A stretch of DNA of 64,000 bases from Sorangiineae bacterium NIC37A_2. GTDB lineage: Bacteria; Myxococcota_A; Polyangia; Polyangiales; Polyangiaceae. Of this stretch, positions 1-64,000 are shown piece by piece. The stretch lies in the NCBI GenBank assembly GCA_002085155.1, contig NASX01000011.1:1-64000 (forward strand), given 5' to 3'. Below the pieces are notes generated by a model that saw only the letters and a list, made by a program, of their open reading frames with translations, searched no databases and was not told the origin of the DNA. The translations under genes and the position numbers were made by a program. Every line of letters begins with the position of its first letter. Within the stretch, counting starts at the first letter, position 1.

Positions 1-92
1 TGCGCTCGGCTACCTGAGCCCAGTGGCATTTGAAACTTGTGAGAAGCCGCGCCTTGCGGCATAGTGCTTAACAACCTGTCCGGAAAATCGGA

Positions 93-1088
93 TCAGGTCC
101 ATTCTTGCGTAGCTCCGCGGCTGAATAGAAACACCCTTGACGCGTCGTACGGGACGAGAAGCCACATTCGCCTAAACCAGTGTTCCTTCTCCTCGGCGCG
201 TTCTTGCAGGAGGGCCTGAAGCGTCGACCATGCCTTCTGCGCGTGCGCGGGCGACAGACGGTCAAGGTTGTCGAGCACCAACACTAGACGTCGCTTCTTG
301 TCGGAAGGCAGTGCTTCCCTCATGGCCCGATCGAAAAGTTCCATGAACTCAATTGTTGTTGGATCTGCGGCGCTAACGGTGATGTTGGATGCCTTTGTCA
401 GCAGGCTACTGTCGTTCTTGATCGATTCCTTCCAGAAGCGTGAGAGAAGCGGTGCCCTGAAAATTCTGACTAACAGGGGGCTTGCGGCAAACAGGATCGG
501 GATCGTGAACTGTGGGTCCGGACATCCCGGGGGCCAGAAGGTAATGGTCGTCGTCCAGTCACGAGGGAGCAGCGCCAATCCGATGGCGGACAAGACCGCA
601 GAAATAGTGAGGAGCTCGCCCCAAGGACTGACGTGCGTTCGGGTTTTCTTTTCGGTCAGGTCCGATCGGATCTGACGCTTGGTATCAGGACTTAGCCAGC
701 GTTCTCGGCTGTCGTTGGCGGTTCCTGTGAGCTGTTCCAGAGTGCTTTCAACAAAACTTCTTCGAAGGGGATCTCCCTCGTGTGCCCAGGAGTCAAATGT
801 GACCATGCGGACATCCAGTTCCCTAGCGGAGCTTGTTGAGCTCAGCTCTTTATGAAGCAACCTGAGGACGGTTGACTTTCCAGAGCCCCATGGTCCTTCC
901 AGACCGACTGCCCTGCCAGCCATCGGCTCCTCGACGAGCATTCTTGCGAGTACCCGCGCCACCTCTTGGTGTGGTCGATAGCCTTCGACACCCAGTGCGT
1001 CGTCGTCCGATGGATCATCAGGGATAAGTCTTGTTGGGCAGTGCCGAGCGGGCGTAACCTCTGCCAAAATCGGGGGTTCGGATGGCAT
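93..1088 (-). pseudogene. KAP-family P-loop NTPase, C-terminally truncated
   Basis: The product is a membrane-anchored KAP P-loop NTPase. Walker A reads EGPWGSGKST about 65 residues from the ATG at 1088, and a Walker B-like stretch LVLVLDNLDRLS lies near the C-terminus. Two hydrophobic segments (LLTISAVLSAIGLALL and FTIPILFAASPLLVRIF) sit between the two motifs, which is the hallmark of KAP NTPases. Family members are usually well over 450 residues, but this frame stops at 93-95 just after LLVPYDASRV, so the second half of the NTPase is missing. Past the TGA the same frame stays open to the window edge and includes KFQMPL, which faintly recalls the family's FQVRF region, so one nonsense mutation could have split the gene. 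Translation could also begin at 1199, but that would overlap the upstream gene. KAP proteins often occur in phage-defence or mobile contexts. Confidence 0.65.
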
Positions 1089-1144
1089 TCGATAGCTCGA
1101 GTGTCTCACTTTGACATTTGTGAACAAGGCTTGCGCCAAACAAG

Positions 1145-1465
1145 CTAAGGGCGCGGGATAGCCCTCCGAACCAGCTCGACCGCTCCGGGAAAGTCGCACT
1201 CGAGGAGCCGAACGGGAATCCGTACGACCCGATAGCCGAGCCGTCCAAGCGCGGCATCTCGACGAGCATCCCGGGCCTCGCGTCCGCTATGCGAAGCGTC
1301 GTCGACTTCGACCACGAGCTTTGGCTGAGGCGCGCAGAAGTCAACGATGTAGAGCTTCTTCGAAGCGTCTCCGAGAAGGACTTGTCGGCGAAAGGCGACT
1401 CCAAGGCGTCGGCTCCTCAGCGCCTCCCAAAGGCGCGCTTCATGAGAAGAGGGGTCATGCCGCAT
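1145..1465 (-). CDS. DUF559 family endonuclease-like protein
   Basis: About 106 residues with the DUF559 fold, a very-short-patch-repair-like restriction endonuclease fold. It begins with an Arg-rich helix (MRHDPSSHEARLWEALR), then the strand pair FRRQVLLG and YIVDFCAP, the catalytic-type segment KLVVEVDDASH, and the closing LGRLGYRVVRIP. The Asp of VDF and the Glu of VEVD fit the metal-binding acidic pair. The start at 1465 was chosen because the frame upstream to 1750 is Arg/Pro-rich and lacks family similarity; no strong ribosome binding site decides the matter. It lies 56 bases upstream of the KAP NTPase on the same strand, so the two may have been co-transcribed. The substrate is unknown; many such genes are orphans dispersed in genomes. 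Confidence 0.7.
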   Translation of the reverse strand: MRHDPSSHEARLWEALRSRRLGVAFRRQVLLGDASKKLYIVDFCAPQPKLVVEVDDASHSGREARDARRDAALGRLGYRVVRIPVRLLECDFPGAVELVRRAIPRP

Positions 1466-1750
1466 GCGTGCCGCATAGTCCTCGAGACGGAGACAATACT
1501 GCTCGGCGGCACGGCGAGCGGCCGGAGGGAGAGAGGAGAGGTGAGAGCGTCGCGGCAACGTTTCCTTTCGGCGCGGCGGAAGAGCCGAGCACGAACCCTT
1601 TGGCGCAGGATCCGTGACAGCGTCGATGAAGACGCTGCGCAACGGTTTGGTAGCTGGCGCGGAACGTGCGCCGTTCCTCGTGCTCGGCTCTTCCGTCGCG
1701 ATTGCGAGCTCGCCGACTGATGTCTTGTCTCGCGAACAGGCGTGAATCAC

Positions 1751-2086
1751 GGACGCCTGAACAAGAGCTCGGGACCCTCATCCGCGCGCAGCTTGCCCTC
1801 GAGCCTCGGTCTCGTGGGCCGGGCACACGCCGCTTTCGACCGAGTCCAATGTGGGGCCAGCGAGCACGGGTAAGAGGGACCCGTTCCGCGCGGACCATCG
1901 GGAGCACGGAACGGAGTGAACTCGAGAGAAGGCGAGGGGGAGCCCCAAGAGACCGTTACCCCGGTCGAGTATCAGCTGTACTACTCCTGCTGAGACAGAG
2001 AGCGCGCCTGGACCCGCTTCGAGGCCGCTCGTCGGCCTCGCATGACGGGGTAGGCGCAATTTCTAGGTCAATCTAAGTGACCGATA
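1751..2086. other. Intergenic stretch without a recognisable gene
   Basis: Frames here are Arg/Ser/Pro-rich, overlap one another and resemble no family. One short sequence, GAAGGCGAGGGGG followed by AGCC, occurs near 1928 and again with a small change near 2153, so a dispersed short repeat may be present. No promoter could be assigned. Confidence 0.4.
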
Positions 2087-2127
2087 ACAAAGCCGTCGCT
2101 TCCTGAAAAAGGCAGCGGCGGCTTTGT
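2087..2127 (-). terminator. Hairpin terminator candidate
   Basis: ACAAAGCCGTCGCT (2087-2100) pairs with AGCGGCGGCTTTGT (2114-2127) with one mismatch around a 13-base loop. It lies 69 bases downstream of the outer-membrane protein gene on the minus strand. On that strand the stem ends in TTTGTTAT, a weak U-tract. It could also act on the other strand. Confidence 0.5.
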
Positions 2128-2195
2128 ATATTTCTCCGGGCACGCGCGAGTGAAGGCGAGGGGGCAGCCTCAAGACTCACGGAGCGCTCAGAGGA

Positions 2196-2795
2196 TCAAT
2201 CGAAGTGGATCGCCGCTTGGGCGCCGAAGCGGAACCACTCCCAGTCGTTGCCGCCTTGGTACGAGGGGGGAACGAAGTCCAGGTCGCCGCCTGCTTGGTT
2301 GTAGGAGGCGAAGGCGCCGATATCGAGCTTCGGAATGATCCTGAAGTCCAAGCCGACGCCGATGTCCCAGACGAAGCCGCTCAGCTGACCAGCGAGTCCA
2401 CCAGCGTGAGCGAAGATGGCGGGGCTGATGGCGTTCAGGAAGTTGACGCGGGCGCCGCCCTTGACGCTGAACGAGTTCGGAGTTCCGGGAGCCTCGAAGC
2501 CGACTTTGAGCTCAGGAGTGACGCGAAGCCACGGCCCGCCCATCGTGTAGCCGAGACGCGCAGCAGCGCCGACGCCCGTTTTCTCCAGGTCGGTTCCGTC
2601 TGTGTTCTCCTGAACAGCGTCCACGCCGACTTCAGCCGCTAGTGTGACGTGACCATCGGCAGCAGAGGCGCGCGGACTAAAGCCTGTCACAGCTAGAGCG
2701 GCTGCGCCCGCGATGAGGCCGAGGGGGGCACGGCGGAGAGAGGGAAAGAGAAAGAAAGGAGAGTTTTTCGGAGTTGTTAAGGGTGCCACGACCAC
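2196..2795 (-). CDS. Predicted outer-membrane beta-barrel protein
   Basis: A 199-residue exported protein. Residues about 20-46 form a signal peptide with a twin Arg, a hydrophobic core (LGLIAGAAALAVTGF) and a PRASA-A cleavage site. The mature part has alternating hydrophobic and polar residues with many Gly, and strand-like pieces such as HVTLAAEVGVDAV, AAARLGYTMGG and LRVTPELKVGF, ending in AAIHFD. This composition fits a small barrel of 8-10 strands. The start is a GTG; no strong ribosome binding site is visible. It lies 120 bases downstream of a histidine kinase on the same strand. The transported or bound substrate cannot be inferred. Confidence 0.65.
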   Translation of the reverse strand: MVVAPLTTPKNSPFFLFPSLRRAPLGLIAGAAALAVTGFSPRASAADGHVTLAAEVGVDAVQENTDGTDLEKTGVGAAARLGYTMGGPWLRVTPELKVGFEAPGTPNSFSVKGGARVNFLNAISPAIFAHAGGLAGQLSGFVWDIGVGLDFRIIPKLDIGAFASYNQAGGDLDFVPPSYQGGNDWEWFRFGAQAAIHFD

Positions 2796-2915
2796 GGCTT
2801 CAGCAAATCCGGTGCCAACGGCTCATTTTCGTCTGTGTTCCGTGAAAGACGCGCGATTCTTCGCGAAGCGACGGAGCTAGAGAAGCGAGGAGTGAACGAT
2901 GAGTGCGGCAGAATG

Positions 2916-4085
2916 TCACGCTCCCCCGAGCTCTGCGGCAGGCTGCACCGCGGGCCCTCGATCGACGGGGAGGTAGATGCGAAACGAAGTTCCCTTGCCG
3001 ATCTCGCTGAGAAGTTCGATGCCGCCTCCGGCCCGCTGGACGACGTTGAAGACGATCGAGAGGCCGAGACCCGTGCCGCGGTCCGCCTTGGTGGTAAAGA
3101 AGGGCTCGAAAATGCGGGCGCGGAGCTCGGTAGGAATGCCGCTGCCTGTGTCTGTGATGGCCAGCATGACGTAGTGGCCAAAGGGGAGCGCGGCGGGGCG
3201 GCCGTCTTCGACTTCTGAAACGAAGACGTTCCTCGTCTCGATGCGCAGGATTCCTCCAGAGTCCATCGCATCCCGGGCATTCACCGTGAGATTGAGCAGG
3301 ATTTGATCGACGTTCGCGGAGTCCATGCGGACGAGCGCTAAGTCGGAGGCGAGATCGATCTCGGACTTTACCGCGCGGCCTAGGATCCGCTGTAAGATCG
3401 GCTCGAATTGCTGCACGCAGAGGTTGATGTTCAGAGGCTCAATCTTGGGATCGCGACCGCGGCTGAACGCGAGCAGTTGCCCCGTGAGGTGGGACGCTTT
3501 TTGGGCGCTCTCGATGATGGATTCGAGCTCTCCGCGCACAATCTCTTTGTCGTCGAGCCTTTCACGGGCGAGCTCGGCGCCGCTCAGAATGATTGTGAGA
3601 AGATTATTAAAATCGTGGGCCACGCCGCCTGCGAGGCGCCCGAGCGCGTCCATCTTCTGGGCCTGGGCGAGTTGATTGGAGAGGCGCGTCTCCTCCGTGA
3701 CGTCGATAGACAGTACGACGACACCGATCGGGCAGGGCTGGATTCGGAGCTCGAAGACGCTGCGGCTTCCGTCCGGATAGGTGAACTCGTTCCGGCGTGC
3801 AGCGATCTTCCGCTCGAGCATGCAAGCCCTCAAGAATGCGAAGGTCTCCGTTTGTTCGATGCCCGGATAACACTCCTCCATCGTGCGACCGATCAGCTCC
3901 TCCCGCCCTCGCTTGCCGTGACCGATCACCGCAGCGTTCACGTAGACGTACCGGAAATCAAAATCGAGGACCTGAATGCCCTCGCGCAGCGCATCGAGCA
4001 CTTCGAGGAGGCCAGACGGCGCGAAAACGTTGTGCGTCGACTCCACTTCGCTTGTCTCCCCTTTTTTTCCCGCACGTCGGAACAT
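2916..4085 (-). CDS. PAS-domain sensor histidine kinase
   Basis: A 389-residue soluble two-component kinase. Residues about 25-130 form a PAS domain (LLEVLDALREGIQVLDFDF, then VVVLSIDVTEETR leading into the kinase). The phospho-acceptor helix carries LGRLAGGVAHDFNNLL with His near 155. The HATPase_c domain has an N box (LLNLTVNARDAMD), a G1 box (ITDTGSGIP), an F box (RIFEPFFTTK) and a G2 box (GTGLGLSIVFNVV). The H-box subtype AHDFNNLL is that of the NtrB-like/HisKA_4-type cytoplasmic kinases. There is no receiver domain and no membrane segment, so the signal is probably cytosolic and the partner regulator is elsewhere. No adjacent response regulator is visible. Confidence 0.9.
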   Translation of the reverse strand: MFRRAGKKGETSEVESTHNVFAPSGLLEVLDALREGIQVLDFDFRYVYVNAAVIGHGKRGREELIGRTMEECYPGIEQTETFAFLRACMLERKIAARRNEFTYPDGSRSVFELRIQPCPIGVVVLSIDVTEETRLSNQLAQAQKMDALGRLAGGVAHDFNNLLTIILSGAELARERLDDKEIVRGELESIIESAQKASHLTGQLLAFSRGRDPKIEPLNINLCVQQFEPILQRILGRAVKSEIDLASDLALVRMDSANVDQILLNLTVNARDAMDSGGILRIETRNVFVSEVEDGRPAALPFGHYVMLAITDTGSGIPTELRARIFEPFFTTKADRGTGLGLSIVFNVVQRAGGGIELLSEIGKGTSFRIYLPVDRGPAVQPAAELGGA

Positions 4086-4485
4086 CGACGGCGCTTCCCC
4101 TGGAAGTCCTTCTTTTCTAGGGTCCGGATGTCGCCGCGCGTGTCAACCGCAGCCCCGAGGTCCCCGAATTCAGCCGCAAACAGAGACTACGAACGTCCGC
4201 GCGAACTGAATGACGGGTGAGCGTGCGGGTTTTGCCCCCACCCTCTCGACACCGCGAACCGGGAGCCTTACGTAGCCAGCGGTTCCGACGAAGAGCGGAG
4301 GACTGGCTCACCGTCCGATAACCGAGGGCCGCACGCTTTCCCGGAGCAAAGACAAAGAGCTACTCGGAGAAGAGGAGAAGAGAAAGGCAGAGAAAGGCAG
4401 AAGAACAGAAACTCCTTGAAGGGGAGCCGAGGATCGGCTAGCTCGCCGAGCAAGCAAGGGATCGCGTCGCAGGATCTGGACGCTG
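4086..4485. other. Intergenic region between divergent genes
   Basis: About 400 bases separate the minus-strand histidine kinase from the plus-strand lipoprotein gene and must hold both promoters. No confident -35/-10 pair was recognised. A short direct repeat AGAAAGGCAG occurs twice in tandem near 4380-4400. Reading frames here are Arg-rich and look non-coding. Confidence 0.4.
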
Positions 4486-5542
4486 GTGGGGCTGCTTCGT
4501 CACGCTGGGCTGGGCTGGGCTGGGCTGGGCCGGGCTGGGCCTGTTACTCGCGTTCTAACGCGCCTAGCCAGAAGCGGCAGCGTTTCGCTGAGCGTAATGG
4601 CGCTTCTTCTCGGGTGTAGCGGAGAGGAGGTCAGCGAAGGTGACGTCGAGCCTGTCGAGGCAGTTCGGGCGAACGAACACAGCGCGACGGTTGTTGAACA
4701 GACCTTGAACCTCAAGGTCGAGTTTCCTGACGACGTGAAACTGACCGACGCCTCGGTCATTGGGACTCAGACCCTGACGCTGAAGGATAGAGTTACCCTC
4801 ACGAAGGCGGCGACCTCGAACCGGCTTCTCCTTTCCGTGGGGCTTGACGCCAAGGTCGGCCATCTGCGCGGCGCGCGAGCCATTCAACTCAAAGATCGGG
4901 CGAAAGTGACGGGGAATGTCACGGCTGGAACGACTCTGACGAAGGGGCCGGGGGTTGTCATCACTGGCACGGGCGCGACGAACGTCGCCGCAAATCTGAC
5001 GGAAGTCGCGTGGCAAAGGAAGGCCCCCGAGGTGAGCCTGGGTCCGATCACGCTGAACGCCGAGGAGCGTCGCTTTCTCGAGCCGGGGACCTACGGTAAC
5101 CTCACAGTGCGCTCACGCGCAAAGCTCACCCTCACGACAGGGGTCTACGTATTCCAGAACGTCCTCATTGAGGCGCAGGGCGAGCTGAGCCTCGACAGCC
5201 GGCTCGGTCCGGTTCAGATGTTTGCGAAAGGGACTTTCAACTATCGGGGTAGCGTCGCCTCATTGGGCGTGGAGATGCCCCAGTTCATCGTTGGCTACCT
5301 GGGCACGACTGCGGCGCTCATCGAGGCGCCGTTCACCGGCGCGCTCATCGCTCCGAACGCTGACGTTCGGTTCCAAGCAGCGCTCCCCGAGGGACATCGC
5401 GCGTTCATTCTCGGAAAGAACGTGACGCTCGACGCGGACACGAAGATCCTTCCGTACCCGGTGAACTGGGTGAGCTTGGTCGGGCCCACGCAGTACGAGG
5501 GGCCTCCGGACAACACTCCCACGTATACAATGCCGCGCGCCG
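4486..5542 (+). CDS. Lipoprotein N-terminal part of a probably frameshifted secreted protein
   Basis: Starts at a GTG and carries a hydrophobic export signal ending in a lipobox (VMALLLGC, Cys near residue 44). The next 300 residues are rich in short beta repeats with Val, Thr, Leu and Gly (LTLKDRVTLTK, LKDRAKVTGNVTAG, LTVRSRAKLTLTTGVYVF), then FTGALIAPNADVRFQ. This resembles a right-handed beta-helix or polymer-like domain seen in myxobacterial surface lipoproteins. The frame itself runs to 5652, but beyond about 5540 it becomes Arg-rich nonsense (GDRRRREWRLERR) exactly where another frame takes up a Gly/Ser linker. A five-base tandem repeat lies within the signal region. Function unknown; probably the N-terminus of the downstream protease. 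Confidence 0.55.
4504..4538 (+). repeat. Pentanucleotide tandem repeat (GCTGG)n in the 5' coding region
   Basis: Five perfect GCTGG units, one GCCGG variant and a further GCTGG unit lie in tandem inside the signal-peptide part of the lipoprotein gene. Because the unit length is not a multiple of three, gain or loss of one unit would shift the frame. Confidence 0.85.
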
Positions 5543-8500
5543 GTGAACATCCGGGTGACCTCGACCACCGACGACCTGGGGACCGGAGGCGCAGGGAATG
5601 GCGGCTCGAACGGAGGGGGCTCGGGAAACGGAACGGGTGGCAGCGGCGCTGACAATGGCACGGGCGCGAGCGGAAACTCAGCGGGCGGGACCACCGGCGC
5701 TTCAGGTCCGGGGGTACAAACGGCCACCGAGAAGGTCGATCACCCGGTCAGCTTCAACCTTCCGCCGAAATATCCAGTCGCCGCGGGTACGCTCGCGAAT
5801 GGCACCGTCGACTTCAAGTTCCGAAATGGAAATGGGCCCGAGGTGACTTGTGTGTTCCGAGGTGGCTCGTCGTCCGCCTTTCCCGTGACCCAAGAGGAGC
5901 TCAACAAGGGCCGCACGATGGATTTCGTGAGCTGTTCGGACGGTCTCGGAGTGAATGCGCGAAGAACAGCGACACAGTTCACCTTGACTGTGCACCCGGC
6001 GCCCGACTACCAGGTCTCGATCGTCCCGCCGATGATCAAGGACGGAGGATGTGGCGAGCTGATCGAGCTGATCACCCCAGAAGACACCTACGAAAAAGTC
6101 CAGGGCTTCGACTGGTCTCGCGCGACGAAGCTGCCGGAGACGTCACAGGGTCGGCCGGCGCTTTTTTATGCGTGGGTCTACGTCAAAAGCGAAAAAGACC
6201 TGCTGGCGCTGCGTCAGCTCTACATCCATGTCCTGAAGCGTCCTCTGTTCAGTAGCGAGGTGAGCGCGCTCGACGATCGCTGCGGAACGATGACGAACCC
6301 CGGTGACGGAACCGGCTCCTTCCTTCGCGTCCTGATTCCAGGGGCCACCTACAATAAACTCATTGACGCATTCACCTCGAACGAGGTCGAGGGCGAGAGA
6401 CAGGTCTTCGACGCTGTCGTTCTACAGTCAATCCCCGTCGAAGTTCGTACTCCCCAGAACTCGATCGACCTGAACAAGCTCGCGCTGGCCGGGGTGCGCT
6501 ATCTGGGTTACGAGCCGGACCCGTTTCGAGCCCCGAGCGAAATCACGGAAGACGCCGGAGTCGTGAAACTCTTCGCGGACGCCGTTGCGTGGATCGCGGC
6601 AGCGACGCAGGACTTCGCCTCCGGGATCGGCCGCTTGCTCAATGAGCTCGGCAAGGCGGTCGGCGGGCGCTCCATCCTCACGGTCCATATCCGCGCCCAG
6701 AACCGAGATCCGGGCTTTGATCCCGGAGCGAGTCTTGTGCGTCCCCTCTATCGGGGCTGGGGACGGTACGCGAACACGCCTCTTGGCGCCGAAGGCATGC
6801 AAGTGACGGTCTTGCAGAACCTCGGGTTCATTCCCTCCGAGAGCTACGGGAACACCGACCTGACCGGCCGCGCGGACATCGCTGTGGCTCGCCAGGGAGG
6901 AGTACGGGGACACGGCCTCTGCGTCGAATTCACGACTCCTGCTGCTATGATCACCGACTTCCTCGCTGATAGCAGCGCGTGCGACTTCCGCGAGTGGGAT
7001 CCGGCGGCGGGCGTCTATATCCCAAACTCGACGAGCCTGAACGCGGCTCAGACCCAGGTCGATACGACGCTTCAGATCATGATGGATCACAGTCGACTGA
7101 ACACTCTGTACCAAAGCGACGATGCTTATCAGTACAGCAAGCAAGTCATCGGCTTCCAGCCGAAGCGCGCGCGCATCCTCGCGGGTTCGGCGGGGGGATT
7201 CTTCACGTTGTTCACGCAAGGTGCTCCTTTTGCCCCTTGTTTGAACTACGGGAACAGTTTCTCGGATGCTGCCACGATGACAGCGTCGCTCACGGCAATG
7301 GGCTATGCCTCGGCGCTCGGGCCTGTGGCCGCCGCGCTCGGAGGAACGGCAGCGAGCTTTGTTGCCTCCATGGTCTTCAACACAGACATCGTATTGCCCG
7401 AAGGAACGTATCTCGACGAGAGTCGCGTCGGCGCGACCCATGAATACGGGCACTACCTCTTCTGCGCGCTGATGATGGAGCGGAACGATGCTGCTGTGGA
7501 TCATGTCGTCTGGTCGACCATGTTCGGAGGAAGTGGCTGGGATCGGCCGATTCGCTACATCAACGAAGGCTTCGCTGACTTCATCGCCGGGCAGGTCGCG
7601 GGCGGCGCGAACTATCCGTGGCCGTCGCTACGGAGTGATAGCGACGATCCACTAACGCAGGGCTTCACGAATGGTGGTGATACCTTCGCGTATAGCTACA
7701 TGTGCCGAGCTCCCTTCCCGGAAGATCCGGTCGGTGTGCAGTGGTGCTTTGATACGAACCTGAAAGGAACTCGGAGCCTGGGAGACTCGAGCCTCGAGCC
7801 TGGCACCGAGGGAATCGGCTGGGTAGCGACCTTGCTCCACGACGCCTTCGACGGGAACCCGGCGAACGTCCGCGGCGCCAACACGCCGGGGGACGCAGAC
7901 TACTGGATGCACGCGAGCCGCACGCGTGAGCCGAAGCTCCGCCGCAACGCTGATGGGGGGATCTACCACGATCCTTCTGGCAACACGGAATGTGAACAGG
8001 CCTTGGACTCGGGTGGTCGGCCTCTCTTCGACACGGCGGGAGAGCCGATCTGCCAGACGGAGTTTGTGTACGGCCCCCTCGTCTGGGCGGCAGCTCCTTA
8101 CGGGAACACGGACGGAGACATCGAGAGGGTTTCTCTTCCGGGCCAGGCGATGCTGCAAATTACGGGGCGACTCGCTGACGGCCTCGATCCGATCCTCGCC
8201 TTCACGGAACACCTCGACGAGAGCGTCAGCCTGACCGACAAGAGACTCATCCAGGCGATCGATGCGACCCTGATCGAACACGGGTATGAGAGCTGGTGTG
8301 AGCGTTGTCGCCTCTTCGCGCTCCATAGCAAGAAGCCGGGGCGCGTCTTGGACGAGAGTAACCCGCGCGACCTGCTTCAGACCTGCTGGTCCGACTTCGG
8401 CGATCAGGGCAATCGGTGGATCCAGGGCGGGCCGCCTGATGGACTCGATCGTCTCGACGCTGCGAACTGCGTGCCCTGCGCGCCCGGCTATCGGGCCAAC

Positions 8501-8941
8501 GAGAGGGGCGAATGCGTCGAACAGGTTTGTCCTCCCGACGTGACGCTGCAAGGCTCTGCGCTCGCCGCGACGACGTACTCCTTCGACACGACGGCAGTGA
8601 CCCCGGGCGATCCCTGTCCGGAACAGTTCATCGTCCGAGTCGAAGGGTTCCAGAGCTTGCCGATCGCGCCGACTGAGGAGACCTTGGTGACGGTGCACCC
8701 GATCGATTACGAGACGCCCGAGGCATGTATGCAGATCTACGGCCTCGAACGCATGCTCTCTCTCGGCGGAGTCCGGTCAGAACAGAACTACCAGGCCGTC
8801 CCTACGTACAATTCTTGTGAAGACCTCCCCGAGGGCGATCTGTGCGTCGGGGAGCGCTGCCGAGGCATGCTCGAGGTCAAGACCGCGCCCTTCCAAGCGG
8901 ATCTCGTCGAATTCCGCGTCCGGGCGATCTCGGGACACTAA
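5543..8941 (+). CDS. Large secreted zinc-metalloprotease-like protein with Gly/Ser linker
   Basis: Reading from GTG 5543 gives 1132 residues. The first 50 are a Gly/Asn/Ser-rich linker (GTGGAGNGGSNGGGSGNG), with no signal peptide of its own. A zincin core follows near residues 630-690: HEYGH, then about 45 residues on NEGFADFIAGQV, matching a gluzincin HExxH plus Glu third ligand. The C-terminal third is Cys-rich (CERCRLF, CVPCAPGYRANERGEC, CPPDVTL) with an EGF-like flavour. Lack of an export signal or ribosome binding site at 5543, and the +1 offset from the preceding lipoprotein frame, indicate one protein of about 1480 residues split by a frameshift. It probably degrades extracellular protein; the true family is not recognised. 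Confidence 0.6.
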   Translation: MNIRVTSTTDDLGTGGAGNGGSNGGGSGNGTGGSGADNGTGASGNSAGGTTGASGPGVQTATEKVDHPVSFNLPPKYPVAAGTLANGTVDFKFRNGNGPEVTCVFRGGSSSAFPVTQEELNKGRTMDFVSCSDGLGVNARRTATQFTLTVHPAPDYQVSIVPPMIKDGGCGELIELITPEDTYEKVQGFDWSRATKLPETSQGRPALFYAWVYVKSEKDLLALRQLYIHVLKRPLFSSEVSALDDRCGTMTNPGDGTGSFLRVLIPGATYNKLIDAFTSNEVEGERQVFDAVVLQSIPVEVRTPQNSIDLNKLALAGVRYLGYEPDPFRAPSEITEDAGVVKLFADAVAWIAAATQDFASGIGRLLNELGKAVGGRSILTVHIRAQNRDPGFDPGASLVRPLYRGWGRYANTPLGAEGMQVTVLQNLGFIPSESYGNTDLTGRADIAVARQGGVRGHGLCVEFTTPAAMITDFLADSSACDFREWDPAAGVYIPNSTSLNAAQTQVDTTLQIMMDHSRLNTLYQSDDAYQYSKQVIGFQPKRARILAGSAGGFFTLFTQGAPFAPCLNYGNSFSDAATMTASLTAMGYASALGPVAAALGGTAASFVASMVFNTDIVLPEGTYLDESRVGATHEYGHYLFCALMMERNDAAVDHVVWSTMFGGSGWDRPIRYINEGFADFIAGQVAGGANYPWPSLRSDSDDPLTQGFTNGGDTFAYSYMCRAPFPEDPVGVQWCFDTNLKGTRSLGDSSLEPGTEGIGWVATLLHDAFDGNPANVRGANTPGDADYWMHASRTREPKLRRNADGGIYHDPSGNTECEQALDSGGRPLFDTAGEPICQTEFVYGPLVWAAAPYGNTDGDIERVSLPGQAMLQITGRLADGLDPILAFTEHLDESVSLTDKRLIQAIDATLIEHGYESWCERCRLFALHSKKPGRVLDESNPRDLLQTCWSDFGDQGNRWIQGGPPDGLDRLDAANCVPCAPGYRANERGECVEQVCPPDVTLQGSALAATTYSFDTTAVTPGDPCPEQFIVRVEGFQSLPIAPTEETLVTVHPIDYETPEACMQIYGLERMLSLGGVRSEQNYQAVPTYNSCEDLPEGDLCVGERCRGMLEVKTAPFQADLVEFRVRAISGH

Positions 8942-8942
8942 T

Positions 8943-9389
8943 TGTTACGCTCGCGAGCGTGCGGCCATCACTCATTCCTATCCCACGAATTCCCCGAGTC
9001 TCGGCGTAGGACGGCCCGTCGTGGCCGAGGCAGACATCGAGATCAACGCCGTGCATTATTCCTGGGCCAAGGAGGAGGGGGCCGCTCTGAGTCCGCTCGC
9101 GCCTCTCCTCGTCCACGAGCTCGGTCACGTGCTCGGCCTGGCTCATTCTTGCGCCGGGCTCGAATGTGCGTCTCATGAGGCTGCGCGAGCTTCTGTGATG
9201 TATCCGGATCCTCGCGAGGGGACCCCGAGGGTTCGACCTACCGAAGAGGACTGCAAAGCTCTCGCGACCCTTTATCCCGCGCGAACGTCTTTGGTTCTCT
9301 GGGCCGTCGTGGCGGCTCTTTCACTCTTCGTGTTCTTCGCAGCGACTGTCGGCGTCCAGCGCCGAAGGCTTGGGCGAAAGACGAAGTGA
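8943..9389 (+). pseudogene. Matrixin-type metzincin fragment with C-terminal membrane anchor
   Basis: This frame carries the consensus metzincin zinc site HELGHVLGLAHSC and, 25 residues later, a Met-turn (ASVMYPDP), as in peptidase family M10. Upstream the strand segment VVAEADIEINAVHYSW also fits that family. No start codon precedes it within the intergenic space; the only upstream start is a GTG at 8817 inside the previous gene, where this frame is Ser/Arg-rich nonsense. The propeptide and the first half of the catalytic domain therefore seem to be lost. The C-terminus is a single transmembrane helix (LVLWAVVAALSLFVFFAATV) followed by QRRRLGRK, resembling a membrane-anchoring or sorting tail but lacking the Gly-Cys of MYXO-CTERM. 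Probably a remnant; expression from the internal GTG before VAEADIE would leave a tiny protein. Confidence 0.55.
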
Positions 9390-9673
9390 GAGGCCGCTCG
9401 TCCCGCGTTCGATAGGGGCATCCGTTCAGTGACCGAGTATATCCTAGCTCCCGGACGGCGACTTCCATTCGGCTCGGGGACCCTGATAGAACGAGAACGT
9501 TAGGCTCGCGCGGAAGGAGCCGTCCTGAGGGTCCTTCCCCCGCGCGCCTTATCCCCCTGCACTCTCTTCCGCGCACCCTGCCGCCGGTTCAACCCGCCCG
9601 AGCACCGGCCGGAGCGCGGCGGGAGGGGGCAGGGGGAGGCGCGGCCGCAGGCCGCGCCGACAGTGATGGACAG
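9390..9673. repeat. Non-coding stretch ending in a 51-base tandem duplication
   Basis: No gene is recognisable. From 9632 the segment beginning GGGGGAGGCGCGGCCGCAGG is followed 51 bases later, at 9683, by a near-identical copy (GGGGGAGGCGCGACCGCAGG); the similarity runs through CCGCGCCGACAGTG. The second copy lies within the start of the next frame, so the N-terminal 20-30 codons of that frame are probably repeat rather than gene. Confidence 0.6.
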
Positions 9674-10150
9674 ATGAGCGGCGGGGGAGGCGCGACCGCA
9701 GGCCGCGCCGACAGTGGGGAGCAGGTGAACGGAGCGTCTCGGACTCAGGTGAAGGCTCGTCCGAGTTCAGCCGGCCTTACTCGTGCCGGGGCCAAAAACG
9801 GCATATCGAGCACGGCCGCTTTATCGTTGAGCAACGCGAGCGACGAATCGGGCGAAAATGAGCTCGAGGTTCCGAACATTGAGCCGTCACCGCTCCCCGA
9901 GGGGCAGGCGATCTTTCCGCACGGAATTCTTTTCCTCTCAGCCGCGCCGCATGTCCCCGATAGCTCGGCGCCCCCCGCCTTTGAGCGCATCGAAGCGGCT
10001 TGGTCTTCGCACGGCGCGCGCATCACGGGCGACACGAAGACCTCGCTCGGAGAGTGGCTCCGAGAGGATTTCTTCGCCTATCATAAATCGCTCTACGAAA
10101 ACCGGCCGATCTATTTTCCGCTCTCGAGCGAGACGCAGAAGCTAAAAGCC
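9674..10150 (+). pseudogene. BREX PglX-like methyltransferase fragment
   Basis: The recognisable part spans about 9890-10140. It includes SLGEWLREDFFAYHKSLYEN followed by RPIYFPLSSE. A helix with DFF-H and then YENRPIYFPLSS is, as I recall the family, a signature of the C-terminal half of PglX, the adenine methyltransferase of BREX phage-exclusion systems. The catalytic NPPY domain is absent and the frame ends about 25 residues after the motif in an unrelated tail. The first 50 residues are low complexity and overlap a tandem repeat. The fragment is joined directly to a helicase fragment in another frame, which suggests that a deletion removed everything between them. Too short to be functional. 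Confidence 0.55.
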
Positions 10151-10728
10151 GAGTTGGGGGCGGTTTCATTCCCCAGCACCTTGGCTTTGAAGTTTGCCAA
10201 AAGATGGCCCAGGTTCTGACGGAAGACACGCAGTATTCCTTTGTTGACGAGCGCGGCATGGCCGCGATCAATGCATGGCGAAACGATCTCGGGGCGCTTC
10301 TGAGGCGTAGTGCCGATAGTCTTCAGGAGGACGACAGGGGGGTGATATGGTGGACCTTTGCTGGTGGCCGCATCAACCACACGCTCAAATATGCCCTCGA
10401 GTGGAAAGAGAATTGGAAGGTCATCGCCGATAATTTCTCGCTGCGCCTGACCGGAAGCGGCGTGACGCTAGAGCGCGTTCGTGAGGCGCTCGAGAGCATG
10501 CGCTCGGGAGATTTTCTGAAGAGCGAAGAGACCCGAAAAAGGCTGCTCGCGAAGGTCCCCGAGTATCGGCTGAGCAAGTTCCAGCGCGCCCTGCCGCCGA
10601 AGTTTGAGGTGGAGATGGTGGGGGAATATCTATTGGATTTTGACGGAGCGGAGCGCTTCCTGGCTCACTTCCGCGCTTCCCAGGCGGCGCGGGCGTCTAT
10701 GTCGTGGGCGCCGAAGCGCGGGATGTAA
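10146..10728 (+). pseudogene. BREX/Lhr-type helicase C-terminal fragment
   Basis: From ATG 10204 this gives 174 residues, but the same frame is meaningful further upstream to about 10146 (GGGFIPQHLGFEVCQK), so the ATG is fortuitous. The key piece is GVIWWTFAGGRINHTLKYAL, followed by VIADNFSLRLTG and the closing YRLSKFQRALPPKFEVEMV. A WWTFAGG segment, a DN-F strand and a late SKFQ-LP motif are what I recall from the C-terminal region of large BREX-associated (BrxH-type) and Lhr-like helicases. All helicase motor motifs are missing. Its last 64 bases overlap the convergent diiron gene. With the neighbouring PglX-like piece it looks like the 3' end of a deleted defence operon. Confidence 0.5.
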
Positions 10729-11390
10729 TCGCGGGTGAGGGTTTCTTCGAGGGCCGCGGCGTAGTCGGGCGTGGGCATCAAGCCGAAGGCGCCGAGGGCG
10801 GGAGAAGGGGAACCTTCTCTGTGGAGCTCGGAGTAGGCGTAGTTGGTGCGGAGGCGCGCGAACATGTCCGGGAGCATTTCTTGAACGAGGTCACGAACCA
10901 CTCCGCTTTGAGGAGTCGACAGGAGCCACTCCAGAAGGGACCAGCCGAAATCCCTGTGACGCACTTCGTCTTTGAGGATTCGATCGAGGGCGGCGCGAGC
11001 GGCGGGCTCGGTGGCGGGCGCACGCAGCCGAGAGAAGAGGCGAACGGCGACCGTCTCGCCGAGACAGAAGGTCTCGACGCTCGTCTGGACCACAGCGCGG
11101 AGGAGTTCGTCGTCCGGAGGATGACGCAGGCCAATCGTGGCGGGCTCCATGGGGGGAACGCCGCCGCCACCAGCTGCGACGAGGACCGCGTGGCTCAGCT
11201 CCGAGTGGACGAGTTCGTCGTCCACGATCGAGAGGCCTGCTCGGATGAGCTCGAAGGGCGCGACGAGCTTGAGCAGCCAGAGCGTGAGGTGATGAGTAAT
11301 GGCGGCGGAGCGATATTCGGCTTCGACGCGCCGCGTCCATTCTCTTTGAACGAGACGCCGCTCTTCGGGGGTCAATGTGACGGCGTTCAC
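10665..11390 (-). CDS. Ferritin-like diiron-domain protein
   Basis: A 241-residue all-helical protein with carboxylate/His iron-binding signatures: EAEYRSAAITHH in the first helix, IVDDELVHSELSH (ExxH type) in the second, ETFCLGETVAVRLF in the third and ILKDEVRHRDFGW (ExxH) in the fourth. This spacing is that of the ferritin-like superfamily, nearer to the rubrerythrin/AurF-like long-helix oxygenases than to ferritin itself. No signal peptide. The start at 11390 overlaps the stop of the upstream lipoprotein gene by four bases (ATGA), so the two are translationally coupled. Possible roles are an oxygenase or a peroxide/iron detoxifying enzyme; the substrate is unknown. Its 3' end overlaps the helicase remnant on the other strand. 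Confidence 0.75.
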   Translation of the reverse strand: MNAVTLTPEERRLVQREWTRRVEAEYRSAAITHHLTLWLLKLVAPFELIRAGLSIVDDELVHSELSHAVLVAAGGGGVPPMEPATIGLRHPPDDELLRAVVQTSVETFCLGETVAVRLFSRLRAPATEPAARAALDRILKDEVRHRDFGWSLLEWLLSTPQSGVVRDLVQEMLPDMFARLRTNYAYSELHREGSPSPALGAFGLMPTPDYAAALEETLTRDYIPRFGAHDIDARAAWEARK

Positions 11391-12061
11391 TGGGGCGATT
11401 CACCTCCGGCGCCGCCCATGGGAGACGGAGGGTTACACTCGACGGGCGGATGGATGACCTCCCAGTTTCCGTCGTCCCCACAGGCGATGGTGAGCGGCGG
11501 ATAGGGAGAGCAGCTTTGCGCCGGGTACTCGCACTTGAGCCCAGGTTGGTAGGCCGCGCAGGAAGTTCCACCCTTGGGAAGCTCCTTGGGATTGGGACAC
11601 TCCGTGATGGGCGGCGGCGGCGGATTGCACTTGACCGGTCCATGCACAACTTCCCAGGTGCCGTCTTCACCACACGCGATCGTGTACGGTGGCATGGGAG
11701 GACAGCTCTTGGACGGGTCCTCGCATCTGAGATTCTTTTGGTAGCCGGAGCATGAAGTTCCCGCACCAGGGAGTTCCTCGGGACACTCGGTGACGAGCGG
11801 CGGGGGCGGATTGCAGGAGTTTGCCACCAGTTCCCATTTGCCCGTGGGAGCGCAGCGGAACCCTTCGCACGTATCTTCGCTCGTCTCGCAGGTCAGGCCT
11901 TCATCAAACCCTTCACAGGACGAGCCCTCCTCGATGGCTTTCGGACATTCTTCAATCGAGGGGCCTGGGCGATCCTGGGAAACACAGGCGCCCAAGAACG
12001 TTGAGCTGAGAGCCCCGATAAGGAAGGGCTGGGCGAAGCGGTTGCGCGGTTTTCGGGTCAT
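11387..12061 (-). CDS. Cys-rich repeat lipoprotein
   Basis: Start set at ATG 12061, giving a basic N-terminus, hydrophobic core and lipobox (LSSTFLGAC). The mature protein contains three related Cys-rich modules: ECPKAIEEGSSCEGF, ECPEELPGAGTSCSGY and ECPNPKELPKGGTSCAAY. The last two are followed by a conserved block of the form C-P-YPPLTIACGDDGNWEVIH and a CNPPPP spacer. The modules are probably disulphide-bonded surface domains. The C-terminus ends in a short Gly-rich tail. The stop overlaps the start of the diiron gene, suggesting a joint operon. Binding partner unknown; comparable modules appear in other myxobacterial lipoproteins. Confidence 0.7.
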   Translation of the reverse strand: MTRKPRNRFAQPFLIGALSSTFLGACVSQDRPGPSIEECPKAIEEGSSCEGFDEGLTCETSEDTCEGFRCAPTGKWELVANSCNPPPPLVTECPEELPGAGTSCSGYQKNLRCEDPSKSCPPMPPYTIACGEDGTWEVVHGPVKCNPPPPPITECPNPKELPKGGTSCAAYQPGLKCEYPAQSCSPYPPLTIACGDDGNWEVIHPPVECNPPSPMGGAGGESPQ

Positions 12062-12193
12062 GGTCTTCGGATTAGCAAGACGCGGGCCAACGGGCAGCGG
12101 ACCTGGTTTGTTGCAAGAACAATTGGTTGGGTGTGCTGCGCGGCCCCCCGCGTCCCGCACTCCCTGGCACACTATGGCACAAACCAGGGCAGC

Positions 12194-12892
12194 TCACCGC
12201 ATTTCGACGGGCAAGCGCTCTGTGAGCCGAATTTCCTGTTCGTTGATGTCGACGCCGTAGGCGAGGAGCTCCACGCCGGCGGCGTGAGCGCGGCGGAGCG
12301 CTTCTCCGTAGGCCGGATCGATGGCGCCGGCGGGCTCGAAGGAGCGCACGTCCGTCCGGGCGACACAGAAGACGAGGACGCCGCGGTCGCCGGCCCGTTT
12401 GACGAGGATGAGTTCTTCGAGATGTTTCCGGCCGCGTTCGGTGACGGCGGCGGGAAACGCTGCGCGTCCCGGGCCGACGAGCAGAGTGACGTTTTTCACT
12501 TCGACGAAGGCTCGCCCTCCGTCTCCCTCGAGGAGGAGATCGATCCGACTTCCGGTCCCGTACTTGACCTCGCGGCGCAGGTTCCGATAGCCGGAGAGCT
12601 CGGCGATAGTGCCGTCTTGAATCGCTTCGGCGACGAGCGCGTTGGCGCCGGCGGGATTTACGTAGATGCGCGTGCCGGCACATTCGGCTACTTCCCAGGT
12701 GTAGAGGAGCTTGCGCCCAGGGCGCGCTTCGCTGAGCCAGGCGCGGGTCCCGGGCTCGAGACAGGTCTTCATCGAGCCAGTGTTGGCGCAGTGGGCGGTG
12801 ACAGTCGGGCCGTCATCGAGCGCCACGTCGACGAAGAAGCGCTGATAACGACGAACGACCGTTCCTTGGACAAGGGGGCCGCGAAAAAACAC
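12194..12892 (-). CDS. sfsA: SfsA family protein (DNA/RNA-binding nuclease-like)
   Basis: A 232-residue protein matching SfsA over its full length. The N-terminal OB-like domain begins GTVVRRYQRFFVDVAL, followed by VTAHCANTGSMKTCL, the family motif around the conserved NTGSM. The C-terminal part has a PD-(D/E)xK-like core: SRIDLLLEGDGGRAFVEVKN with Asp, Glu and Lys in the expected order, then FPAAVTERGRKHLEEL. SfsA was named for an effect on maltose metabolism in E. coli, but the fold suggests nucleic-acid binding or cleavage. It follows a glycosyltransferase on the same strand by only a few bases (12892 versus 12898), so they are probably co-transcribed. Confidence 0.92.
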   Translation of the reverse strand: MFFRGPLVQGTVVRRYQRFFVDVALDDGPTVTAHCANTGSMKTCLEPGTRAWLSEARPGRKLLYTWEVAECAGTRIYVNPAGANALVAEAIQDGTIAELSGYRNLRREVKYGTGSRIDLLLEGDGGRAFVEVKNVTLLVGPGRAAFPAAVTERGRKHLEELILVKRAGDRGVLVFCVARTDVRSFEPAGAIDPAYGEALRRAHAAGVELLAYGVDINEQEIRLTERLPVEMR

Positions 12893-12897
12893 AGCGT

Positions 12898-13608
12898 TTA
12901 GCCGAGGAGATTGTGTTTGGCGATCGCGTAGATGGCCCGGAAGCCGTCCTTCACACCGATCTTCTTCCCTTCAGCGTACGTCCGACCGTAGTAGGAGACG
13001 CCGACCTCGTAGATGCGGCATTTTAGCTTCGCGAGCTTGGCGACGACTTCGGGTTCGAAGCCGAAGCCATTTTCGGTTAGCGTGATCTGGTCGAGGAATT
13101 CCTTCTTGAAGACCTTGTACCCGCACTCCATGTCCGTGAGGTTCAGGTCCGTCATCACGTTTGAGAGCAAGGTCAAGAAGCGGTTCCCGACCATGTGCCA
13201 GAAGTAGACGACGCGATGAGTATCGGAGCCGGCGAAGCGCGATCCGAGCACGACGTCCGCCTTTCCTGCGAGGATGGGGGCGAGCAGCTTCGGGTACTCG
13301 CTCGGCGAATATTCGAGATCGGCGTCTTGAATGATGACGAGGCTACCTGTTGCTTCCTTGAGGCCGCGACGGATGGCCGCGCCCTTCCCGCCATTTTTCG
13401 GTTGTTTGGCGAAGATGTCGATCTTCGGGGCGAGCTCCTTCTCACAGATCTCGATGGTCCCGTCCGTCGAGCCATCGTCGACGACGACAATTTCGATTCT
13501 GACCCCGGGGATCTCCACGCCACGCACGGTCTCGACGACTTCGCGGATCGTCCTCACCTCGTTGTACACGGGGATGATGACGGACAGGGTGACAGGGGAG
13601 CTGCTCAT
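12898..13608 (-). CDS. Family 2 glycosyltransferase (DPM1-like)
   Basis: Start set at ATG 13608, where the fold begins immediately: MSSSPVTLSVIIPVYNE. The GT-A core continues with IVVVDDGSTDGT, GKGAAIRRGL and the metal-binding IIQDADLEYSP, then VVLGSRF. Near the C-terminus GFGFEPEVVAKLA and YYGRTYAEGKKIG match the dolichol-phosphate-mannose-synthase-like branch, which transfers a hexose from a nucleotide sugar to polyprenyl phosphate. There is no C-terminal membrane pair, so it is the short soluble form. The long upstream extension of the frame to 13899 is Arg-rich and was rejected. A likely role is to supply lipid-linked sugar for the GT-C enzymes encoded elsewhere in the window, but this is inference. 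Confidence 0.88.
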   Translation of the reverse strand: MSSSPVTLSVIIPVYNEVRTIREVVETVRGVEIPGVRIEIVVVDDGSTDGTIEICEKELAPKIDIFAKQPKNGGKGAAIRRGLKEATGSLVIIQDADLEYSPSEYPKLLAPILAGKADVVLGSRFAGSDTHRVVYFWHMVGNRFLTLLSNVMTDLNLTDMECGYKVFKKEFLDQITLTENGFGFEPEVVAKLAKLKCRIYEVGVSYYGRTYAEGKKIGVKDGFRAIYAIAKHNLLG

Positions 13609-14010
13609 GGCGCGCACCCTAGAAAAAGACGGCCGAAAGTCGACGGTGCTTCGGCGCGGCCATTTCCTCGGGGAAATGGCTCGGAGGGCCCGGCACGGGG
13701 GGCCCAGGGAACGCCTCTCAGGCAGGGTCTCCGGGGCGCGCATCTGAGCAGCGTCGGAAGAAGGGACACGGCGCCGGAGGCCTCTCCGAGCCGCGCATGC
13801 GAAGGTCTCGAAGAACCGTCGGGAATCAACGACGCCTGTTTCCGAAATCTCGAGCATCTTTCCGCTTTTTAGGTGAATCATTCGCGGCCTTGCGGACACT
13901 AGGTGGAAGCGATGTTCGTTTGGTGACGACGCGTCGCTGCTTGGTGCTACGATCTGGACATTATGCGTCGCCGCGCGAGATTTGCGCGGGCCCCGGCGCC
14001 CTGAAGAGTC
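13609..14010. other. Divergent intergenic region
   Basis: About 400 bases between the minus-strand glycosyltransferase and the plus-strand GH8 lipoprotein. Both promoters should be here. A TACGAT that could be a -10 lies near 13948, but no matching -35 at proper distance was found. No coding content recognised. Confidence 0.35.
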
Positions 14011-15438
14011 ATGAAGAACTTACGGTTGCTCGCTTCGAGCTTGTCGATCCTTTTCCTTGGTTTCGCTTGTGGCACTTCGTCCGGAGGCGGACCTGATAGT
14101 TCAGAAACAGGCGGGGCCCCCGGAATCGGTGGCGGCCCGAGCAGTGGCGGTTCCTTTTCAGGAGGAGCTGGCAACGCAGGGAACTCGGGCGGATCGGGGA
14201 ACTCCGGCGGGGCGGGTCCGGGAAGCGGCGCTGTGGGCAATACGGGCGGCGAGGGCGGCTCGAGCGGTGGAGCCCCGAACAACACAGGAGGCAGCGGCGC
14301 GGGACAGAACGGCGGAGGCGGCGCCCAGCCGAGCGGCGGAGCAGAGGGCAGCGGTGGTGGCCCGCCCATGCCGTGGCAAGGCGAGAAGTATCCGTTCCCT
14401 CAGAACGTGACCTATCCCCATGGTCTGAAGTCGACCAAGATCACAAGCGACCACGTCAAGAAGTGGTACGACAACTGGAGCAAGAAGTACCTCCAAGAGT
14501 GCAACTCGAATCTGCGTCCGGGCGTGGACCCGCTCAGCACCTCGCTCGTGGAAGCGCAGGGGTTTGCGATGATCGCTGCGGCGTACATGGGCGACCGCGA
14601 AGTCGTCGACAAACTGCACGGCTACTATCAAGCAAAGGTGACCAACCAGGGCTGCGGGCTCATGGGCTGGAAGAACAACTGCCAAGGCTTCGAAGATCAG
14701 GGGTCCGCGACCGACGGAGACATCGACGTCGCATCCGGTCTGATCGTGGCTCATTGGCAATGGCCGGATCAGGGCTACGATGACAAGGCGCGCGCCGTCA
14801 TCACAAATCTCAAACGAATGATTCTGGACTGTGGCGGAACCTCGACGCTCTATCCGGGATGCTCAGGGGGCAATCCCTGGGGCGGCTGTCAGGAGACGGA
14901 TATCTCCTACTATTCGCCGGCGTTCTTCCGCTACTTCGCTGAGATCAGCGGCGACGAAGCGTGGCGCAAGCTCGCCGACGACAGCCACGTGATCCGGGAC
15001 AACGGAGCTCACCCGACTACGGGCCTCGTCCCCGACTGGCAATCGACGAGCGGCACCGCGGGCGCAGGAGAGCGCAAGGGCTACTACAGCTTCGACGCGA
15101 TTCGTACGCCCTTCAAACATGCCCTCGACTTCCTCTGGAACGGGAACCAAAAGGCAGAGGCATGGTGCAAGAAGATCACGACCTGGGCGCACGGGGTCGG
15201 GGTCGCGAACCTGAAGGATGAGTACCAGCTCGACGGTTCGGGGCCGGGCCGGAATCACAACCTGGCTGTGGTCGGGAGCCTCGCTGTGTGCGCGGCCGCC
15301 AACACCCAGACGATCTTGGATGACTTCGTGACCGAGTCTGTGAAACTCCGAGACGACTTCTGGTACAGCGGTTACCTCGGGAACCTCTACTTGCTCGCGA
15401 TGTCGGGCAACATGTGGAACCCGGACCTCGTCGACTGA
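14011..15438 (+). CDS. GH8-like glycoside hydrolase lipoprotein
   Basis: A 475-residue exported lipoprotein: signal peptide with lipobox LFLGFAC (Cys 20), then a Gly/Ser/Asn linker of about 100 residues, then the catalytic domain. The domain begins around YPFPQNVTYPHGLK and shows VEAQGFAMIAAAYMGD, corresponding to the EGQGY-type general-acid motif of glycoside hydrolase family 8, and SATDGDIDVASGLIVAHWQW, the ATDGD-type motif. Family 8 comprises endoglucanases, chitosanases and xylanases. The Glu and Asp expected for acid/base chemistry are present. It is probably tethered to the outer membrane and acts on an extracellular or self polysaccharide. The exact substrate cannot be read from the sequence. 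Confidence 0.85.
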   Translation: MKNLRLLASSLSILFLGFACGTSSGGGPDSSETGGAPGIGGGPSSGGSFSGGAGNAGNSGGSGNSGGAGPGSGAVGNTGGEGGSSGGAPNNTGGSGAGQNGGGGAQPSGGAEGSGGGPPMPWQGEKYPFPQNVTYPHGLKSTKITSDHVKKWYDNWSKKYLQECNSNLRPGVDPLSTSLVEAQGFAMIAAAYMGDREVVDKLHGYYQAKVTNQGCGLMGWKNNCQGFEDQGSATDGDIDVASGLIVAHWQWPDQGYDDKARAVITNLKRMILDCGGTSTLYPGCSGGNPWGGCQETDISYYSPAFFRYFAEISGDEAWRKLADDSHVIRDNGAHPTTGLVPDWQSTSGTAGAGERKGYYSFDAIRTPFKHALDFLWNGNQKAEAWCKKITTWAHGVGVANLKDEYQLDGSGPGRNHNLAVVGSLAVCAAANTQTILDDFVTESVKLRDDFWYSGYLGNLYLLAMSGNMWNPDLVD

Positions 15439-15451
15439 GCCTGGCTGGCCC

Positions 15452-15479
15452 GGGGCTCGCCCGCCTCGGGCCGAGCCCC
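15452..15479 (+). terminator. GC-rich hairpin downstream of the GH8 gene
   Basis: GGGGCTCG (15452-15459) pairs perfectly with CGAGCCCC (15472-15479), loop 12 bases. There is no T-run, so termination efficiency is uncertain. Confidence 0.4.
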
Positions 15480-15570
15480 CAAGGGCTCAGCCTGTCTGAC
15501 AAGGGGGCCGGTGCCCCGGGGGACTTACGGAAACTTGGCCCTCCGTGAGTGGCTCTGACATGGGGGGACT

Positions 15571-17835
15571 ATGAACGCCCTCGAAACCGCCCTTTCGCCG
15601 GCAGCCGGCCCGGTTTCTGGCCCCGCATACGGCCAGCTCTCCTGGGAGCAGCTCGGTTGGCAAGAGCCGCCCGTGACCCTCGCTCACGAGGAAGCCCTGA
15701 CTGCTTTGAACGCAGTGGCCGCGGCCAAGGGATACCTCTGCGTGCAGCTCGCGCCCCCCGGCGCCCATTATCGTGGGCGACTCGGGCTCTATATCGAGGA
15801 GGCGATCGAAAACGAGCTCGAGAATCGCGGCGCGTTGGCCCCAGGGATTCAGGCTTCGACGGGTCTGGATGGCTCTCTCGCCGATCAGCTCTACCGCGCC
15901 CGGCTCCTCAACATGACGGGCCTCGCGCTCACGATTCCCGACCTCGAGGGCATCACGAATCTCGGCCGCGTCCTCGACGCGGATGACTCGAGTGTGCTGC
16001 GCTGGTGGTTGGCGGCGACCGCGGATCGCCCCGTCCGTCTGCTCATCCACGAGAAGAACTCGCTTCTGCGCGTTTATCCCGCTCCTGTGCTCTTTGAGAG
16101 CCTGTTCGACCAGAAGCTTCCCGTTTCCCCGCGCGCGCCTTCCGTCGCGATGGCAGAGAGCTCGGAGACGATGGAGCTTTCTTCGCAGCCCCCGAGCGTC
16201 ACCGATACTTCCCTCCAGGGGACCGCGGCTACAGTTTGGGACGGGGACGAGTTCCGGGCCCTCGACCGCGCTCTCGGGATCTCCGAGAGCGTTCAGCCGG
16301 GAGCCGTGGAAGAGCGAGAGCTCGCGGCTCTTCAGCCGTCGCTCTTTGAAATTCCTGCCGAAGCCTCTGCTCTCGAGGCGGACACAGACGTGGACGGAGT
16401 CGTGCTCTCGGGCGAACAACACCTCGAGGAGTTGCTGGAATCGCCCGTTCCTCCGAGCAACCGCGAGACGCCCCACGTCTCTCTCGAGATCAGCAGCACG
16501 GCTCCGCCGAAGAAGGTTGCTCCTTTCTCTCCTTCGGATTTCCTCTCCGCGAGCACTCGCGATCCGGCGGAGGCGGAGTCTCCGCTCCCGACGAGCCGCA
16601 TCGAGCGAGAGAGCTTCTTGCGCGCGCTCGAAGAGGAGTCCTCTTTCGAGCCCGAGAAGGTCGTCGAGGCCGCGCCGGCGCTCGAGACTTCGCCGACGCC
16701 GCTGCCGACCAAGCAGATCTCGGCCGCCTTCGAGGGGGCTCCCGAAGATCGTGGGGAGATCAGGGAGGCTCAGAGCGAAAATGAGCGAGCGACTCTCCCG
16801 GCCGCTCCGGACGAGCTGAGCGAGCTTCCGGTCGCGGTGATCCCGAAATTTACGGCGCCTCCCGAGGAATCTTCCTTCTTGGAGTCAGCGCCCTCGCCCG
16901 AGGCTCCCCCTGAGCCCGCTCGCGAACCCGAGCGCGCACCGGTGCAAGCTGTGGCCCGCAAAGCGCCGCCTGCCCAGGCCGAGATTGGGCCATTCTTCGA
17001 GCTCGCCTCGCGGGAGTGGAGAACCTGGGTCAATAATCTCGACGCTGCGCGAGGACCGAAGCCGCTTTCGGTCATCGAGCGGATGTTTGTCACGGATTAT
17101 ACGCGGCTCGCTGAAGCGCGCCGGCTCGGGATCGCGGACGAGAGCGCGGATGTGGCCCTGCGCGGCTGGCAGGAGTCCTTCGCGCAGAGTTACTCGGAGG
17201 CCTTCGACTCACTGCGCGTGCGCGGCAAGCGCCCCACGATGGTCCTCGATGTGCCGGACATGGCTCATCGCCTCGGCCGTCTCCAGGGCGCGCGCCGGGT
17301 GCAGCTCTTGCTCGTCGATGCGCTCCGTTTCGACCTCGGTCTTCTGGTTCAAGATCGCCTGAAGGCGCGCGCGGACGCGGCGCTCACTGAGCGATTCTTG
17401 CTCTGGTCGGCGCTTCCGACTTGTACCTCGTACCAGCTCGAGCTCCTCGGGAAGGGGGCGGCTGGGCTCAAGGAGACGGGCGAGACGGATGAGCCTCCCG
17501 CGCTCGTGGCGCGGGGGCGAGCGGCGATGACGCCCCGGCGCGTCCGCACGGGTCAACTCGAGATCTACAAGCTCGACGTAGTCGAAGATTCGCTCCGGGA
17601 CATCGGAGAGCCCGTCATCGATCGTCTGCCGAGCATCGCCGATCGCACGGCGGACGCCATCATCGACTTCTTCCAGAAGCAGCCGCCGAAGACGATGGTG
17701 GTTGTGTTTGGGGACCACGGGTTCCGACTCGATCCGAACGCCGCTGGGACTTCCGAGGAAGTTGTGCAAGGTGGATCGACGCCGGAAGAGGTGCTCGTTC
17801 CGGCCTTCGCTTGGCTGACTGGCGCTGTGCACTGA
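15571..17835 (+). CDS. Stand-alone PglZ-domain protein
   Basis: A 754-residue protein preceded by a strong GGGGGG ribosome binding site. Residues 1-190 form a conserved-looking alpha/beta region (VRLLIHEKNSLLRVYPA). Residues 200-470 are a long acidic, Pro/Ser/Glu-rich linker. From about 480 comes the PglZ domain of the alkaline-phosphatase superfamily: VQLLLVDALRFDLGLL (first metal-ligand Asp), LPTCTSYQLELLG (nucleophile region), VVVFGDHGFRLD (Asp-His ligands) and GGSTPEEVLVPAFAW (late His-equivalent loop). PglZ is best known from BREX and from PorX-type regulators, where it can be a phosphodiesterase. No BREX partner is adjacent, and the BREX-like scar lies 5 kb upstream beyond unrelated genes. 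It is therefore probably a conserved myxobacterial protein with its own role. Confidence 0.8.
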   Translation: MNALETALSPAAGPVSGPAYGQLSWEQLGWQEPPVTLAHEEALTALNAVAAAKGYLCVQLAPPGAHYRGRLGLYIEEAIENELENRGALAPGIQASTGLDGSLADQLYRARLLNMTGLALTIPDLEGITNLGRVLDADDSSVLRWWLAATADRPVRLLIHEKNSLLRVYPAPVLFESLFDQKLPVSPRAPSVAMAESSETMELSSQPPSVTDTSLQGTAATVWDGDEFRALDRALGISESVQPGAVEERELAALQPSLFEIPAEASALEADTDVDGVVLSGEQHLEELLESPVPPSNRETPHVSLEISSTAPPKKVAPFSPSDFLSASTRDPAEAESPLPTSRIERESFLRALEEESSFEPEKVVEAAPALETSPTPLPTKQISAAFEGAPEDRGEIREAQSENERATLPAAPDELSELPVAVIPKFTAPPEESSFLESAPSPEAPPEPAREPERAPVQAVARKAPPAQAEIGPFFELASREWRTWVNNLDAARGPKPLSVIERMFVTDYTRLAEARRLGIADESADVALRGWQESFAQSYSEAFDSLRVRGKRPTMVLDVPDMAHRLGRLQGARRVQLLLVDALRFDLGLLVQDRLKARADAALTERFLLWSALPTCTSYQLELLGKGAAGLKETGETDEPPALVARGRAAMTPRRVRTGQLEIYKLDVVEDSLRDIGEPVIDRLPSIADRTADAIIDFFQKQPPKTMVVVFGDHGFRLDPNAAGTSEEVVQGGSTPEEVLVPAFAWLTGAVH

Positions 17836-17858
17836 GTCGGGGAGGAAGGAGTGACGGG

Positions 17859-17880
17859 GCGCCGCCCGAGAGGGCGGCGC
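17859..17880 (+). terminator. Hairpin downstream of the PglZ gene
   Basis: Perfect nine-base stem GCGCCGCCC/GGGCGGCGC with a GAGA tetraloop, 24 bases after the stop codon. No U-tract follows. Confidence 0.45.
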
Positions 17881-17883
17881 GAG

Positions 17884-17983
17884 GCGAACCCGAGGTTCGC
17901 GGGGGGCGAGGTTCGGGTGCAGTCTCGAGGTTTCGCGGGGGGCGAGGTTCGGGTGCAGTCGAGGAGCGAACCCGAGGTTCGCG
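17884..17983. repeat. Nested direct and inverted repeats
   Basis: The perfect hairpin GCGAACCCGAGGTTCGC occurs at 17884 and again at about 17966. Between them the sequence TTCGCGGGGGGCGAGG plus TTCGGGTGCAGTC is repeated with a 36-base period (17896 and 17932). This looks like a small extragenic palindromic element with an internal duplication. Confidence 0.7.
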
Positions 17984-18553
17984 GGCGCGCCAGCGTAAAG
18001 TGATGCATTTGTGAGTGGCGCTCGGGCTCACTCGGGGAGGTGAGCTCAGTTGAAGGCTCGGTGGGGCGCCCCAAGAGCCGCAGCGCCGGGGCCAAAAGAA
18101 AGAGGGCAAACGTCAATAGGCAATGGTGCTCTAAAACGGCGCAGCCGCGCACTGTCGTGCGCGCGCCGGAGACAGAAACTTGAAGCGGAGCGGTGAGTGC
18201 GACGATGACCGCTTGGGTGCGAGTGATCGCACTTGGGGCTGCCCCTGAATGGACGGTCCGGGTTGACGAAGTGGATCGGGCTGCTTACCTTTTTCTGGAG
18301 GTTCCCTCTGCAGGAACAGGCAAGCCATCAGTAACGAATCCCGCCAATTGAACCATTCGGGAAGTGAGCAATTCCGGTGGAGCGCTGCGCCCGTACGACT
18401 CTCGTCGGGAAGCCAGAAGCCGGAGCGAGCTGCCCACCTAGAGATTCTAGGGGTTCGGAACTGAAAATTCGCTGCGGTATCTGCGGTACGGAACCTTTTC
18501 TTTTTTGTCAGCTCTTCTAGAGCTGGTCCGTTCAGGGTACTCTTTCCGCCCTC
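17984..18553. other. Long intergenic region, no gene seen
   Basis: About 570 bases without a frame resembling a protein. The region becomes less GC-rich near 18440-18510 (CTTTTCTTTTTTGTCAG), as expected near a promoter for the downstream cupredoxin-like gene. The short palindrome AGCTCT-TCT-AGAGCT lies at about 18510-18524. No confident -35/-10 pair. Confidence 0.4.
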
Positions 18554-19294
18554 ATGGTCATTCCTGTTCAGGGGCGACTCCGGCGACGGATCAGCGCCTC
18601 ACTGCTACTGGCAATGTCGCTCACGTCGATCGGAGCGCTGGGCGCGCGGGTCGTCGGTTCGATCTCAGGCTATATCCACCTCGAGAATCCCGTTTGGGTC
18701 GAGTCGAAAGATCCGAAGTCTCGCTCGTACACGTTCCGCGAGATGGTCCCGACGGTTCCGGCCCAGTACCGGAAACTCTCGCCGTACATTCCGAAAGAGG
18801 TCGCGATTGGCCTCTTTGGCACGGAAGCACAAAAGCCAGGCGCGCCGATCACCGTGCGCGTCGGGGGCGGACGAACGACCCCGGTCATGCTCGTTGCCCC
18901 TCCTGGCACGAAGATCGTTTTCCACAACGTCGACTCCTTTGAGCACCGCCTATACGGCGTGGGCATGAAGGAGTTCGGTCCGAGCAACACTGGACGAGGC
19001 GCCAAGCGCGAGTGGACCATTCCCGCCGCCGGGACCTTCGAGATCCGAGATGAGCTCGCGCCGAGCCTGCGGATGTGGGTCCGGGGAGAGCCGAACTTGA
19101 TGGAGGCGACTTACCCGAACGCCAAAGGCGAGTATTCGTTCCAAAACGTTGCGCCCGGTGAGTACGAGGTGCAGGCCTTTTTCTCGGGGGAGAAGGTTGG
19201 CCCTGCGGCCCGCGTGAAGCTCGCGAATCGTGACGTGGGTGTGCCGCCGATCGTTGTCGCCACGCCGAAGAAGGATGGGGAGAAGTCGGACTAA
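18554..19294 (+). CDS. Exported cupredoxin-like protein with degenerate copper site
   Basis: 246 residues. The N-terminal hydrophobic segment (ISASLLLAMSLTSIGALGARV) is a signal peptide or anchor. Around residues 110-175 lies a plastocyanin-like beta sandwich: VMLVAPPGTKIVFHNVDSFE, then HRLYG and IPAAGTFEIRDEL. A copper protein would need one His in the first motif and a Cys-His-Met loop at the second. The His of EHRLYG is present, but the second loop reads RDELAPSLRMW without Cys or His, so type I copper binding is unlikely. The C-terminal 60 residues (YSFQNVAPGEYEVQAFF) look like a carboxypeptidase-regulatory-like domain. It overlaps the next gene by one base (TAATG), implying coupled expression with the MXAN_5187-type sensor. 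Confidence 0.65.
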   Translation: MVIPVQGRLRRRISASLLLAMSLTSIGALGARVVGSISGYIHLENPVWVESKDPKSRSYTFREMVPTVPAQYRKLSPYIPKEVAIGLFGTEAQKPGAPITVRVGGGRTTPVMLVAPPGTKIVFHNVDSFEHRLYGVGMKEFGPSNTGRGAKREWTIPAAGTFEIRDELAPSLRMWVRGEPNLMEATYPNAKGEYSFQNVAPGEYEVQAFFSGEKVGPAARVKLANRDVGVPPIVVATPKKDGEKSD

Positions 19295-20856
19295 TGTTGC
19301 TCTCACGCTTTTGGTACGCCATCATTGGCATCGCTCTCGGCGCTTCGCTTTTCCTGCTTTCGCTCGCCGCGAGCATCCATAACCGCGCGATGCGGAGGGT
19401 TCTCGGTGAGGGACTCTCCGCCGATAGCCAGGTCGTCTCCGCGGTCTTAAAGGACGACGCCCGAACGCGGGCCGCTCACCTCATCAAGTTTGCGGTCGAC
19501 GGAACCATCGCCAAGGCCCTGAACCAGGCGAGCCAGTCCACCGGCAAGATTGACCCGGGCCATCGCGACACCATCGAGAAGGCGCTCAAGAAGATCAGCC
19601 AGGATATCCCCCCGGACCAGGCCTTCGACGCGGTGTTCGCGGTCGATCGTGGCGGACGCATCATCGGCGCGATCGGAAACGTCTCGACCCATGGGACCGA
19701 AGAGCCGGAGCTCGGCGGACACCCCGTCGTGGCGGACGCGCTCCATGGGTTTGTCCGCGATGACACGCTCGTCTGGGGCAGGCTGCACCGCATTGTGGCT
19801 CGCCCGGTTGAGCTCGAAGCCGGTGGCGCACCCGCCGGCGCGGTCATCGGCGCGCGCATCATCGACGACAAGTTTGCTCGTGAGCTCTCCGCGCGTTCGG
19901 GCGCGGCGATCGCTTTTTACGTGAGCGGTTCGCGGACGGCCGCGGCGGCGCCCGAAGGATTCCCGAAGACGAGCCTCGATCAGATCGTGACCGACCTCGA
20001 CAAGGTGACCCAAGATCCGGACTACCTCGAGAAAGGTCGCAGTGGCATTCGTGAGATCGGCTCCGACCTCGCGGTGCAGTACACGCGTCTGCCGGGTGAA
20101 GCCTACTCTCTCGGCGCAGGGTACGCCGTCGGACGCGTCTCGACGCCGGTGACCTCCATCTTCGGCTTCTTGGACGCCGCGGACGACAAGGACAAGGAGT
20201 CGGTGAGCTGGCCTTTGGTGCTCGGTGTCGCCTTCGGAGCGCTCGCTCTCGGGCTCATCATGAGCTTCCTCGAGCATACGGTTCCTCTGCGGAAGTTTGC
20301 GCGGGAAGCGACGGCTCTCGCTACAGGAAAGGTCGACCACCTGCAGCCGAGCAAGTTCCGCGGGGTCTACAGGCGCATCGCCTCTGACCTCAACGACGGT
20401 ATCGACAAGCTCGCAGCCGCTCAGGGGGGCGTCTCACGGAAGGCCGCTGACCTCGGACAGGTCCTCGGCGACTTGCCCGCGACGCCCCAGATGGCCGCCT
20501 TTGCCGTGCCCGATTCGGGACCCGCCGATTCGGCTCCGGCGACGACGGTTCCGATCAGTGCTCTGTCGACGCAGCGGAACCTCCCGACGCCTCCTTCGCG
20601 CAACCTGCCGAACCCTCCCTCTCGAGGAAAGCCGGTGCAGTCCGAAGAGGATTGGCCGGGGGTCTTCGAACAGTTCGTTCAGACGAAGATCCAATGTGGC
20701 GAGAACGTCGAAGGCTTCACCTATGAGCGATTCCGCGAGACCCTGATTCGCAATCGCGAAGCCTTGGTTCAGCAGCACGGCGCGCAAGAGGTGCGTTTCG
20801 CCGTCTACGTCAAAGACGGTCGCGCGGCGCTCAAGGCGAGCCCTGTGCGCTCCTGA
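19294..20856 (+). CDS. MXAN_5187-type membrane sensor protein
   Basis: 520 residues with an N-terminal membrane helix (FWYAIIGIALGASLFLLSLA), an extracytoplasmic sensor of about 270 residues resembling a Cache fold (FDAVFAVDRGGRIIGAIGN), a second membrane helix (VLGVAFGALALGLIMSFL) and a HAMP-like linker (PLRKFAREATALATGKVDHL). A Pro/Ser/Thr-rich spacer follows, then the C-terminal domain FEQFVQTKIQCGENVEGFTY with VRFAVYVKDGRAALKASPV. The first and last parts match what is known as the MXAN_5187 N- and C-terminal domains of myxobacteria. There is no kinase or cyclase output, so the C-terminal domain probably contacts a partner. Translation is coupled to the cupredoxin-like gene upstream. The signal is unknown. 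Confidence 0.8.
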   Translation: MLLSRFWYAIIGIALGASLFLLSLAASIHNRAMRRVLGEGLSADSQVVSAVLKDDARTRAAHLIKFAVDGTIAKALNQASQSTGKIDPGHRDTIEKALKKISQDIPPDQAFDAVFAVDRGGRIIGAIGNVSTHGTEEPELGGHPVVADALHGFVRDDTLVWGRLHRIVARPVELEAGGAPAGAVIGARIIDDKFARELSARSGAAIAFYVSGSRTAAAAPEGFPKTSLDQIVTDLDKVTQDPDYLEKGRSGIREIGSDLAVQYTRLPGEAYSLGAGYAVGRVSTPVTSIFGFLDAADDKDKESVSWPLVLGVAFGALALGLIMSFLEHTVPLRKFAREATALATGKVDHLQPSKFRGVYRRIASDLNDGIDKLAAAQGGVSRKAADLGQVLGDLPATPQMAAFAVPDSGPADSAPATTVPISALSTQRNLPTPPSRNLPNPPSRGKPVQSEEDWPGVFEQFVQTKIQCGENVEGFTYERFRETLIRNREALVQQHGAQEVRFAVYVKDGRAALKASPVRS

Positions 20857-20902
20857 TTTCGAGCGTAGACGCGAGATTCCCCGCCGTCTGGAGCGGGGGC
20901 AG

Positions 20903-20940
20903 CGGGCGAGGAGGAGAACCCTTCTCGCCCGTTTTTCTTT
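20903..20940 (+). terminator. Rho-independent terminator
   Basis: Stem CGGGCGAG/CTCGCCCG (20903-20910 and 20924-20931) followed by TTTTTCTTT. It closes the transcription unit of the MXAN_5187-type gene. Confidence 0.85.
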
Positions 20941-21039
20941 CGGATTCGGCCGCGCGTGTTCGGCCGGATTTTCCCGGGGAATGCGAGCGCCTCGCCAGGG
21001 GTTGCTACCCTTCGGACCCCCCACTAACTAGAGTCGCGT

Positions 21040-21999
21040 ATGTCGACCCCTCGTCACCGTGTTCTGATCATCGGTTCGGGCCCTGCGGGCCTCACAGCGG
21101 CCATCTACGCCGCGCGCGCGAACCTGAAACCGCTTTGTGTCGAAGGGTTCAATGCCGGCGGGCTCATTCCCGGCGGTCAGCTCATGTTCACGAGCGAGGT
21201 CGAGAACTTCCCCGGCTATCCGAAGGGCGTCACCGGCCAAGAAATGATGGCGGAGTTCCGTGAGCAGGCGGAGCGCCAGGGAACGGAGTTCATCACCGCC
21301 GACGTGCAGAAGGTCGACCTCAGCGAGCGTCCCTTCAAGGTCTGGGTCGGAGAGGACGAGAACGAGCTTCACCTCGCCGATGCGATCATCATCGCCACCG
21401 GCGCGCGCGCGAACTACCTCGGCCTTCCGAGTGAAGAGAAGCTGAAGAACAAGGGCGTGAGCGCCTGCGCGGTGTGTGACGGGGCGCTGTTCCGCGGCCA
21501 GAGGGTCGCGGTCGTCGGCGGCGGAGACACGGCGATGGAAGAGGCGACTTACCTCTCTCATCTCTGCGAGCACGTGACTCTGATCCACCGCCGCGATGAG
21601 TTCCGTGCCAGCAAGGCCATGCAGAAGCGCGTCTTCGAGAACCCGAAGATCGAGGTGCTGCGCTCCAGTGCGGTGACCGAGGTGCTCGGCGTTGATGAGG
21701 ATCACGTCACGGGACTCGTCGTGAAGAACCTCGTGACCGGCGATACCAAGAAGATCGACGTGGGTGCGCTGTTCGTCGCGATCGGGCACACGCCGATGAC
21801 CGACCTCTTTAAAGGGCAGCTCGAGTGCCATGAAAATGGTTATCTGAAGGTGGAGCCGGGCTCGACTCGGACCACTGTCCCCGGCGTGTTCGCGGCGGGC
21901 GATGTGGCGGACTGGGTCTATCGGCAGGCGGTGACCGCGGCGGGCACGGGTTGTATGGCGGCCCTTGACGCCGAGCGGTTCCTTGCGGAGCAGGACTAA
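21040..21999 (+). CDS. trxB: Thioredoxin reductase
   Basis: A 319-residue NADPH-dependent flavoprotein disulphide reductase. The FAD dinucleotide site is VLIIGSGPAGLTAAIYAARA at residues 8-27. The redox-active pair lies in SACAVCDGAL (Cys 143 and Cys 146). The NADPH site VAVVGGGDTAMEEATYLS follows, and the C-terminal FAD motif reads GVFAAGDVADWVYRQAVTAAG. Length and domain order are those of the low-molecular-weight TrxB. It reduces cytosolic thioredoxin for ribonucleotide reductase, methionine sulfoxide reductases and protein thiols. The uracil-DNA glycosylase starts 12 bases downstream, so the two form an operon. Confidence 0.95.
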   Translation: MSTPRHRVLIIGSGPAGLTAAIYAARANLKPLCVEGFNAGGLIPGGQLMFTSEVENFPGYPKGVTGQEMMAEFREQAERQGTEFITADVQKVDLSERPFKVWVGEDENELHLADAIIIATGARANYLGLPSEEKLKNKGVSACAVCDGALFRGQRVAVVGGGDTAMEEATYLSHLCEHVTLIHRRDEFRASKAMQKRVFENPKIEVLRSSAVTEVLGVDEDHVTGLVVKNLVTGDTKKIDVGALFVAIGHTPMTDLFKGQLECHENGYLKVEPGSTRTTVPGVFAAGDVADWVYRQAVTAAGTGCMAALDAERFLAEQD

Positions 22000-22011
22000 G
22001 GGCGAGGCCGG

Positions 22012-22929
22012 ATGGTAGGAGGGGCTGTGGAAGACGACGTCGCGCACGAGCTCCTCGAGATCGTTCGGGAGCTGCGCGCCCACGTCGAGTGGCACGGGGT
22101 CTCTGGGACGATCGGGCTGCCGCGAGACCCCGGCGCAAAGGCGCGCGTGGAGGCGTTCTGGAGAGAACACGCCGCGCCGCCCGCGTTCGAAGAAGCGCCG
22201 CCCGCGCCGAGCAGGGACGCCCCGCGCCGGGCACCCCTCGAGGCTGTGGCAGCTCCGAGTGCTGCTCCTTCGCCCGCTGCTCCGCTGGACCGAAAGGATT
22301 CGCCCGCGCGCCCGGTGCGCGCTCCCAGAGTGTCCCCGGCTCCTTCGCCCGCCGCGGTGCACCTTCCAAAGTACGGCTCGCTCGATGAGCTCAAGGAGGC
22401 GGTGAGGAGCTGCACCGCCTGCGCTCTCCACGAGCAACGCACACAAACCGTCTTCGCGCGGGGCACGGGCTCTTCGCGGGTTTGTTTCGTCGGAGAAGGG
22501 CCGGGCGCCGAAGAGGATGCGCAAGGGGAGCCGTTTGTGGGCGCCGCCGGACAACTGCTCGACAAGATGATCGCGGCGATGGGGCTCGGGCGCGACGAGG
22601 TCTACATTTGCAATATCGTCAAGTGTCGCCCTCCGAACAACCGCCGCCCGGAGCCTCCCGAGATCGCCGCCTGCTCGGGGTACCTGAGGGCGCAGCTCCA
22701 GTTCCTCGACCCTGAGGTCATCATCGCGCTCGGTGGCACGGCTGTGAGCGGTCTCTTAGGGCTCACGGAGGGCATCACGCGGCTCCGCGGCACCTTCCGC
22801 CTCTATCAAGGTCGGATTCCTGTGATGCCAACCTTCCACCCGGCGTATCTCTTGCGCAATCCAGGGGCGAAGCGCGAGGTGTGGGCCGATTTGAAGGCCG
22901 TCCTCGCTCATCTCGGACGCGTTTCCTAG
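22012..22929 (+). CDS. Uracil-DNA glycosylase, family 4 type
   Basis: 305 residues. The first 120 are a variable, Ala/Pro-rich extension (PAPSRDAPRRAPL); the catalytic domain starts near residue 125. Motif A is FVGEGPGAEEDAQGEPFVGA and the C-terminal motif is PTFHPAYLLRNP, both as in family 4 UDGs. Four cysteines fit the 4Fe-4S cluster: SCTAC (134, 137), VKCRPP (205) and AACSGY (221). It removes uracil arising from cytosine deamination or misincorporation. The Pro/Ala extension is longer than in the thermophilic family founder, as in many actinobacterial and myxobacterial homologues. Closely linked to trxB upstream; a bidirectional terminator follows. Confidence 0.93.
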   Translation: MVGGAVEDDVAHELLEIVRELRAHVEWHGVSGTIGLPRDPGAKARVEAFWREHAAPPAFEEAPPAPSRDAPRRAPLEAVAAPSAAPSPAAPLDRKDSPARPVRAPRVSPAPSPAAVHLPKYGSLDELKEAVRSCTACALHEQRTQTVFARGTGSSRVCFVGEGPGAEEDAQGEPFVGAAGQLLDKMIAAMGLGRDEVYICNIVKCRPPNNRRPEPPEIAACSGYLRAQLQFLDPEVIIALGGTAVSGLLGLTEGITRLRGTFRLYQGRIPVMPTFHPAYLLRNPGAKREVWADLKAVLAHLGRVS

Positions 22930-22992
22930 AAGCGGCAGCTCGACGCCTCACTAGGGCTTGAGCTCAGACGGATGGGCTTGCCCTCGAGGCAA

Positions 22993-23026
22993 GAAAAAAG
23001 GGCGCGCCGTTCGGGCGCGCCCTTTT
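22993..23026. terminator. Bidirectional terminator
   Basis: AAAAAAGGGCGCGCC-GTTCG-GGCGCGCCCTTTTCT forms a ten-base GC stem with an A-tract on the left and a T-tract on the right. It sits between the convergent glycosylase gene and the minus-strand envelope protein gene and can serve both. Confidence 0.85.
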
Positions 23027-23050
23027 CTCCGCTGGGAGCTGACCTATTCT

Positions 23051-24697
23051 TCAGAACCCGTAGGTCAGGTTGAGGCCCGGCTGGATCGCGAGGTTGAAGG
23101 TCGGGAGACTGACCACCGCCGCGAGTCGGATGTCGGCGGACAGGTTCGGCATGAAAGCGTAGCCGAGGCCGGCGCCGAGGGTGGTGAAGAGGTTCCCGCC
23201 TTTCTTGTAGACGGTCAGAGGCCCGGCGCTGCTCGGCACGTTCGCGATGGCGAAGTCGAGGTCACCGACGCCGAAGCCGAGGTGGATCGGGAGGCGAAGA
23301 CCGATCTTGTTGATCGGAAACACGTTGTACGTTCCGCGGAGCTCTGCGTGCACCGGCAAGAAGGAGACAGGGTTGCCGCCGATGATGTAGCCGAGACGAG
23401 CGCCGAGGAGGAGCCGGGGGCTGAAGGCGAAGTCGTAGCCGAGGTGAATGCGGTATTGGCTGAGCTGGAAACCGTTATTGATCTCGGCTGTGGCCGCTCC
23501 GGGGTCGGGCATGTCGGTGTTTCCCTTGATCACGGCACCGTTTCCATCGACGCAGACCGTCTCGACGGCGGGATCGCGGCTCGGATCGCAGAGTTGCTCC
23601 CCGCCGTAGTTCACCATGTCGGCCGCGAATCCGAGCGAGACCCAGTGGCGCTGGAAGGGGCCGCTGCTGCTCGTGGCGTGAGGGTCGACGGCGCAGAGGC
23701 CGTTTTCGCAGTAGCCCGTCGAGCACTCTTCGTTCGAGGAGCAGCTCGGAGCGTTATTGCAGGTTCCGCTCTCGCAGAGCAGGCCACATTTGCACTCGGA
23801 GGAGTTCTTACAGGACGCGCCCCAGTCGAGATTGCCGCATTGCTTCGAAGAGGTCCCACAACCCGGGAAGTCGGGGGGACAATCGCTCGAGTCCGGGCAA
23901 CGGGCGACGGCGCTCCCGTCGGAGTAGGTGAGTTCGACTCCGCCGTCTTGAACGATTTGGACAACGGCCGGCGACTTCTTGCTTCCCCATTGGTCGACGT
24001 ACTCGCCGGCCGCGTTCTTTGCCCCGACGAACCACTGGAGCGGTCCGGGGTTCTGGGTCACGTCGCAAGGGATGACACCTTCGAAGGCGCCGTCGGAATT
24101 CGTAAGATCGACTTTTTTCCAGTCGTTCGAGCCGTACTCCTTGAACTTGAGGACCGCTTCCGTCGCGCTCGCATTGGTCGTGCACGAGATCGGGATCGGC
24201 ATACGGCTCGTGACCCGGACGCCCTGATCGAGGTTGCAGTTCATGTCGCCGGGGATTTCTCCCGCGTCGAGCACAGCCGGCGGAGCCGAGGTCGTGGTCG
24301 TGGGCGGGGGAGCGGTCCCGCTCAAAGAGTCGAAGGTCGCTTGCGTCTCGGGGGACGCGAGGTCGCGGTCGAGCTGAACGTTCGGATCGATGCTCTGGGC
24401 AGTAGCGAAGGCTTCACTGGCTCCTGCCAGATCGTTCTTGCCGGAACCCCGCACGATGCCCACGTACATCCAGGCGCGCGCGATCACCTCGGGGCTGCAC
24501 TGGTTGCCGCAGGTGGTCACCACGTTTTTCAGGATCGACTCGGCCTTGTCGAGCTCCATCATGAGGTATTGGTGATTCACTGCCTCGTCGATCTTCTGGT
24601 TCGCGCCCGCATCGCGCGAAGACTGACCGAGGGCCGGCAGAGAGAGGCAGGCCACGACGGCCGTGGCGACGAGGCGATGGATGACTCGGGACTTCAC
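23051..24697 (-). CDS. Exported Cys-rich protein with C-terminal beta-barrel-like domain
   Basis: Start placed at GTG 24697, which has a GGAG six bases upstream; an in-frame TTG at 24709 is less likely. The signal peptide is VIHRLVATAVVACLSLPALGQ. Residues 25-110 resemble tetratricopeptide-like helices (AVNHQYLMMELDKAESILKN). A Thr/Pro linker follows, then an Ig-like region (AVLKFKEYGSNDWKKVDLTN), then Cys modules (CGLLCESGTCNNAPSC, ECSTGYCENGLC) and finally about 200 residues with barrel-like strands ending in LNLTYGF, whose terminal Phe suits outer-membrane insertion. Function unknown; a surface protein combining a periplasmic helical part with an outer-membrane barrel. The next upstream gene on this strand is the OmpA-TSP3 lipoprotein. 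Confidence 0.7.
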   Translation of the reverse strand: MKSRVIHRLVATAVVACLSLPALGQSSRDAGANQKIDEAVNHQYLMMELDKAESILKNVVTTCGNQCSPEVIARAWMYVGIVRGSGKNDLAGASEAFATAQSIDPNVQLDRDLASPETQATFDSLSGTAPPPTTTTSAPPAVLDAGEIPGDMNCNLDQGVRVTSRMPIPISCTTNASATEAVLKFKEYGSNDWKKVDLTNSDGAFEGVIPCDVTQNPGPLQWFVGAKNAAGEYVDQWGSKKSPAVVQIVQDGGVELTYSDGSAVARCPDSSDCPPDFPGCGTSSKQCGNLDWGASCKNSSECKCGLLCESGTCNNAPSCSSNEECSTGYCENGLCAVDPHATSSSGPFQRHWVSLGFAADMVNYGGEQLCDPSRDPAVETVCVDGNGAVIKGNTDMPDPGAATAEINNGFQLSQYRIHLGYDFAFSPRLLLGARLGYIIGGNPVSFLPVHAELRGTYNVFPINKIGLRLPIHLGFGVGDLDFAIANVPSSAGPLTVYKKGGNLFTTLGAGLGYAFMPNLSADIRLAAVVSLPTFNLAIQPGLNLTYGF

Positions 24698-24792
24698 TGT
24701 GTTCTCCAATAAAGCGACTTGAAGCTGTTCTGCCGCAGCAGGCGAAAAGCCTATTTGTTTCTGGCTGCAGTACGACTGGAACTCAAGAGGCT

Positions 24793-25908
24793 TCAGCGTT
24801 TACCAGAATCGGGCCCAGTTTGTGCGGGGCTTTGGCAGCTTTCTGCGCGCTGGTCGGTGCGGACGAACTGCACGCGGCGGTTCAAAGATCGGTTTTCCTC
24901 GGAAATATTCGGTACGAGAGGAACATCCTTCCCGTAGCCTCTGGCGGCGAGGCGCTCCGGGGCAATGCCGCGGGCGACCAAATACTTGCGGACCGCGTGG
25001 GCTCTCCGATTCGAGAGATCGAGGTTGTAGCTGTCAGACCCTTTGTCGTCGGTGTGGCCTTGAACTTCGATCTGGAAGCTCGCGTTCTTTACGAGGACGT
25101 CGGTGACCGCGTCGAGGATCGGATAACTCTCTGGTTTGATGGTGTCTTTGCCGAGCGCGAAATGGATCTGCTGGGTGATCTTGACCTCGCAGTCGGTGAC
25201 GAGGACGAGGGCATCTTTGATCGGGCAACCCTTCGGCTCGCGGTCCTTCTCACCCGGAGTATTCGGGCACTGGTCGTCCACGTCGGGGACGCCGTCTTGG
25301 TCATTGTCGGGCTCGGGACATCCATCTTGGTCCTCGTAGCCGTCGAGATCTTCGCCCGAGCGGGGGCATGCATCGAGCAGATCCGGGATGCCGTCGAGAT
25401 CATCATCTTCGTCCGGGCAGCCATCCTCGTCTTGGTATTGGTCGCGGTCTTCCGCGGCCGTCGGGCAGAGGTCTTTCGAGTCCAAGATCCCGTCGCCGTC
25501 CGTATCTGGGTCATCAGGACAGCCGTCCTCGTCTTCGAAGCCGTTCCAGGTCTCTCTCGGACCCAAACATTGGTCGACGTCGTCCGGCACTCCATCGGCG
25601 TCCAGATCTCCCGGCCCCGTGCACTCGTCGGGAGGCGACTGCAGAGTCGCCGCTTGAACGTGGAGCTCAGCCCGACCCGCGAAATGCTCCGCCGCTCCGA
25701 GCTCCCCACGCCGAAGCTCGAGGCTCGCGAGCTCGAGGTAAACGTCCGCGAGCGCGAGCTCCCGGGGCGCGCAGAGCTTCGCTCCATTTTCCGCCGCCTT
25801 CTTACTCATCTGCTCGAGGCCGGCGACGCGCCCTTTCAGCGCTGGTGCCTTTTGGCAAGCGAGGAGCAAGAGCGCCGAGAGCCCGAGGACGGGGAGCGTC
25901 GGCCTCAC
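24793..25908 (-). CDS. OmpA-family lipoprotein with thrombospondin type 3-like calcium repeats
   Basis: 371 residues. The signal peptide ends in lipobox LLLLAC (Cys near 18). Residues 20-90 are helical, like the DUF4398 partner encoded just upstream. Residues 95-225 hold several Asp-rich calcium-binding repeats (DLDADGVPDDVDQC, DTDGDGILDSKDLC, DDDLDGIPDLLDAC, DNDQDGVPDVDDQC). The C-terminal OmpA/MotB peptidoglycan-binding domain follows: IHFALGKDTIKPESYPIL, FQIEVQGHTDDKGSDSYNL and LAARGYGKDVPLV. The protein links the outer membrane to peptidoglycan through a calcium-stiffened stalk. Its ATG overlaps the stop of the upstream lipoprotein gene (ATGA), so they are co-translated. Confidence 0.92.
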   Translation of the reverse strand: MRPTLPVLGLSALLLLACQKAPALKGRVAGLEQMSKKAAENGAKLCAPRELALADVYLELASLELRRGELGAAEHFAGRAELHVQAATLQSPPDECTGPGDLDADGVPDDVDQCLGPRETWNGFEDEDGCPDDPDTDGDGILDSKDLCPTAAEDRDQYQDEDGCPDEDDDLDGIPDLLDACPRSGEDLDGYEDQDGCPEPDNDQDGVPDVDDQCPNTPGEKDREPKGCPIKDALVLVTDCEVKITQQIHFALGKDTIKPESYPILDAVTDVLVKNASFQIEVQGHTDDKGSDSYNLDLSNRRAHAVRKYLVARGIAPERLAARGYGKDVPLVPNISEENRSLNRRVQFVRTDQRAESCQSPAQTGPDSGKR

Positions 25909-26249
25909 GGGAGCGGCTCCTCCTTCGTCGGATGTTTTGCTTTCGACTTCTTGGCTGCCATCTCCTCGAGAGCAGCTCGAGAGAGCGCGATCGACTCCCG
26001 GGCGAGCTTTCGCGCAGCTCCGTATTCGGCGACTCCCGCGTAGCGCCTGGCTTCGGCGAGCCTGACCTCCGCGCCGTAGAACTCATAGGGGCATTGCTCT
26101 TCGGCTCCCTCGGCCTTCGCTTGCTCAAAGACCTCATTCGCTTCGCGGATCTTCGCGAGGTAAACGGCAGGCCCACAGCCGAGCGCCGTCGGGAGCACGA
26201 GGCTCAGGGTGAGCGCGAGACGAACGAGGAGTGGGGGCACGTGCATCAT
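25905..26249 (-). CDS. DUF4398-like small lipoprotein
   Basis: Start set at the first of two adjacent ATG codons (26249), giving a hydrophobic leader and lipobox-like ALGC. The mature part of about 90 residues is helical and charged: AKIREANEVFEQAKAEGAEE, then YGAEVRLAEARRYAGVAEYG. It ends in a Lys-rich tail. The ~AxxxAxxA pattern with periodic Tyr resembles DUF4398 proteins, which commonly accompany OmpA-family proteins. The four-base overlap with the OmpA gene indicates a pair whose products may form one envelope complex. The in-frame extension to 26303 lacks leader features. Confidence 0.75.
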   Translation of the reverse strand: MMHVPPLLVRLALTLSLVLPTALGCGPAVYLAKIREANEVFEQAKAEGAEEQCPYEFYGAEVRLAEARRYAGVAEYGAARKLARESIALSRAALEEMAAKKSKAKHPTKEEPLP

Positions 26250-26316
26250 CTCGCGAGAGAACAAAGAAACGCCGCCTTCGGATCTACCCGCGGGCGGCGT
26301 CACGCGTCAACCGGGA

Positions 26317-26350
26317 GCCTCGAAAGGGCCTGTGGGAGGCCTTTCGAGGC
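26317..26350. terminator. Hairpin between lexA and the OmpA pair
   Basis: GCCTCGAAAGG (26317-26327) pairs perfectly with CCTTTCGAGGC (26340-26350). It lies 11 bases past the lexA stop on the minus strand. There is no clear U-tract on that strand, so it may be a partial terminator or mRNA-stability structure. Confidence 0.45.
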
Positions 26351-26360
26351 CGATTTTCCG

Positions 26361-27017
26361 TCAGATCCGGCGGTAGAGGCCGACGACCTTACCAAGCAGC
26401 ATGGTCGGCTTGAAGTCGGAGGCTCGCACCAAGATCGGAGCCATTTGTGAGTTCGCCGGCTGGAAGCGAATGTAGTCTTTTTCGGGGTAGTAGTGTTTCA
26501 CGGTCGCTTCGTCTCCGATGAGCGCGACGACGATATCCCCTCGGTCTGCTGTGCTCTGGTGGCGCACGAAGATGTAGTCGCCGCTCAGGATGCCCGCTTC
26601 GATCATCGAATCGCCCTGGACCCGGAGGCCGAACACGTCACGGCCACCTCGGACCATCATCTTGTCGACATGGACCGTGTCGATGACGTTCTCTTCTGCC
26701 AGGATCGGCAGACCCGCGGCGACCCGACCGAGGATCGGGATTTCGAGCAGGTCCTCACTCGCCTTGATCGGGGCGGCCTCGACGGGCGCCGCCGTCTCCT
26801 CTTCCTCGCCGACGACTCGGAGGGCGCGGCTCTTCATGTCTTCGCGGCGCAGGTACCCCTTCCGCTCGAGGGCCCGCAGGTGGTCATTTACGCCGTTCGT
26901 CGAGCGGATCCCCATGTGTTCGCCGATTTCCCGCAGCGTCGGCGGGTAACCGCGGTCCCGGATGGACGCGCGAATGAACTCGAGGGTCTGTTCTTGACGC
27001 TTCGTGAGGCCCTGCAT
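26361..27017 (-). CDS. lexA: LexA SOS-response repressor
   Basis: 218 residues. The winged-helix DNA-binding domain is the LexA type ([20 protein letters not shown], then [13 protein letters not shown]). A 20-residue linker rich in Glu/Ala follows. The autocleavage site is VAAGLP (Ala-Gly bond). The S24 catalytic dyad is Ser in [12 protein letters not shown] and Lys in [11 protein letters not shown]. It represses DNA-repair genes and cleaves itself when stimulated by RecA filaments. The recognition helix ([12 protein letters not shown]) differs from E. coli, as expected for groups with divergent LexA boxes. It stands alone on the minus strand with its own promoter region; a candidate operator lies 16 bases upstream of the ATG. 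Confidence 0.96.
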
Positions 27018-27032
27018 GATTACATCAGTCTA

Positions 27033-27047
27033 CTGAACGGGTGTCAG
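27033..27047 (-). promoter_or_regulatory. Candidate LexA operator upstream of lexA
   Basis: On the minus strand the sequence reads CTGACACCCGTTCAG, that is CTG-N9-CAG with GTTCAG at its 3' end. The published myxobacterial box ends in GTTCAG and has CTR-N10-CAG, so this copy is one base short. Position just before the lexA ATG suits autoregulation. Confidence 0.4.
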
Positions 27048-27251
27048 CCCGTCAAATTTTCTCACGGCAAGTCTTGACGCAGTCGTATTTTTACCTGATC
27101 GCCGCGCTCCAGGCGAGCGTCCTCCCCCTCGCGCGCGGAGCTCGCCCGAGGCGAGCGAGCACGCGTCAGGGGGAGGCGGCCTCGTCCGCAGCTCGAAGAG
27201 CGAGGACGGAGGCCGGGAGGGGGCCACCGTGAGGACGTCAGGAGGGGGAGC

Positions 27252-27716
27252 TCAGGTGAATTTGCTGCTGGTGGTGAGGAAGGTGAGCTTGTCGTTCGTT
27301 TCCCGGAGGCGCTTCACCAAGATGCTCACGATCGTCCACAGCACCTCATAAGCGAGCTCTTTGTTCAAAAAGAGCAGATCGTCGAAGCCATCCCGCGGAA
27401 TCACGAGCAGCTTGCACCGTTCATGGACCACGGCGTCCGCCGAACGAGGCGCGTCGTCGAGCAGGGCCATCTCCCCGAACACTTCCCCGGGTCCCAGGAT
27501 CGCGAGCGCCTCTTCCCCCATCCCGGGGACTTCGCGGCTGATCCGGACCTTGCCTTCACGGATCAAGTAGAGCTTTTCGCCGACGTCGCCATGGCGGAAT
27601 ATCTTGCTTCCGCGCTCGTGCTCTTCGTCGGTCGCGATGCGCGCGAGGAGTTCGAGGGCTGAGTCTTTCAGGCCCGAAAAGAGGTCGATCCCTCGCAGTT
27701 GTTCCAGTCGATCCAT
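27252..27716 (-). CDS. Cyclic nucleotide-binding domain protein
   Basis: About 154 residues from ATG 27716 (ATG 27734 is also possible). The protein is almost entirely one cNMP-binding beta barrel: LEQLRGIDLFSGLKDSALEL, the strand FRHGDVGEKLYLIREGKVRI, the phosphate-binding cassette GEVFGEMALLDDAPRSADAV, and a C-terminal helix (VLWTIVSILVKRLRETNDKL). There is no HTH, so it is not a Crp-type transcription factor. The cassette has FGEMALL-APRSA, the Arg-bearing form that contacts the cyclic phosphate. Such single-domain proteins usually bind cAMP or cGMP and regulate partners by contact. It lies between lexA and the TonB operon; no clear operon. Confidence 0.85.
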   Translation of the reverse strand: MDRLEQLRGIDLFSGLKDSALELLARIATDEEHERGSKIFRHGDVGEKLYLIREGKVRISREVPGMGEEALAILGPGEVFGEMALLDDAPRSADAVVHERCKLLVIPRDGFDDLLFLNKELAYEVLWTIVSILVKRLRETNDKLTFLTTSSKFT

Positions 27717-27864
27717 CGGAGCGTCGCAGTGCATTGAAGCAGGATCGGGATCGCTGGGAAAGTAAAGCGCCGCCGAACGAGCGCTCGGGGGCACATCTCA
27801 AAACGCTAGGGGCGCTGCCGCCGGGCTTTCTGGCTTGGGGCGGACACTGCGCGAAAATGTGTGA

Positions 27865-28764
27865 CTAGCGGGTGAAACGCACGGTGAACGGCGCTGTGGA
27901 GCCGACCTTCGGTTTCCCGAAGCGATCGAGGCTCGGCTCGAAGGATTTTCTCAGAGCGCAGCGCTCGGCGCGGGCCCCGAAGCCGTAACCAGGATCTTTT
28001 ACGGCGCTTGCGCTCTTGGGGCGGCCGTTTTCGTCCACCACGACCACTAAGGTGACCAGCGCCTGGTTGATCTGTTCGGCGTCAGCTTCCGGGGGGAAGC
28101 CGCAGTCATTCCAACCGGAGCCTGCCAGGGGACGAGCCGGGCGCGAGAGGTCGACGGCCGGCTGCGGAGCCGCGGGGGCAGTGCCGGTGCCCCCGGGAAC
28201 ACCATCGGGCCGGGCGTTGACGTCCCGCACGGCCACCGTCGAGGTTCCGGTGCTCGATGTGACGCCGCCGGCGAAACGGGTTCCCGTTCCGGAGACGAAG
28301 CCCTCTCCTGTGAGGTCGAGGGGCTCGTTCGGGTCGGGCTCTGCGGTGAGGACCTTTCCGGCCTCGGCTGTTTGTGGCGCAGCAGGGCTCGGGTCCCGCG
28401 GAGCATCCTTGGGTACGACGACGGGAACGGGCTTTTCCTCGACGGGGGCCGGAGGCTCAGGCTCCTTTTCGGGCTCCGGCTCCGGTTCGGGCTCCGGCTC
28501 CGGTTCGGGCTCCGGGGGCGGCGGCTCTTCGACCTCGATGTCGTAACTCGTTGCGACGCGGGAGAGGGTAAACCTGTGGACCTCTTCGGCGAACAGGCGC
28601 ACGTCGACCGGTTGATAAGCGGCGTAAGCCGCGATGGCGCCGTGGGCTAAGAGGGCGCTCACGAGCGAAACTACACCCGCTTGGCGCGCTTGGCCTCCGA
28701 GCTGTTCGATCTTCTCGAACCAATGAGGATATTCGAGCGTATTCTCGGAGGTCACGGGGTTCAT
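27865..28764 (-). CDS. TonB-like energy transducer
   Basis: 299 residues. A cytoplasmic N-terminus is followed by one membrane helix (VVSLVSALLAHGAIAAYAAY), then the typical periplasmic spacer of Pro-Glu repeats (PEPEPEPEPEPEPEKEPEPP), then a Gly/Thr stretch and a C-terminal domain with a TonB-like pattern: ALVTLVVVVDENGRPKSASA, then LRKSFEPSLDRFGKPKVGST. It transmits proton-motive force from an ExbB-ExbD motor to outer-membrane transporters or, in myxobacteria, to motility or secretion complexes of the Agl/Glt kind. Its ATG overlaps the exbD stop by four bases, so the trio exbB-exbD-tonB is one operon. Confidence 0.85.
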   Translation of the reverse strand: MNPVTSENTLEYPHWFEKIEQLGGQARQAGVVSLVSALLAHGAIAAYAAYQPVDVRLFAEEVHRFTLSRVATSYDIEVEEPPPPEPEPEPEPEPEPEPEKEPEPPAPVEEKPVPVVVPKDAPRDPSPAAPQTAEAGKVLTAEPDPNEPLDLTGEGFVSGTGTRFAGGVTSSTGTSTVAVRDVNARPDGVPGGTGTAPAAPQPAVDLSRPARPLAGSGWNDCGFPPEADAEQINQALVTLVVVVDENGRPKSASAVKDPGYGFGARAERCALRKSFEPSLDRFGKPKVGSTAPFTVRFTR

Positions 28765-29213
28765 GGGGCCGGTTCGGCCGCGCTGGGTTCGGGGGCAGCA
28801 CCGCCACCGGGCGTCACGGCGAACGCGATCTTGGCGACGCCAGCGCGCTTGAGGAGGTCGAGGACATGGATGACCCGGCCGTGCTCCACCTTCTTATCGG
28901 CGCGAATCACCGCGCGAAGATCGGGATTTTTCGCCTTGGCAGCTTTGGCGAGAGCGGAGACGGCTTCGTCGTTGTCCACCTTGGTCGAGTCGACCGTCGT
29001 GCTTCCGTCCACGGAGAGCTCAACGGAGAACACCGATTGGATATTCTCGCCGCTGGCAGCTTTCGGGAGCTCCATAGGGACGCCCTGTTGGTGGATGATG
29101 CGCGCGGTGACCATGAAGATGATCAGGAGCACGAGCACCACGTCGACGAGCGGCGTGACGTTGATCGCTGAGATCAGTCCGTCATCGTCGTCATTTTGAG
29201 CACCGCCAGCCAC
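28761..29213 (-). CDS. exbD: ExbD/TolR-family biopolymer transport protein
   Basis: 150 residues. A single N-terminal helix (VTPLVDVVLVLLIIFMVTA) carries the essential Asp of the LVDVVLVLLIIFMV motif that takes part in proton transfer. The periplasmic part ends with VIRADKKVEHGRVIHVLDLL, and the C-terminal tail is Pro/Ala-rich. Together with ExbB it forms the ion-driven motor energising the TonB-like protein. It follows exbB by two bases and overlaps tonB. Confidence 0.92.
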   Translation of the reverse strand: MAGGAQNDDDDGLISAINVTPLVDVVLVLLIIFMVTARIIHQQGVPMELPKAASGENIQSVFSVELSVDGSTTVDSTKVDNDEAVSALAKAAKAKNPDLRAVIRADKKVEHGRVIHVLDLLKRAGVAKIAFAVTPGGGAAPEPSAAEPAP

Positions 29214-29215
29214 TC

Positions 29216-29890
29216 TCAGTCCTTTCCTTTGGGCAGGACGGCGCCATTGCCGACGAGCTGGGACATGAGGATGCGACTGAGGGCCTCAGTGTTCGCCAGG
29301 ATGGCGCGCGAGTGCCTCTGGTAGAAGTTGAACGCGACGACGGCTGGGATCGCGACGGCGAGGCCGACCGCGGTGGCGACGAGGGCCTCGGCGATGGCCG
29401 CCATGACCACCTGGGGTGCGGCCGCGGCCCCTTGGGCCTCTTGGGTCGACTCTTGAGCGAGGCCTTCGAAGGCCTGCACGACGCCGATGACCGTACCGAA
29501 GAGACCGATGAAGGGCGCGTTATTGCCGAGGGTACCGAGGAAGGCGAGGCGCCGTTCGAGGCGCATCTTCTGCAGCGCCTTGGCTCCTTGCATGGCTTCT
29601 TCGGCCGCCTGGGGACCGCGATCCGCTTCCGCGAGTCCGGCGAGAACCACCGCGGCCTCCGCACTCGGCGAATCCTCGAGCGCCTTGCGGGCCCCATCGT
29701 AGTCTCCGGAGCGCAAAAGATCCCGGAACCGGCCACCGAGGGCCGCCAAGTCATCGCGGAGAGAGAGGTAAAACCAACCCCGTTCCAACATGATCGCTAC
29801 GGAAATGACACTGAGTCCAATCAGGAGCCACATGACCCAGGCAGCGCCGAAGTTGGTCATGAGTCGCTGAAGCCATTCTACTAGGTGCAT
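29216..29890 (-). CDS. exbB: ExbB/TolQ-family proton channel protein
   Basis: Start placed at ATG 29890 (MHLVEWLQRLM), the usual N-terminus; a GTG at 29932 in frame is less typical. It has three membrane segments: VMWLLIGLSVISVAIMLERG, LGNNAPFIGLFGTVIGVVQA and ALVATAVGLAVAIPAVVAFN. The last two hold the conserved TolQ/ExbB motifs (PFIGLFGTVIGV and EALVATAVGLAVAIPA). It assembles as a pentamer around an ExbD dimer. First gene of the exbB-exbD-tonB operon. Confidence 0.93.
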   Translation of the reverse strand: MHLVEWLQRLMTNFGAAWVMWLLIGLSVISVAIMLERGWFYLSLRDDLAALGGRFRDLLRSGDYDGARKALEDSPSAEAAVVLAGLAEADRGPQAAEEAMQGAKALQKMRLERRLAFLGTLGNNAPFIGLFGTVIGVVQAFEGLAQESTQEAQGAAAAPQVVMAAIAEALVATAVGLAVAIPAVVAFNFYQRHSRAILANTEALSRILMSQLVGNGAVLPKGKD

Positions 29891-30258
29891 ATCGTTTCTC
29901 TTGGGGTTCCCGGCGGGATCGATTTCGTTCACCTGGACCCGAGCGACCTTGTGGGGTCGGGACGGACCCGGGACAGTCGGAAGCAGGTCTAGGGCCTAAC
30001 TTCTGGCCTTGCCAGAAAAAAAAGCCGGCTTCCGATCATGACGAGGGGCGCGCGCGGTTCAACGAGAAGGCCGTCAGAGCTGCCGTTGCCTCCCGGACGA
30101 TTGGGTGGGGGCGGAATTGAGAGGGAAGCTCGAGAGCGCGGCGAGCGTAGGAATGGAGATGGGCTGTGGTTTGCACACAGTTTGCTCGGGCAGCGCGCCT
30201 TCGAGTGGGCCCGATGCCCCAGGGGATGGAGAGCCGGCTGCGCGTCGAGGGGGGACTT
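29891..30258. other. Intergenic region upstream of exbB
   Basis: About 370 bases between the kinase gene and exbB, both minus strand. A run of eight A at about 30015 is flanked by GCC/GGC-rich sequence. Frames are Arg/Gly-rich and not convincing. The exbB promoter should be here but could not be pinned down. Confidence 0.35.
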
Positions 30259-31746
30259 CTAGAAGCGCGAGCCCCCCGAGATCAGCCAATAGGCGATGCT
30301 GAGGGCGAGGCTGCCGAAACCGACGGGGCCGAGCCACGCCGGAAACTCATCCCGCTGCTTTCTCTTTTTGGATGAGCGCTTGCGCCCTCCGGTGCCTCCC
30401 GTGGTGGGCGTGCGCCGACGGGGGGCAGCCATGGGCCCGCCGAGAGGTTTCTTCGGCCCCAGGGAGAGGGGCGCGTGGGCGCTTTTGCGGGGCACGAGAT
30501 CTTGCGGAGAAAACGGAGCGGTCTGCCGCGGACCGATTCCTGTATCGAGGGCCGCGAAGGGATCGAACTCGACGATCCTGGTGGCGTCGGCTTCGTCGTC
30601 ACCAGGGTCAGGACTGCGGCTGCTTCGGGAGCGCGCGCGCACCTCTTCCGGCACGAGCACTCCCGTCGAAGCTGTCGGCGGCTCCAGCATGTCCAAACTT
30701 TCTCTCAGCATTTGGTAGGCGACCTCGGCCTGGACCCGCGTTCGATTGCGCAACTTGAAGATGGCCTCTTGGGTCTCTGGCGAGAGGCGCTCCTTTGCCA
30801 TGGCGGCGACGTCCGCCTGAGTAACGAGGCGACTCGTCTCCCAGAGCCAACTTTCGATCGCTTCTCTCATCTCATTGGCCGTTTGGTAGCGGTCTTCGGG
30901 GCGCTGCTGCAGCGCCTTGAGGATGATGTCCTCGAGCCCGGGCGGATAGGTCGGATCGATGTCGCGGGGTCTCCTGAACTCACCGAGCAAGATCTTGGGC
31001 ATCGCCTCGGGCCCATTGCCGAAGGGCCGCAGGCCCAAGGTCGCCGTGTAGAGGACACAACCGAGCGCGTAGATATCCACTCTTCGATCGGTGGGCCCGC
31101 CGGCGATCTGCTCAGGTGCCAGGTAAGCGAACTTGCCTTTGACTTCGCCGGTACGCGTCCTTTCGTGGAGCTGGTGGCGCGCCTTGGCGATGCCGAAATC
31201 GCTCACTTTGACCTGGCCTTGGGTCGAGATGAGCACGTTGGCGGGGGAGACGTCGCGGTGGATCACACCGAGGGGATTGCCTTTCTCGTCGGTCGCCTCG
31301 TGGGCGGCGTGGAGACCAGCCGCGGCGTCGGCGCAGATGCGCGCCGCGATGTCGACGTCGAGGGGCCAGAATCGATTCCCGTTTCGGATCAGTCCCGCAA
31401 GGCAATCGCCTGGAACCCATTCCATGGCCATGAACAGGACGTTCTCATGGCGATTCAGCTCGAAGGTCTGGCACACGTTCGGATGACGAACGGCTGTGGC
31501 GATCGTGGCCTCATCGATGAAGAGACGCGCGTACTCCGGATCGGAAGCCAGATCGGGGCGAATGACTTTGAGCGCGATGGTTCGGCTCATGCCTCCCGAG
31601 GTGAGCGGCTCTGCGGCCCAGACATGCGCCATGCCGCCGCTCGCGATGAGCGCGAGCAGTCGATACCTCCCGACGACACTGCCCACCACGAAGCCGTCTT
31701 CGTTTGCGGGGCGTCGAGAGGTGGGAGGGTTGAAGCTGGTCGTCAT
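30259..31746 (-). CDS. Ser/Thr protein kinase with C-terminal membrane anchor
   Basis: 495 residues, Hanks-type. The kinase domain spans about 25-300: glycine loop IASGGMAHVWAA, ATP Lys in TIALKVIRP, catalytic loop VIHRDVSPANVLI, DFG in VKVSDFGIAKA, and the activation segment ending FAYLAPEQIAGG. The catalytic loop has HRDVSP-N instead of the usual HRDLKP-N, so the loop Lys is replaced by Ser, as in many myxobacterial kinases. A basic, Pro/Ser-rich juxtamembrane region follows and a C-terminal helix (FGSLALSIAYWLISGG) anchors it with the kinase cytosolic. It is divergent from a second kinase at 32081. Possible targets include the FHA-sigma54 activator nearby. Confidence 0.92.
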   Translation of the reverse strand: MTTSFNPPTSRRPANEDGFVVGSVVGRYRLLALIASGGMAHVWAAEPLTSGGMSRTIALKVIRPDLASDPEYARLFIDEATIATAVRHPNVCQTFELNRHENVLFMAMEWVPGDCLAGLIRNGNRFWPLDVDIAARICADAAAGLHAAHEATDEKGNPLGVIHRDVSPANVLISTQGQVKVSDFGIAKARHQLHERTRTGEVKGKFAYLAPEQIAGGPTDRRVDIYALGCVLYTATLGLRPFGNGPEAMPKILLGEFRRPRDIDPTYPPGLEDIILKALQQRPEDRYQTANEMREAIESWLWETSRLVTQADVAAMAKERLSPETQEAIFKLRNRTRVQAEVAYQMLRESLDMLEPPTASTGVLVPEEVRARSRSSRSPDPGDDEADATRIVEFDPFAALDTGIGPRQTAPFSPQDLVPRKSAHAPLSLGPKKPLGGPMAAPRRRTPTTGGTGGRKRSSKKRKQRDEFPAWLGPVGFGSLALSIAYWLISGGSRF

Positions 31747-32080
31747 GTAGGGGCGCGAGTTTTTCGTGTTTCCTCTCTGTGAAGACGGACGAAACCTCCT
31801 TGAAGTGTACTCCTAAAGACAGATTTCGACGATTCGTCCAGGAGGAGATGTGGTTGTGTGTGGCGCAGCTGAGCTCCGTGTGTGGAGGTGGGCGCCGCCT
31901 TCTCGACTCGGAAGTGGGGGCAAGAGCACGTAGCACAAAAGCCCGAAGGGGAGGCGAGAGGGTACCGAAGAGGTGGATGGTGTGATGAAACTGAGAGAAC
32001 CCTGTGCTTTTTGTGATCGGGCTGGCAGTGCGAGAATTTTTCGAGTAGACTGCCCAGTTTGAGTAGAAGCTCTCTCTTGG
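31747..32080. other. Divergent promoter region between two kinase genes
   Basis: About 330 bases with no convincing gene. It should hold promoters for both kinases. No reliable promoter elements or dyads were found. Confidence 0.35.
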
Positions 32081-33709
32081 ATGTCCCTCGTTAATACGGC
32101 CCCGCGCACATTGGACCACTACGCCCTCCTCGTCCCCCTGGGCGAGGGTGGGATGGGCGAGGTTTGGGCTGCGCGGGACACCCGCGCCATGGGTACGCGG
32201 ATCGTCGCTCTCAAGACGACCAAACAAGGGGGACAGGAGGCGGCCAAGGTTCTCTTCGACGAAGCGCGCATCGCCTCGCTCATCGAACATCCGAACGTCT
32301 GCAAGGTCTACGAGCTCGGGCGCGCGCTCGGCGTGCAGTACATGGTCATGGAGTTCTGCGACGGCGCGAGCCTGTTCGATTTGCTCCAGGCTCAGCCGAA
32401 CAAAGCCATCGCTCATCCGATCGCCGTCAAGATTGTTGCCGAAGTGGCCGCTGGACTTCACGCAGCCCACGAGCTCGTCGACGAAGCGGGAACGCTGCTC
32501 CACGTCGTTCACCGCGACGTCTCTCCTCAGAACATCCTGATCGCCTCCGACGGGAGCGTGACGATCTCAGACTTTGGCGTGGCGAAGGCCCGCGGCCAGG
32601 TCCACCAAGCAACGGTCACCGGCGAGGTCAAAGGGAAGCTCTCCTATATGGCTCCCGAGCAGGTCCGCAGTAAGGACATCGATCGCCGGGCCGACATCTT
32701 TGCGCTCGGTTGTGTCCTCTACATGGCGACCGTCGGCAAGCGGCCTTTCTGCGGCGGAGACGCGGTCGCTCTCATGTACAAGATCCTCGAGGCGAATGTA
32801 GAGCCGCCTTCGAGCATCGAGCCGAGCTTCCCTCGTTCCCTCGAAGAGCTGATCATGAAGGCTCTCGAGCGCGATCCTGCTAGTCGCTTCCAGACTGCCC
32901 TCGAATTTCAATTAGCCCTCGAGCGCTGGCTCCGAGACGAAAAGCGTCGTGTCTCGAGCGCGGACATCGCGCTCTTGCTCGAGCACAGCTTGGGCGAGCG
33001 AATCTCAGCGCGAAACGCGCGCATCCGCGCGCTCGCAAATGGGACCTCCCTTGAGTCTCCCGACGAAGAGCAGACGCAGCGTGAAGACTCGAGCCCCTCG
33101 AGTGAGGATGTGGTCTCCACCCGGACCATCCTGGAGAGCGCCTTCGAGAGTCAGGTGCCTCCCTTTGTTTCTACAGGACGGACGCGCCTCTTCGCGCTGG
33201 GGGCGCTCGCGCTGAGCATCATCGCAGCAGGCTTCTCCTTCGAGCCGAAACAAGCCTCAGACTCTCCCGCGCTTTCGGAGCCGGAGGCCAAAGGGGCCCT
33301 TGCCCCGCCTGTCCCTGATGTTGCGACGATCTCCGCCCGGGTTCACCCGGAGACCGCGCAGATCCTGCTCGACGGAGAGGTCGTTGGGAGAGGTTCGGCT
33401 GTCATCGAGCGCTCACGGAGCGCACAAGAAGGCGTCCTTGCGTTTGTGCTCGCTGGTTATCAGAGCGTCGAAAGAAAGGTTAGCTTCGATCGGGACCAGG
33501 GGCTCGAGATCGCTCTTCTGCCAGTGGAAGGTCAGGCCAAACAACTCACGGTCGACAGCGCTGACAAGTCGAAGAAAAAGAGCAGCCGCCCCATTTCAGC
33601 TCAGGCCCAGCCGAAAAATGTCCTTGCTGAGAAGTCGGATACGGCCGGTTCGGAGAAAAAGCCGCGGGCCCTCGACCCAGTGAACCCTTTCGCTCACGGA
33701 ACACCTTAA
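32081..33709 (+). CDS. Ser/Thr protein kinase with membrane anchor and PEGA-like tail
   Basis: 542 residues. Kinase domain about 13-275: GEGGMGEVWAARD, ATP Lys in IVALKTTKQG, catalytic loop VVHRDVSPQNILI, DFG in VTISDFGVAKARG and YMAPEQVRSKDIDRRADIFA. As in its divergent neighbour, the catalytic-loop Lys is replaced by Ser. After an acidic linker (DEEQTQREDSSPSSEDVV) comes one membrane helix (LFALGALALSIIAAGFSF). A periplasmic region of about 140 residues includes ISARVHPETAQILLDGEVVG, a PEGA-like beta module thought to bind cell-wall or other surface ligands. The stop abuts the start of the PEGA protein gene (TAAATG), so they are translationally coupled. Confidence 0.92.
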   Translation: MSLVNTAPRTLDHYALLVPLGEGGMGEVWAARDTRAMGTRIVALKTTKQGGQEAAKVLFDEARIASLIEHPNVCKVYELGRALGVQYMVMEFCDGASLFDLLQAQPNKAIAHPIAVKIVAEVAAGLHAAHELVDEAGTLLHVVHRDVSPQNILIASDGSVTISDFGVAKARGQVHQATVTGEVKGKLSYMAPEQVRSKDIDRRADIFALGCVLYMATVGKRPFCGGDAVALMYKILEANVEPPSSIEPSFPRSLEELIMKALERDPASRFQTALEFQLALERWLRDEKRRVSSADIALLLEHSLGERISARNARIRALANGTSLESPDEEQTQREDSSPSSEDVVSTRTILESAFESQVPPFVSTGRTRLFALGALALSIIAAGFSFEPKQASDSPALSEPEAKGALAPPVPDVATISARVHPETAQILLDGEVVGRGSAVIERSRSAQEGVLAFVLAGYQSVERKVSFDRDQGLEIALLPVEGQAKQLTVDSADKSKKKSSRPISAQAQPKNVLAEKSDTAGSEKKPRALDPVNPFAHGTP

Positions 33710-34723
33710 ATGCGTCGTCCTCTGGCCCTGATCTCGAGCGTGGTCCTCTGTGCTCCTCTCGCCCTCCCGCGTGGAGCCTGGGCGAACTCGGAGGCAAGTA
33801 TTTCAGCTTCCGCTGCCGAACCAGGACCGAATCCCGAAGAAGCTCGTCTCAAGGAGGCGTCAGAGCGCTTTCAGAAGGGGCTCACGTTTTACGATCAGGG
33901 AGAAGCGAAGCTCGCGCTCGTGGAGTTCGAGAAGGCCTACGAGCTCGTTCCTGATTACCGAGTCCTCTACAACTTAGGGCTCGTCGCGATTCAGCTCGGG
34001 GAGTTCGCGCGAGCCCGCGTGGCCCTCGAGTCCTACTTGCGACAAGGGGGCGAGAGCGTCGATGCAGGAAGAAAGGCTGAGATCGAGCGTGATCTCGAGA
34101 TGCTCCGGGCAAGGACGGCCGTCTTGCGCGTCGAGACGAAGGAGCCCGAAGTGCTCGTCCTGGTCGATGATGTGCCGGTCGGAGAGACCCCGAGCGTGGA
34201 ACCCTTGGTGCTCGACGTAGGACCCCATCGAGTCTCCTTTCGGCGTGACGGCTATGAGGCGACGACCGAGCGCGTGACATTGGCCGGGGGAGAAGAGAAG
34301 ACCGTCGCGGTCCAGCTGAGGCCCGTGAAGCCTCAGCTGGTGACAGTGCGGGAGCGTCCTCTGCCTCCCCCGGTGATGCAGCCGAGCGGACCACCGGTCG
34401 GGGCCTGGGTTGGATGGGGAGTGACGGCGGCTTTGGCCACAGGCGCGATTGCGACCGGGGTTTACGGCATCGGCCAGGCGAGCTCGTTGAACTCTCTGAA
34501 ACAAACCCCCGATCCCAGCCCGAGCCAAATGGACCAACTTTCGTCCAGTGCGTCGACGGCCCTTCTCGCTACCGATGTGCTCATCGTGGGGACAGGTGTC
34601 GCCCTCGCTGTGAGCACGTATCTGACCTTTTTCGCACCCCGCGACAGGGACAAAGCAGCCCAGGCCAGATCCCTGGGCGTAGCTCTTTCGCCCACCCTGA
34701 TTCAGGCCTATGGCGCGTTTTGA
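33710..34723 (+). CDS. Exported TPR and PEGA-domain protein
   Basis: 337 residues. Signal peptide LISSVVLCAPLALPRGAWA. Residues 45-110 hold two tetratricopeptide-type helix pairs (FQKGLTFYDQGEAKLALVEF, then VLYNLGLVAIQLGEFARARV). A PEGA module follows (PEVLVLVDDVPVGETPSVEP, then GPHRVSFRRDGYEATTERVT). The C-terminal third has two hydrophobic segments (GWGVTAALATGAIATGVYGI and LLATDVLIVGTGVALAVSTY) that likely anchor it. Such kinase-linked TPR-PEGA proteins probably present surface signals to the kinase. Its start follows the kinase stop codon without a gap. Confidence 0.82.
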   Translation: MRRPLALISSVVLCAPLALPRGAWANSEASISASAAEPGPNPEEARLKEASERFQKGLTFYDQGEAKLALVEFEKAYELVPDYRVLYNLGLVAIQLGEFARARVALESYLRQGGESVDAGRKAEIERDLEMLRARTAVLRVETKEPEVLVLVDDVPVGETPSVEPLVLDVGPHRVSFRRDGYEATTERVTLAGGEEKTVAVQLRPVKPQLVTVRERPLPPPVMQPSGPPVGAWVGWGVTAALATGAIATGVYGIGQASSLNSLKQTPDPSPSQMDQLSSSASTALLATDVLIVGTGVALAVSTYLTFFAPRDRDKAAQARSLGVALSPTLIQAYGAF

Positions 34724-34855
34724 ACGAATCAGCCGGGCGCAGCGAGCCCGGCACCGTGGACCGGAACATTCTGAGAGAAAGCCCGGAGATCTCTCATTAA
34801 ATCAGGAGGCTGACTGGACGTTAGCCCGAGGGACATCAAGCAAAGGAGACTGAGG

Positions 34856-35383
34856 ATGAAGCGGACTTTACTTTGGGGCACGTTGGGCGCTTCGCTTTCG
34901 CTCGCAGTGGCGGCGTGTGCGGGAGATCCCTCGGACGACGACATCAGCGACGATGTGGGAAGTGGGGGCAAGGGCAGCGGAGGCAAGGCCAGCGGCGGTT
35001 CCGCGTCTGGGGGCATGGCAGGAAGCGCGAGCGGAGGCATGGGAGGCGCTGATCCGAGCGGTGGTCAGGCTGGAGATAGTGCCGCCGGCGGCATGGGCGG
35101 AGAGGGCTCGGTCCTCCGGGCGCTCTGTGAGAAGCGCTGCGAGACGATCGTTACGATCGAATGTCCGAACTGGAATGACGTGGAAGCCTGCACGGACGAT
35201 TGTGTGGGGCGGGAGGAGCCAGCTTGCAAGGCGGAATACCTCGCGAACGTGGAGTGCGAGAGTACGCAGCCAGCCGAAGGGTTCATGTGCGTCGAAGTGT
35301 TCGCCGGCTACTACCAGATTGCACAATCCGGTAGCTCACCCTGCGAGGATCTGTACGACGCCTTCATCGATTGCGCCCTCTGA
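34856..35383 (+). CDS. Small Cys-rich lipoprotein with Gly/Ser linker
   Basis: 175 residues preceded by a good ribosome binding site (AAAGGAG). Lipobox AVAAC (Cys 21). Residues 35-80 are a Gly-Ser-Ala linker. The C-terminal 95 residues contain ten cysteines in the pattern LCEKRCETIVTIECPNW, DDCVGREEPACKA, then CVEVF and CEDLYDAFIDCAL, which suggests a compact disulphide-linked domain. Small lipoproteins with this module are numerous in Polyangiales. It ends nine bases before the FHA-sigma54 activator gene, so the two are co-transcribed, which may tie a surface lipoprotein to that regulator. No function recognised. Confidence 0.72.
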   Translation: MKRTLLWGTLGASLSLAVAACAGDPSDDDISDDVGSGGKGSGGKASGGSASGGMAGSASGGMGGADPSGGQAGDSAAGGMGGEGSVLRALCEKRCETIVTIECPNWNDVEACTDDCVGREEPACKAEYLANVECESTQPAEGFMCVEVFAGYYQIAQSGSSPCEDLYDAFIDCAL

Positions 35384-35392
35384 CGAGACACT

Positions 35393-36865
35393 GTGAGTTC
35401 TCACGCTGAGCTGACCGTCTACCTGAAACATGCGTCGACGACGCATCCTCTCCCTTTTGGTGGGGAGCTTCTGGTCGGACGCGGCTCTCGCGCTCACATC
35501 CGGGTGGACGACCCGTCCGTCTCTCGGGAACACCTCCTGCTCCACGTCGGCTCTCGCATCGAGGTGGAAGATCTGGGCAGCGCCAATGGCACCCAGATCT
35601 TCCCCAAGAAGACGACCGGAGCGCTCTCCACGGCGGAGACGGGGCCGCTCCGGCCCGGACAGCGGGTCGTGCTGGAGCCGGGATCTGTGCTTCGGATCGG
35701 CGCGGTGCCTTGTCTTCTGCAGGTCGAGGAGGCCACCGGGCGCATCATCCATTCGACCCTTCCGCCCTCCTCCGGCAACGGCGCGGTCATCGTCGATCCC
35801 GAGATGCGCAGGATCTACGAGCTTGCCGCGCGGGCGGCGCAGAGTGACATCGGCGTGCTCATCTTCGGTGAGACCGGCTCAGGGAAAGAGCTCTTGGCCG
35901 AAGCGGTGCACAACGCGTCCCACCGCGCCAAGAAACACCTGCTCAAGATCAACTGCGGTGCGATCTCGGAGGGCCTCTTGGAGAGTGAGCTCTTTGGGCA
36001 CGAGCGAGGCGCTTTCACCGGCGCCCACACGGCACGGGCGGGCCTCTTTGAGAACACGGCGGGCGGCACGATCTTCATGGATGAGATCGGGGAGATGCCG
36101 CTTGCGACGCAGGTGAAGCTGCTTCGCGTGCTGGAGGAAAAGGCGATCCGAAGAGTGGGCGCGAGCAAGAGCATCCCGATCGATGTTCGGTTTGTTGCGG
36201 CTACGAACCGGGACCTCGAGCTGGAAGTCGCGCGCGGTCGGTTCCGGCGAGATCTCTATTATCGCATCAGCGGCATCGTGCTCAGGCTTCCGCCGCTCCG
36301 GCAGCGCAAGAGCGAAATTGAGCCGCTCGCCCGGCACTTCCTCGCCAACTTCTGCATGGCCAGCCGCATTCGGATCCCCGAGATCACGGAGGAAGGGATC
36401 GCGGCGCTGCTCGAATACTCCTGGCCCGGTAACGTGCGAGAGCTCCGAAATGCCATGGAACGGGCGCCGTTTCTGAGCGCAGGCGGGCCGATCGGTCCGG
36501 AGCATTTGCCGCGCGTCGCCGGCGGCGCCGATGAGGCCGAGGAGCTGTTCCCGGAGGAAGAGAAGACCGACGTGGGGCCCATGTCGGCGGAGCTGCGCGA
36601 GGTGTTTCGGCCGGTCATGGGGCAGCGGCGCCCTACGTCCGAGGACGATACGGCGTTGATGCCGGTGGTGCGTGAGTCGGGTGGGAGAGGAGTGCGCGGC
36701 GAAAGTGAGCGCCATCGAGTCCTTTCTGCACTCGAACAGGCGCGGGGCAATCAGACGAAGGCGGCGGCGCTGCTCGGCGTCTCACGAAGGACCCTGATCA
36801 ATCGCCTCGAGTCGTTCGGACTACCGAGACCGCGCAAGCGGGTCCATCCGAACGGCGGCGAGTAG
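35393..36865 (+). CDS. FHA-domain sigma54-dependent transcriptional activator
   Basis: 490 residues, GTG start. The N-terminal FHA domain (LLVGRGSRAHIRVDDPSVSR, EHLLLHV, LGSANGTQI) keeps the GR, S-x-x-H and NG signature and should bind phosphothreonine. The AAA+ domain has Walker A GETGSGKELLAEAV, the sigma54-contact loop ERGAFTGAHTAR, Walker B GGTIFMDEIGEMP and an arginine-finger region FRRDLYYRISG. The C-terminal Fis-type HTH is GNQTKAAALLGVSRRTLINR. There is no receiver domain, so the input is kinase phosphorylation sensed by FHA. Upstream are two Ser/Thr kinases; downstream lie palindromic sites and a sigma54-type promoter, which makes the secreted lipoprotein gene a probable target. Confidence 0.95.
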   Translation: MSSHAELTVYLKHASTTHPLPFGGELLVGRGSRAHIRVDDPSVSREHLLLHVGSRIEVEDLGSANGTQIFPKKTTGALSTAETGPLRPGQRVVLEPGSVLRIGAVPCLLQVEEATGRIIHSTLPPSSGNGAVIVDPEMRRIYELAARAAQSDIGVLIFGETGSGKELLAEAVHNASHRAKKHLLKINCGAISEGLLESELFGHERGAFTGAHTARAGLFENTAGGTIFMDEIGEMPLATQVKLLRVLEEKAIRRVGASKSIPIDVRFVAATNRDLELEVARGRFRRDLYYRISGIVLRLPPLRQRKSEIEPLARHFLANFCMASRIRIPEITEEGIAALLEYSWPGNVRELRNAMERAPFLSAGGPIGPEHLPRVAGGADEAEELFPEEEKTDVGPMSAELREVFRPVMGQRRPTSEDDTALMPVVRESGGRGVRGESERHRVLSALEQARGNQTKAAALLGVSRRTLINRLESFGLPRPRKRVHPNGGE

Positions 36866-36890
36866 CTCCTTTGGTTTCCGGCTTGTGAAG

Positions 36891-36957
36891 TTGTGCAAGT
36901 CGGTTTGCACAATCGAGCCTCTTAATTGTGCAAGTTGCACAATCAGCCTTGCACAAT
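36891..36957. promoter_or_regulatory. Cluster of five TTGTGCAA/TTGCACAA sites (candidate enhancer)
   Basis: TTGTGCAA at 36891; TTGCACAAT at 36905; ATTGTGCAA at 36925; TTGCACAAT at 36935; TTGCACAAT at 36949. The middle two form a perfect 19-base palindrome, ATTGTGCAA-G-TTGCACAAT, and the first two face each other across six bases. The cluster lies between the stop codon of the sigma54 activator gene and its terminator, about 200 bases ahead of the sigma54-type promoter, the usual place for an upstream activator sequence bound by a Fis-type HTH dimer. Confidence 0.75.
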
Positions 36958-36990
36958 TTCGTGAGGGGGCAGGAGTCGTTCTCTCTCGAG

Positions 36991-37015
36991 AAACCGGCGC
37001 TCTTGCCCGGTTTTT
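36991..37015 (+). terminator. Rho-independent terminator of the activator gene
   Basis: AAACCGG (36991-36997) pairs with CCGGTTT (37008-37014), nine- to ten-base loop, followed by a T-run. It separates the activator transcript from the downstream promoter. Confidence 0.7.
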
Positions 37016-37120
37016 CGTGACGAGCGCGCACATGTCGGTGGGCTGGTTGATCGCGGTTTTTGCGCTGCGCGGACTCCGCGGAGTTTGTTTTGGCTCGCGA
37101 GCCTGACTGCCCGTCCAAAA

Positions 37121-37136
37121 TGGCACGCGCCCTGCT
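37121..37136 (+). promoter_or_regulatory. Sigma54-type -24/-12 promoter
   Basis: TGGCACGCGCCCTGCT matches the consensus TGGCACG-N4-TTGCW at all but one base of the two elements (CTGC for TTGC). The invariant GG (37122-37123) and GC (37134-37135) are ten bases apart, the exact spacing required. Transcription would begin near 37147, about 40 bases ahead of the lipoprotein ATG. Confidence 0.75.
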
Positions 37137-37188
37137 TTAAGGCACCTCCGAGAGAGGGAATCTCGCAGAGAACAAGGAGGATTCGGAG

Positions 37189-38013
37189 ATGATGAAGAAG
37201 CTAGCAGCAACCGTCGGAGCAGCGCTGGGAGTCCTGGCGCAAAGTGGCTGCGCCGTCGCTCCCATGGGGGAAGACGAAATGGCGTTAGAGTTGATGAGTG
37301 AGGATGTGGGTTCGAAAGAGGCCCTGAACTCCTCCTGTTACACGCTGAACGGGCTGCACCCGCTCAAGGCGTCGCTGGCGGTCTCGATGGCCCGGGAGAT
37401 GGGGCGTATCGATCCGCTCGCCGATTTGTCTCGAGCCGATCGCGTCGTGATTTCGTGGAAAGGATACCAACGCTGCGCGGAGCGCGGCCACGATGGCTGT
37501 CCGAACACGAGCGCAATCCTGGATCTCCAGCTCTCGAGCGTGAACCAGTACATCGACCAGAACACCTTCAACGCGACGAACTTCCGCGAGGACCTGAAAG
37601 CATCGTTTGATCGGCAGTCCTCCTGGGAACACAACCTGCGTCTCAACTCGCCTTGGCTCGTGCCCCAAGAGCACACTCTGACCCAAAAGGGCACCTTCAC
37701 CCAGGCTGGCGCTTGCGGCGTCCATTTCGAGTTCTTCGCCCAAGGGAACGCTATCCAGAACATCAAGGAGCGCCTTGTGTTCTTCGGCGGCGACCAGAAC
37801 CCCTTCATCGCGTTCCAGGCGACCAGGACGACCATCGCTATCGACCCGACAGGCACGATGAACGGCGATAGCGGCACGAGCTCAGGCTCTCAGGTTGTCG
37901 CCTGTACGTCGACCAATATGAACCTCAAGAACAAGGCGTGCACCTGCGACCGGAAATCCGGCAAGCTGAAGGTCGCTCCTTGGAACCTCAAGACTCTCTA
38001 CTGCGCCACTTAA
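37189..38013 (+). CDS. Exported lipoprotein of unknown function, probable sigma54 target
   Basis: 274 residues preceded by AAGGAGG eight to ten bases before the first of two ATGs. Leader AATVGAALGVLAQSGC with the lipobox Cys at residue 21. The mature protein has six or more cysteines (SSCYTL, RCAERGHDGCPN, GACGVHFEFF, VVACTST, KACTCDRK, YCAT) and a central SWEHNLRLNSPWLVPQEHTL. The pattern suggests a disulphide-stabilised beta protein; no family recognised. The gene stands alone between a terminator and a strong downstream terminator, with the sigma54-type promoter 68 bases upstream and the enhancer-like cluster before that. Expression is therefore likely controlled by the adjacent FHA activator. 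Confidence 0.75.
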   Translation: MMKKLAATVGAALGVLAQSGCAVAPMGEDEMALELMSEDVGSKEALNSSCYTLNGLHPLKASLAVSMAREMGRIDPLADLSRADRVVISWKGYQRCAERGHDGCPNTSAILDLQLSSVNQYIDQNTFNATNFREDLKASFDRQSSWEHNLRLNSPWLVPQEHTLTQKGTFTQAGACGVHFEFFAQGNAIQNIKERLVFFGGDQNPFIAFQATRTTIAIDPTGTMNGDSGTSSGSQVVACTSTNMNLKNKACTCDRKSGKLKVAPWNLKTLYCAT

Positions 38014-38049
38014 TCATCCGTTTCCCCCCTTCGTCTTCGATCTCTCTCA

Positions 38050-38087
38050 GAGGGCCGGTCCCCCCCAGGACCGGCCCTCGCCCTTTT
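38050..38087 (+). terminator. Rho-independent terminator
   Basis: Perfect 12-base stem GAGGGCCGGTCC/GGACCGGCCCTC with a short C-rich loop, followed by GCCCTTTTCTG. It closes the single-gene unit of the lipoprotein. Confidence 0.88.
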
Positions 38088-38122
38088 CTGTTCTGAAGAC
38101 GGGCCGTGATAGAATTCAGATC

Positions 38123-39826
38123 GTGCGCTTGCGGCCCAGGTCCCGGTTTGTCCCGGGGCGCTCCTTTGACAGAACGTTTGTTGTCGCTTCGCTCTTGGGC
38201 CTGGCGTACGCGAGCGGTTGTTCGTTGCTCTACGACCTCGGCACGTCACAGTGTGAGACGGACACAGACTGCCGTCTGAAGGGCGGCGCGTTCAAAGACA
38301 CGGTTTGCGAGGCGAACCTCTGTGTCTCTCCGGATTCGGGGACAGGAGGACAGGGCCAAGGAGGCGAGGGACCGAGCGAGTGCGCGACGAACGCAGAGTG
38401 CATCGATAAGAACTTTGGCAGCCCCTACATTTGTCGCTCGGGGAGCTGCGTCGCTCTCACGCAAACGCCGGAGTGTCCGGTTGTGCTCGGCGCGGGGCAG
38501 GATCTGAAGAACCTGCGCTCGGGGGATCCGATCGTGATTGGCGCTTATTCTTATGTCGATCCGCTGGCTCCCCGCCTCTCGGTTCCGACGTTGAACTATG
38601 AGCTTGCGATCGATGAGTTCAATGAGGGGACGCGGGGGGGCCTGCCGGGCGGGGCCGGGGGAAAGCTCCGCCCGATTGTGGCTGTTGTGTGCTCGGGGAC
38701 GAACGCCCCCGATCTCGAGGTGAGCTCTGAGCACCTCTACGAAAATCTCCGTGTGGTCGCTTCGATCGCTTCGCTTCACACAAGTGACCTGGTGGCCACA
38801 TTCTCCGCTCAGAAGGCGTCCCGAGGCGCATTTTTCATGAGCCCTCTCGAGGCAGATAGCACCCTGACGAGCCTCGAGGATGACGGGCTGCTTTGGCACC
38901 TGCTCGCCTCAGGTCCCGATCTCGCGAGGGGGTTCCCTCCGCTGCTCGCCCAAACGGAGCGCTTCCTAGACCGCTCGAAGAAGCTCAAGGTCGCCATGAT
39001 CGAGGCGCGCACTCCGTTTCTCTCTGACATGGCGAACGCCCTCTACTCTTCGCTCAAGTGGAACGACAAAACGGCCGTTCAAAATGAGCGGGAGGGACTT
39101 TTCTTGCGCCTTCGGACCGAGTCGAGCATCGAGACCGCAAGTCCGGACACCTCGGAGGCTCTCCTTGAGCTGCTCGAGTTTGAACCGGACGTGATCGTGG
39201 CTGTTTCGAGCTCAGAGTTCGTCTCGCTCATGCTCGACTATGAAGCGCAGCGGGACGGCAGCAAGGAGCCTCCCTTCTATCTCCTCTCCCCCTATCTGTT
39301 CGGTCGGCATGACGTGAAAGAGACGGTCTCAGGTTTGGGTCTGCGTGAGCACACCTTAGGCGTGAACTTCGCCGCTGCGGAGGACTCGACGCTTTATGAC
39401 GCATATCTGTCGCGACTGATGCGGGCGAACAAGGCTGTCGATTTCGATCTCTCGGGGTCCGAGAATTTCTACGACGCGGCCTACTATACGCTCTACTCCA
39501 TCGCGGCGGCGAGTGCGGGGCCGCTCACGGGAGCCCGCGTCGCGCAAGGGATGCAAAGGCTCTTCGGAGGGGAGCGCTCCTACGAGATTGGACCTTCCGA
39601 CGTCGGAGAGCTCGTGGCCCTCCTCCGCAAGGAGCCTGAGACGCGCGTGAACTTGAGCGGCACGATGGGTCCTGCGAACTTCGACGCCGAGACGGGGGCG
39701 CGGCGGGGCCAGCCGAGCGTGTTTTGTATAGACAGCTCGGGCTTCGTGCAGAACGCGATGACCTATGATGAAAAGACAGGGCAGCTCTCCGGCTCTCCGC
39801 CCTGCGTGCCAGGGTTTGCGCCATGA
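38123..39826 (+). CDS. Periplasmic-binding-protein-like lipoprotein
   Basis: 567 residues. Signal peptide with lipobox LGLAYASGC. The first 100 mature residues hold Cys modules (CETDTDCRLKGGAFKDTVCE, ECATNAECIDKNF, YICRSGSCVAL) around a Gly linker. The rest resembles a type I periplasmic binding protein of the branched-chain amino acid class: IVIGAYSYVDPLAP, then LNYELAIDEFNE, IASLHTSDLVATF, KVAMIEARTPFLSDMA and FYDAAYYTLYSIAAA. No ABC permease genes are nearby, so it may act as a sensor or capture protein on the surface rather than in uptake. The stop overlaps the protease start by four bases (ATGA). Confidence 0.8.
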   Translation: MRLRPRSRFVPGRSFDRTFVVASLLGLAYASGCSLLYDLGTSQCETDTDCRLKGGAFKDTVCEANLCVSPDSGTGGQGQGGEGPSECATNAECIDKNFGSPYICRSGSCVALTQTPECPVVLGAGQDLKNLRSGDPIVIGAYSYVDPLAPRLSVPTLNYELAIDEFNEGTRGGLPGGAGGKLRPIVAVVCSGTNAPDLEVSSEHLYENLRVVASIASLHTSDLVATFSAQKASRGAFFMSPLEADSTLTSLEDDGLLWHLLASGPDLARGFPPLLAQTERFLDRSKKLKVAMIEARTPFLSDMANALYSSLKWNDKTAVQNEREGLFLRLRTESSIETASPDTSEALLELLEFEPDVIVAVSSSEFVSLMLDYEAQRDGSKEPPFYLLSPYLFGRHDVKETVSGLGLREHTLGVNFAAAEDSTLYDAYLSRLMRANKAVDFDLSGSENFYDAAYYTLYSIAAASAGPLTGARVAQGMQRLFGGERSYEIGPSDVGELVALLRKEPETRVNLSGTMGPANFDAETGARRGQPSVFCIDSSGFVQNAMTYDEKTGQLSGSPPCVPGFAP

Positions 39827-40941
39827 TGCCCTTCGCCTTCCGAGATCTCGGGCGGGCGCTTTCCCTGTTTGCCCTCTTGGGGCTGATAGAACCAAAGAGG
39901 GCAGCGGCCGAGGCCGCTCGCGGGAAATCGAGCGCGATCCTCGATGGATCGCCGAGCGCGCGTCCCGAGATCGTCGCTGTCATCGCTGGCGTGGGCATTT
40001 CAGGGATGGATCCTCGAGCCTGCACCGGAACGCTCGTGGCGAAGAACCTCGTGCTCACGGCGCGCCACTGCGTCTCGTACTTCACAGAAGGAGATTTCGC
40101 CTGCACGGTGCAAGGGGACATCGACAAGGCGCGGCCGCGAAAGCCTGCGAACGCGGGCGAAGTCGGGCTACCTTATGCGCCCGAGCACATTCAATTCTAT
40201 TTCCCGCCGGGACCGGATCGCGATGATGCTCCCCCCGATCTCATCGCGCTCCGGGTTTTCGCGCCGGAGACCTCGACGATTTGCCGGAACGACATCGCGC
40301 TCGTCGAGGTCGCTCTCTCGGATCTGGGGCGCGAGCGTGGCCCTGAGCTCTCCGAGCTCGAGATCCCGACGCTTCGTCTCAGGGGCGGCGTGTTGCAGGG
40401 TGAGGAGGTGCGCATCGTCGGCTATGGCGCGGACGCCCATGGCCTGAATCAGCAAGCGGAGCTTTCGGGGACGCCCATTTTAGCGGTCGGTGAGAGCGAG
40501 TACTACGAGATCGCCGGGCAGGCCTTGCCTCGCACATTCGTGCTCGGCCGGGGACCTTGCCCGGGGGACAGCGGGGGACCTGCGTTCTCGGAGGAGACGG
40601 GCGCCTTGCTCGGCGTCTATTCGCTGTTTCGTGGGCGCTGCAGCAGCGAGGAAGCGCGGAACTTCTATACTCAGGTCGCTCCCTTCCGCTCCTTTGTCGA
40701 GGAGACTTTCCGCAACGTAGGGCAAACGCCGCGCCTCGAAGGACAAGACGGAGGGGAGGGGGGAGATACCTCCCTCGGGGGCGAAGGTGGGATGGTGGGC
40801 GAGGGCTCGAGAATGGGAGGATGTTCAATCTCGAATAGCCCTCGTGGTCTTTACGGTAGTTTTGTGTTTGTTATGATTTGGGGGCTGGCCTGGGTTTTTC
40901 GGAGGAGGCCGGGAGGGAGAATGGATGTCGAGCGAAGCTGA
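39823..40941 (+). CDS. Trypsin-like serine protease with MYXO-CTERM-like tail
   Basis: 372 residues of the chymotrypsin (S1) fold. The catalytic triad is His in VLTARHCVS, Asp in CRNDIALVEV and Ser in CPGDSGGPAFS. An N-terminal signal (LSLFALLGLIEPKRAAA) is followed by a short pro-segment. The C-terminus has a Gly/Glu linker, then GGCSISN, a hydrophobic helix (YGSFVFVMIWGLAWVF) and RRRPGGR. That order of Cys, helix and Arg cluster is the layout of the MYXO-CTERM sorting signal, processed by a myxosortase for surface attachment. Its first codons overlap the upstream binding-protein gene, and its end overlaps the GGDEF gene by 17 bases. Confidence 0.88.
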   Translation: MMPFAFRDLGRALSLFALLGLIEPKRAAAEAARGKSSAILDGSPSARPEIVAVIAGVGISGMDPRACTGTLVAKNLVLTARHCVSYFTEGDFACTVQGDIDKARPRKPANAGEVGLPYAPEHIQFYFPPGPDRDDAPPDLIALRVFAPETSTICRNDIALVEVALSDLGRERGPELSELEIPTLRLRGGVLQGEEVRIVGYGADAHGLNQQAELSGTPILAVGESEYYEIAGQALPRTFVLGRGPCPGDSGGPAFSEETGALLGVYSLFRGRCSSEEARNFYTQVAPFRSFVEETFRNVGQTPRLEGQDGGEGGDTSLGGEGGMVGEGSRMGGCSISNSPRGLYGSFVFVMIWGLAWVFRRRPGGRMDVERS

Positions 40942-41839
40942 AGACACGACCGTCGCACGTCGCACGAGCTTGCGTCCGTCAGAGCTCGGCATCACGCCGT
41001 CTCTCGTCGTGCTCTCCGGCTTGACGATGGGCCGCGCTTATCCGCTCGAGAGTAAGAATCTGATCATTGGTCGCGCCGACGACGCGGACATCATTGTCGA
41101 GGATGAAAGCGTGAGCCGCCACCACGCGAAGATCGTCATCTTGCCCCATGGTCACTTCATGGTGAAAGACCTCGGGAGCGAGAGCGGGACCTTGGTCAAT
41201 CGGGCGCCCGTCGAGGCGCATCCGCTGCGGGACGGAGATCAGATCCAGGTCGGCAATATCACGCTCAAGTTTGCGATGGAGGACACCGTCGAGATTGCCT
41301 TGAGGGATCGCCTCTTCAGCGCGGCGATGCGCGATCCTCTCACGAACCTCTACAATCGACGCGCCTTCGATGAACACATGGTGCACGCGATGGCCCTCGC
41401 CCGGCGCCACCAAAATCCCTTCGGTCTGGTCCTCCTCGACCTCGACCATTTTAAGACGATCAACGATCGATTTGGTCATCCGGTCGGCGACGCGGTCCTC
41501 AAGGAGCTCGCTGAGGTCCTGAGCCGAGCTGTGCGCACGGAAGACTTCCTCGCCCGGCTCGGAGGCGAAGAGTTTGTCGTCGTTTGTGCTGGTGCAGGCC
41601 GGGCCGAGGCCACGAGCCTAGGCCTGAGACTGCTCGAAGCGGTCCGGCGCCATGTGTTTCGCATCGAGAGGAATCTGCTGAGGCTCACGGTCTCGGCGGG
41701 GGTGTCCGAATTCGATCCACGCGCCCCGCTCACCACCAATGAGGTATTAGCGGAAGCAGACGCCCTCCTATACCGGGCCAAGCGGACGGGAAGGGACCGA
41801 CTTTGCGCAGGGACGCTGCGGGAAGCGCCCCGATCTTGA
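40925..41839 (+). CDS. FHA-GGDEF diguanylate cyclase
   Basis: 304 residues. Residues 25-120 form an FHA domain (NLIIGRADDADIIVEDESVS, RHHAKI, LGSESGTLVN). The NG of typical FHA domains is SG here, so phosphothreonine affinity may be altered. The GGDEF domain runs from about 135: RDPLTNLYNRRAFDEHM, LLDLDHFKTINDRFGHPVGD, and the active-site loop RLGGEEFVVV. The GGEEF form is catalytically competent. An RxxD inhibitory site may be present at the RAVRTED segment upstream of the loop. It synthesises cyclic di-GMP, probably gated by FHA binding to a kinase-phosphorylated partner. Its start lies within the 3' end of the protease gene. Confidence 0.93.
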   Translation: MSSEAEDTTVARRTSLRPSELGITPSLVVLSGLTMGRAYPLESKNLIIGRADDADIIVEDESVSRHHAKIVILPHGHFMVKDLGSESGTLVNRAPVEAHPLRDGDQIQVGNITLKFAMEDTVEIALRDRLFSAAMRDPLTNLYNRRAFDEHMVHAMALARRHQNPFGLVLLDLDHFKTINDRFGHPVGDAVLKELAEVLSRAVRTEDFLARLGGEEFVVVCAGAGRAEATSLGLRLLEAVRRHVFRIERNLLRLTVSAGVSEFDPRAPLTTNEVLAEADALLYRAKRTGRDRLCAGTLREAPRS

Positions 41840-41911
41840 GGCTCCAGGTGAGGGCGCGCGCCTCGGACCGGGCGAGTTCTGAGAGCCAGAGAAACATGCT
41901 CTGATGTCCGG

Positions 41912-43465
41912 GTGAACGGCCCGTTCTCGCTCGCCTTCTCCAGCCGCGTGCTCCGTCGCTCGGCGGTGCTCGTCGCTCTTCTGTTTGCCATCGAGCTGTT
42001 TGCCATCCTCCTGCTCACAGAAGGTCAGTTCACCTACAGCCTGGATGACCCGTACATCCACCTCGCGCTGGCCAAGCAGATCCTCGCGGGGCACTACGGC
42101 ATCTCGGAAGGCGTCCCGTCGTCTCCCTCTTCGAGCATCCTCTGGCCGTTCTTGCTCGTGCCTTGGGCCAAGACTCCCATGGTCGAATACGTCCCCCTCG
42201 CCTTCAATTACCTCGCGAGCGTTGCTCTCGGGGGCGTATTCTACGCGTACTTGGAGCAGCTCGGGGGAGCTCGCCTTCGTCAGCGCGAACAGGACGCCTT
42301 CGTGCTGCTCGCCTTGATCCTCGTGAACGCGGTCCCGCTTGCGTTCATGGGTCTTGAGCATTCGGTCCAACTTCTGAGCGCGGCCCTCGTCGCGTGGGGG
42401 CTGACGAGCTTCGACAGGAACGCGCCGGTTTCGCCGTGGCTTGTCTTTGCGATCGCAGTCGGACCGCTGGTCCGTTACGAGAGCTTCGCCCTCGTTCTTG
42501 CGAGCTCCGTTTACTTTTGGTCCGAGGGCCGGCGCAGGCTCGCGCTCGGGGTCCTCGGACTGAGCGCCGCCTTGCCCCTCGCTTTCTCAGCCTTCTTGCT
42601 TTCGCTCGGGCTACCGCCTCTCCCCCTGTCCGTCTTGGCCAAGAGTCTCGTGCCGCTGGACCAAGGCCTGGCTCCGGCGCTCCGGGCCATTCTTTCACAG
42701 CTCGAATACGCCTTTTTGCGGTCGAGCCGCGGCCCCGTCTTTCTGCTCCTTTCGCTCGGTCTGCTTTTGGGGGTGAAGAGAGCCGAGCTGCCGAGCGACC
42801 GGCGTTTAGGGCTGGCGGCGCTCTTGCCGATTTTCCTCCATGGGCTGTTTGGACAATGGGGGCGCTATGAGCTCTACGTCTTTTGCTTTGAGCTCCTGAT
42901 TTTGGGTTGGCTGTTTCGCTTCTCAGCGCCCCGGGCCTTGGAGAAGAGCGGCCGCGCGCTCGGGCTCTTCGGATTGTTCGTTCTCCTCGCCGGCGCTCCC
43001 TATGTGGCGCGCTTGTTTCAGACGCCCTTCGGAGCGCGAAGCATCCGAGCGCAGCAAGGTTCGATGGCCCGCGTCGCGAGGTCTCTCGACGAGCCCATTG
43101 CGGTGAACGACTTGGGATTGGTGGCGCTCTACAGCCGCTCCTTTGTCCTGGACTTGTACGGCCTGGGTTCTCACGAGGCGCTCCAAGCTCGAAGGCAGGG
43201 GCGGCGGGGGTACCTCGAAGACCTGGTGCGGAAGCACGGGGTGCGAATGGTGGCGATCTACCCCTCTTGGTTTCCGGGTCAGGTCCCGCGCAGCTGGCTT
43301 CCCGTGGCAGACCTCGTCGACGAGCGCCCCTGGAACTCGACGGGCGCCACGGTGGTTACGTTTTACGCGACGGAGCCCGAGGCCGTGCCTCGTTTGCGAG
43401 AGGCGCTGGAAGAGATCCACACAAGGCCGAGCGCCGGCGAATCCGTTCGGATCCTCGTTCCCTGA
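41912..43465 (+). CDS. GT-C-like multi-pass membrane protein
   Basis: 517 residues with about ten hydrophobic helices, e.g. VLVALLFAIELFAILLLTEG, FVLLALILVNAVPLAF and GLFGLFVLLAGAPYVARLF. Directly after the first helix comes YSLDDPYIHLALAKQIL, an acidic DD motif in the first extracytoplasmic loop as in GT-C glycosyltransferases that use lipid-linked sugars. The C-terminal 90 residues form a soluble domain (AVNDLGLVALYSRSFVLDLY). It is a candidate polyprenyl-phosphate-dependent sugar transferase, but an inactive membrane homologue cannot be excluded. The start is a GTG. Confidence 0.65.
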   Translation: MNGPFSLAFSSRVLRRSAVLVALLFAIELFAILLLTEGQFTYSLDDPYIHLALAKQILAGHYGISEGVPSSPSSSILWPFLLVPWAKTPMVEYVPLAFNYLASVALGGVFYAYLEQLGGARLRQREQDAFVLLALILVNAVPLAFMGLEHSVQLLSAALVAWGLTSFDRNAPVSPWLVFAIAVGPLVRYESFALVLASSVYFWSEGRRRLALGVLGLSAALPLAFSAFLLSLGLPPLPLSVLAKSLVPLDQGLAPALRAILSQLEYAFLRSSRGPVFLLLSLGLLLGVKRAELPSDRRLGLAALLPIFLHGLFGQWGRYELYVFCFELLILGWLFRFSAPRALEKSGRALGLFGLFVLLAGAPYVARLFQTPFGARSIRAQQGSMARVARSLDEPIAVNDLGLVALYSRSFVLDLYGLGSHEALQARRQGRRGYLEDLVRKHGVRMVAIYPSWFPGQVPRSWLPVADLVDERPWNSTGATVVTFYATEPEAVPRLREALEEIHTRPSAGESVRILVP

Positions 43466-43504
43466 CCATTGCAACACGAGGGCCTGTCGCCCTATGGAAC
43501 TGAT

Positions 43505-44968
43505 ATGTTCAAGACCATCGTCGTAGTCGACGGCGACGATATCCCCGAGTCGATCGACGGCGCTGAGGTCATCCGATTCGAACAATACCTCTCCGAGTAC
43601 CCCAAGCGAGGAGAACCTCCCACTCGGATCATCAACCTCTGTGACACGAGCCTTTACCTGAGCCGTGGTTACTACTGTTCGCTGCTCGCCGAGGCGCGAC
43701 AGCACAAAGTACTCCCGAGCGTCGGGACCATCAACGATCTGCGCCGAAGGTCGGACGGCACGGGGCTCACCTTCTCAGTCTCCCTTGGCCAAGAGATTCT
43801 TCAGGAGCTCCCGTCAGGCACAGAGCATGAGTTCTTCGTTTTCTTTGGCGTCACGGAGCTCGCTCTGTGGCAGAAGGTAGCCCGACAGATCTTCGCCAAA
43901 TATCCGGCGCCCATCTTGCGAGTCTCGGTGCGCCGGGGGGAACACGGAGCTAAGGTCGAGCTCGCCCGCTCGGGGTATTCTGACCTCTCGTCCGAGCACA
44001 AGGAGGCTTTCCTGAAGCAGCTCCAGCTCCACACCGGAAGGGCCTGGAGAGCCCCGAGCGCCAAGCAAAGGACGCGCTGGGACCTCGCGATCTTGATCAA
44101 CCCGGACGAGTCGCATCCTCCGAGCGATCGGGAGGCCCTACGCCTCTTCGTCAAGGCGGCGCACAAGGTCGGCATCAACGCCGAGCTCATCACGAGCCAC
44201 GACCTGGACGCGATTGGCGAATACGATGCTCTCTTCATCCGCGAGACGACCGCCATCGACCATCACACTTACGCGGCCGCGCGCCGCGCAGAGCAGGAGG
44301 GACTCGTGGTCATCGACGACTCTACGTCCATTCTCCGCTGCTGCAACAAGATCTTCCTCCACGACGCCTTCACCTACAGCGGCGTCCCCTCGCTCAAGAC
44401 CGTGATCGTGAGCGAACGCACAGAGAAGGAGGTTGAGCGCCTTGAAAAGGCTTTCGACTACCCGATCGTGCTCAAGGTCCCGGAGGGCTCCTTTTCGCTC
44501 GGCGTCTTCAAGGTTCAGGACCGGGCGGAGCTCGTCCAGAAACTCGACGAGCTCTTGCAGAAGACCTCGCTCGTTTTAGCCCAAGAGTATCTCTATACGG
44601 CCTTCGACTGGCGCATCGGGGTGCTCGCAGGACGGCCGCTCTACGCCTGCCGTTATCACATGGCGCGCAACCACTGGCAGATCTTCAACCACAGGTCCCG
44701 TCGCCACAATTTCGGAGGCTGTGAGACCCTGCCGACCTTCGAGGTCCCCCGAGCTGTGGTGAGCGCGGCGCTCAAGGCCTCCAAAATGATCGGGCGCAGC
44801 TTATATGGCGTCGACCTGAAACAGCGGGACGACGAAGTGTTCGTGATCGAGGTGAACGACAACCCAAACATCGACCACGGATATGAGGATCGCTACCTCG
44901 GCAATGAGCTCTACATGCAGGTCATGGCGGAGTTCAGCTCGCGGCTCGAGTCCCGCGGGCGGGCCTAA
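43505..44968 (+). CDS. RimK-like ATP-grasp enzyme with RLAN domain
   Basis: About 487 residues from ATG 43505. Residues 1-190 form the RimK-like ATP-grasp N-terminal (RLAN) domain: TRIINLCDTSLYLSRGYYCS, and SVGTINDLRRRSDG. The ATP-grasp domain follows, beginning LAILINPDESHPPS. Its ATP-binding lysines and glycine loop are in PIVLKVPEGSFSLGVFKVQD. The metal-binding end is VFVIEVNDNPNIDHGYED (E-x-N). Such enzymes join an amino acid, often Glu, to a protein or peptide carboxylate. The RLAN domain may bind the acceptor. No obvious substrate peptide is encoded adjacent. Confidence 0.88.
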   Translation: MFKTIVVVDGDDIPESIDGAEVIRFEQYLSEYPKRGEPPTRIINLCDTSLYLSRGYYCSLLAEARQHKVLPSVGTINDLRRRSDGTGLTFSVSLGQEILQELPSGTEHEFFVFFGVTELALWQKVARQIFAKYPAPILRVSVRRGEHGAKVELARSGYSDLSSEHKEAFLKQLQLHTGRAWRAPSAKQRTRWDLAILINPDESHPPSDREALRLFVKAAHKVGINAELITSHDLDAIGEYDALFIRETTAIDHHTYAAARRAEQEGLVVIDDSTSILRCCNKIFLHDAFTYSGVPSLKTVIVSERTEKEVERLEKAFDYPIVLKVPEGSFSLGVFKVQDRAELVQKLDELLQKTSLVLAQEYLYTAFDWRIGVLAGRPLYACRYHMARNHWQIFNHRSRRHNFGGCETLPTFEVPRAVVSAALKASKMIGRSLYGVDLKQRDDEVFVIEVNDNPNIDHGYEDRYLGNELYMQVMAEFSSRLESRGRA

Positions 44969-45082
44969 GCCGGGGGCCCCCGGCGGGGACCCCGTGGGGC
45001 TGGCCGTTTGCTGGCAAAATCGCGAATTCTGTGAGAAAACGCCGGCAGCGGGCTGAGACCGCGGGCAAGCGGAGGTAGAGCG

Positions 45083-46618
45083 ATGCGGCTGGGAATCGAC
45101 TTCGGAACGACGCGGACTGTTGTAGCGGCAGTGCGAGGAGGCCGATATCCGGTAGCGAGCTTTCAGACTGCCGACGGTTTTACCGAGTACCTTCCCGGGT
45201 GGGCTGCCTTTGAAGAGGGCCAGCTGCAGCTCGGGGCGGACGTCGCGGTCTTGCCGGGGATCCCCCTGGTTCGTTCCGTGAAGGCGACGATCACCGGAGC
45301 AGCACCGGACGAGACCGTGGCGGCGCTGCCGGGTGGGCGGTACTCGGCCCTCGAGCTGCTCACGCGCTACTTGGTCCACGTCCGCCAAATGCTCATCGAT
45401 CGGAGCAACCTGGACATCGATCCGGGGGAGGAGCTCGAGGCCATGATCGCCGTGCCCGCCCACGCGAGCACGCGTCAGCGTTATCTCACGATCGAGGCCT
45501 TCTCGAGGGCGGGATTTACGGTGGCAGGGCTCGTGAACGAGCCGACAGCGGGAGCGATCGAATACGCGCGCCATACCCTGGGAGCGCTCTCTCCCCGCAG
45601 CCAGAAGCGCTACGTGGTTGTTTACGACTTGGGCGGGGGGACCTTTGATACCGCCGCGGTCTCCCTCGTCGATCGCCATTTTGATCTCCTCGGCTCTGAG
45701 GGAATCGCCCGCCTCGGGGGCAACAACTTTGACGAAGTCCTGGCGGACCTGGTCCTCGAGGAGCTCGGCCGCTCTCAGGAAGAGGTCGGCGAGCGCACCT
45801 ACGCTCATCTCCTCGAGCGCTGTCGCCTCGCGAAAGAATCTTTGAACCCCTCGTCGCGTCGGGTCTTGGTGGACGTCGCCGAGCTGTTCCCGGTCGACCA
45901 AGTCGTCGTGAACACTTCCGAGCTCTACCAGCGCACGACGCCGCTCATCGAGCGCACCCTGGGCGCGGTTCAGTCGATCCTCGGCGCGCTCGTCGAACAC
46001 GGGATCGACCCGGAAAATCCCCGCGAAATGGGCGCGGTCTACCTGGTCGGAGGCAGCGTCCAGTTCCCCGCCGTCCAGCGCCTGCTCCGCACCCGCTTCG
46101 GACGGAAGGTCCAGCTCGCCCCCCAGCCCCACGCGGCGACCGCGATCGGTCTCGCCATCGCGGCGGACCCGAACGCCGAGATCTTCGTGCGCGAAGTTCC
46201 CACGCGCCATTTTGGTGTGTGGCGCGAGGGAGATCTCGGGCGCGAGAAGATCTTCGACCCGATCATCGAAAAGAGGATCGGAGACGAACCCCAGGGACCA
46301 GTGCGTGTGGAGCGCGTCTATCACCCGGCTCACGCCGTCGGGCGGCTGCGCTTCGTCGAGTGTACGGCGCTCGGAGAAGACGGCCAGCCTCAGGGAGAGG
46401 TGACCCCTTGGGAGACGATCCTGTTCCCTTACGATCCTGCGCTCGCGGATCGGGCCGATTTGGAGCCATTTTGTGGCGGTCGCGGCCCCTCCGAGCTCCA
46501 GGAGGAAATCGTCGAGACCTACGAGTACACCCCTTCCGGCTTGATCCGCATTGCGATCGAGAACAGGACTCGCGGCTATCGTCGCGAGTACGTGCTCGGT
46601 TCGAGCGCTCACTTGTGA
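45083..46618 (+). CDS. Hsp70-like chaperone with shortened C-terminus
   Basis: 511 residues preceded by GGAGGTAG. The actin-fold nucleotide-binding domain has phosphate-1 LGIDFGTTRTVVAAV, phosphate-2 [17 protein letters not shown] and adenosine motif VYLVGGSVQFPAVQR. The inter-domain part and the C-terminal 130 residues form a short beta domain (AVGRLRFVECTALGEDGQPQ, GLIRIAIENRTRGYRREYVL) without the helical lid of DnaK. It resembles the lidless Hsp70 homologues of actinobacteria and deltaproteobacteria. There is no J-domain or GrpE partner alongside, so it is unlike the HscA in the ISC operon. A DUF456 gene starts about ten bases downstream. Confidence 0.88.
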   Translation: MRLGIDFGTTRTVVAAVRGGRYPVASFQTADGFTEYLPGWAAFEEGQLQLGADVAVLPGIPLVRSVKATITGAAPDETVAALPGGRYSALELLTRYLVHVRQMLIDRSNLDIDPGEELEAMIAVPAHASTRQRYLTIEAFSRAGFTVAGLVNEPTAGAIEYARHTLGALSPRSQKRYVVVYDLGGGTFDTAAVSLVDRHFDLLGSEGIARLGGNNFDEVLADLVLEELGRSQEEVGERTYAHLLERCRLAKESLNPSSRRVLVDVAELFPVDQVVVNTSELYQRTTPLIERTLGAVQSILGALVEHGIDPENPREMGAVYLVGGSVQFPAVQRLLRTRFGRKVQLAPQPHAATAIGLAIAADPNAEIFVREVPTRHFGVWREGDLGREKIFDPIIEKRIGDEPQGPVRVERVYHPAHAVGRLRFVECTALGEDGQPQGEVTPWETILFPYDPALADRADLEPFCGGRGPSELQEEIVETYEYTPSGLIRIAIENRTRGYRREYVLGSSAHL

Positions 46619-46628
46619 GAGGAACGTC

Positions 46629-47117
46629 ATGACCGGCGCCGATATCTTCCTCACCGTGCTCGGCGTCCTGCTCGTCCTGGCCGGCCTCGTCGGGACATTG
46701 CTCCCGATCCTTCCGAGCACTCCCTTTGTCTTTCTCGGCCTTTGGCTCATCGCCTGGGTCGATGACTACGCCCACGTCGGGCCTTTGGTGCTGTGGATCC
46801 TGGCCGGGCTCACGGTCCTGACCTTGGTGCTCGATTTCGTAGCGGGGATTTTAGGCGCGGAGCGGGTGGCGGCGAGTCGCGCGGCGCTCGTCGGGGCCGC
46901 TCTCGGTTCGGTGGTCGGGATTTTCGGCGGGTTTTTGGGGGTGATCCTGGGGCCGCTTTTGGGCGCGGCGCTCGGCGAGCTTTACGCGCGGAGCGACATG
47001 ATCCGGGCCGGGAAGGTCGCGCTCGCCACTTGGATCGGAATGTTGCTCGGCGCTCTGGCGAAGGTGGCCATCGCTATCGTGATGGTGGGAATCTTCCTTG
47101 TGGCCTGGATCTTCTGA
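46629..47117 (+). CDS. DUF456 family membrane protein
   Basis: About 162 residues from ATG 46629. Hydrophobic throughout: FLTVLGVLLVLAGLVGTLLP, FVFLGLWLIAWVDDYAHVGP, LVLWILAGLTVLTLVLDFVA and the glycine-rich VGIFGGFLGVILGPLLGAAL. The pattern G-G-x-x-G-x-x-x-x-G-P with PILPSTPFVFLGL is diagnostic of DUF456. Function unknown. It follows the Hsp70 stop by ten bases and ends 130 bases before a convergent gene. Confidence 0.88.
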   Translation: MTGADIFLTVLGVLLVLAGLVGTLLPILPSTPFVFLGLWLIAWVDDYAHVGPLVLWILAGLTVLTLVLDFVAGILGAERVAASRAALVGAALGSVVGIFGGFLGVILGPLLGAALGELYARSDMIRAGKVALATWIGMLLGALAKVAIAIVMVGIFLVAWIF

Positions 47118-47247
47118 GGGAACGGAGCTTTTCGGTTCGGCCTTGTCGAGCGCGAACGTTCTGAGCGAGCCGGACAAAGCGAAGGCCATCCCGAGTTGGC
47201 TCAGGATGGCCCGTCGTTTTGCGAGCACCGCCTTGGGCGACGATGGT

Positions 47248-47859
47248 CTAGGCGAGCGCGCCAATAGGCACGCCCTCGGCTTTGAGCAGGCGGCCGAGAT
47301 AGTCGGAGCGGGACTCGAGCCAGCGTTCAAGCAGGAGCACCATGTCCTTCGAGGTCCGCATGGCGCGGATCGCCATCGTGTCGGCGACGTTTCGGAGGAA
47401 GAGCATGAGCTCCGTGAACGAGGAGGCGAGCTCCGCGAGGACATCCGCCTGAGGGCTGGGGGACTCAAGGCTCAGGGCCGTGGGCCCTGGCATCAGCGAG
47501 GCCGCGAGTCCGTAGGCCCGCTGACCGATGCGGACGACGTAACCGTCGTCGAGGCCCGAACGAGCGAGATGAGGCTGGTAAAGGCCGCCGAGCAAGAGGA
47601 CGCCGTCGCCGAGCTTCCGCAAACGTTCGAAGCGGACGGCGCGGGCGGCCTGGAGCGCCTCGGCCAGCTGGAGCGCGAGGGGCGCGCCCACCGTTTGTTC
47701 GATCGGGGAGCCGGGCAGCGCAGTCTCCGTCAGGAGCCCGAGGACGTATTCGCTCATGACGGGATCCGGGGGCCGGGCGCTGCCTTTGGCGGTGTCTTCG
47801 ATCACGTCACGAAAGTAAGAGGACCAATCAGCCTCGAGACTCAAGGTATGTTCTGCCAC
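47248..47859 (-). CDS. Conserved hypothetical helical protein
   Basis: 203 residues from a GTG with a good ribosome binding site (AAGGAGG seven to nine bases upstream). Mostly helical with no export signal: DWSSYFRDVIEDTAKG, GAPLALQLAEALQAARAV and AELASSFTELMLFLRNVADT. No family recognised. The strong ribosome binding site and absence of low-complexity composition support it as a real gene. It follows the Lhr gene on the same strand, 60 bases apart. Confidence 0.7.
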   Translation of the reverse strand: MAEHTLSLEADWSSYFRDVIEDTAKGSARPPDPVMSEYVLGLLTETALPGSPIEQTVGAPLALQLAEALQAARAVRFERLRKLGDGVLLLGGLYQPHLARSGLDDGYVVRIGQRAYGLAASLMPGPTALSLESPSPQADVLAELASSFTELMLFLRNVADTMAIRAMRTSKDMVLLLERWLESRSDYLGRLLKAEGVPIGALA

Positions 47860-47919
47860 AAAGAACCTCCTTCACTGCGCCCGAGGTCCGGTGTACGAAA
47901 ACCCCGGCACGTTATCTTT

Positions 47920-50900
47920 TTAGACTAACAAATTCTGCGCTCCTTCGCCAAGGCCTCTCCTCGGAGGATGCAGCCGTCCTTTTCGCACAGCGGTTTCCAC
48001 CTCGTTTCGAACGAGAGAAGAAGCTCCTTCTCGCTCGAAAATTTGAATGGTGGAGCCCTCGTAAGTGGCGACAAGTCGTCCGCGCGAAAGAACGAACCCG
48101 CGTCCAAGTAGGCGTGGAAGTCGCACATCCTCCGTCAGAACCCCTACCAAGTTCAGGGGATCGACCGCGGAGAGGCTGACGAGCTGGGACTCTTGGCTCG
48201 CTTCTGGGACCTGCTTTCGGAGCAGCGGAATCGCATCAGACAGGGCGAACTGTTCCCCCGGGATGCCTGCCACAAAACGCCCACCGCGAATTTCTCCGCG
48301 GGCTTCGAGCCGATGGAACTCGCGGATGAGCTCCCGATAGGGGGGAAGGTCGCGCTCCCGGGTCAGGAGGGGACGGGTGACCACGCCCCAGCGCCGGAGA
48401 AGGACGCGGCAGAACTCTTCGACGCTATGCGCCGGTTCGGGGTCGGTCTCAGGGCGGAGCAGCGAGATGCGCCCGATGCTCTCGAGTCCGCGGTGAGTGC
48501 CTCGGGCTCGACGATTGCGCCGCTCTCGTTCGGCGGAGCTTTGAATCAAGAGGCGCAATCCGAGGAAGGAATCCGTTGTCACCGCCCCCGCCGCGGCCAG
48601 CTCGCGCAGGGCCGACTCGAACTGGGCTGTTAAGAGCCCTGTCCCTTTCTGGATTTCGAAGGCAAAAGAGGCCCCTCGCTCCTTGAGGAAGGCGACGATC
48701 CGAGACGCGTCCGCTCCGAGCGCTTCGGGCGTCTCGGTGCGCGGCATGAAGGAAGAATCCCGCGGGAGTAAGAGGACCTGCGTCGTCTTCAGGGGCGCTC
48801 GCGCCTTTCCTCCGACGCTGCGCCAGACAAACTCGCCGCTTTGGCAGAGCAGGTCGAGGTAGCCGGGGCTGTAGTCGGCGACGCGCGCGGGAAGGATTTC
48901 CTTCTCCCAGGCCGCGGCTGGTGCGCTCACGCCCTCGAGCTGCAATAGGACCTGTCTCGTTCCTTCGACGCCTCTCTTCTTCGCGCCTTCGGTCACCCCC
49001 TGCCACTCGCTCAAAAAAGCGAGGTAACGAACGATGCTGACGGGCTCGATACGTTTTCGGAGCTCGGTGACGGTTCTCCTGTGGATGCGCGCCAGGATGC
49101 GCCGCTCGCAGAACTCTGTGGCACGAGGGCGATCGGTGCGGAAGCTGCCGCGGAGCACGATGCCTTCTGCTTCCAGCTCTCCCAAGGAAGCAAGCGCCTC
49201 CTCCTCGCTCACGCGGAGGGATTCTGCGGCCTCGTCGGCCGTGATGGGACCGACGATTTCGAGCCGATTGCGAAGCAGAGAGGCCCGCGCGCGGGCCTGG
49301 TCCGCCTCGTCTCTCTGAAGGGGCTCAGGGCGGCGCCCAGTCCAGGTGGCGCCCGGGTGTACCGCAGCGAACTCTTGGCTGCGCTCTCGGGCGACCCAAA
49401 AGACGGCGCCTTTTGCGCTCGCGCGTGACGCGCGGCCGAGCCCTTCGAGGCGCTCAAACCACTCTGTACCCCCGGGGAGCGCCTCACCTTCCTCGGCGCG
49501 GAGGTAACCGTAGAGGCAGAGGGTGTCATGGAGCTCTTCCTCGTCGCGGGGAGCCGGCCAGATCTCGCTCTTGACCTCTTCGATGGCTTCTTGGCTGAGG
49601 GAGGCGGAGCCGAGCTCGGGCCCCGTGAAACGCCTGAGCTGGACCGCCTGGGTCCGCCGCTCCTCGATCGGCGCATCGTCGAGGAACGCGTAGGGGCGAG
49701 CTGTGAGAATTTCATGAGCCGCGGGGGAAGGCTCCGTCACATCGCGTGCGAGCGCTCGGATGCTGCCACCTCTGAGGCCCCGCAGGACCGCCAAAAAACC
49801 TTCCGCGTCCATCGCCTCGTGGAGCGCGTCGAAAAGGGTCTGCTTGACGAGGGGATGATCCGGGATCTCGCGGTCACCTTGGATATTTTCGAGGCAAGCG
49901 ACCTGATCGGGGAAACATGTGGCGAGCAGGTCGTCGGCGTCCATGCGCTGGAAGCGGGGCGGGACCTTTCGTCCCCCGCGGAAGCGCAGGATGGACAAGG
50001 CCCTGGAGGCGTTCCAGCGGAAGCGCGTTTGGAACAAGGGAGCGTCGAGGGTGGCTTGTTCGAGCACCGACAGAGCGCTCTCCGGGTGCAAGAACGAGAA
50101 CAGCTCCTCGAGCGGGAAGGAGTGCATGGGGCCGAGGGAGAAGACAATCGCGTCGTCGCCTGCGGCGGCCTGGAGCTCGACGTTGAAGCTGCGACAGAAG
50201 CGCTTACGGAGCGCAAGGCCGAGAGCCCGGTTGATGCGGGTGCCGAAGGGCGCGTGTAAGACGACGTGCATCCCGTCGGTCTCGTCGAAGAAACGCTCCG
50301 CGATGAGCTGCGTTTGGGTCGGCAGCGCGCCGAGCGCTCGCTTGGTGGCGAGCAAGTAGAGGACCACCTCTTCGGCGACTTTCGGATCGACTCCCGCGCG
50401 GGCGGCGAGCTCGCTCGCAAGTCCGGTGTCCTTTTCGCGTTCGTCCACCCATGCGCGCAAGATGGAAACGGCGCGAGAGAGCTCATCGCTGCGCGCGGGA
50501 GCTTCGCCGATCCAAAATGGAATGTTCGGCGGTTGACCTTGAGCGTCCGCGACCCGGACCACTCCTGGCAAGACCTGCAAGATGCGGTAACTCGAGTTCC
50601 CGAGCTGGAACACATCCCCGCCCATGGCTTCGACAGCAAAGTCCTCGTGGACAGTGCCCACCATGAGATTGTCAGGATCGAGGCGCACCTCGTAGTCGAA
50701 GGAGTCGGGGATGGCGCCACCGTTCGTGATGGCGGTCAAACGAGCGCCGCGACGACCCCGGAGAACGTCGGAGGTCGAGTCGTAGTGGAGATAGGCAGCG
50801 CGCCGTCCGCGCTCGGTGGTGAACCCTTGAGAGAGGAGTTCGACCAGAGCGTTGAAGGTCTCCCTTGTGAGCTCTCTGTACGGAAGCGCTCGCCGAAACA

Positions 50901-52212
50901 GCTCGAACAGGTCGGTGACCGAGCGCGGCGCGGCGGCGACCTCCGCGACCATTTGCTGCAACAGAACGTCGAGGGGCCCCGGGGGGACAGCCGTCTTGTC
51001 GAGGTCGCCCCGGTGGATGGCTTCGAAGAGGGCGACACTCTCGACGAGATCGTCGCGCGAAAGGGGGAAGAGTCGTCCTTTGGGGACGCCGCCGACTCGA
51101 TGACAGGCGCGCCCGACCCGCTGCAAGAAGGTTGCGATACGCCCGGGTGAGCCGATCTGGCAGACCAGCTCGACGTCGCCGATATCGATGCCGAGCTCGA
51201 GGGACGCGGTCGCGACGAGGACCTTGAGCTCTCCGCGCTTCAGGCGCCCCTCCGCGTGGGCCCGGCGCTTTTGGGACAGGCTCCCGTGGTGACAGGCGAC
51301 GGAGCTCTCACCGATGCGTTCCCCGAGGTGGCGCGTGATGCGCTCGGCGAGCCGTCTGGTGTTGGTGAAGACGAGGGTGGTCCGATGCTCAGCGGAGAAG
51401 GCGGCGAGACGGTCGTAGATCTCGTTCCAACCGTCCGCGCTCATGACCGCCTCGAGGGGAAGCTCCGGGGGGACGATCGCGATGTCGAGCTCTCGGGGGC
51501 CCGTCTCGTCGACGATGGTAGGCGCGGGGCGCGCATTTCCGACCAAGAACTCGGCGACCACGTCGACGGGACGTTGGGTCGCGGAAAGGCCAATGCGGCG
51601 CGGCTTTTTCCCGCGCTCGGCGAGGGTCAGAGCGTCGAGGCGCTCCAGGGAGAGGGCGAGGTGGGCCCCTCGCTTGTTCGGGACGAAGGCGTGAATTTCG
51701 TCGATGATGACCTGCTCGACCGTTTTCAGGCTGGCTCGCCCGCTCTCGCTCGTTAAAAGGATGTAAAGGGACTCGGGGGTTGTGATGTAGATGTGGGGAG
51801 GACACTTCGCCCGGCTGGCGCGGTCCTTCATCGACGTATCGCCCGTCCGAGCGAAGGTCGTGATGCGCGCCGGGGAGAGACCGAGAGCTTCGAGCTCGCG
51901 GGAGATCCCAGCGAGCGGCTCGATCAGGTTCTGCTCGATGTCGGTGACGAGCGCCTTGAGCGGCGAGACGTAAAGCACGCGCGTCTCGTCGGGGAGCTGT
52001 CCTCCCGGGGAGCGAAGCCCCTCTTCGATGAGGTCGTTCACCGCGGACAAGAAGGCGGCGAGCGTCTTCCCGGAGCCCGTCGGCGACAGGACCAAGACGT
52101 CGCCTCCCTCTTGAATTTTCGGCCAGGCGCGGGCCTGAGCCGAAGTCGGGCCCGCAAAGCGACTTTCGAGCCAGCGGAGAGTGGCCGGATGAAACGAAAA
52201 GTCGCGCTTCAT
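47920..52212 (-). CDS. lhr: Lhr-type large DNA helicase
   Basis: 1430 residues, the full Lhr length. Superfamily 2 motor motifs are present: Q region TSAQARAWPKIQEG, Walker A VLSPTGSGKTLAAF, motif Ia VLYVSPLKALVTD, motif II DEIHAFVPNKRG, motif III GLSATQRPVD, motif V VATASLELGIDIGDVELV and motif VI FLQRVGRACHR. A winged-helix and beta-sheet core follow, and the C-terminal third carries the Lhr-CTD part with a wHTH tandem (VVTRPLLTRERDLPPYREL, then RGGRFVAGIPGEQFALSDA). Lhr translocates 3' to 5' on ssDNA and helps repair crosslinks; Lhr-CTD has uracil-glycosylase activity in some homologues. A chromosomal copy, not the BREX remnant at 10 kb. Confidence 0.95.
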   Translation of the reverse strand: MKRDFSFHPATLRWLESRFAGPTSAQARAWPKIQEGGDVLVLSPTGSGKTLAAFLSAVNDLIEEGLRSPGGQLPDETRVLYVSPLKALVTDIEQNLIEPLAGISRELEALGLSPARITTFARTGDTSMKDRASRAKCPPHIYITTPESLYILLTSESGRASLKTVEQVIIDEIHAFVPNKRGAHLALSLERLDALTLAERGKKPRRIGLSATQRPVDVVAEFLVGNARPAPTIVDETGPRELDIAIVPPELPLEAVMSADGWNEIYDRLAAFSAEHRTTLVFTNTRRLAERITRHLGERIGESSVACHHGSLSQKRRAHAEGRLKRGELKVLVATASLELGIDIGDVELVCQIGSPGRIATFLQRVGRACHRVGGVPKGRLFPLSRDDLVESVALFEAIHRGDLDKTAVPPGPLDVLLQQMVAEVAAAPRSVTDLFELFRRALPYRELTRETFNALVELLSQGFTTERGRRAAYLHYDSTSDVLRGRRGARLTAITNGGAIPDSFDYEVRLDPDNLMVGTVHEDFAVEAMGGDVFQLGNSSYRILQVLPGVVRVADAQGQPPNIPFWIGEAPARSDELSRAVSILRAWVDEREKDTGLASELAARAGVDPKVAEEVVLYLLATKRALGALPTQTQLIAERFFDETDGMHVVLHAPFGTRINRALGLALRKRFCRSFNVELQAAAGDDAIVFSLGPMHSFPLEELFSFLHPESALSVLEQATLDAPLFQTRFRWNASRALSILRFRGGRKVPPRFQRMDADDLLATCFPDQVACLENIQGDREIPDHPLVKQTLFDALHEAMDAEGFLAVLRGLRGGSIRALARDVTEPSPAAHEILTARPYAFLDDAPIEERRTQAVQLRRFTGPELGSASLSQEAIEEVKSEIWPAPRDEEELHDTLCLYGYLRAEEGEALPGGTEWFERLEGLGRASRASAKGAVFWVARERSQEFAAVHPGATWTGRRPEPLQRDEADQARARASLLRNRLEIVGPITADEAAESLRVSEEEALASLGELEAEGIVLRGSFRTDRPRATEFCERRILARIHRRTVTELRKRIEPVSIVRYLAFLSEWQGVTEGAKKRGVEGTRQVLLQLEGVSAPAAAWEKEILPARVADYSPGYLDLLCQSGEFVWRSVGGKARAPLKTTQVLLLPRDSSFMPRTETPEALGADASRIVAFLKERGASFAFEIQKGTGLLTAQFESALRELAAAGAVTTDSFLGLRLLIQSSAERERRNRRARGTHRGLESIGRISLLRPETDPEPAHSVEEFCRVLLRRWGVVTRPLLTRERDLPPYRELIREFHRLEARGEIRGGRFVAGIPGEQFALSDAIPLLRKQVPEASQESQLVSLSAVDPLNLVGVLTEDVRLPRLLGRGFVLSRGRLVATYEGSTIQIFEREGASSLVRNEVETAVRKGRLHPPRRGLGEGAQNLLV

Positions 52213-52232
52213 CCTCTCGGCTTTACCACAGA

Positions 52233-54425
52233 TCAGTAGGCGAGCACGGGTCCGCCCACCGGTCCGATGGCAGCCCAGCCCGGCTTTGGCGCGGGGACGA
52301 ACAGCACGAAGCCGTCACTATCGGACATGGCCGTGCGGCTGGCCTCGACCTCCAAGATGGGGCTGCCGTCCGCGTCGTAGACAATGGCGAGCTCAGGAGT
52401 ACCGGGCGCCGCCGGGAGATTCATGGTCCCGCTCCAGCTCACCCCGGTTCCGGTGCTGAGCATGATCCAGAAGGTCTCGGGTTTGCCGTGAACGAGAGGC
52501 GCGCTCGGGCGGTTCACCGCCTGGATGCGGGTGGCGAGTCGGTTGTACGTGTAGTCGCTGATCCAGTTCGGTGAGCAGTAGCTCATGAAATCCCGGAATT
52601 CTCCGGGATTCTTGAGAGAGGAGGAGAGGGCGTCATAACCCCAAGAGCCGATGCGGGCGTCTTCGTAGGGGAACTGCCGGTCGCCGGTGACGCCGCAGGG
52701 GGCGTGGTCGCGGCCGTGACTATGCCCGAGCTCGTGGGGGAAGGTGCCGAAAGACACGTTCTCGTCGAAGGCGATTCCGAGCCCGCCCCGAAGGACTGCG
52801 CTCTGGGGACGATCATCGACGAGGTAAGCGATGCCCGTCGTGCAAGATCCGTTGCAAAACTGCCGGAACGATTGGGCGGGCTTGATCAAACCATAATAGT
52901 AGACGTCTGCCGGAGCTCCGTCCTCGTAGCGCCGAGTCACGACGCGCTGCAGGACTTCCTCGAAAGAGAAGTTCGTGCCTGTGGCGCCGCTCGCCATCGG
53001 CGGGACGACCGTGTACTCGAGTTGAGTGATGGGATACTGACTCTCGACCAGGTCGACGAATTTCTTGAGGGCAGCCTCGTCGGTCTCTGGGACCCTGCCG
53101 TCGTGGGAGATGGGTAGGAAGGCGACCTTCACAGTGCCGGTCTCGATGGCGTCGAGCGGGGTCGCGCCCGTCGACGGGATGCGCTGAGGAGTGGACATGG
53201 GATTGCTTCCGGCAGCGCAGTCGACGAGCTCCAGGGAGTAGCTCACGCCTGCTTCCATAGCCTCGGCGGGCACCTGGATTTGGAAGGTCGAGTCCAGAGT
53301 TTGTGGAGCGGAGGCCCCTCCGAGCATCCGCTTGTCGAAAAAGACGCGGTCTTCATTGCCCCCTTCGAGCCTGAGACGCAGGGAGAGGTTCCGCGCTTGG
53401 AAGCCTGCCTTCGGCTCGATGAAACCGCGTACGAGGGCCGCTCGTCCTTGGACCACGGGGGCCTTGCGCATCGCAGTCGGCACTGTCGCGTTCGCTTCGA
53501 AGAGCGGAATCTCGACGGCCTGGTAGATCGAGGCGCGCGTGAGCGTCGCGTCGGCGACAGCCCCAGCGCAGTCGTCGTTCGCTTTGGCGATACACTCGCC
53601 GTTTTCACAGCCCTGTCCTTCGGCGCAGGATTTCCCACACATGCCGCAGTGGTTTTGCTCCGTCTTCAGATCGCGGCACTGACCATCGCAGAGTGTGAGA
53701 GAGCCCGAGCAAGCGCAGCTGCCGGAGGCACAAGTCGTCCCTGTACCGCAAGCGGCGCCGCAGCTGCCGCAGTTGTTCGAATCCGTGGTTAGGTTCACGC
53801 ACTGGCCATTGCAGAGCGTCGTCCCGCTCGGACACGCGCAGGCGCCGGAGACGCACGCCTGTCCACTGGAACAAACCTGGTTACAGGCCCCACAGTGGAG
53901 AGCGGAGCTCCCAGTATCCACACACTCATTGCCACAGCGGACAGTGCCCGGAGGGCAGGGGCAGTTCGGCCCCTGGCAGGCCTCGCAGACGCCCCGATTG
54001 CACGTTCCGGAGCAGGGCTGATTGCAGCCGCCGCAGTGGAGCAGTGAGCTCGTCACGTCGACACACTCGGTGCCGCAGCGAGCCGTAGGTGCCGCACACT
54101 TGGCTTGGCAGGTTCCTCCCAGGCACACGGTGCCTTCTGGGCAGCCCGCAGGACAGGTCACCACGCAAGCGCCGCTCTGACACTCGGAGCTTGCGCCACA
54201 GGCTGCGTTGCAGCTGCCACAGTGATCGTGATTCGATTGTGGGTCGACGCAGTCTTGTCCGCAGGCGACCGTCGGAGGGGCGCAAACTGGAGGATTGTTC
54301 CCGAGGGAAGAGTCTTCGGTGTTGTCGGAATCCTCAGGTCCGTCAGACCCGCCCGAACAGCCCCAGAGCGTCGCCCAGCAAAGGAGGAAAATCAGGCTGC
54401 TTCGGATCAATCGCCCTGGGGCCAT
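52233..54425 (-). CDS. Cys-repeat lipoprotein with metzincin-type protease domain
   Basis: 730 residues. Lipobox ATLWGC (Cys 23). Residues 45-280 contain about six Cys-rich repeats of the form CG-x-CVD-x5-HCG-x-C-x2-C, for example CGQDCVDPQSNHDHCGSCN, CGNECVDTGSSALHCGACN and CNGQCVNLTTDSNNCGSCG. The catalytic domain is around residue 590: TFPHELGHSHGRDHAPC provides HExxHxxGxxH ligands and, about 45 residues later, FRDFMSYCSP the Met-turn, as in M66/M12-like metzincins. It probably digests extracellular prey or matrix proteins while tethered to the cell surface through a stalk of disulphide modules. Upstream lies the ISC operon on the other strand. Confidence 0.88.
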   Translation of the reverse strand: MAPGRLIRSSLIFLLCWATLWGCSGGSDGPEDSDNTEDSSLGNNPPVCAPPTVACGQDCVDPQSNHDHCGSCNAACGASSECQSGACVVTCPAGCPEGTVCLGGTCQAKCAAPTARCGTECVDVTSSLLHCGGCNQPCSGTCNRGVCEACQGPNCPCPPGTVRCGNECVDTGSSALHCGACNQVCSSGQACVSGACACPSGTTLCNGQCVNLTTDSNNCGSCGAACGTGTTCASGSCACSGSLTLCDGQCRDLKTEQNHCGMCGKSCAEGQGCENGECIAKANDDCAGAVADATLTRASIYQAVEIPLFEANATVPTAMRKAPVVQGRAALVRGFIEPKAGFQARNLSLRLRLEGGNEDRVFFDKRMLGGASAPQTLDSTFQIQVPAEAMEAGVSYSLELVDCAAGSNPMSTPQRIPSTGATPLDAIETGTVKVAFLPISHDGRVPETDEAALKKFVDLVESQYPITQLEYTVVPPMASGATGTNFSFEEVLQRVVTRRYEDGAPADVYYYGLIKPAQSFRQFCNGSCTTGIAYLVDDRPQSAVLRGGLGIAFDENVSFGTFPHELGHSHGRDHAPCGVTGDRQFPYEDARIGSWGYDALSSSLKNPGEFRDFMSYCSPNWISDYTYNRLATRIQAVNRPSAPLVHGKPETFWIMLSTGTGVSWSGTMNLPAAPGTPELAIVYDADGSPILEVEASRTAMSDSDGFVLFVPAPKPGWAAIGPVGGPVLAY

Positions 54426-54625
54426 GATCCATGAAGGCTACAAGGTCTAACGGCGGAATTGGTCGCTGTCGGGCAGGACCTACACGCCGTGGTGCTGATT
54501 TTCCGGGTCGTCATCATAAGTCTCTCATCTCGCTGAAAACGGCTGAAAATGAGAAATCGCGAGTGGAAGCAGCCGGAAAGCGCTGCCTCGGCTCTCCGCG
54601 TCGGCATTTGTTCAGGATTTTCCGT
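54426..54625. other. Divergent intergenic region
   Basis: 200 bases between the metzincin gene and the ISC promoter. The minus-strand promoter for the metzincin gene should be here, but no elements were identified with confidence. No coding content. Confidence 0.35.
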
Positions 54626-54654
54626 TTGACAGGGGGCCCGGCGAGTCCTACATC
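54626..54654 (+). promoter_or_regulatory. Sigma70-type promoter of the ISC operon
   Basis: TTGACA (54626-54631) and TACATC (54649-54654) are separated by 17 bases. The -35 is perfect, the -10 matches four of six. It precedes the regulator gene by about 60 bases. Confidence 0.65.
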
Positions 54655-54661
54655 ACCCTTG

Positions 54662-54693
54662 AACCAACTCTCACCTGTACGTAAGAGTTAGTT
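54662..54693 (+). promoter_or_regulatory. 32-base dyad, candidate operator
   Basis: AACCAACTCTCAC and GTAAGAGTTAGTT are inverted copies with two mismatches, separated by six bases (CTGTAC). The dyad starts at the expected transcription start and ends 22 bases before the ATG. A repressor bound here would block transcription of the whole ISC operon. Confidence 0.6.
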
Positions 54694-54714
54694 CTTGTAA
54701 GGCTGAAGTTTTCA

Positions 54715-55269
54715 ATGGCTACGGTTCGGCGCCTCTCAGTGGTCTCTGAGGCTGAGCTTGCTCAGGAGCCGGAAGTCCATGCTTTGGAGGAAGAGACCGC
54801 TGGTCTCTTACAGGTTGGACAGCTGGCCAAGATCGTCGGGAAGACGGTCCGCGCGATTCACCTCTACGAAGATTTGGGCCTGCTTCGTCCTGCCGAGCGC
54901 TCCAAGGGGCGCTTTCGTCTCTATGAGAAGGACGCCATCGAGCGCGTTCGCTGGATCTCCAAGCTCCAGGCGGCCGGGTTTTCCCTTCCTGAGCTCCGCG
55001 AAATCCTGAAGGAGCACGAATCGACCCCGACGGCCAAGGAGGCCGCGCGCCGCTTGGCCCGCGCCTACCAGGCCAAGCTGCGCGAGGTCGAAAATAAACT
55101 CCGCGAGCTCAGGCGGATCGAGCGCGAGCTCGGCGCCAGCCTCGCCTACCTCGAGGCCTGTGAGTCCGCCTGTGATGAACATGTCACGAGCGGCTCTTGT
55201 CCGAGCTGTGACCGCCACCGGGATCGCCCCGCCCCCCCTGCGCTGGTCCTCGGCGCTTTCGCCCAGTGA
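54715..55269 (+). CDS. MerR-family regulator with C-terminal Cys motif
   Basis: 184 residues. The MerR winged helix spans about 31-100: [27 protein letters not shown], then [18 protein letters not shown] long dimerisation helix ([20 protein letters not shown]) follows. The last 35 residues have four cysteines, C149-x3-C153-x8-C162-x2-C165 ([18 protein letters not shown]), suited to bind a metal or iron-sulfur cluster. In most proteobacteria the ISC operon begins with the Rrf2-type IscR; here the position is held by this protein. It ends eight bases before iscS, so it is the first gene of the operon and probably its own regulator via the dyad at 54662. Confidence 0.85.
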
Positions 55270-55276
55270 GATTTAT

Positions 55277-56500
55277 ATGACTGTCCAGTTGCCCATCTAC
55301 ATGGATTATCACGCCACGACTCCCGTCGATCAGCGGGTCGTGGAGGAGATGCTCCCTTATTTTACGACTCATTTCGGCAACGCCGCGAGCCGAACGCACC
55401 GCTTCGGCTGGCAGGCAGAAGCGGCGGTCGACGAGGCTCGAGAGAAGCTCGCGGAGTTCATCGGCGCCGACTCGGAGAAGGAGATTGTCTTCACTTCGGG
55501 CGCGACCGAATCGGACAACCTCGCGATCAAAGGAGTCGCCGAGTACTATAAGCCCAAGGGCAACCACATCATCACGACGGTCATCGAGCACAAGGCAGTG
55601 CTCGACACCTGCAAGCGCCTCGAGAAAGAGGGCTTTACGGTCACCTACCTGCCCGTCGACACCACGGGCCTCGTCGATCCTGAAGCGGTTCGAGCAGCGA
55701 TTACGGACAAGACGATCCTGGTGAGCGTGATGCTCGCGAACAACGAGGTCGGCACTGTGCAGCCCCTCGAGGCCATCGGCGCCATCACCCGCGAGCGAGG
55801 GGTTCTCTTCCACACAGACGCCGTGCAGGGCGTCGGTCGGGTCCCGTTCGACGTCAACAAGGTGAACGCGGATCTCGTGTCCCTGACGGCGCACAAGATC
55901 TACGGGCCGAAAGGCGTCGGCGCTCTCTATGTGCGTCGTTCGAAGCCGCGGGTGCGCCTGGTCGCTCAGATGGACGGCGGCGGACACGAACGAGGCAACC
56001 GTTCGGGAACCCTGAATGTCCCGGGCATCATGGGCTTCGCCAAGGCGGCGGAGATCATGACGAAGGAAGGGGCCGCCGAAAATGAGCGGATTGTTGCTCT
56101 GCGCGACCGGCTCCACGAGCGGATCACGAGCCGCCTCGAGCAGGTGACCTTAAACGGACACAAGACCCAGCGTCTGCCTGGAAACCTGAATATTTCGTTC
56201 TCGTTCGTCGAAGGTGAAGGGCTGCTCATGGCGCTCAAGGACGTCGCTGTCTCGAGCGGCTCCGCCTGCACCAGCGCGAGCCTCGAGCCGAGTTATGTGC
56301 TGCGCTCGATGGGGCTGGATGACGAGCTGGCTCACTCCTCGATCCGCTTCGGCCTGGGTCGATTCACCACCGAGGCTGAGGTCGACTACGTGAGCGATTT
56401 GGTTGTCGAAAAGGTCAAGCGGCTGCGCGAGATGTCGCCGCTGTACGAGATGTACAAAGAGGGGATCGACCTGAAGTCGATCGCTTGGACCGCCCATTGA
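55277..56500 (+). CDS. iscS: Cysteine desulfurase
   Basis: About 407 residues from ATG 55277. Fold type I PLP enzyme: [20 protein letters not shown] at the start, [20 protein letters not shown], the PLP lysine in [16 protein letters not shown], and the catalytic Cys in [14 protein letters not shown] near the C-terminus. The long flexible loop around that Cys places it in group I (IscS/NifS), which hands persulfide sulfur to IscU. A longer reading from 55160 overlaps the regulator and was rejected. First enzyme of the cluster; the regulator ends eight bases upstream. Confidence 0.96.
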
Positions 56501-56542
56501 CGCGACGGCGGACCGTCAGGATTTCAGAGAGGAAACAAGAAA

Positions 56543-56941
56543 ATGGCCTATAGCGAAAAGGTGATCGACCACTACGAGAACCCGAGGAACGTCGGAACGC
56601 TCGACAAAGATGACGATAGCGTGGGCACCGGGCTCGTCGGTGCACCTGCTTGTGGTGACGTCATGCGCCTGCAGATCAAGGTGAACGACGCGGGGATCAT
56701 CGAGGACGCTCGCTTCAAGACCTTCGGCTGTGGCTCGGCGATCGCGTCTTCGTCCTTGGCGACGGAGTGGATCAAAGGGAAAACCCTCGAACAAGCTGAG
56801 GGCCTGAAAAACAGCCAGATCGCCGAAGAGCTCTCGCTGCCGCCGGTGAAGATCCATTGTTCGGTTCTCGCCGAGGACGCGATCAAGAGCGCGATCGAGG
56901 ATTTTCGTCGGAAGCAGGCGGAGAAGCGAGCTCAGAAGTGA
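56543..56941 (+). CDS. iscU: Iron-sulfur scaffold protein
   Basis: 132 residues. The three scaffold cysteines are C37 (GAPACGDVM), C63 (TFGCGSAIAS) and C106 (IHCSVLAEDA), with the conserved Asp 39 beside the first. The chaperone-binding motif LPPVK occurs at 99-103, the binding site of HscA. IscU assembles 2Fe-2S clusters from IscS persulfide and iron. It starts 42 bases after iscS in the same operon. Confidence 0.97.
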   Translation: MAYSEKVIDHYENPRNVGTLDKDDDSVGTGLVGAPACGDVMRLQIKVNDAGIIEDARFKTFGCGSAIASSSLATEWIKGKTLEQAEGLKNSQIAEELSLPPVKIHCSVLAEDAIKSAIEDFRRKQAEKRAQK

Positions 56942-56978
56942 CGAGCCGAGAAGGTTCGCTTGAGAAAGGAGGACGCGC

Positions 56979-57416
56979 ATGTCGACTCACACAGAGATGA
57001 CCCCACAAAAGAGCTTGGAGCGGATTCAGAAGCCCGCGACGGGCGCTTCAGCGTGGGAAGAGGCGCTCCTCCGCGCTCCCAAAGAGGGCCTCAAGATCAC
57101 GAGCGCGGCCGCGCAGTTTGGTCGCGAGAAGCTCGAGAAACGTGGCACGCCGTCTGCGATGATCCGGCTCGGAATCAAGGGCGGGGGGTGTTCTGGGTTT
57201 AGTTACGTCATCCAATTCGAGGACGACGAGCCGAAGGCGCGCGACTACGGCTATGAGGTCGACGGGGTTCGCTTCGTCGTCGACAAGAAGAGCTTTCTCT
57301 ACCTCGTGGGCAGTACCTTCGATTACGAGAAGACGCTCATGTTTCAAGGCTTCAAGTTCGTGAATCCGAACGAGGCCTCGTCGTGTGGCTGTGGCCACTC
57401 GTTTACAGTCAAGTGA
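56979..57416 (+). CDS. iscA: A-type iron-sulfur carrier
   Basis: 145 residues with about 30 extra N-terminal residues relative to IscA. The core is LKITSAAAQFGREKLEKRGT, IRLGIKGGGCSGFSYVIQFE, and the C-terminal SSCGCGHSFTV. The three cysteines C71, C136 and C138 match the A-type signature (C-x60-65-C-x-C). It carries clusters from IscU to target proteins. The last bases overlap the next gene (GTGA). Confidence 0.95.
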   Translation: MSTHTEMTPQKSLERIQKPATGASAWEEALLRAPKEGLKITSAAAQFGREKLEKRGTPSAMIRLGIKGGGCSGFSYVIQFEDDEPKARDYGYEVDGVRFVVDKKSFLYLVGSTFDYEKTLMFQGFKFVNPNEASSCGCGHSFTVK

Positions 57417-57958
57417 CCGATCCATTCCAGCTCTTGGGTCTGCCTCGGACCTATTCGCTCGACCGCCGGGAACTCGACGAAAAGCACAAGAAGCGCAGCC
57501 TTGAGCTCCACCCGGATCGCCTGCGCGGGCGTTCTCCCGTCGAGCGAAGGCAGGCCCTCTCGCTCGCGATCGAAGTGAACCAGGCCTACCGAACTTTACG
57601 AGACCCGGCGGCGCGGGCCCTCTCGCTCGCCTCGCTCCTCGGTCTGACCGTGGGCGGGGAAGAGTCGAGGAGCGCTGATCCGGCGTTTTTGATGCAGATG
57701 ATGGAGCTCCGGGAGGAGCTCACGGCACTCCGCTCCAAGAAAGATCGAAGCGGGGTCGAACGGCAGATTCAAAGAGCGCGCGCCGAGGCGAGACAGGCCG
57801 AAGAGGCGCTCGGGCGAGCCTTCGAAAAGGAAAAGCTCGACGCCGCCGAGATTGAAGGTTGGATCGGAAAACTTCGCTATTGGGCGCGTTTCCTCGAGGA
57901 AGCGGAGCTCATCAGCGATGACCTGGAGGTAAGCGACCATGCTCCTCGACATCTTTGA
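57413..57958 (+). CDS. hscB: HscB co-chaperone (J-domain)
   Basis: About 181 residues from GTG 57413, which overlaps the iscA stop; the ORF could be opened earlier at 57383, but that is inside iscA. J-domain: [20 protein letters not shown], then LELHPDRL with the HPD motif essential for stimulating HscA. The C-terminal three-helix bundle ([18 protein letters not shown] and [20 protein letters not shown]) binds IscU. It delivers IscU to HscA. The stop overlaps hscA by 20 bases. Confidence 0.92.
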
Positions 57959-59918
57959 CCCCAAAGCAAAACCTCGCGCGATCGGTATCGACCTCGGTAC
58001 GACGCACTCAGTCGTCGCTGTTGCCCAGGACGGCGCTCCTCGAGCGCTCACGAGCTGCGACGGAGTCCCGCTCTTGCCGAGCGTCGTCTATTATCCCGAG
58101 TTCGGGCACCCGATCGTGGGCAAAGTCGCCCAGAGGCAGAAAACCCTCGCGCCCACTCGGACCATCGAGAGCGTCAAACGCTTCATGGGCCGGAGTCACG
58201 CTGAGATGGCCGAGAAGAAACTCTCGACCGTGCCTTTGGCGCCGCCCGAAAACGAGGACGAGGCTCGCACCGTCCGCTTCGCCATCGGCAGTCAGAAGCT
58301 CACGCCCGTGGAGGTGAGCGCGGAGATTCTCCGGAGCCTCAAGAAGAGCGCGCAGGACAAGCTCACGAATGTGGGTCCCGCCGTCGTCACGGTTCCGGCT
58401 TACTTCGACGACGCTGAGCGCCAAGCGACGCGCGATGCTGCGCGCCTCGCGGGGCTCGAAGTGCTTCGTTTGCTCAACGAGCCGACCGCAGCGGCGATCG
58501 CTTATGGCCTCGACAGCGCCATGAGCGGGGTTTTCGCGGTCTACGATCTTGGCGGCGGAACCTTCGACATCACGGTACTCGAGCTCTCCGATGGCGTCTT
58601 CCAGGTGAAGAGCACCGCTGGGGACTCGGCGCTCGGCGGCGATGATTTCGACCGAGCGATCGCGGGGCGCATCCTCGAAGCGACGGGCCACGGGGACGGC
58701 GGAGACGCTTCTCTGGAGGTCGTCGCAATCGCGCTTGAGACGGCTCGTCGCCTGAAACATGAGCTGACGGACGCTGAAAGCGCGAGCGTCTCCTTTGAGA
58801 CTCCAGACGGCAAAGCGACCTCGTTTGCTCTTTCGCGCGCTGAGCTGGCGGAGCTGATCGCGCCGGAGCTCGAGCGCGCGGAGCGTGTGGTTCGGCGGGC
58901 GCTCCGGGACGCAGAGCTCGCCCCCTCGGATCTTAATGGGGTGGTCTTGGTCGGAGGTTCGACCCGGATGCCTGCGGTTCGGGATTCGGTGCGGGCGCTT
59001 TTTGGTCGGGAGCCCCTCTGCTCGATCGATCCGGACCTCGTTGTCGCCTACGGAGCGGCCATGCAGGCGGCGGCGCTCTCCGGCGAGGGGGAGGACGTGC
59101 TTCTGCTCGATGTGCTTCCGCTCTCGCTCGGGGTCGAGACCATGGGCGGCGGGGTCGACAAGATTTTGCCGCGCAATACGGGCATTCCGACCGGCGCTCG
59201 CGCGACGTTCACCACCTACGCGGACAACCAAACCGGCTTCGAGATCCACGTCGTGCAGGGCGAGCGGGAGCTCGCGGCAGACTGTCGATCGCTGGCGCGC
59301 TTCAGCTTGCGCGGCATTCCGCCGATGCCGGCGGGGATGGCGCGGCTCGAGGTGGAGTTCCACGTCGATGAAAACGGCTTACTCAAGGTCGAAGCTCGCG
59401 AGACGAGCACGGGCAAGACGGCCGAGATCTCGGTCAAGCCGAGCTACGGCCTGAGCGACGACGAGATCGAGGCCATGCTGATCGATGCCCTCGAGCACGG
59501 GGAAGAAGATCTCGATGCTCGTCGCCTCGCCGATGCGACGGTGGAGGCGCGGAGGGTGCTTCTCGCTGTGGACAAGGCGCTCAAGACAGATGCTGAGCTC
59601 CTCAGCGCTGAGCAAAAGCAGGCGGTCGAGACCGCGACGAAGGAGCTTCGGGCCGCGCTCGTGGACGAAAAGGGGACCGTCTTCGCTCGGGGCAGCCGTA
59701 TTCAACAGCTGACGACGGCCCTGGCCGAGTGTACCCATGAGTGGGCGGGGGAGCGCATGAACCGAGCGATCCGCGCGGCACTTTCGGGGCAAGAGGTGGA
59801 GCGCGTGGCGGAGACAGTGAGCGAGGCTCGCGGCGTCGAGGAGCACGTCGAGGAGCACGAGAAACAACGGCGCGGTCAACCCGGTCCGGTCGCGTCTGGT
59901 TTGGACATCGAGGAGTAA
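57939..59918 (+). CDS. hscA: HscA Hsp70 chaperone
   Basis: 659 residues, full Hsp70 length. Motifs: phosphate-1 [18 protein letters not shown], phosphate-2 [18 protein letters not shown], adenosine [15 protein letters not shown] and the linker [19 protein letters not shown]. The beta domain ([20 protein letters not shown]) and helical lid follow. As in other HscA proteins it lacks a DnaK-type C-terminal tail and is longer at the lid. With HscB it drives cluster release from IscU using the LPPVK motif. Fdx starts six bases downstream. Confidence 0.96.
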
Positions 59919-59924
59919 TCCCTT

Positions 59925-60266
59925 TTGGCAACCGTACGTTTTCTAGAACAAGATCTCGTCGTCCCGGCGAAGGTCGGGCAAAGCATCCTCGAGGTCGCTC
60001 AAGGGGCTCACGCGCCGGAGGGGTACGCCTGCGGTGGCGTCTGTGCCTGTTCGACGTGCCACGTCTATATTGAACAAGGTCGTGAACTATTGAGTGAGGC
60101 GAGCGAGGATGAAGAAGACATCCTCGATAAGGCCTTCGATGTTCGCATGACCTCGCGTCTCGGCTGTCAGGCGCGCATCGAGCGCGACGGGGAGATCGCC
60201 GTCAGGATTTCTCGTGAGAGCCTCGACGCTTACTACAACGAACATCCTGACGAACGCCCGAAATAA
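59925..60266 (+). CDS. fdx: ISC-type 2Fe-2S ferredoxin
   Basis: 113 residues from a TTG start, six bases after hscA. Cluster cysteines C36, C42, C45 and C81 (YACGGVCACSTCHVYI, then RLGCQAR) have the C-x5-C-x2-C-x35-C spacing of adrenodoxin-like ISC ferredoxin. An extra Cys 40 lies inside the loop. It supplies electrons for cluster assembly on IscU. Last gene of the operon; no IscX is encoded after it. Confidence 0.95.
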   Translation: MATVRFLEQDLVVPAKVGQSILEVAQGAHAPEGYACGGVCACSTCHVYIEQGRELLSEASEDEEDILDKAFDVRMTSRLGCQARIERDGEIAVRISRESLDAYYNEHPDERPK

Positions 60267-60398
60267 GGCTCTTGCCTGGCAGAGGGTGGGGCCATTCGTC
60301 CAGATTTTTTAGCGGGGCCTGCTGTCCGCGAACGCTGAGCCATTTTCGGGCTCAGGGGCGCGCGCGTCTGGGGCCGCTCTCACATCGCGGAGCGAGGA

Positions 60399-61838
60399 TC
60401 AGCGGCGCTCAAGGATCTGATAGTCCCGCGACTCGTGGCGAAGCAGGAGCTCACTCGGACCTCGGGTGAGCTCTGTTCGGTCGATGCAGATCGGTAGGAT
60501 GAGCCAGCGGAGCTCGGGATCGCTGAGCGCACTTCGAGCGCGAGCGACCAGGGACTCTTGCGAGGAATCGCGAGGATCACCGGTGGTCACCGAGAGGAAG
60601 CGCTCGGGGGAGCCGGCGGCGGCCATGATGGCGAGGTGGGAGAAGTCGAGCGCTCCCACCCAGGTTTTCTGAGGAGCTCCCTGGAGCGATCGGAGCGCGC
60701 GTCCTATGGCCACTTCATCTCGCCGATCGACGAAATCGGCGGAGGGACGCGGGAAACTGGCGTTGAGCAGCAGAAGGAGCGGAGGCAGGGTGAGCCAAAG
60801 GTGAGGGGCTTGATTGCCTGCGAGGCGAAGAGCGCGGGGCCGCGGCGCGCTGACGTTGAGCCCGATCAAGAGCGGCAGCGTTGTCCAAAACGCCATGAGT
60901 GTGCGTTCGGGGTGATGCGTCGGAGAACCGGACGCGAGATCGGCGAGGCTCAGGAAGAGGAGCTGAGCCAAGAGGGGCGTGAGGAAGAGCCAGGCGCGAC
61001 GACGCGGGCCTTTCCGAGCGAGGGCGATCGAGAAGGCCAACAGAGCCAACAGGAGAGGCTCACTTCGGACCAGGGAGAGGCCGTAGGTGAAGAATGTTTC
61101 GAGGTCTGTGCGAGGATCAGGGCCGAGCGCGAGCTTGTAGGATCGGACGCGTGTGACGAAGAAGAAGGGGGAACCGTGGTGCAGCGCTCCATGGAGGCAC
61201 CAAAGGGCAGGCCCTGTGAGGCAGGCGAGCCCCAAAAGAAAGTCCTGCCGCGTGCGCCTCAGCCAGAGGGAGACCGCGAGGGCGAGGGCGAACGGCCAGG
61301 TCTCGTAGCGCGAGAGGGTCGCGGCGGTGAGGCAGGCGAGGCCGACGAGGCGGGAGGCGGTGGAGCCTTGGGGGCTGAGAGCAATGAGCGCAAAGGTCGC
61401 GAGGCACGCGGTGAAATACTCGGGGACCGTCGCGGCGGTGAAGATCCAGGTCGTCGGCAGCAGGGCTGCAGCGAGGGCACAGACAGCGGCGCGGGCCGAG
61501 GACAGTCCGAGCCTCCATCCGGCGAGGAACAACAGACAAGCGCCGAGCGCTGAGCGAGAGACCGCGGCGGCGCGAGCGACTTCCAGCTCCGCGCCGAACA
61601 GGAGCATCGCTCCCCCATCGACGAAGAAGGGAAACGGAAGCCAGCTGGTTCCCGACGGGTCCCAGCTCGGCGCTCGCGCGAAGCTCTGAGCGATGAGCAC
61701 GCGCGCAAAATCGTCGTCGCTCACTGTCGCGCCCCGCTCGGTCCCGAGCGCGATCAAGCTCGAGACGAGCGCGCAAGCGAGCGTCATGATCCCGAAGGAC
61801 CAAGTCGCTCGCCACTGTCGCTGCTCGTTCGGCTCCAC
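60399..61838 (-). CDS. GT-C-like multi-pass membrane protein
   Basis: 479 residues with about ten membrane helices (GIMTLACALVSSLIALGTER, LLFLAGWRLGLSSARAAVCA, LLLALLAFSIALARKG). The first loop holds TVSDDDFARVLIAQSFARAP, an acidic DDD-F motif like that of GT-C mannosyl- or arabinosyltransferases. Like the 41.9-kb protein it has a C-terminal soluble part (DEVAIGRALRSLQGAPQKTW). The acceptor is unknown. It is 20 bases downstream of secG on the same strand. Confidence 0.65.
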   Translation of the reverse strand: MEPNEQRQWRATWSFGIMTLACALVSSLIALGTERGATVSDDDFARVLIAQSFARAPSWDPSGTSWLPFPFFVDGGAMLLFGAELEVARAAAVSRSALGACLLFLAGWRLGLSSARAAVCALAAALLPTTWIFTAATVPEYFTACLATFALIALSPQGSTASRLVGLACLTAATLSRYETWPFALALAVSLWLRRTRQDFLLGLACLTGPALWCLHGALHHGSPFFFVTRVRSYKLALGPDPRTDLETFFTYGLSLVRSEPLLLALLAFSIALARKGPRRRAWLFLTPLLAQLLFLSLADLASGSPTHHPERTLMAFWTTLPLLIGLNVSAPRPRALRLAGNQAPHLWLTLPPLLLLLNASFPRPSADFVDRRDEVAIGRALRSLQGAPQKTWVGALDFSHLAIMAAAGSPERFLSVTTGDPRDSSQESLVARARSALSDPELRWLILPICIDRTELTRGPSELLLRHESRDYQILERR

Positions 61839-61858
61839 GGGCTAACGGAGCCCGCTTC

Positions 61859-62185
61859 TTACGGGGCGCTCTTCGCGGGGGCCGCGTCGTCGGGGACCGC
61901 GACCGCGTTGCCTCGCGCCTTCGCCGCGTTTTCCAGAGTGTCGCCGGTCGAAGAGGAAAGGTACGCGAGGATAATGCTCGTCGCGAAGAAGACGCTGGCG
62001 GTGACCCAGGTCGTCTTGGTCAGCACGTTTCCTGCGCCGCGGCCGCCGAACACCTGCTGGGCGGAGCCGCCGCCGAAAGCGCCGAGACCGCCGCTCTTGC
62101 CCGGTTGGATCAGGATCACGAGCACGAGGAAAAAGCAGGCCACAACGTGCAGGACGGTGAGGGGGGTCTCAATGATCTCGAGCAT
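61859..62185 (-). CDS. secG: SecG preprotein translocase subunit
   Basis: 108 residues with two membrane helices: VLHVVACFFLVLVILIQPGK and TWVTASVFFATSIILAYLSS. Between them is the SecG loop GGLGAFGGGSAQQVFGGRGA. The C-terminal Ala/Pro tail is longer than in E. coli. It assists SecYE in protein export. The neighbourhood pgk-tpiA-secG is the usual bacterial arrangement. Confidence 0.95.
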   Translation of the reverse strand: MLEIIETPLTVLHVVACFFLVLVILIQPGKSGGLGAFGGGSAQQVFGGRGAGNVLTKTTWVTASVFFATSIILAYLSSSTGDTLENAAKARGNAVAVPDDAAPAKSAP

Positions 62186-62227
62186 GGTCTCAGGCTTTCT
62201 CTCTCGTGGTCAGCGGCAGAAGGGGTC

Positions 62228-63007
62228 TTAGGAAGCGCTCAGGGCCTCGGCAGCGGCGATGATCTCCGCGAAGCCGGCGGGCTCGAGAGAAGCTCCGCCC
62301 ACCAGGGCGCCATCGATGTTCGGGCAGCCGAGGAGCTCCTTGGCGTTCGAGCCTTTCACGCTGCCGCCGTAGAGAACGAGGGTCTGTTCAGCGACCTTCT
62401 CCCCCTGCTTCTCGCGGAGCCGCGAGCGAATTGCAGCGTGGACCTCTTCGGCCTGCTCAGGGGTGGCAACCTTGCCGGTTCCGATAGCCCAGACGGGCTC
62501 GTAGGCGATCACGCCGAAACCAGGGTCCTTCGTGAACAGATCCGCGAAGCTGTCGAGCTGCTCAAAGACGACGTCGAGGGTCTTTCCAGCCTCGCGCTCG
62601 GCCAAGGTCTCGCCGATGCAAGCGATCGGGCGAAGCCCCGCGGCGAGGGCGGCCGCGATCTTTTCGCGGATGAAGGCGTTGGACTCAGCGAAGTACTGGC
62701 GACGCTCGCTATGGCCCAAGATGACCCACTTCGCGCCAGCCGTGAGGATCATGGGAGCGCTGATCTCACCGGTGAAGGCTCCGCTGTCTTTCGGGTAAAG
62801 GTTCTGAGCAGCGACCTCGACGCGGCTCTTCTCCTCCGAGAGAGTGTGAGCCACAGCCGCGAGCGCGGTGAACGGAGGAGACACGACGACGCTGACGTGG
62901 GGAGCTTTTTCAGCAGCGCGAGCCACTGCGGCGGCGAGCTCGCAGCCGTCCTCGCCTCCCTTGTTGAGTTTCCAGTTGCCAGCGATGAGGGGGGTACGTG
63001 TCGTCAT
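62228..63007 (-). CDS. tpiA: Triosephosphate isomerase
   Basis: 259 residues, TIM barrel. Active-site residues: Lys in AGNWKLNKGG, His in WVILGHSERRQYF, Glu in GVIAYEPVWAIGTGKVATPE. Phosphate-binding loop YGGSVKGSNA. It interconverts glyceraldehyde 3-phosphate and dihydroxyacetone phosphate. The ATG overlaps the stop of the PGK-like gene by four bases (ATGA). Confidence 0.97.
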   Translation of the reverse strand: MTTRTPLIAGNWKLNKGGEDGCELAAAVARAAEKAPHVSVVVSPPFTALAAVAHTLSEEKSRVEVAAQNLYPKDSGAFTGEISAPMILTAGAKWVILGHSERRQYFAESNAFIREKIAAALAAGLRPIACIGETLAEREAGKTLDVVFEQLDSFADLFTKDPGFGVIAYEPVWAIGTGKVATPEQAEEVHAAIRSRLREKQGEKVAEQTLVLYGGSVKGSNAKELLGCPNIDGALVGGASLEPAGFAEIIAAAEALSAS

Positions 63008-64000
63008 GTCAGGGTTCCTCGAAGGGCCTCGAGCCCCGGGAGCTTCTTGTCCAGGAGCAAGGCGAGCGCCGATTTGCCACCATCGGAGATACAGTCAATC
63101 GAAATCGGGGAATCGCCCCGGGTGGCTCGGACGGACGCGACGCTATCGTCACCGACTACCACCGTAAAGGCAGAAGAGGCCGAGAGGGCGTCGATCACGG
63201 TCCGGGTGCCCACGGAAAACTCGGGATTCCGGTAGAAACCGACGGTTCCGGACCAGACGACCGCTCCGGCGCGTTCGATTTCTCGCGTGAGCAGCTCCCT
63301 CGACTTGGGTCCGAGGTCGAGGGCCATCTTGCCCTCTGGGACGTGGGAGGCAGAAGCGATGTCAGAGCTCTGGGCACGCGGATCGGAGCCGACTGCGAAG
63401 TCTACGGGAAGGACGAGCTTGTCTCCGAGCTTGTCCGCGAGGGTTCGCGCGCCGGCGAGGAAGTCCGACTCGAAACTTGTGGCGCCGAGGGCGCCCCCGA
63501 GTGCGGCGACCATAGTGTTCGCCGCGACTCCGACCAGCGCGACGCGATGGAAGTTCGGCAGGAGTGCGAGCAGCTCGTCGCTCCGGGCTTTGAGCGAGTT
63601 CCCACCCCAGATCAAGAGGCGGGGACTATCGATCGAGCTGCGGAGGCGGGCGAAGGCGGAGAGCTCCGCCCAAAGTCCAGGGCCCGCCGCACGGCGATCG
63701 ACGAGGCGGGGCAAGATCGTTGTCGTGGCCGAGGAGTAAGCGAGCGGTCGAAGCGAGTCAGCGACGTAGAGATCGATATGGGGCAATAAGGCGTGTGCGA
63801 AGGCGTCGGCTTGGGGTCCGGTGTCGTCCTCTCCGGCCAAGTTCGGCAGACAACAGACGCGCCCCGGGCGCAGTCCTTCGATGATCTTCTTGAGAGCTTC
63901 GCTGGTCGCGCTGTCGGGCAAATGGACCTCGAGTTTTCCGAGCTCGGCGAGACGCACAAGGACAGGCTCGATGCTCGGCGCCTTTTCGTTCGGCAGGCCG
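63004..64000 (-). CDS. pgk: Divergent phosphoglycerate kinase-like protein, 5' end outside the window
   Basis: The frame remains open to the window edge; residues before the GTG at 63957 (SIEPVLVRLAEL) match a PGK N-terminal helix, so the gene begins outside. The PGK fold is traceable: CLPNLAGEDDTGPQ, VALVGVAANTMVAALGG, DLGPKSRELLTREI and LDKKLPGLEAL. However the catalytic motifs deviate: GGAKVS is GGNSLKA, WNGPxGVFE is WSGTVGFYR, GGGDS is VVGDDS, and STGGGA is SDGGKSA. The AHRAHAS Arg motif is also lost (LAYSSATT). It is either an inactive paralogue or a highly divergent enzyme. Its stop overlaps the tpiA start. Confidence 0.75.
   Translation of the reverse strand, partial: GLPNEKAPSIEPVLVRLAELGKLEVHLPDSATSEALKKIIEGLRPGRVCCLPNLAGEDDTGPQADAFAHALLPHIDLYVADSLRPLAYSSATTTILPRLVDRRAAGPGLWAELSAFARLRSSIDSPRLLIWGGNSLKARSDELLALLPNFHRVALVGVAANTMVAALGGALGATSFESDFLAGARTLADKLGDKLVLPVDFAVGSDPRAQSSDIASASHVPEGKMALDLGPKSRELLTREIERAGAVVWSGTVGFYRNPEFSVGTRTVIDALSASSAFTVVVGDDSVASVRATRGDSPISIDCISDGGKSALALLLDKKLPGLEALRGTLT

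Follow-up and report, generated by a model that had tools for sequence, protein, structure and literature searches.

A probable pseudogene scar of a BREX type 6 operon in Sorangiineae bacterium NIC37A_2

About 750 bases in the genome of Sorangiineae bacterium NIC37A_2 are in all likelihood a pseudogene remnant, the scar that several deletions left of an anti-phage operon of BREX type 6; we put the probability of this reading at about 0.9. The scar lies in the window analysed here, that is, the first 64,000 nucleotides of contig NASX01000011.1. In particular, segments of two operon genes, pglX and brxHI, stand in operon order and on the operon's strand, truncated at a junction that they share. 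A first-pass annotation of this DNA had described a BREX-like locus, now refined to BREX type 6, in which a PglX-like tail is joined to the tail of a BrxH-like helicase. Both identities hold, as does the C-terminal position of the BrxHI piece, whereas the PglX piece is internal to its protein and not a tail. The features of the locus, in order along the window, are as follows.

9629-9730, + strand: two imperfect 51-base copies with a GGCGCGGCC-GCA-GGCCGCGCC hairpin, outside the BREX relic; two copies only in the genome.
9740-9913, no strand assigned: lower-GC stretch from the duplication to the start of PglX homology; its PglX frame is open, but no PglX similarity was found.
9914-10132, + strand: internal piece of BREX-6 PglX (FPHGILFL...ENRPIYFPLSSE), matching profile positions 1002 to about 1085 (of 1319) and intact in its own frame.
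10133-10156, + strand: TQKLKAEL, a probable second PglX piece of eight codons from about 60 residues further along PglX, apparently joined in frame.
10145-10158, + strand: junction zone, where a short direct repeat is a candidate for the deletion end-points.
10159-10662, + strand: C-terminal region of the BrxHI helicase (GGFIPQHLGF...LLDFDGAERFL), roughly the final quarter of BrxHI, without the helicase core.
10665-11390, - strand: DUF455-like protein, the right-hand neighbour, alignable with relatives up to 2-10 residues from its C-terminal end.

The PglX piece comprises residues 80-157 of the frame at 9674-10219 (+), an ORF of 181 amino acids, and is recognised by the PADLOC PglX profile with an E-value of 1.1e-16. 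Against the NCBIfam profile BREX_6_MTaseX (NF033455) it matches with an E-value of 2.2e-19 over positions 1002-1085 of 1319 only, scoring 68.5 bits where the cut-off for PglX-6 is 900 bits; in tblastn it aligns over 9914-10150. What the relic has in common with PglX of BREX-6 is a 73-residue stretch, about 45-57% identical to the closest relatives. The relic lacks the methyltransferase core along with the rest of about 1000 residues at the N-terminus, about 60 residues from the interior, and the C-terminal tail. The homology begins at 9914, and the stretch that precedes this point in relatives (VSFAxGVALGRFGANGEGIL) is strongly conserved. Between 9731 and 9914, an HMM search and a profile scan with 8-16-mers found no PglX signal in any of the three frames, none exceeding random stretches of the window.

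The second piece corresponds to residues 20-193 of the frame at 10087-10728 (+), matches the PADLOC BrxHI profile with an E-value of 2.9e-51 and aligns in tblastn over 10159-10662. Rather than a full BrxHI helicase, it covers only positions 528-704 of the 925 in the profile. In BREX, BrxHI is the Ski2-like SF2 helicase and carries an Lhr-like domain at its C-terminus (PMC12839542). The relic's C-terminal region is about 50-59% identical to the closest relatives, whereas nothing remains of the helicase motor, about 540 residues at the N-terminus. Past the junction, all 23 of the 23 columns that are invariant among ten relatives are kept, departures being confined to the junction itself. A further helicase of the window, at 50806-52137 (-), lies outside the relic, is about 30% identical to the motor region of BrxHI, and is perhaps an Lhr-type or ligase-associated DEXH protein.

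The frames of both pieces are free of stops. Because of this, and because the invariant columns are kept, either the deletion would be recent or the piece would be under some constraint, with a product possibly still made; a recent event is the simpler reading. The alternative would mean that the C-terminal domain of BrxH (ORF 10204-10728, 174 amino acids) or the ORF of the PglX frame has been kept as a small functional protein. The open frames and intact conserved positions are compatible with such a role, as is the proposal, made in PMC12839542, that the C-terminal domain of BrxHI is an auxiliary DNA-binding interface. On the other hand, the start codon falls inside the domain, the C-terminus reads into the antisense of the next gene, and nearly all relatives at 39% identity or more lie in open frames of 570-1482 residues, so that a stand-alone family is not evident. 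Retention of either ORF for a function is, in our view, most improbable. The same holds for the idea that expression of the stranded BrxHI domain yields a small DNA-binding protein, which might for example interfere with incoming BREX systems; if this were true, the scar would be retained rather than decaying. As a BREX system the relic is predicted to be without function, as it has no methyltransferase core, phosphatase, BrxC, BrxD or helicase motor.

The two fragments are in different frames of the + strand, as had been noted with a junction at about 10146, and this is borne out by PADLOC and NCBIfam matches far above chance: the fragments meet at 10145-10158. Around this point, relatives of the PglX piece read PLSSEKRSFVA and, some 60 residues further on, ...FAEVQKLLEELNDFI, whereas the window has PLSSE directly followed by TQKLKAEL. 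On a profile of the PglX tail, TQKLKAEL scores 20.2 bits at the later PglX place, a value equalled by none of 20,000 random 8-mers; with KAEL held fixed, 4 of 40,000 8-mers score as well. Given this match, at least two deletions at the junction, besides the loss of the operon front, are probable. Bases 10133-10158 had also been considered as filler, an assignment dropped after comparison with relatives, with 10133-10156 passing to PglX and 10145 onwards to BrxH.

The overlap of these two assignments is informative as to the end-points. Specifically, AAGCCGAGTTGG reads KAEL as PglX and, in a third frame, KPSW as BrxH, one base out of frame; a strongly conserved K-P-S-W precedes GGF in BrxHI, and the window carries one G too many before GGF. 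The two readings can be compatible if pglX and brxHI had about 10-12 bases in common there, which suggests a short direct repeat around AAGCCGAGTTGG as a candidate for the end-points of the deletion between the two genes. Such a shared short sequence is a classical signature of slipped-mispairing deletion. The earlier statement that no target for the end-points is obvious can hence be replaced by a named candidate. This proposal was derived by comparison with relatives that are about 50-59% identical in protein and are not the true parents, which leaves the precise break-points, the repeat and the spare G unproven; the spare G also needs one more one-base change under the shared-repeat reading. 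The in-frame deletion within pglX could have used a shared GAG codon, a weaker case than the repeat between pglX and brxHI.

The original arrangement can be read from intact operons in relatives. In a Polyangiaceae MAG (G030, JABFRG010001241.1) the order is brxC, pglX, pglX, pglZ, brxD, brxHI, and the PglX, PglZ, BrxD and BrxC proteins exceed the NCBIfam cut-offs. This operon (L027:6484-14170) carries two adjacent pglX genes within one BREX-6 operon. The relic has the same segments of pglX and brxHI, on the same strand and in the same order as the type 6 operon (brxC, pglX, pglZ, brxD, brxHI), but has lost pglZ, brxD and brxC together with the greater part of pglX and of brxHI. Loci in five other genomes (G056, G055, G031, G052 and G001) keep pglZ-brxD-brxHI or variants of it. 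Among the 317 genomes of the class in which both pieces were searched, the PglX piece has matches in 30 and the BrxH piece in 36, this genome being counted in each case. In all 18 genomes with both matches on one contig, the two are on the same strand with PglX upstream of BrxH, at a distance of 6,552-22,343 bases (median 7.8 kb), while in the window they touch. At the loci that were inspected, pglX and brxHI are separated by pglZ and brxD on one strand, as expected by the first-pass annotation, which had proposed a protein search with the two fragments; that search returned PglX and BrxHI matches at one locus in relatives, with intervening genes. No family with adjacent PglX and BrxH motifs was found, and the junction was seen in no other genome; the arrangement is not a fusion family.

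A junction seen in a single genome also fits an assembly chimera, in which unrelated reads would have been joined and the true genome would have no junction, or an intact operon. The assembly is a draft of 150 contigs, 98% complete and 3% contaminated, with a spare G within a run of G at the joint and a frame break close by, at about 5540. A misjoin would not be expected, however, to leave a relic of 0.75 kb whose two pieces come from a single operon, lie on one strand in the operon's order and share a short sequence where they join, and the missing core genes that were tested are nowhere else in the assembly. Specifically, neither BrxC nor the PglZ-6 phosphatase has a match at E<=1 in the whole genome, PglX-6 has none elsewhere in it beyond weak hits to general methyltransferase motifs, a genome-wide search found no second copy of the BrxHI piece, and tblastn found no BrxD on the contig (best E 0.19). 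A chimera is very unlikely. No sign of a working BREX system is apparent in the sequence of the rest of the genome; a missing contig carrying one is possible but unlikely, because the assembly is 98% complete. The 754-residue ORF at 15571-17835 was considered as a relocated BREX pglZ and rejected, being only a distant PglZ-domain protein (PADLOC 1.8e-4) and not BREX-6 PglZ; its product possibly belongs to the alkaline-phosphatase superfamily.

As for the surroundings, GC content is 58-60% across the relic against 63% for the window, with the drop at about 9740-9800. It falls from 72-80% at 9501-9700 to about 59% at 9801-9900, and foreign DNA may therefore begin near 9740. On the right, the BrxH homology ends at 10662, where the stop codon of the convergent DUF455-like gene (10665-10667) abuts it, and the BrxH frame continues antisense to that gene. 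When gene order around the flanks (M10 peptidase, DUF455-like gene, SfsA) was compared with that in the available genomes of the genus and family, nothing usable emerged: none of the relatives has an intact operon bounded by this pair of flanking genes, and the flanks are non-syntenic even within the genus. One variant of the relic reading, differing only in where the deletions took place, is that horizontal transfer brought in a piece of another genome's BREX locus in an already degenerate state, so that it would not be the remnant of an operon formerly active in this lineage. The low GC and the flanks not common to relatives would agree with this, as would the same-genus locus of G001, which has a divergent PglZ in a genome without a BREX-6 PglX match. 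BREX operons are themselves horizontally acquired, though, so that low GC fits both readings, and an unsystematic look at the edges of the relic revealed neither an integrase nor a transposon end. Arrival in a broken state is regarded as unlikely, if less so than a chimera.

A 51-base tandem duplication had been reported on the left side. A repeated pair is indeed present, but it is an imperfect hairpin pair outside the relic: the copies are 42/51 identical at best, with strong identity only over about 9635-9670 and 9686-9721, and each GC-rich hairpin has a 9-base stem and a 3-base loop, repeated at 51 bases. Tandem Repeats Finder does not report the duplication, a genome search gave no copies beyond the pair, and no role was found for it. 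It stops about 180 bases before recognisable PglX and was discarded as a target of the deletion, lying outside the homology and having no partner copy.

About 1 kb upstream of the relic there is a second scar, not of BREX origin. The ORF at 5543-8941, without its C-terminal end, runs into an M10-type (matrixin-like) peptidase without its N-terminal part (8922/8931-9389). On contig C84 of the same genome an unbroken 229-residue peptidase paralogue (L067:6296-6985) is arranged divergently from a 1469-residue ORF (L067:1502-5911), which corresponds to ORFs 4486-5652 and 5543-8941 taken as one. The frame break between these two ORFs, near 5540, reflects either a true mutation or a fault in the assembly. 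Taken together, the locus has the look of a site prone to deletion. Near the contig end, at 93-1199 (-), the window encodes a KAP-family P-loop NTPase (PF07693, 1.1e-13; PADLOC matches to PifA/QatA).

Returning to the relic reading, the following history is proposed. An intact operon presumably once stood at the present site. One deletion, or several, would have taken everything up to about residue 1001 of PglX; another would have removed about 60 codons within pglX, joining PLSSE to TQKLKAEL; and a third, which would measure about 6.6 kb if G030 is taken as template, would have run from the TQKLKAEL codons of pglX into brxHI, probably by slipped mispairing at the short direct repeat. The single deletion suggested earlier thus stands as regards the interval between pglX and brxHI, but not as one event accounting for the operon front and the pglX codons as well. 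The deletions would have occurred either at this site or, ahead of a transfer, in a donor genome.

Defence systems are often gained and lost. In the literature, judged mostly from titles and abstracts, no described case of such a scar turned up. The relic is an ordinary genomic scar, unusual only in its clean readability, and it leaves the view of the BREX mechanism unchanged. For annotators, it means that a confident BrxHI or PglX profile match need not indicate a BREX system. A scar with readable break-points shows a step in the loss of a defence system directly, and suggests that this loss was stepwise, through successive deletions of which one fell at a short repeat.
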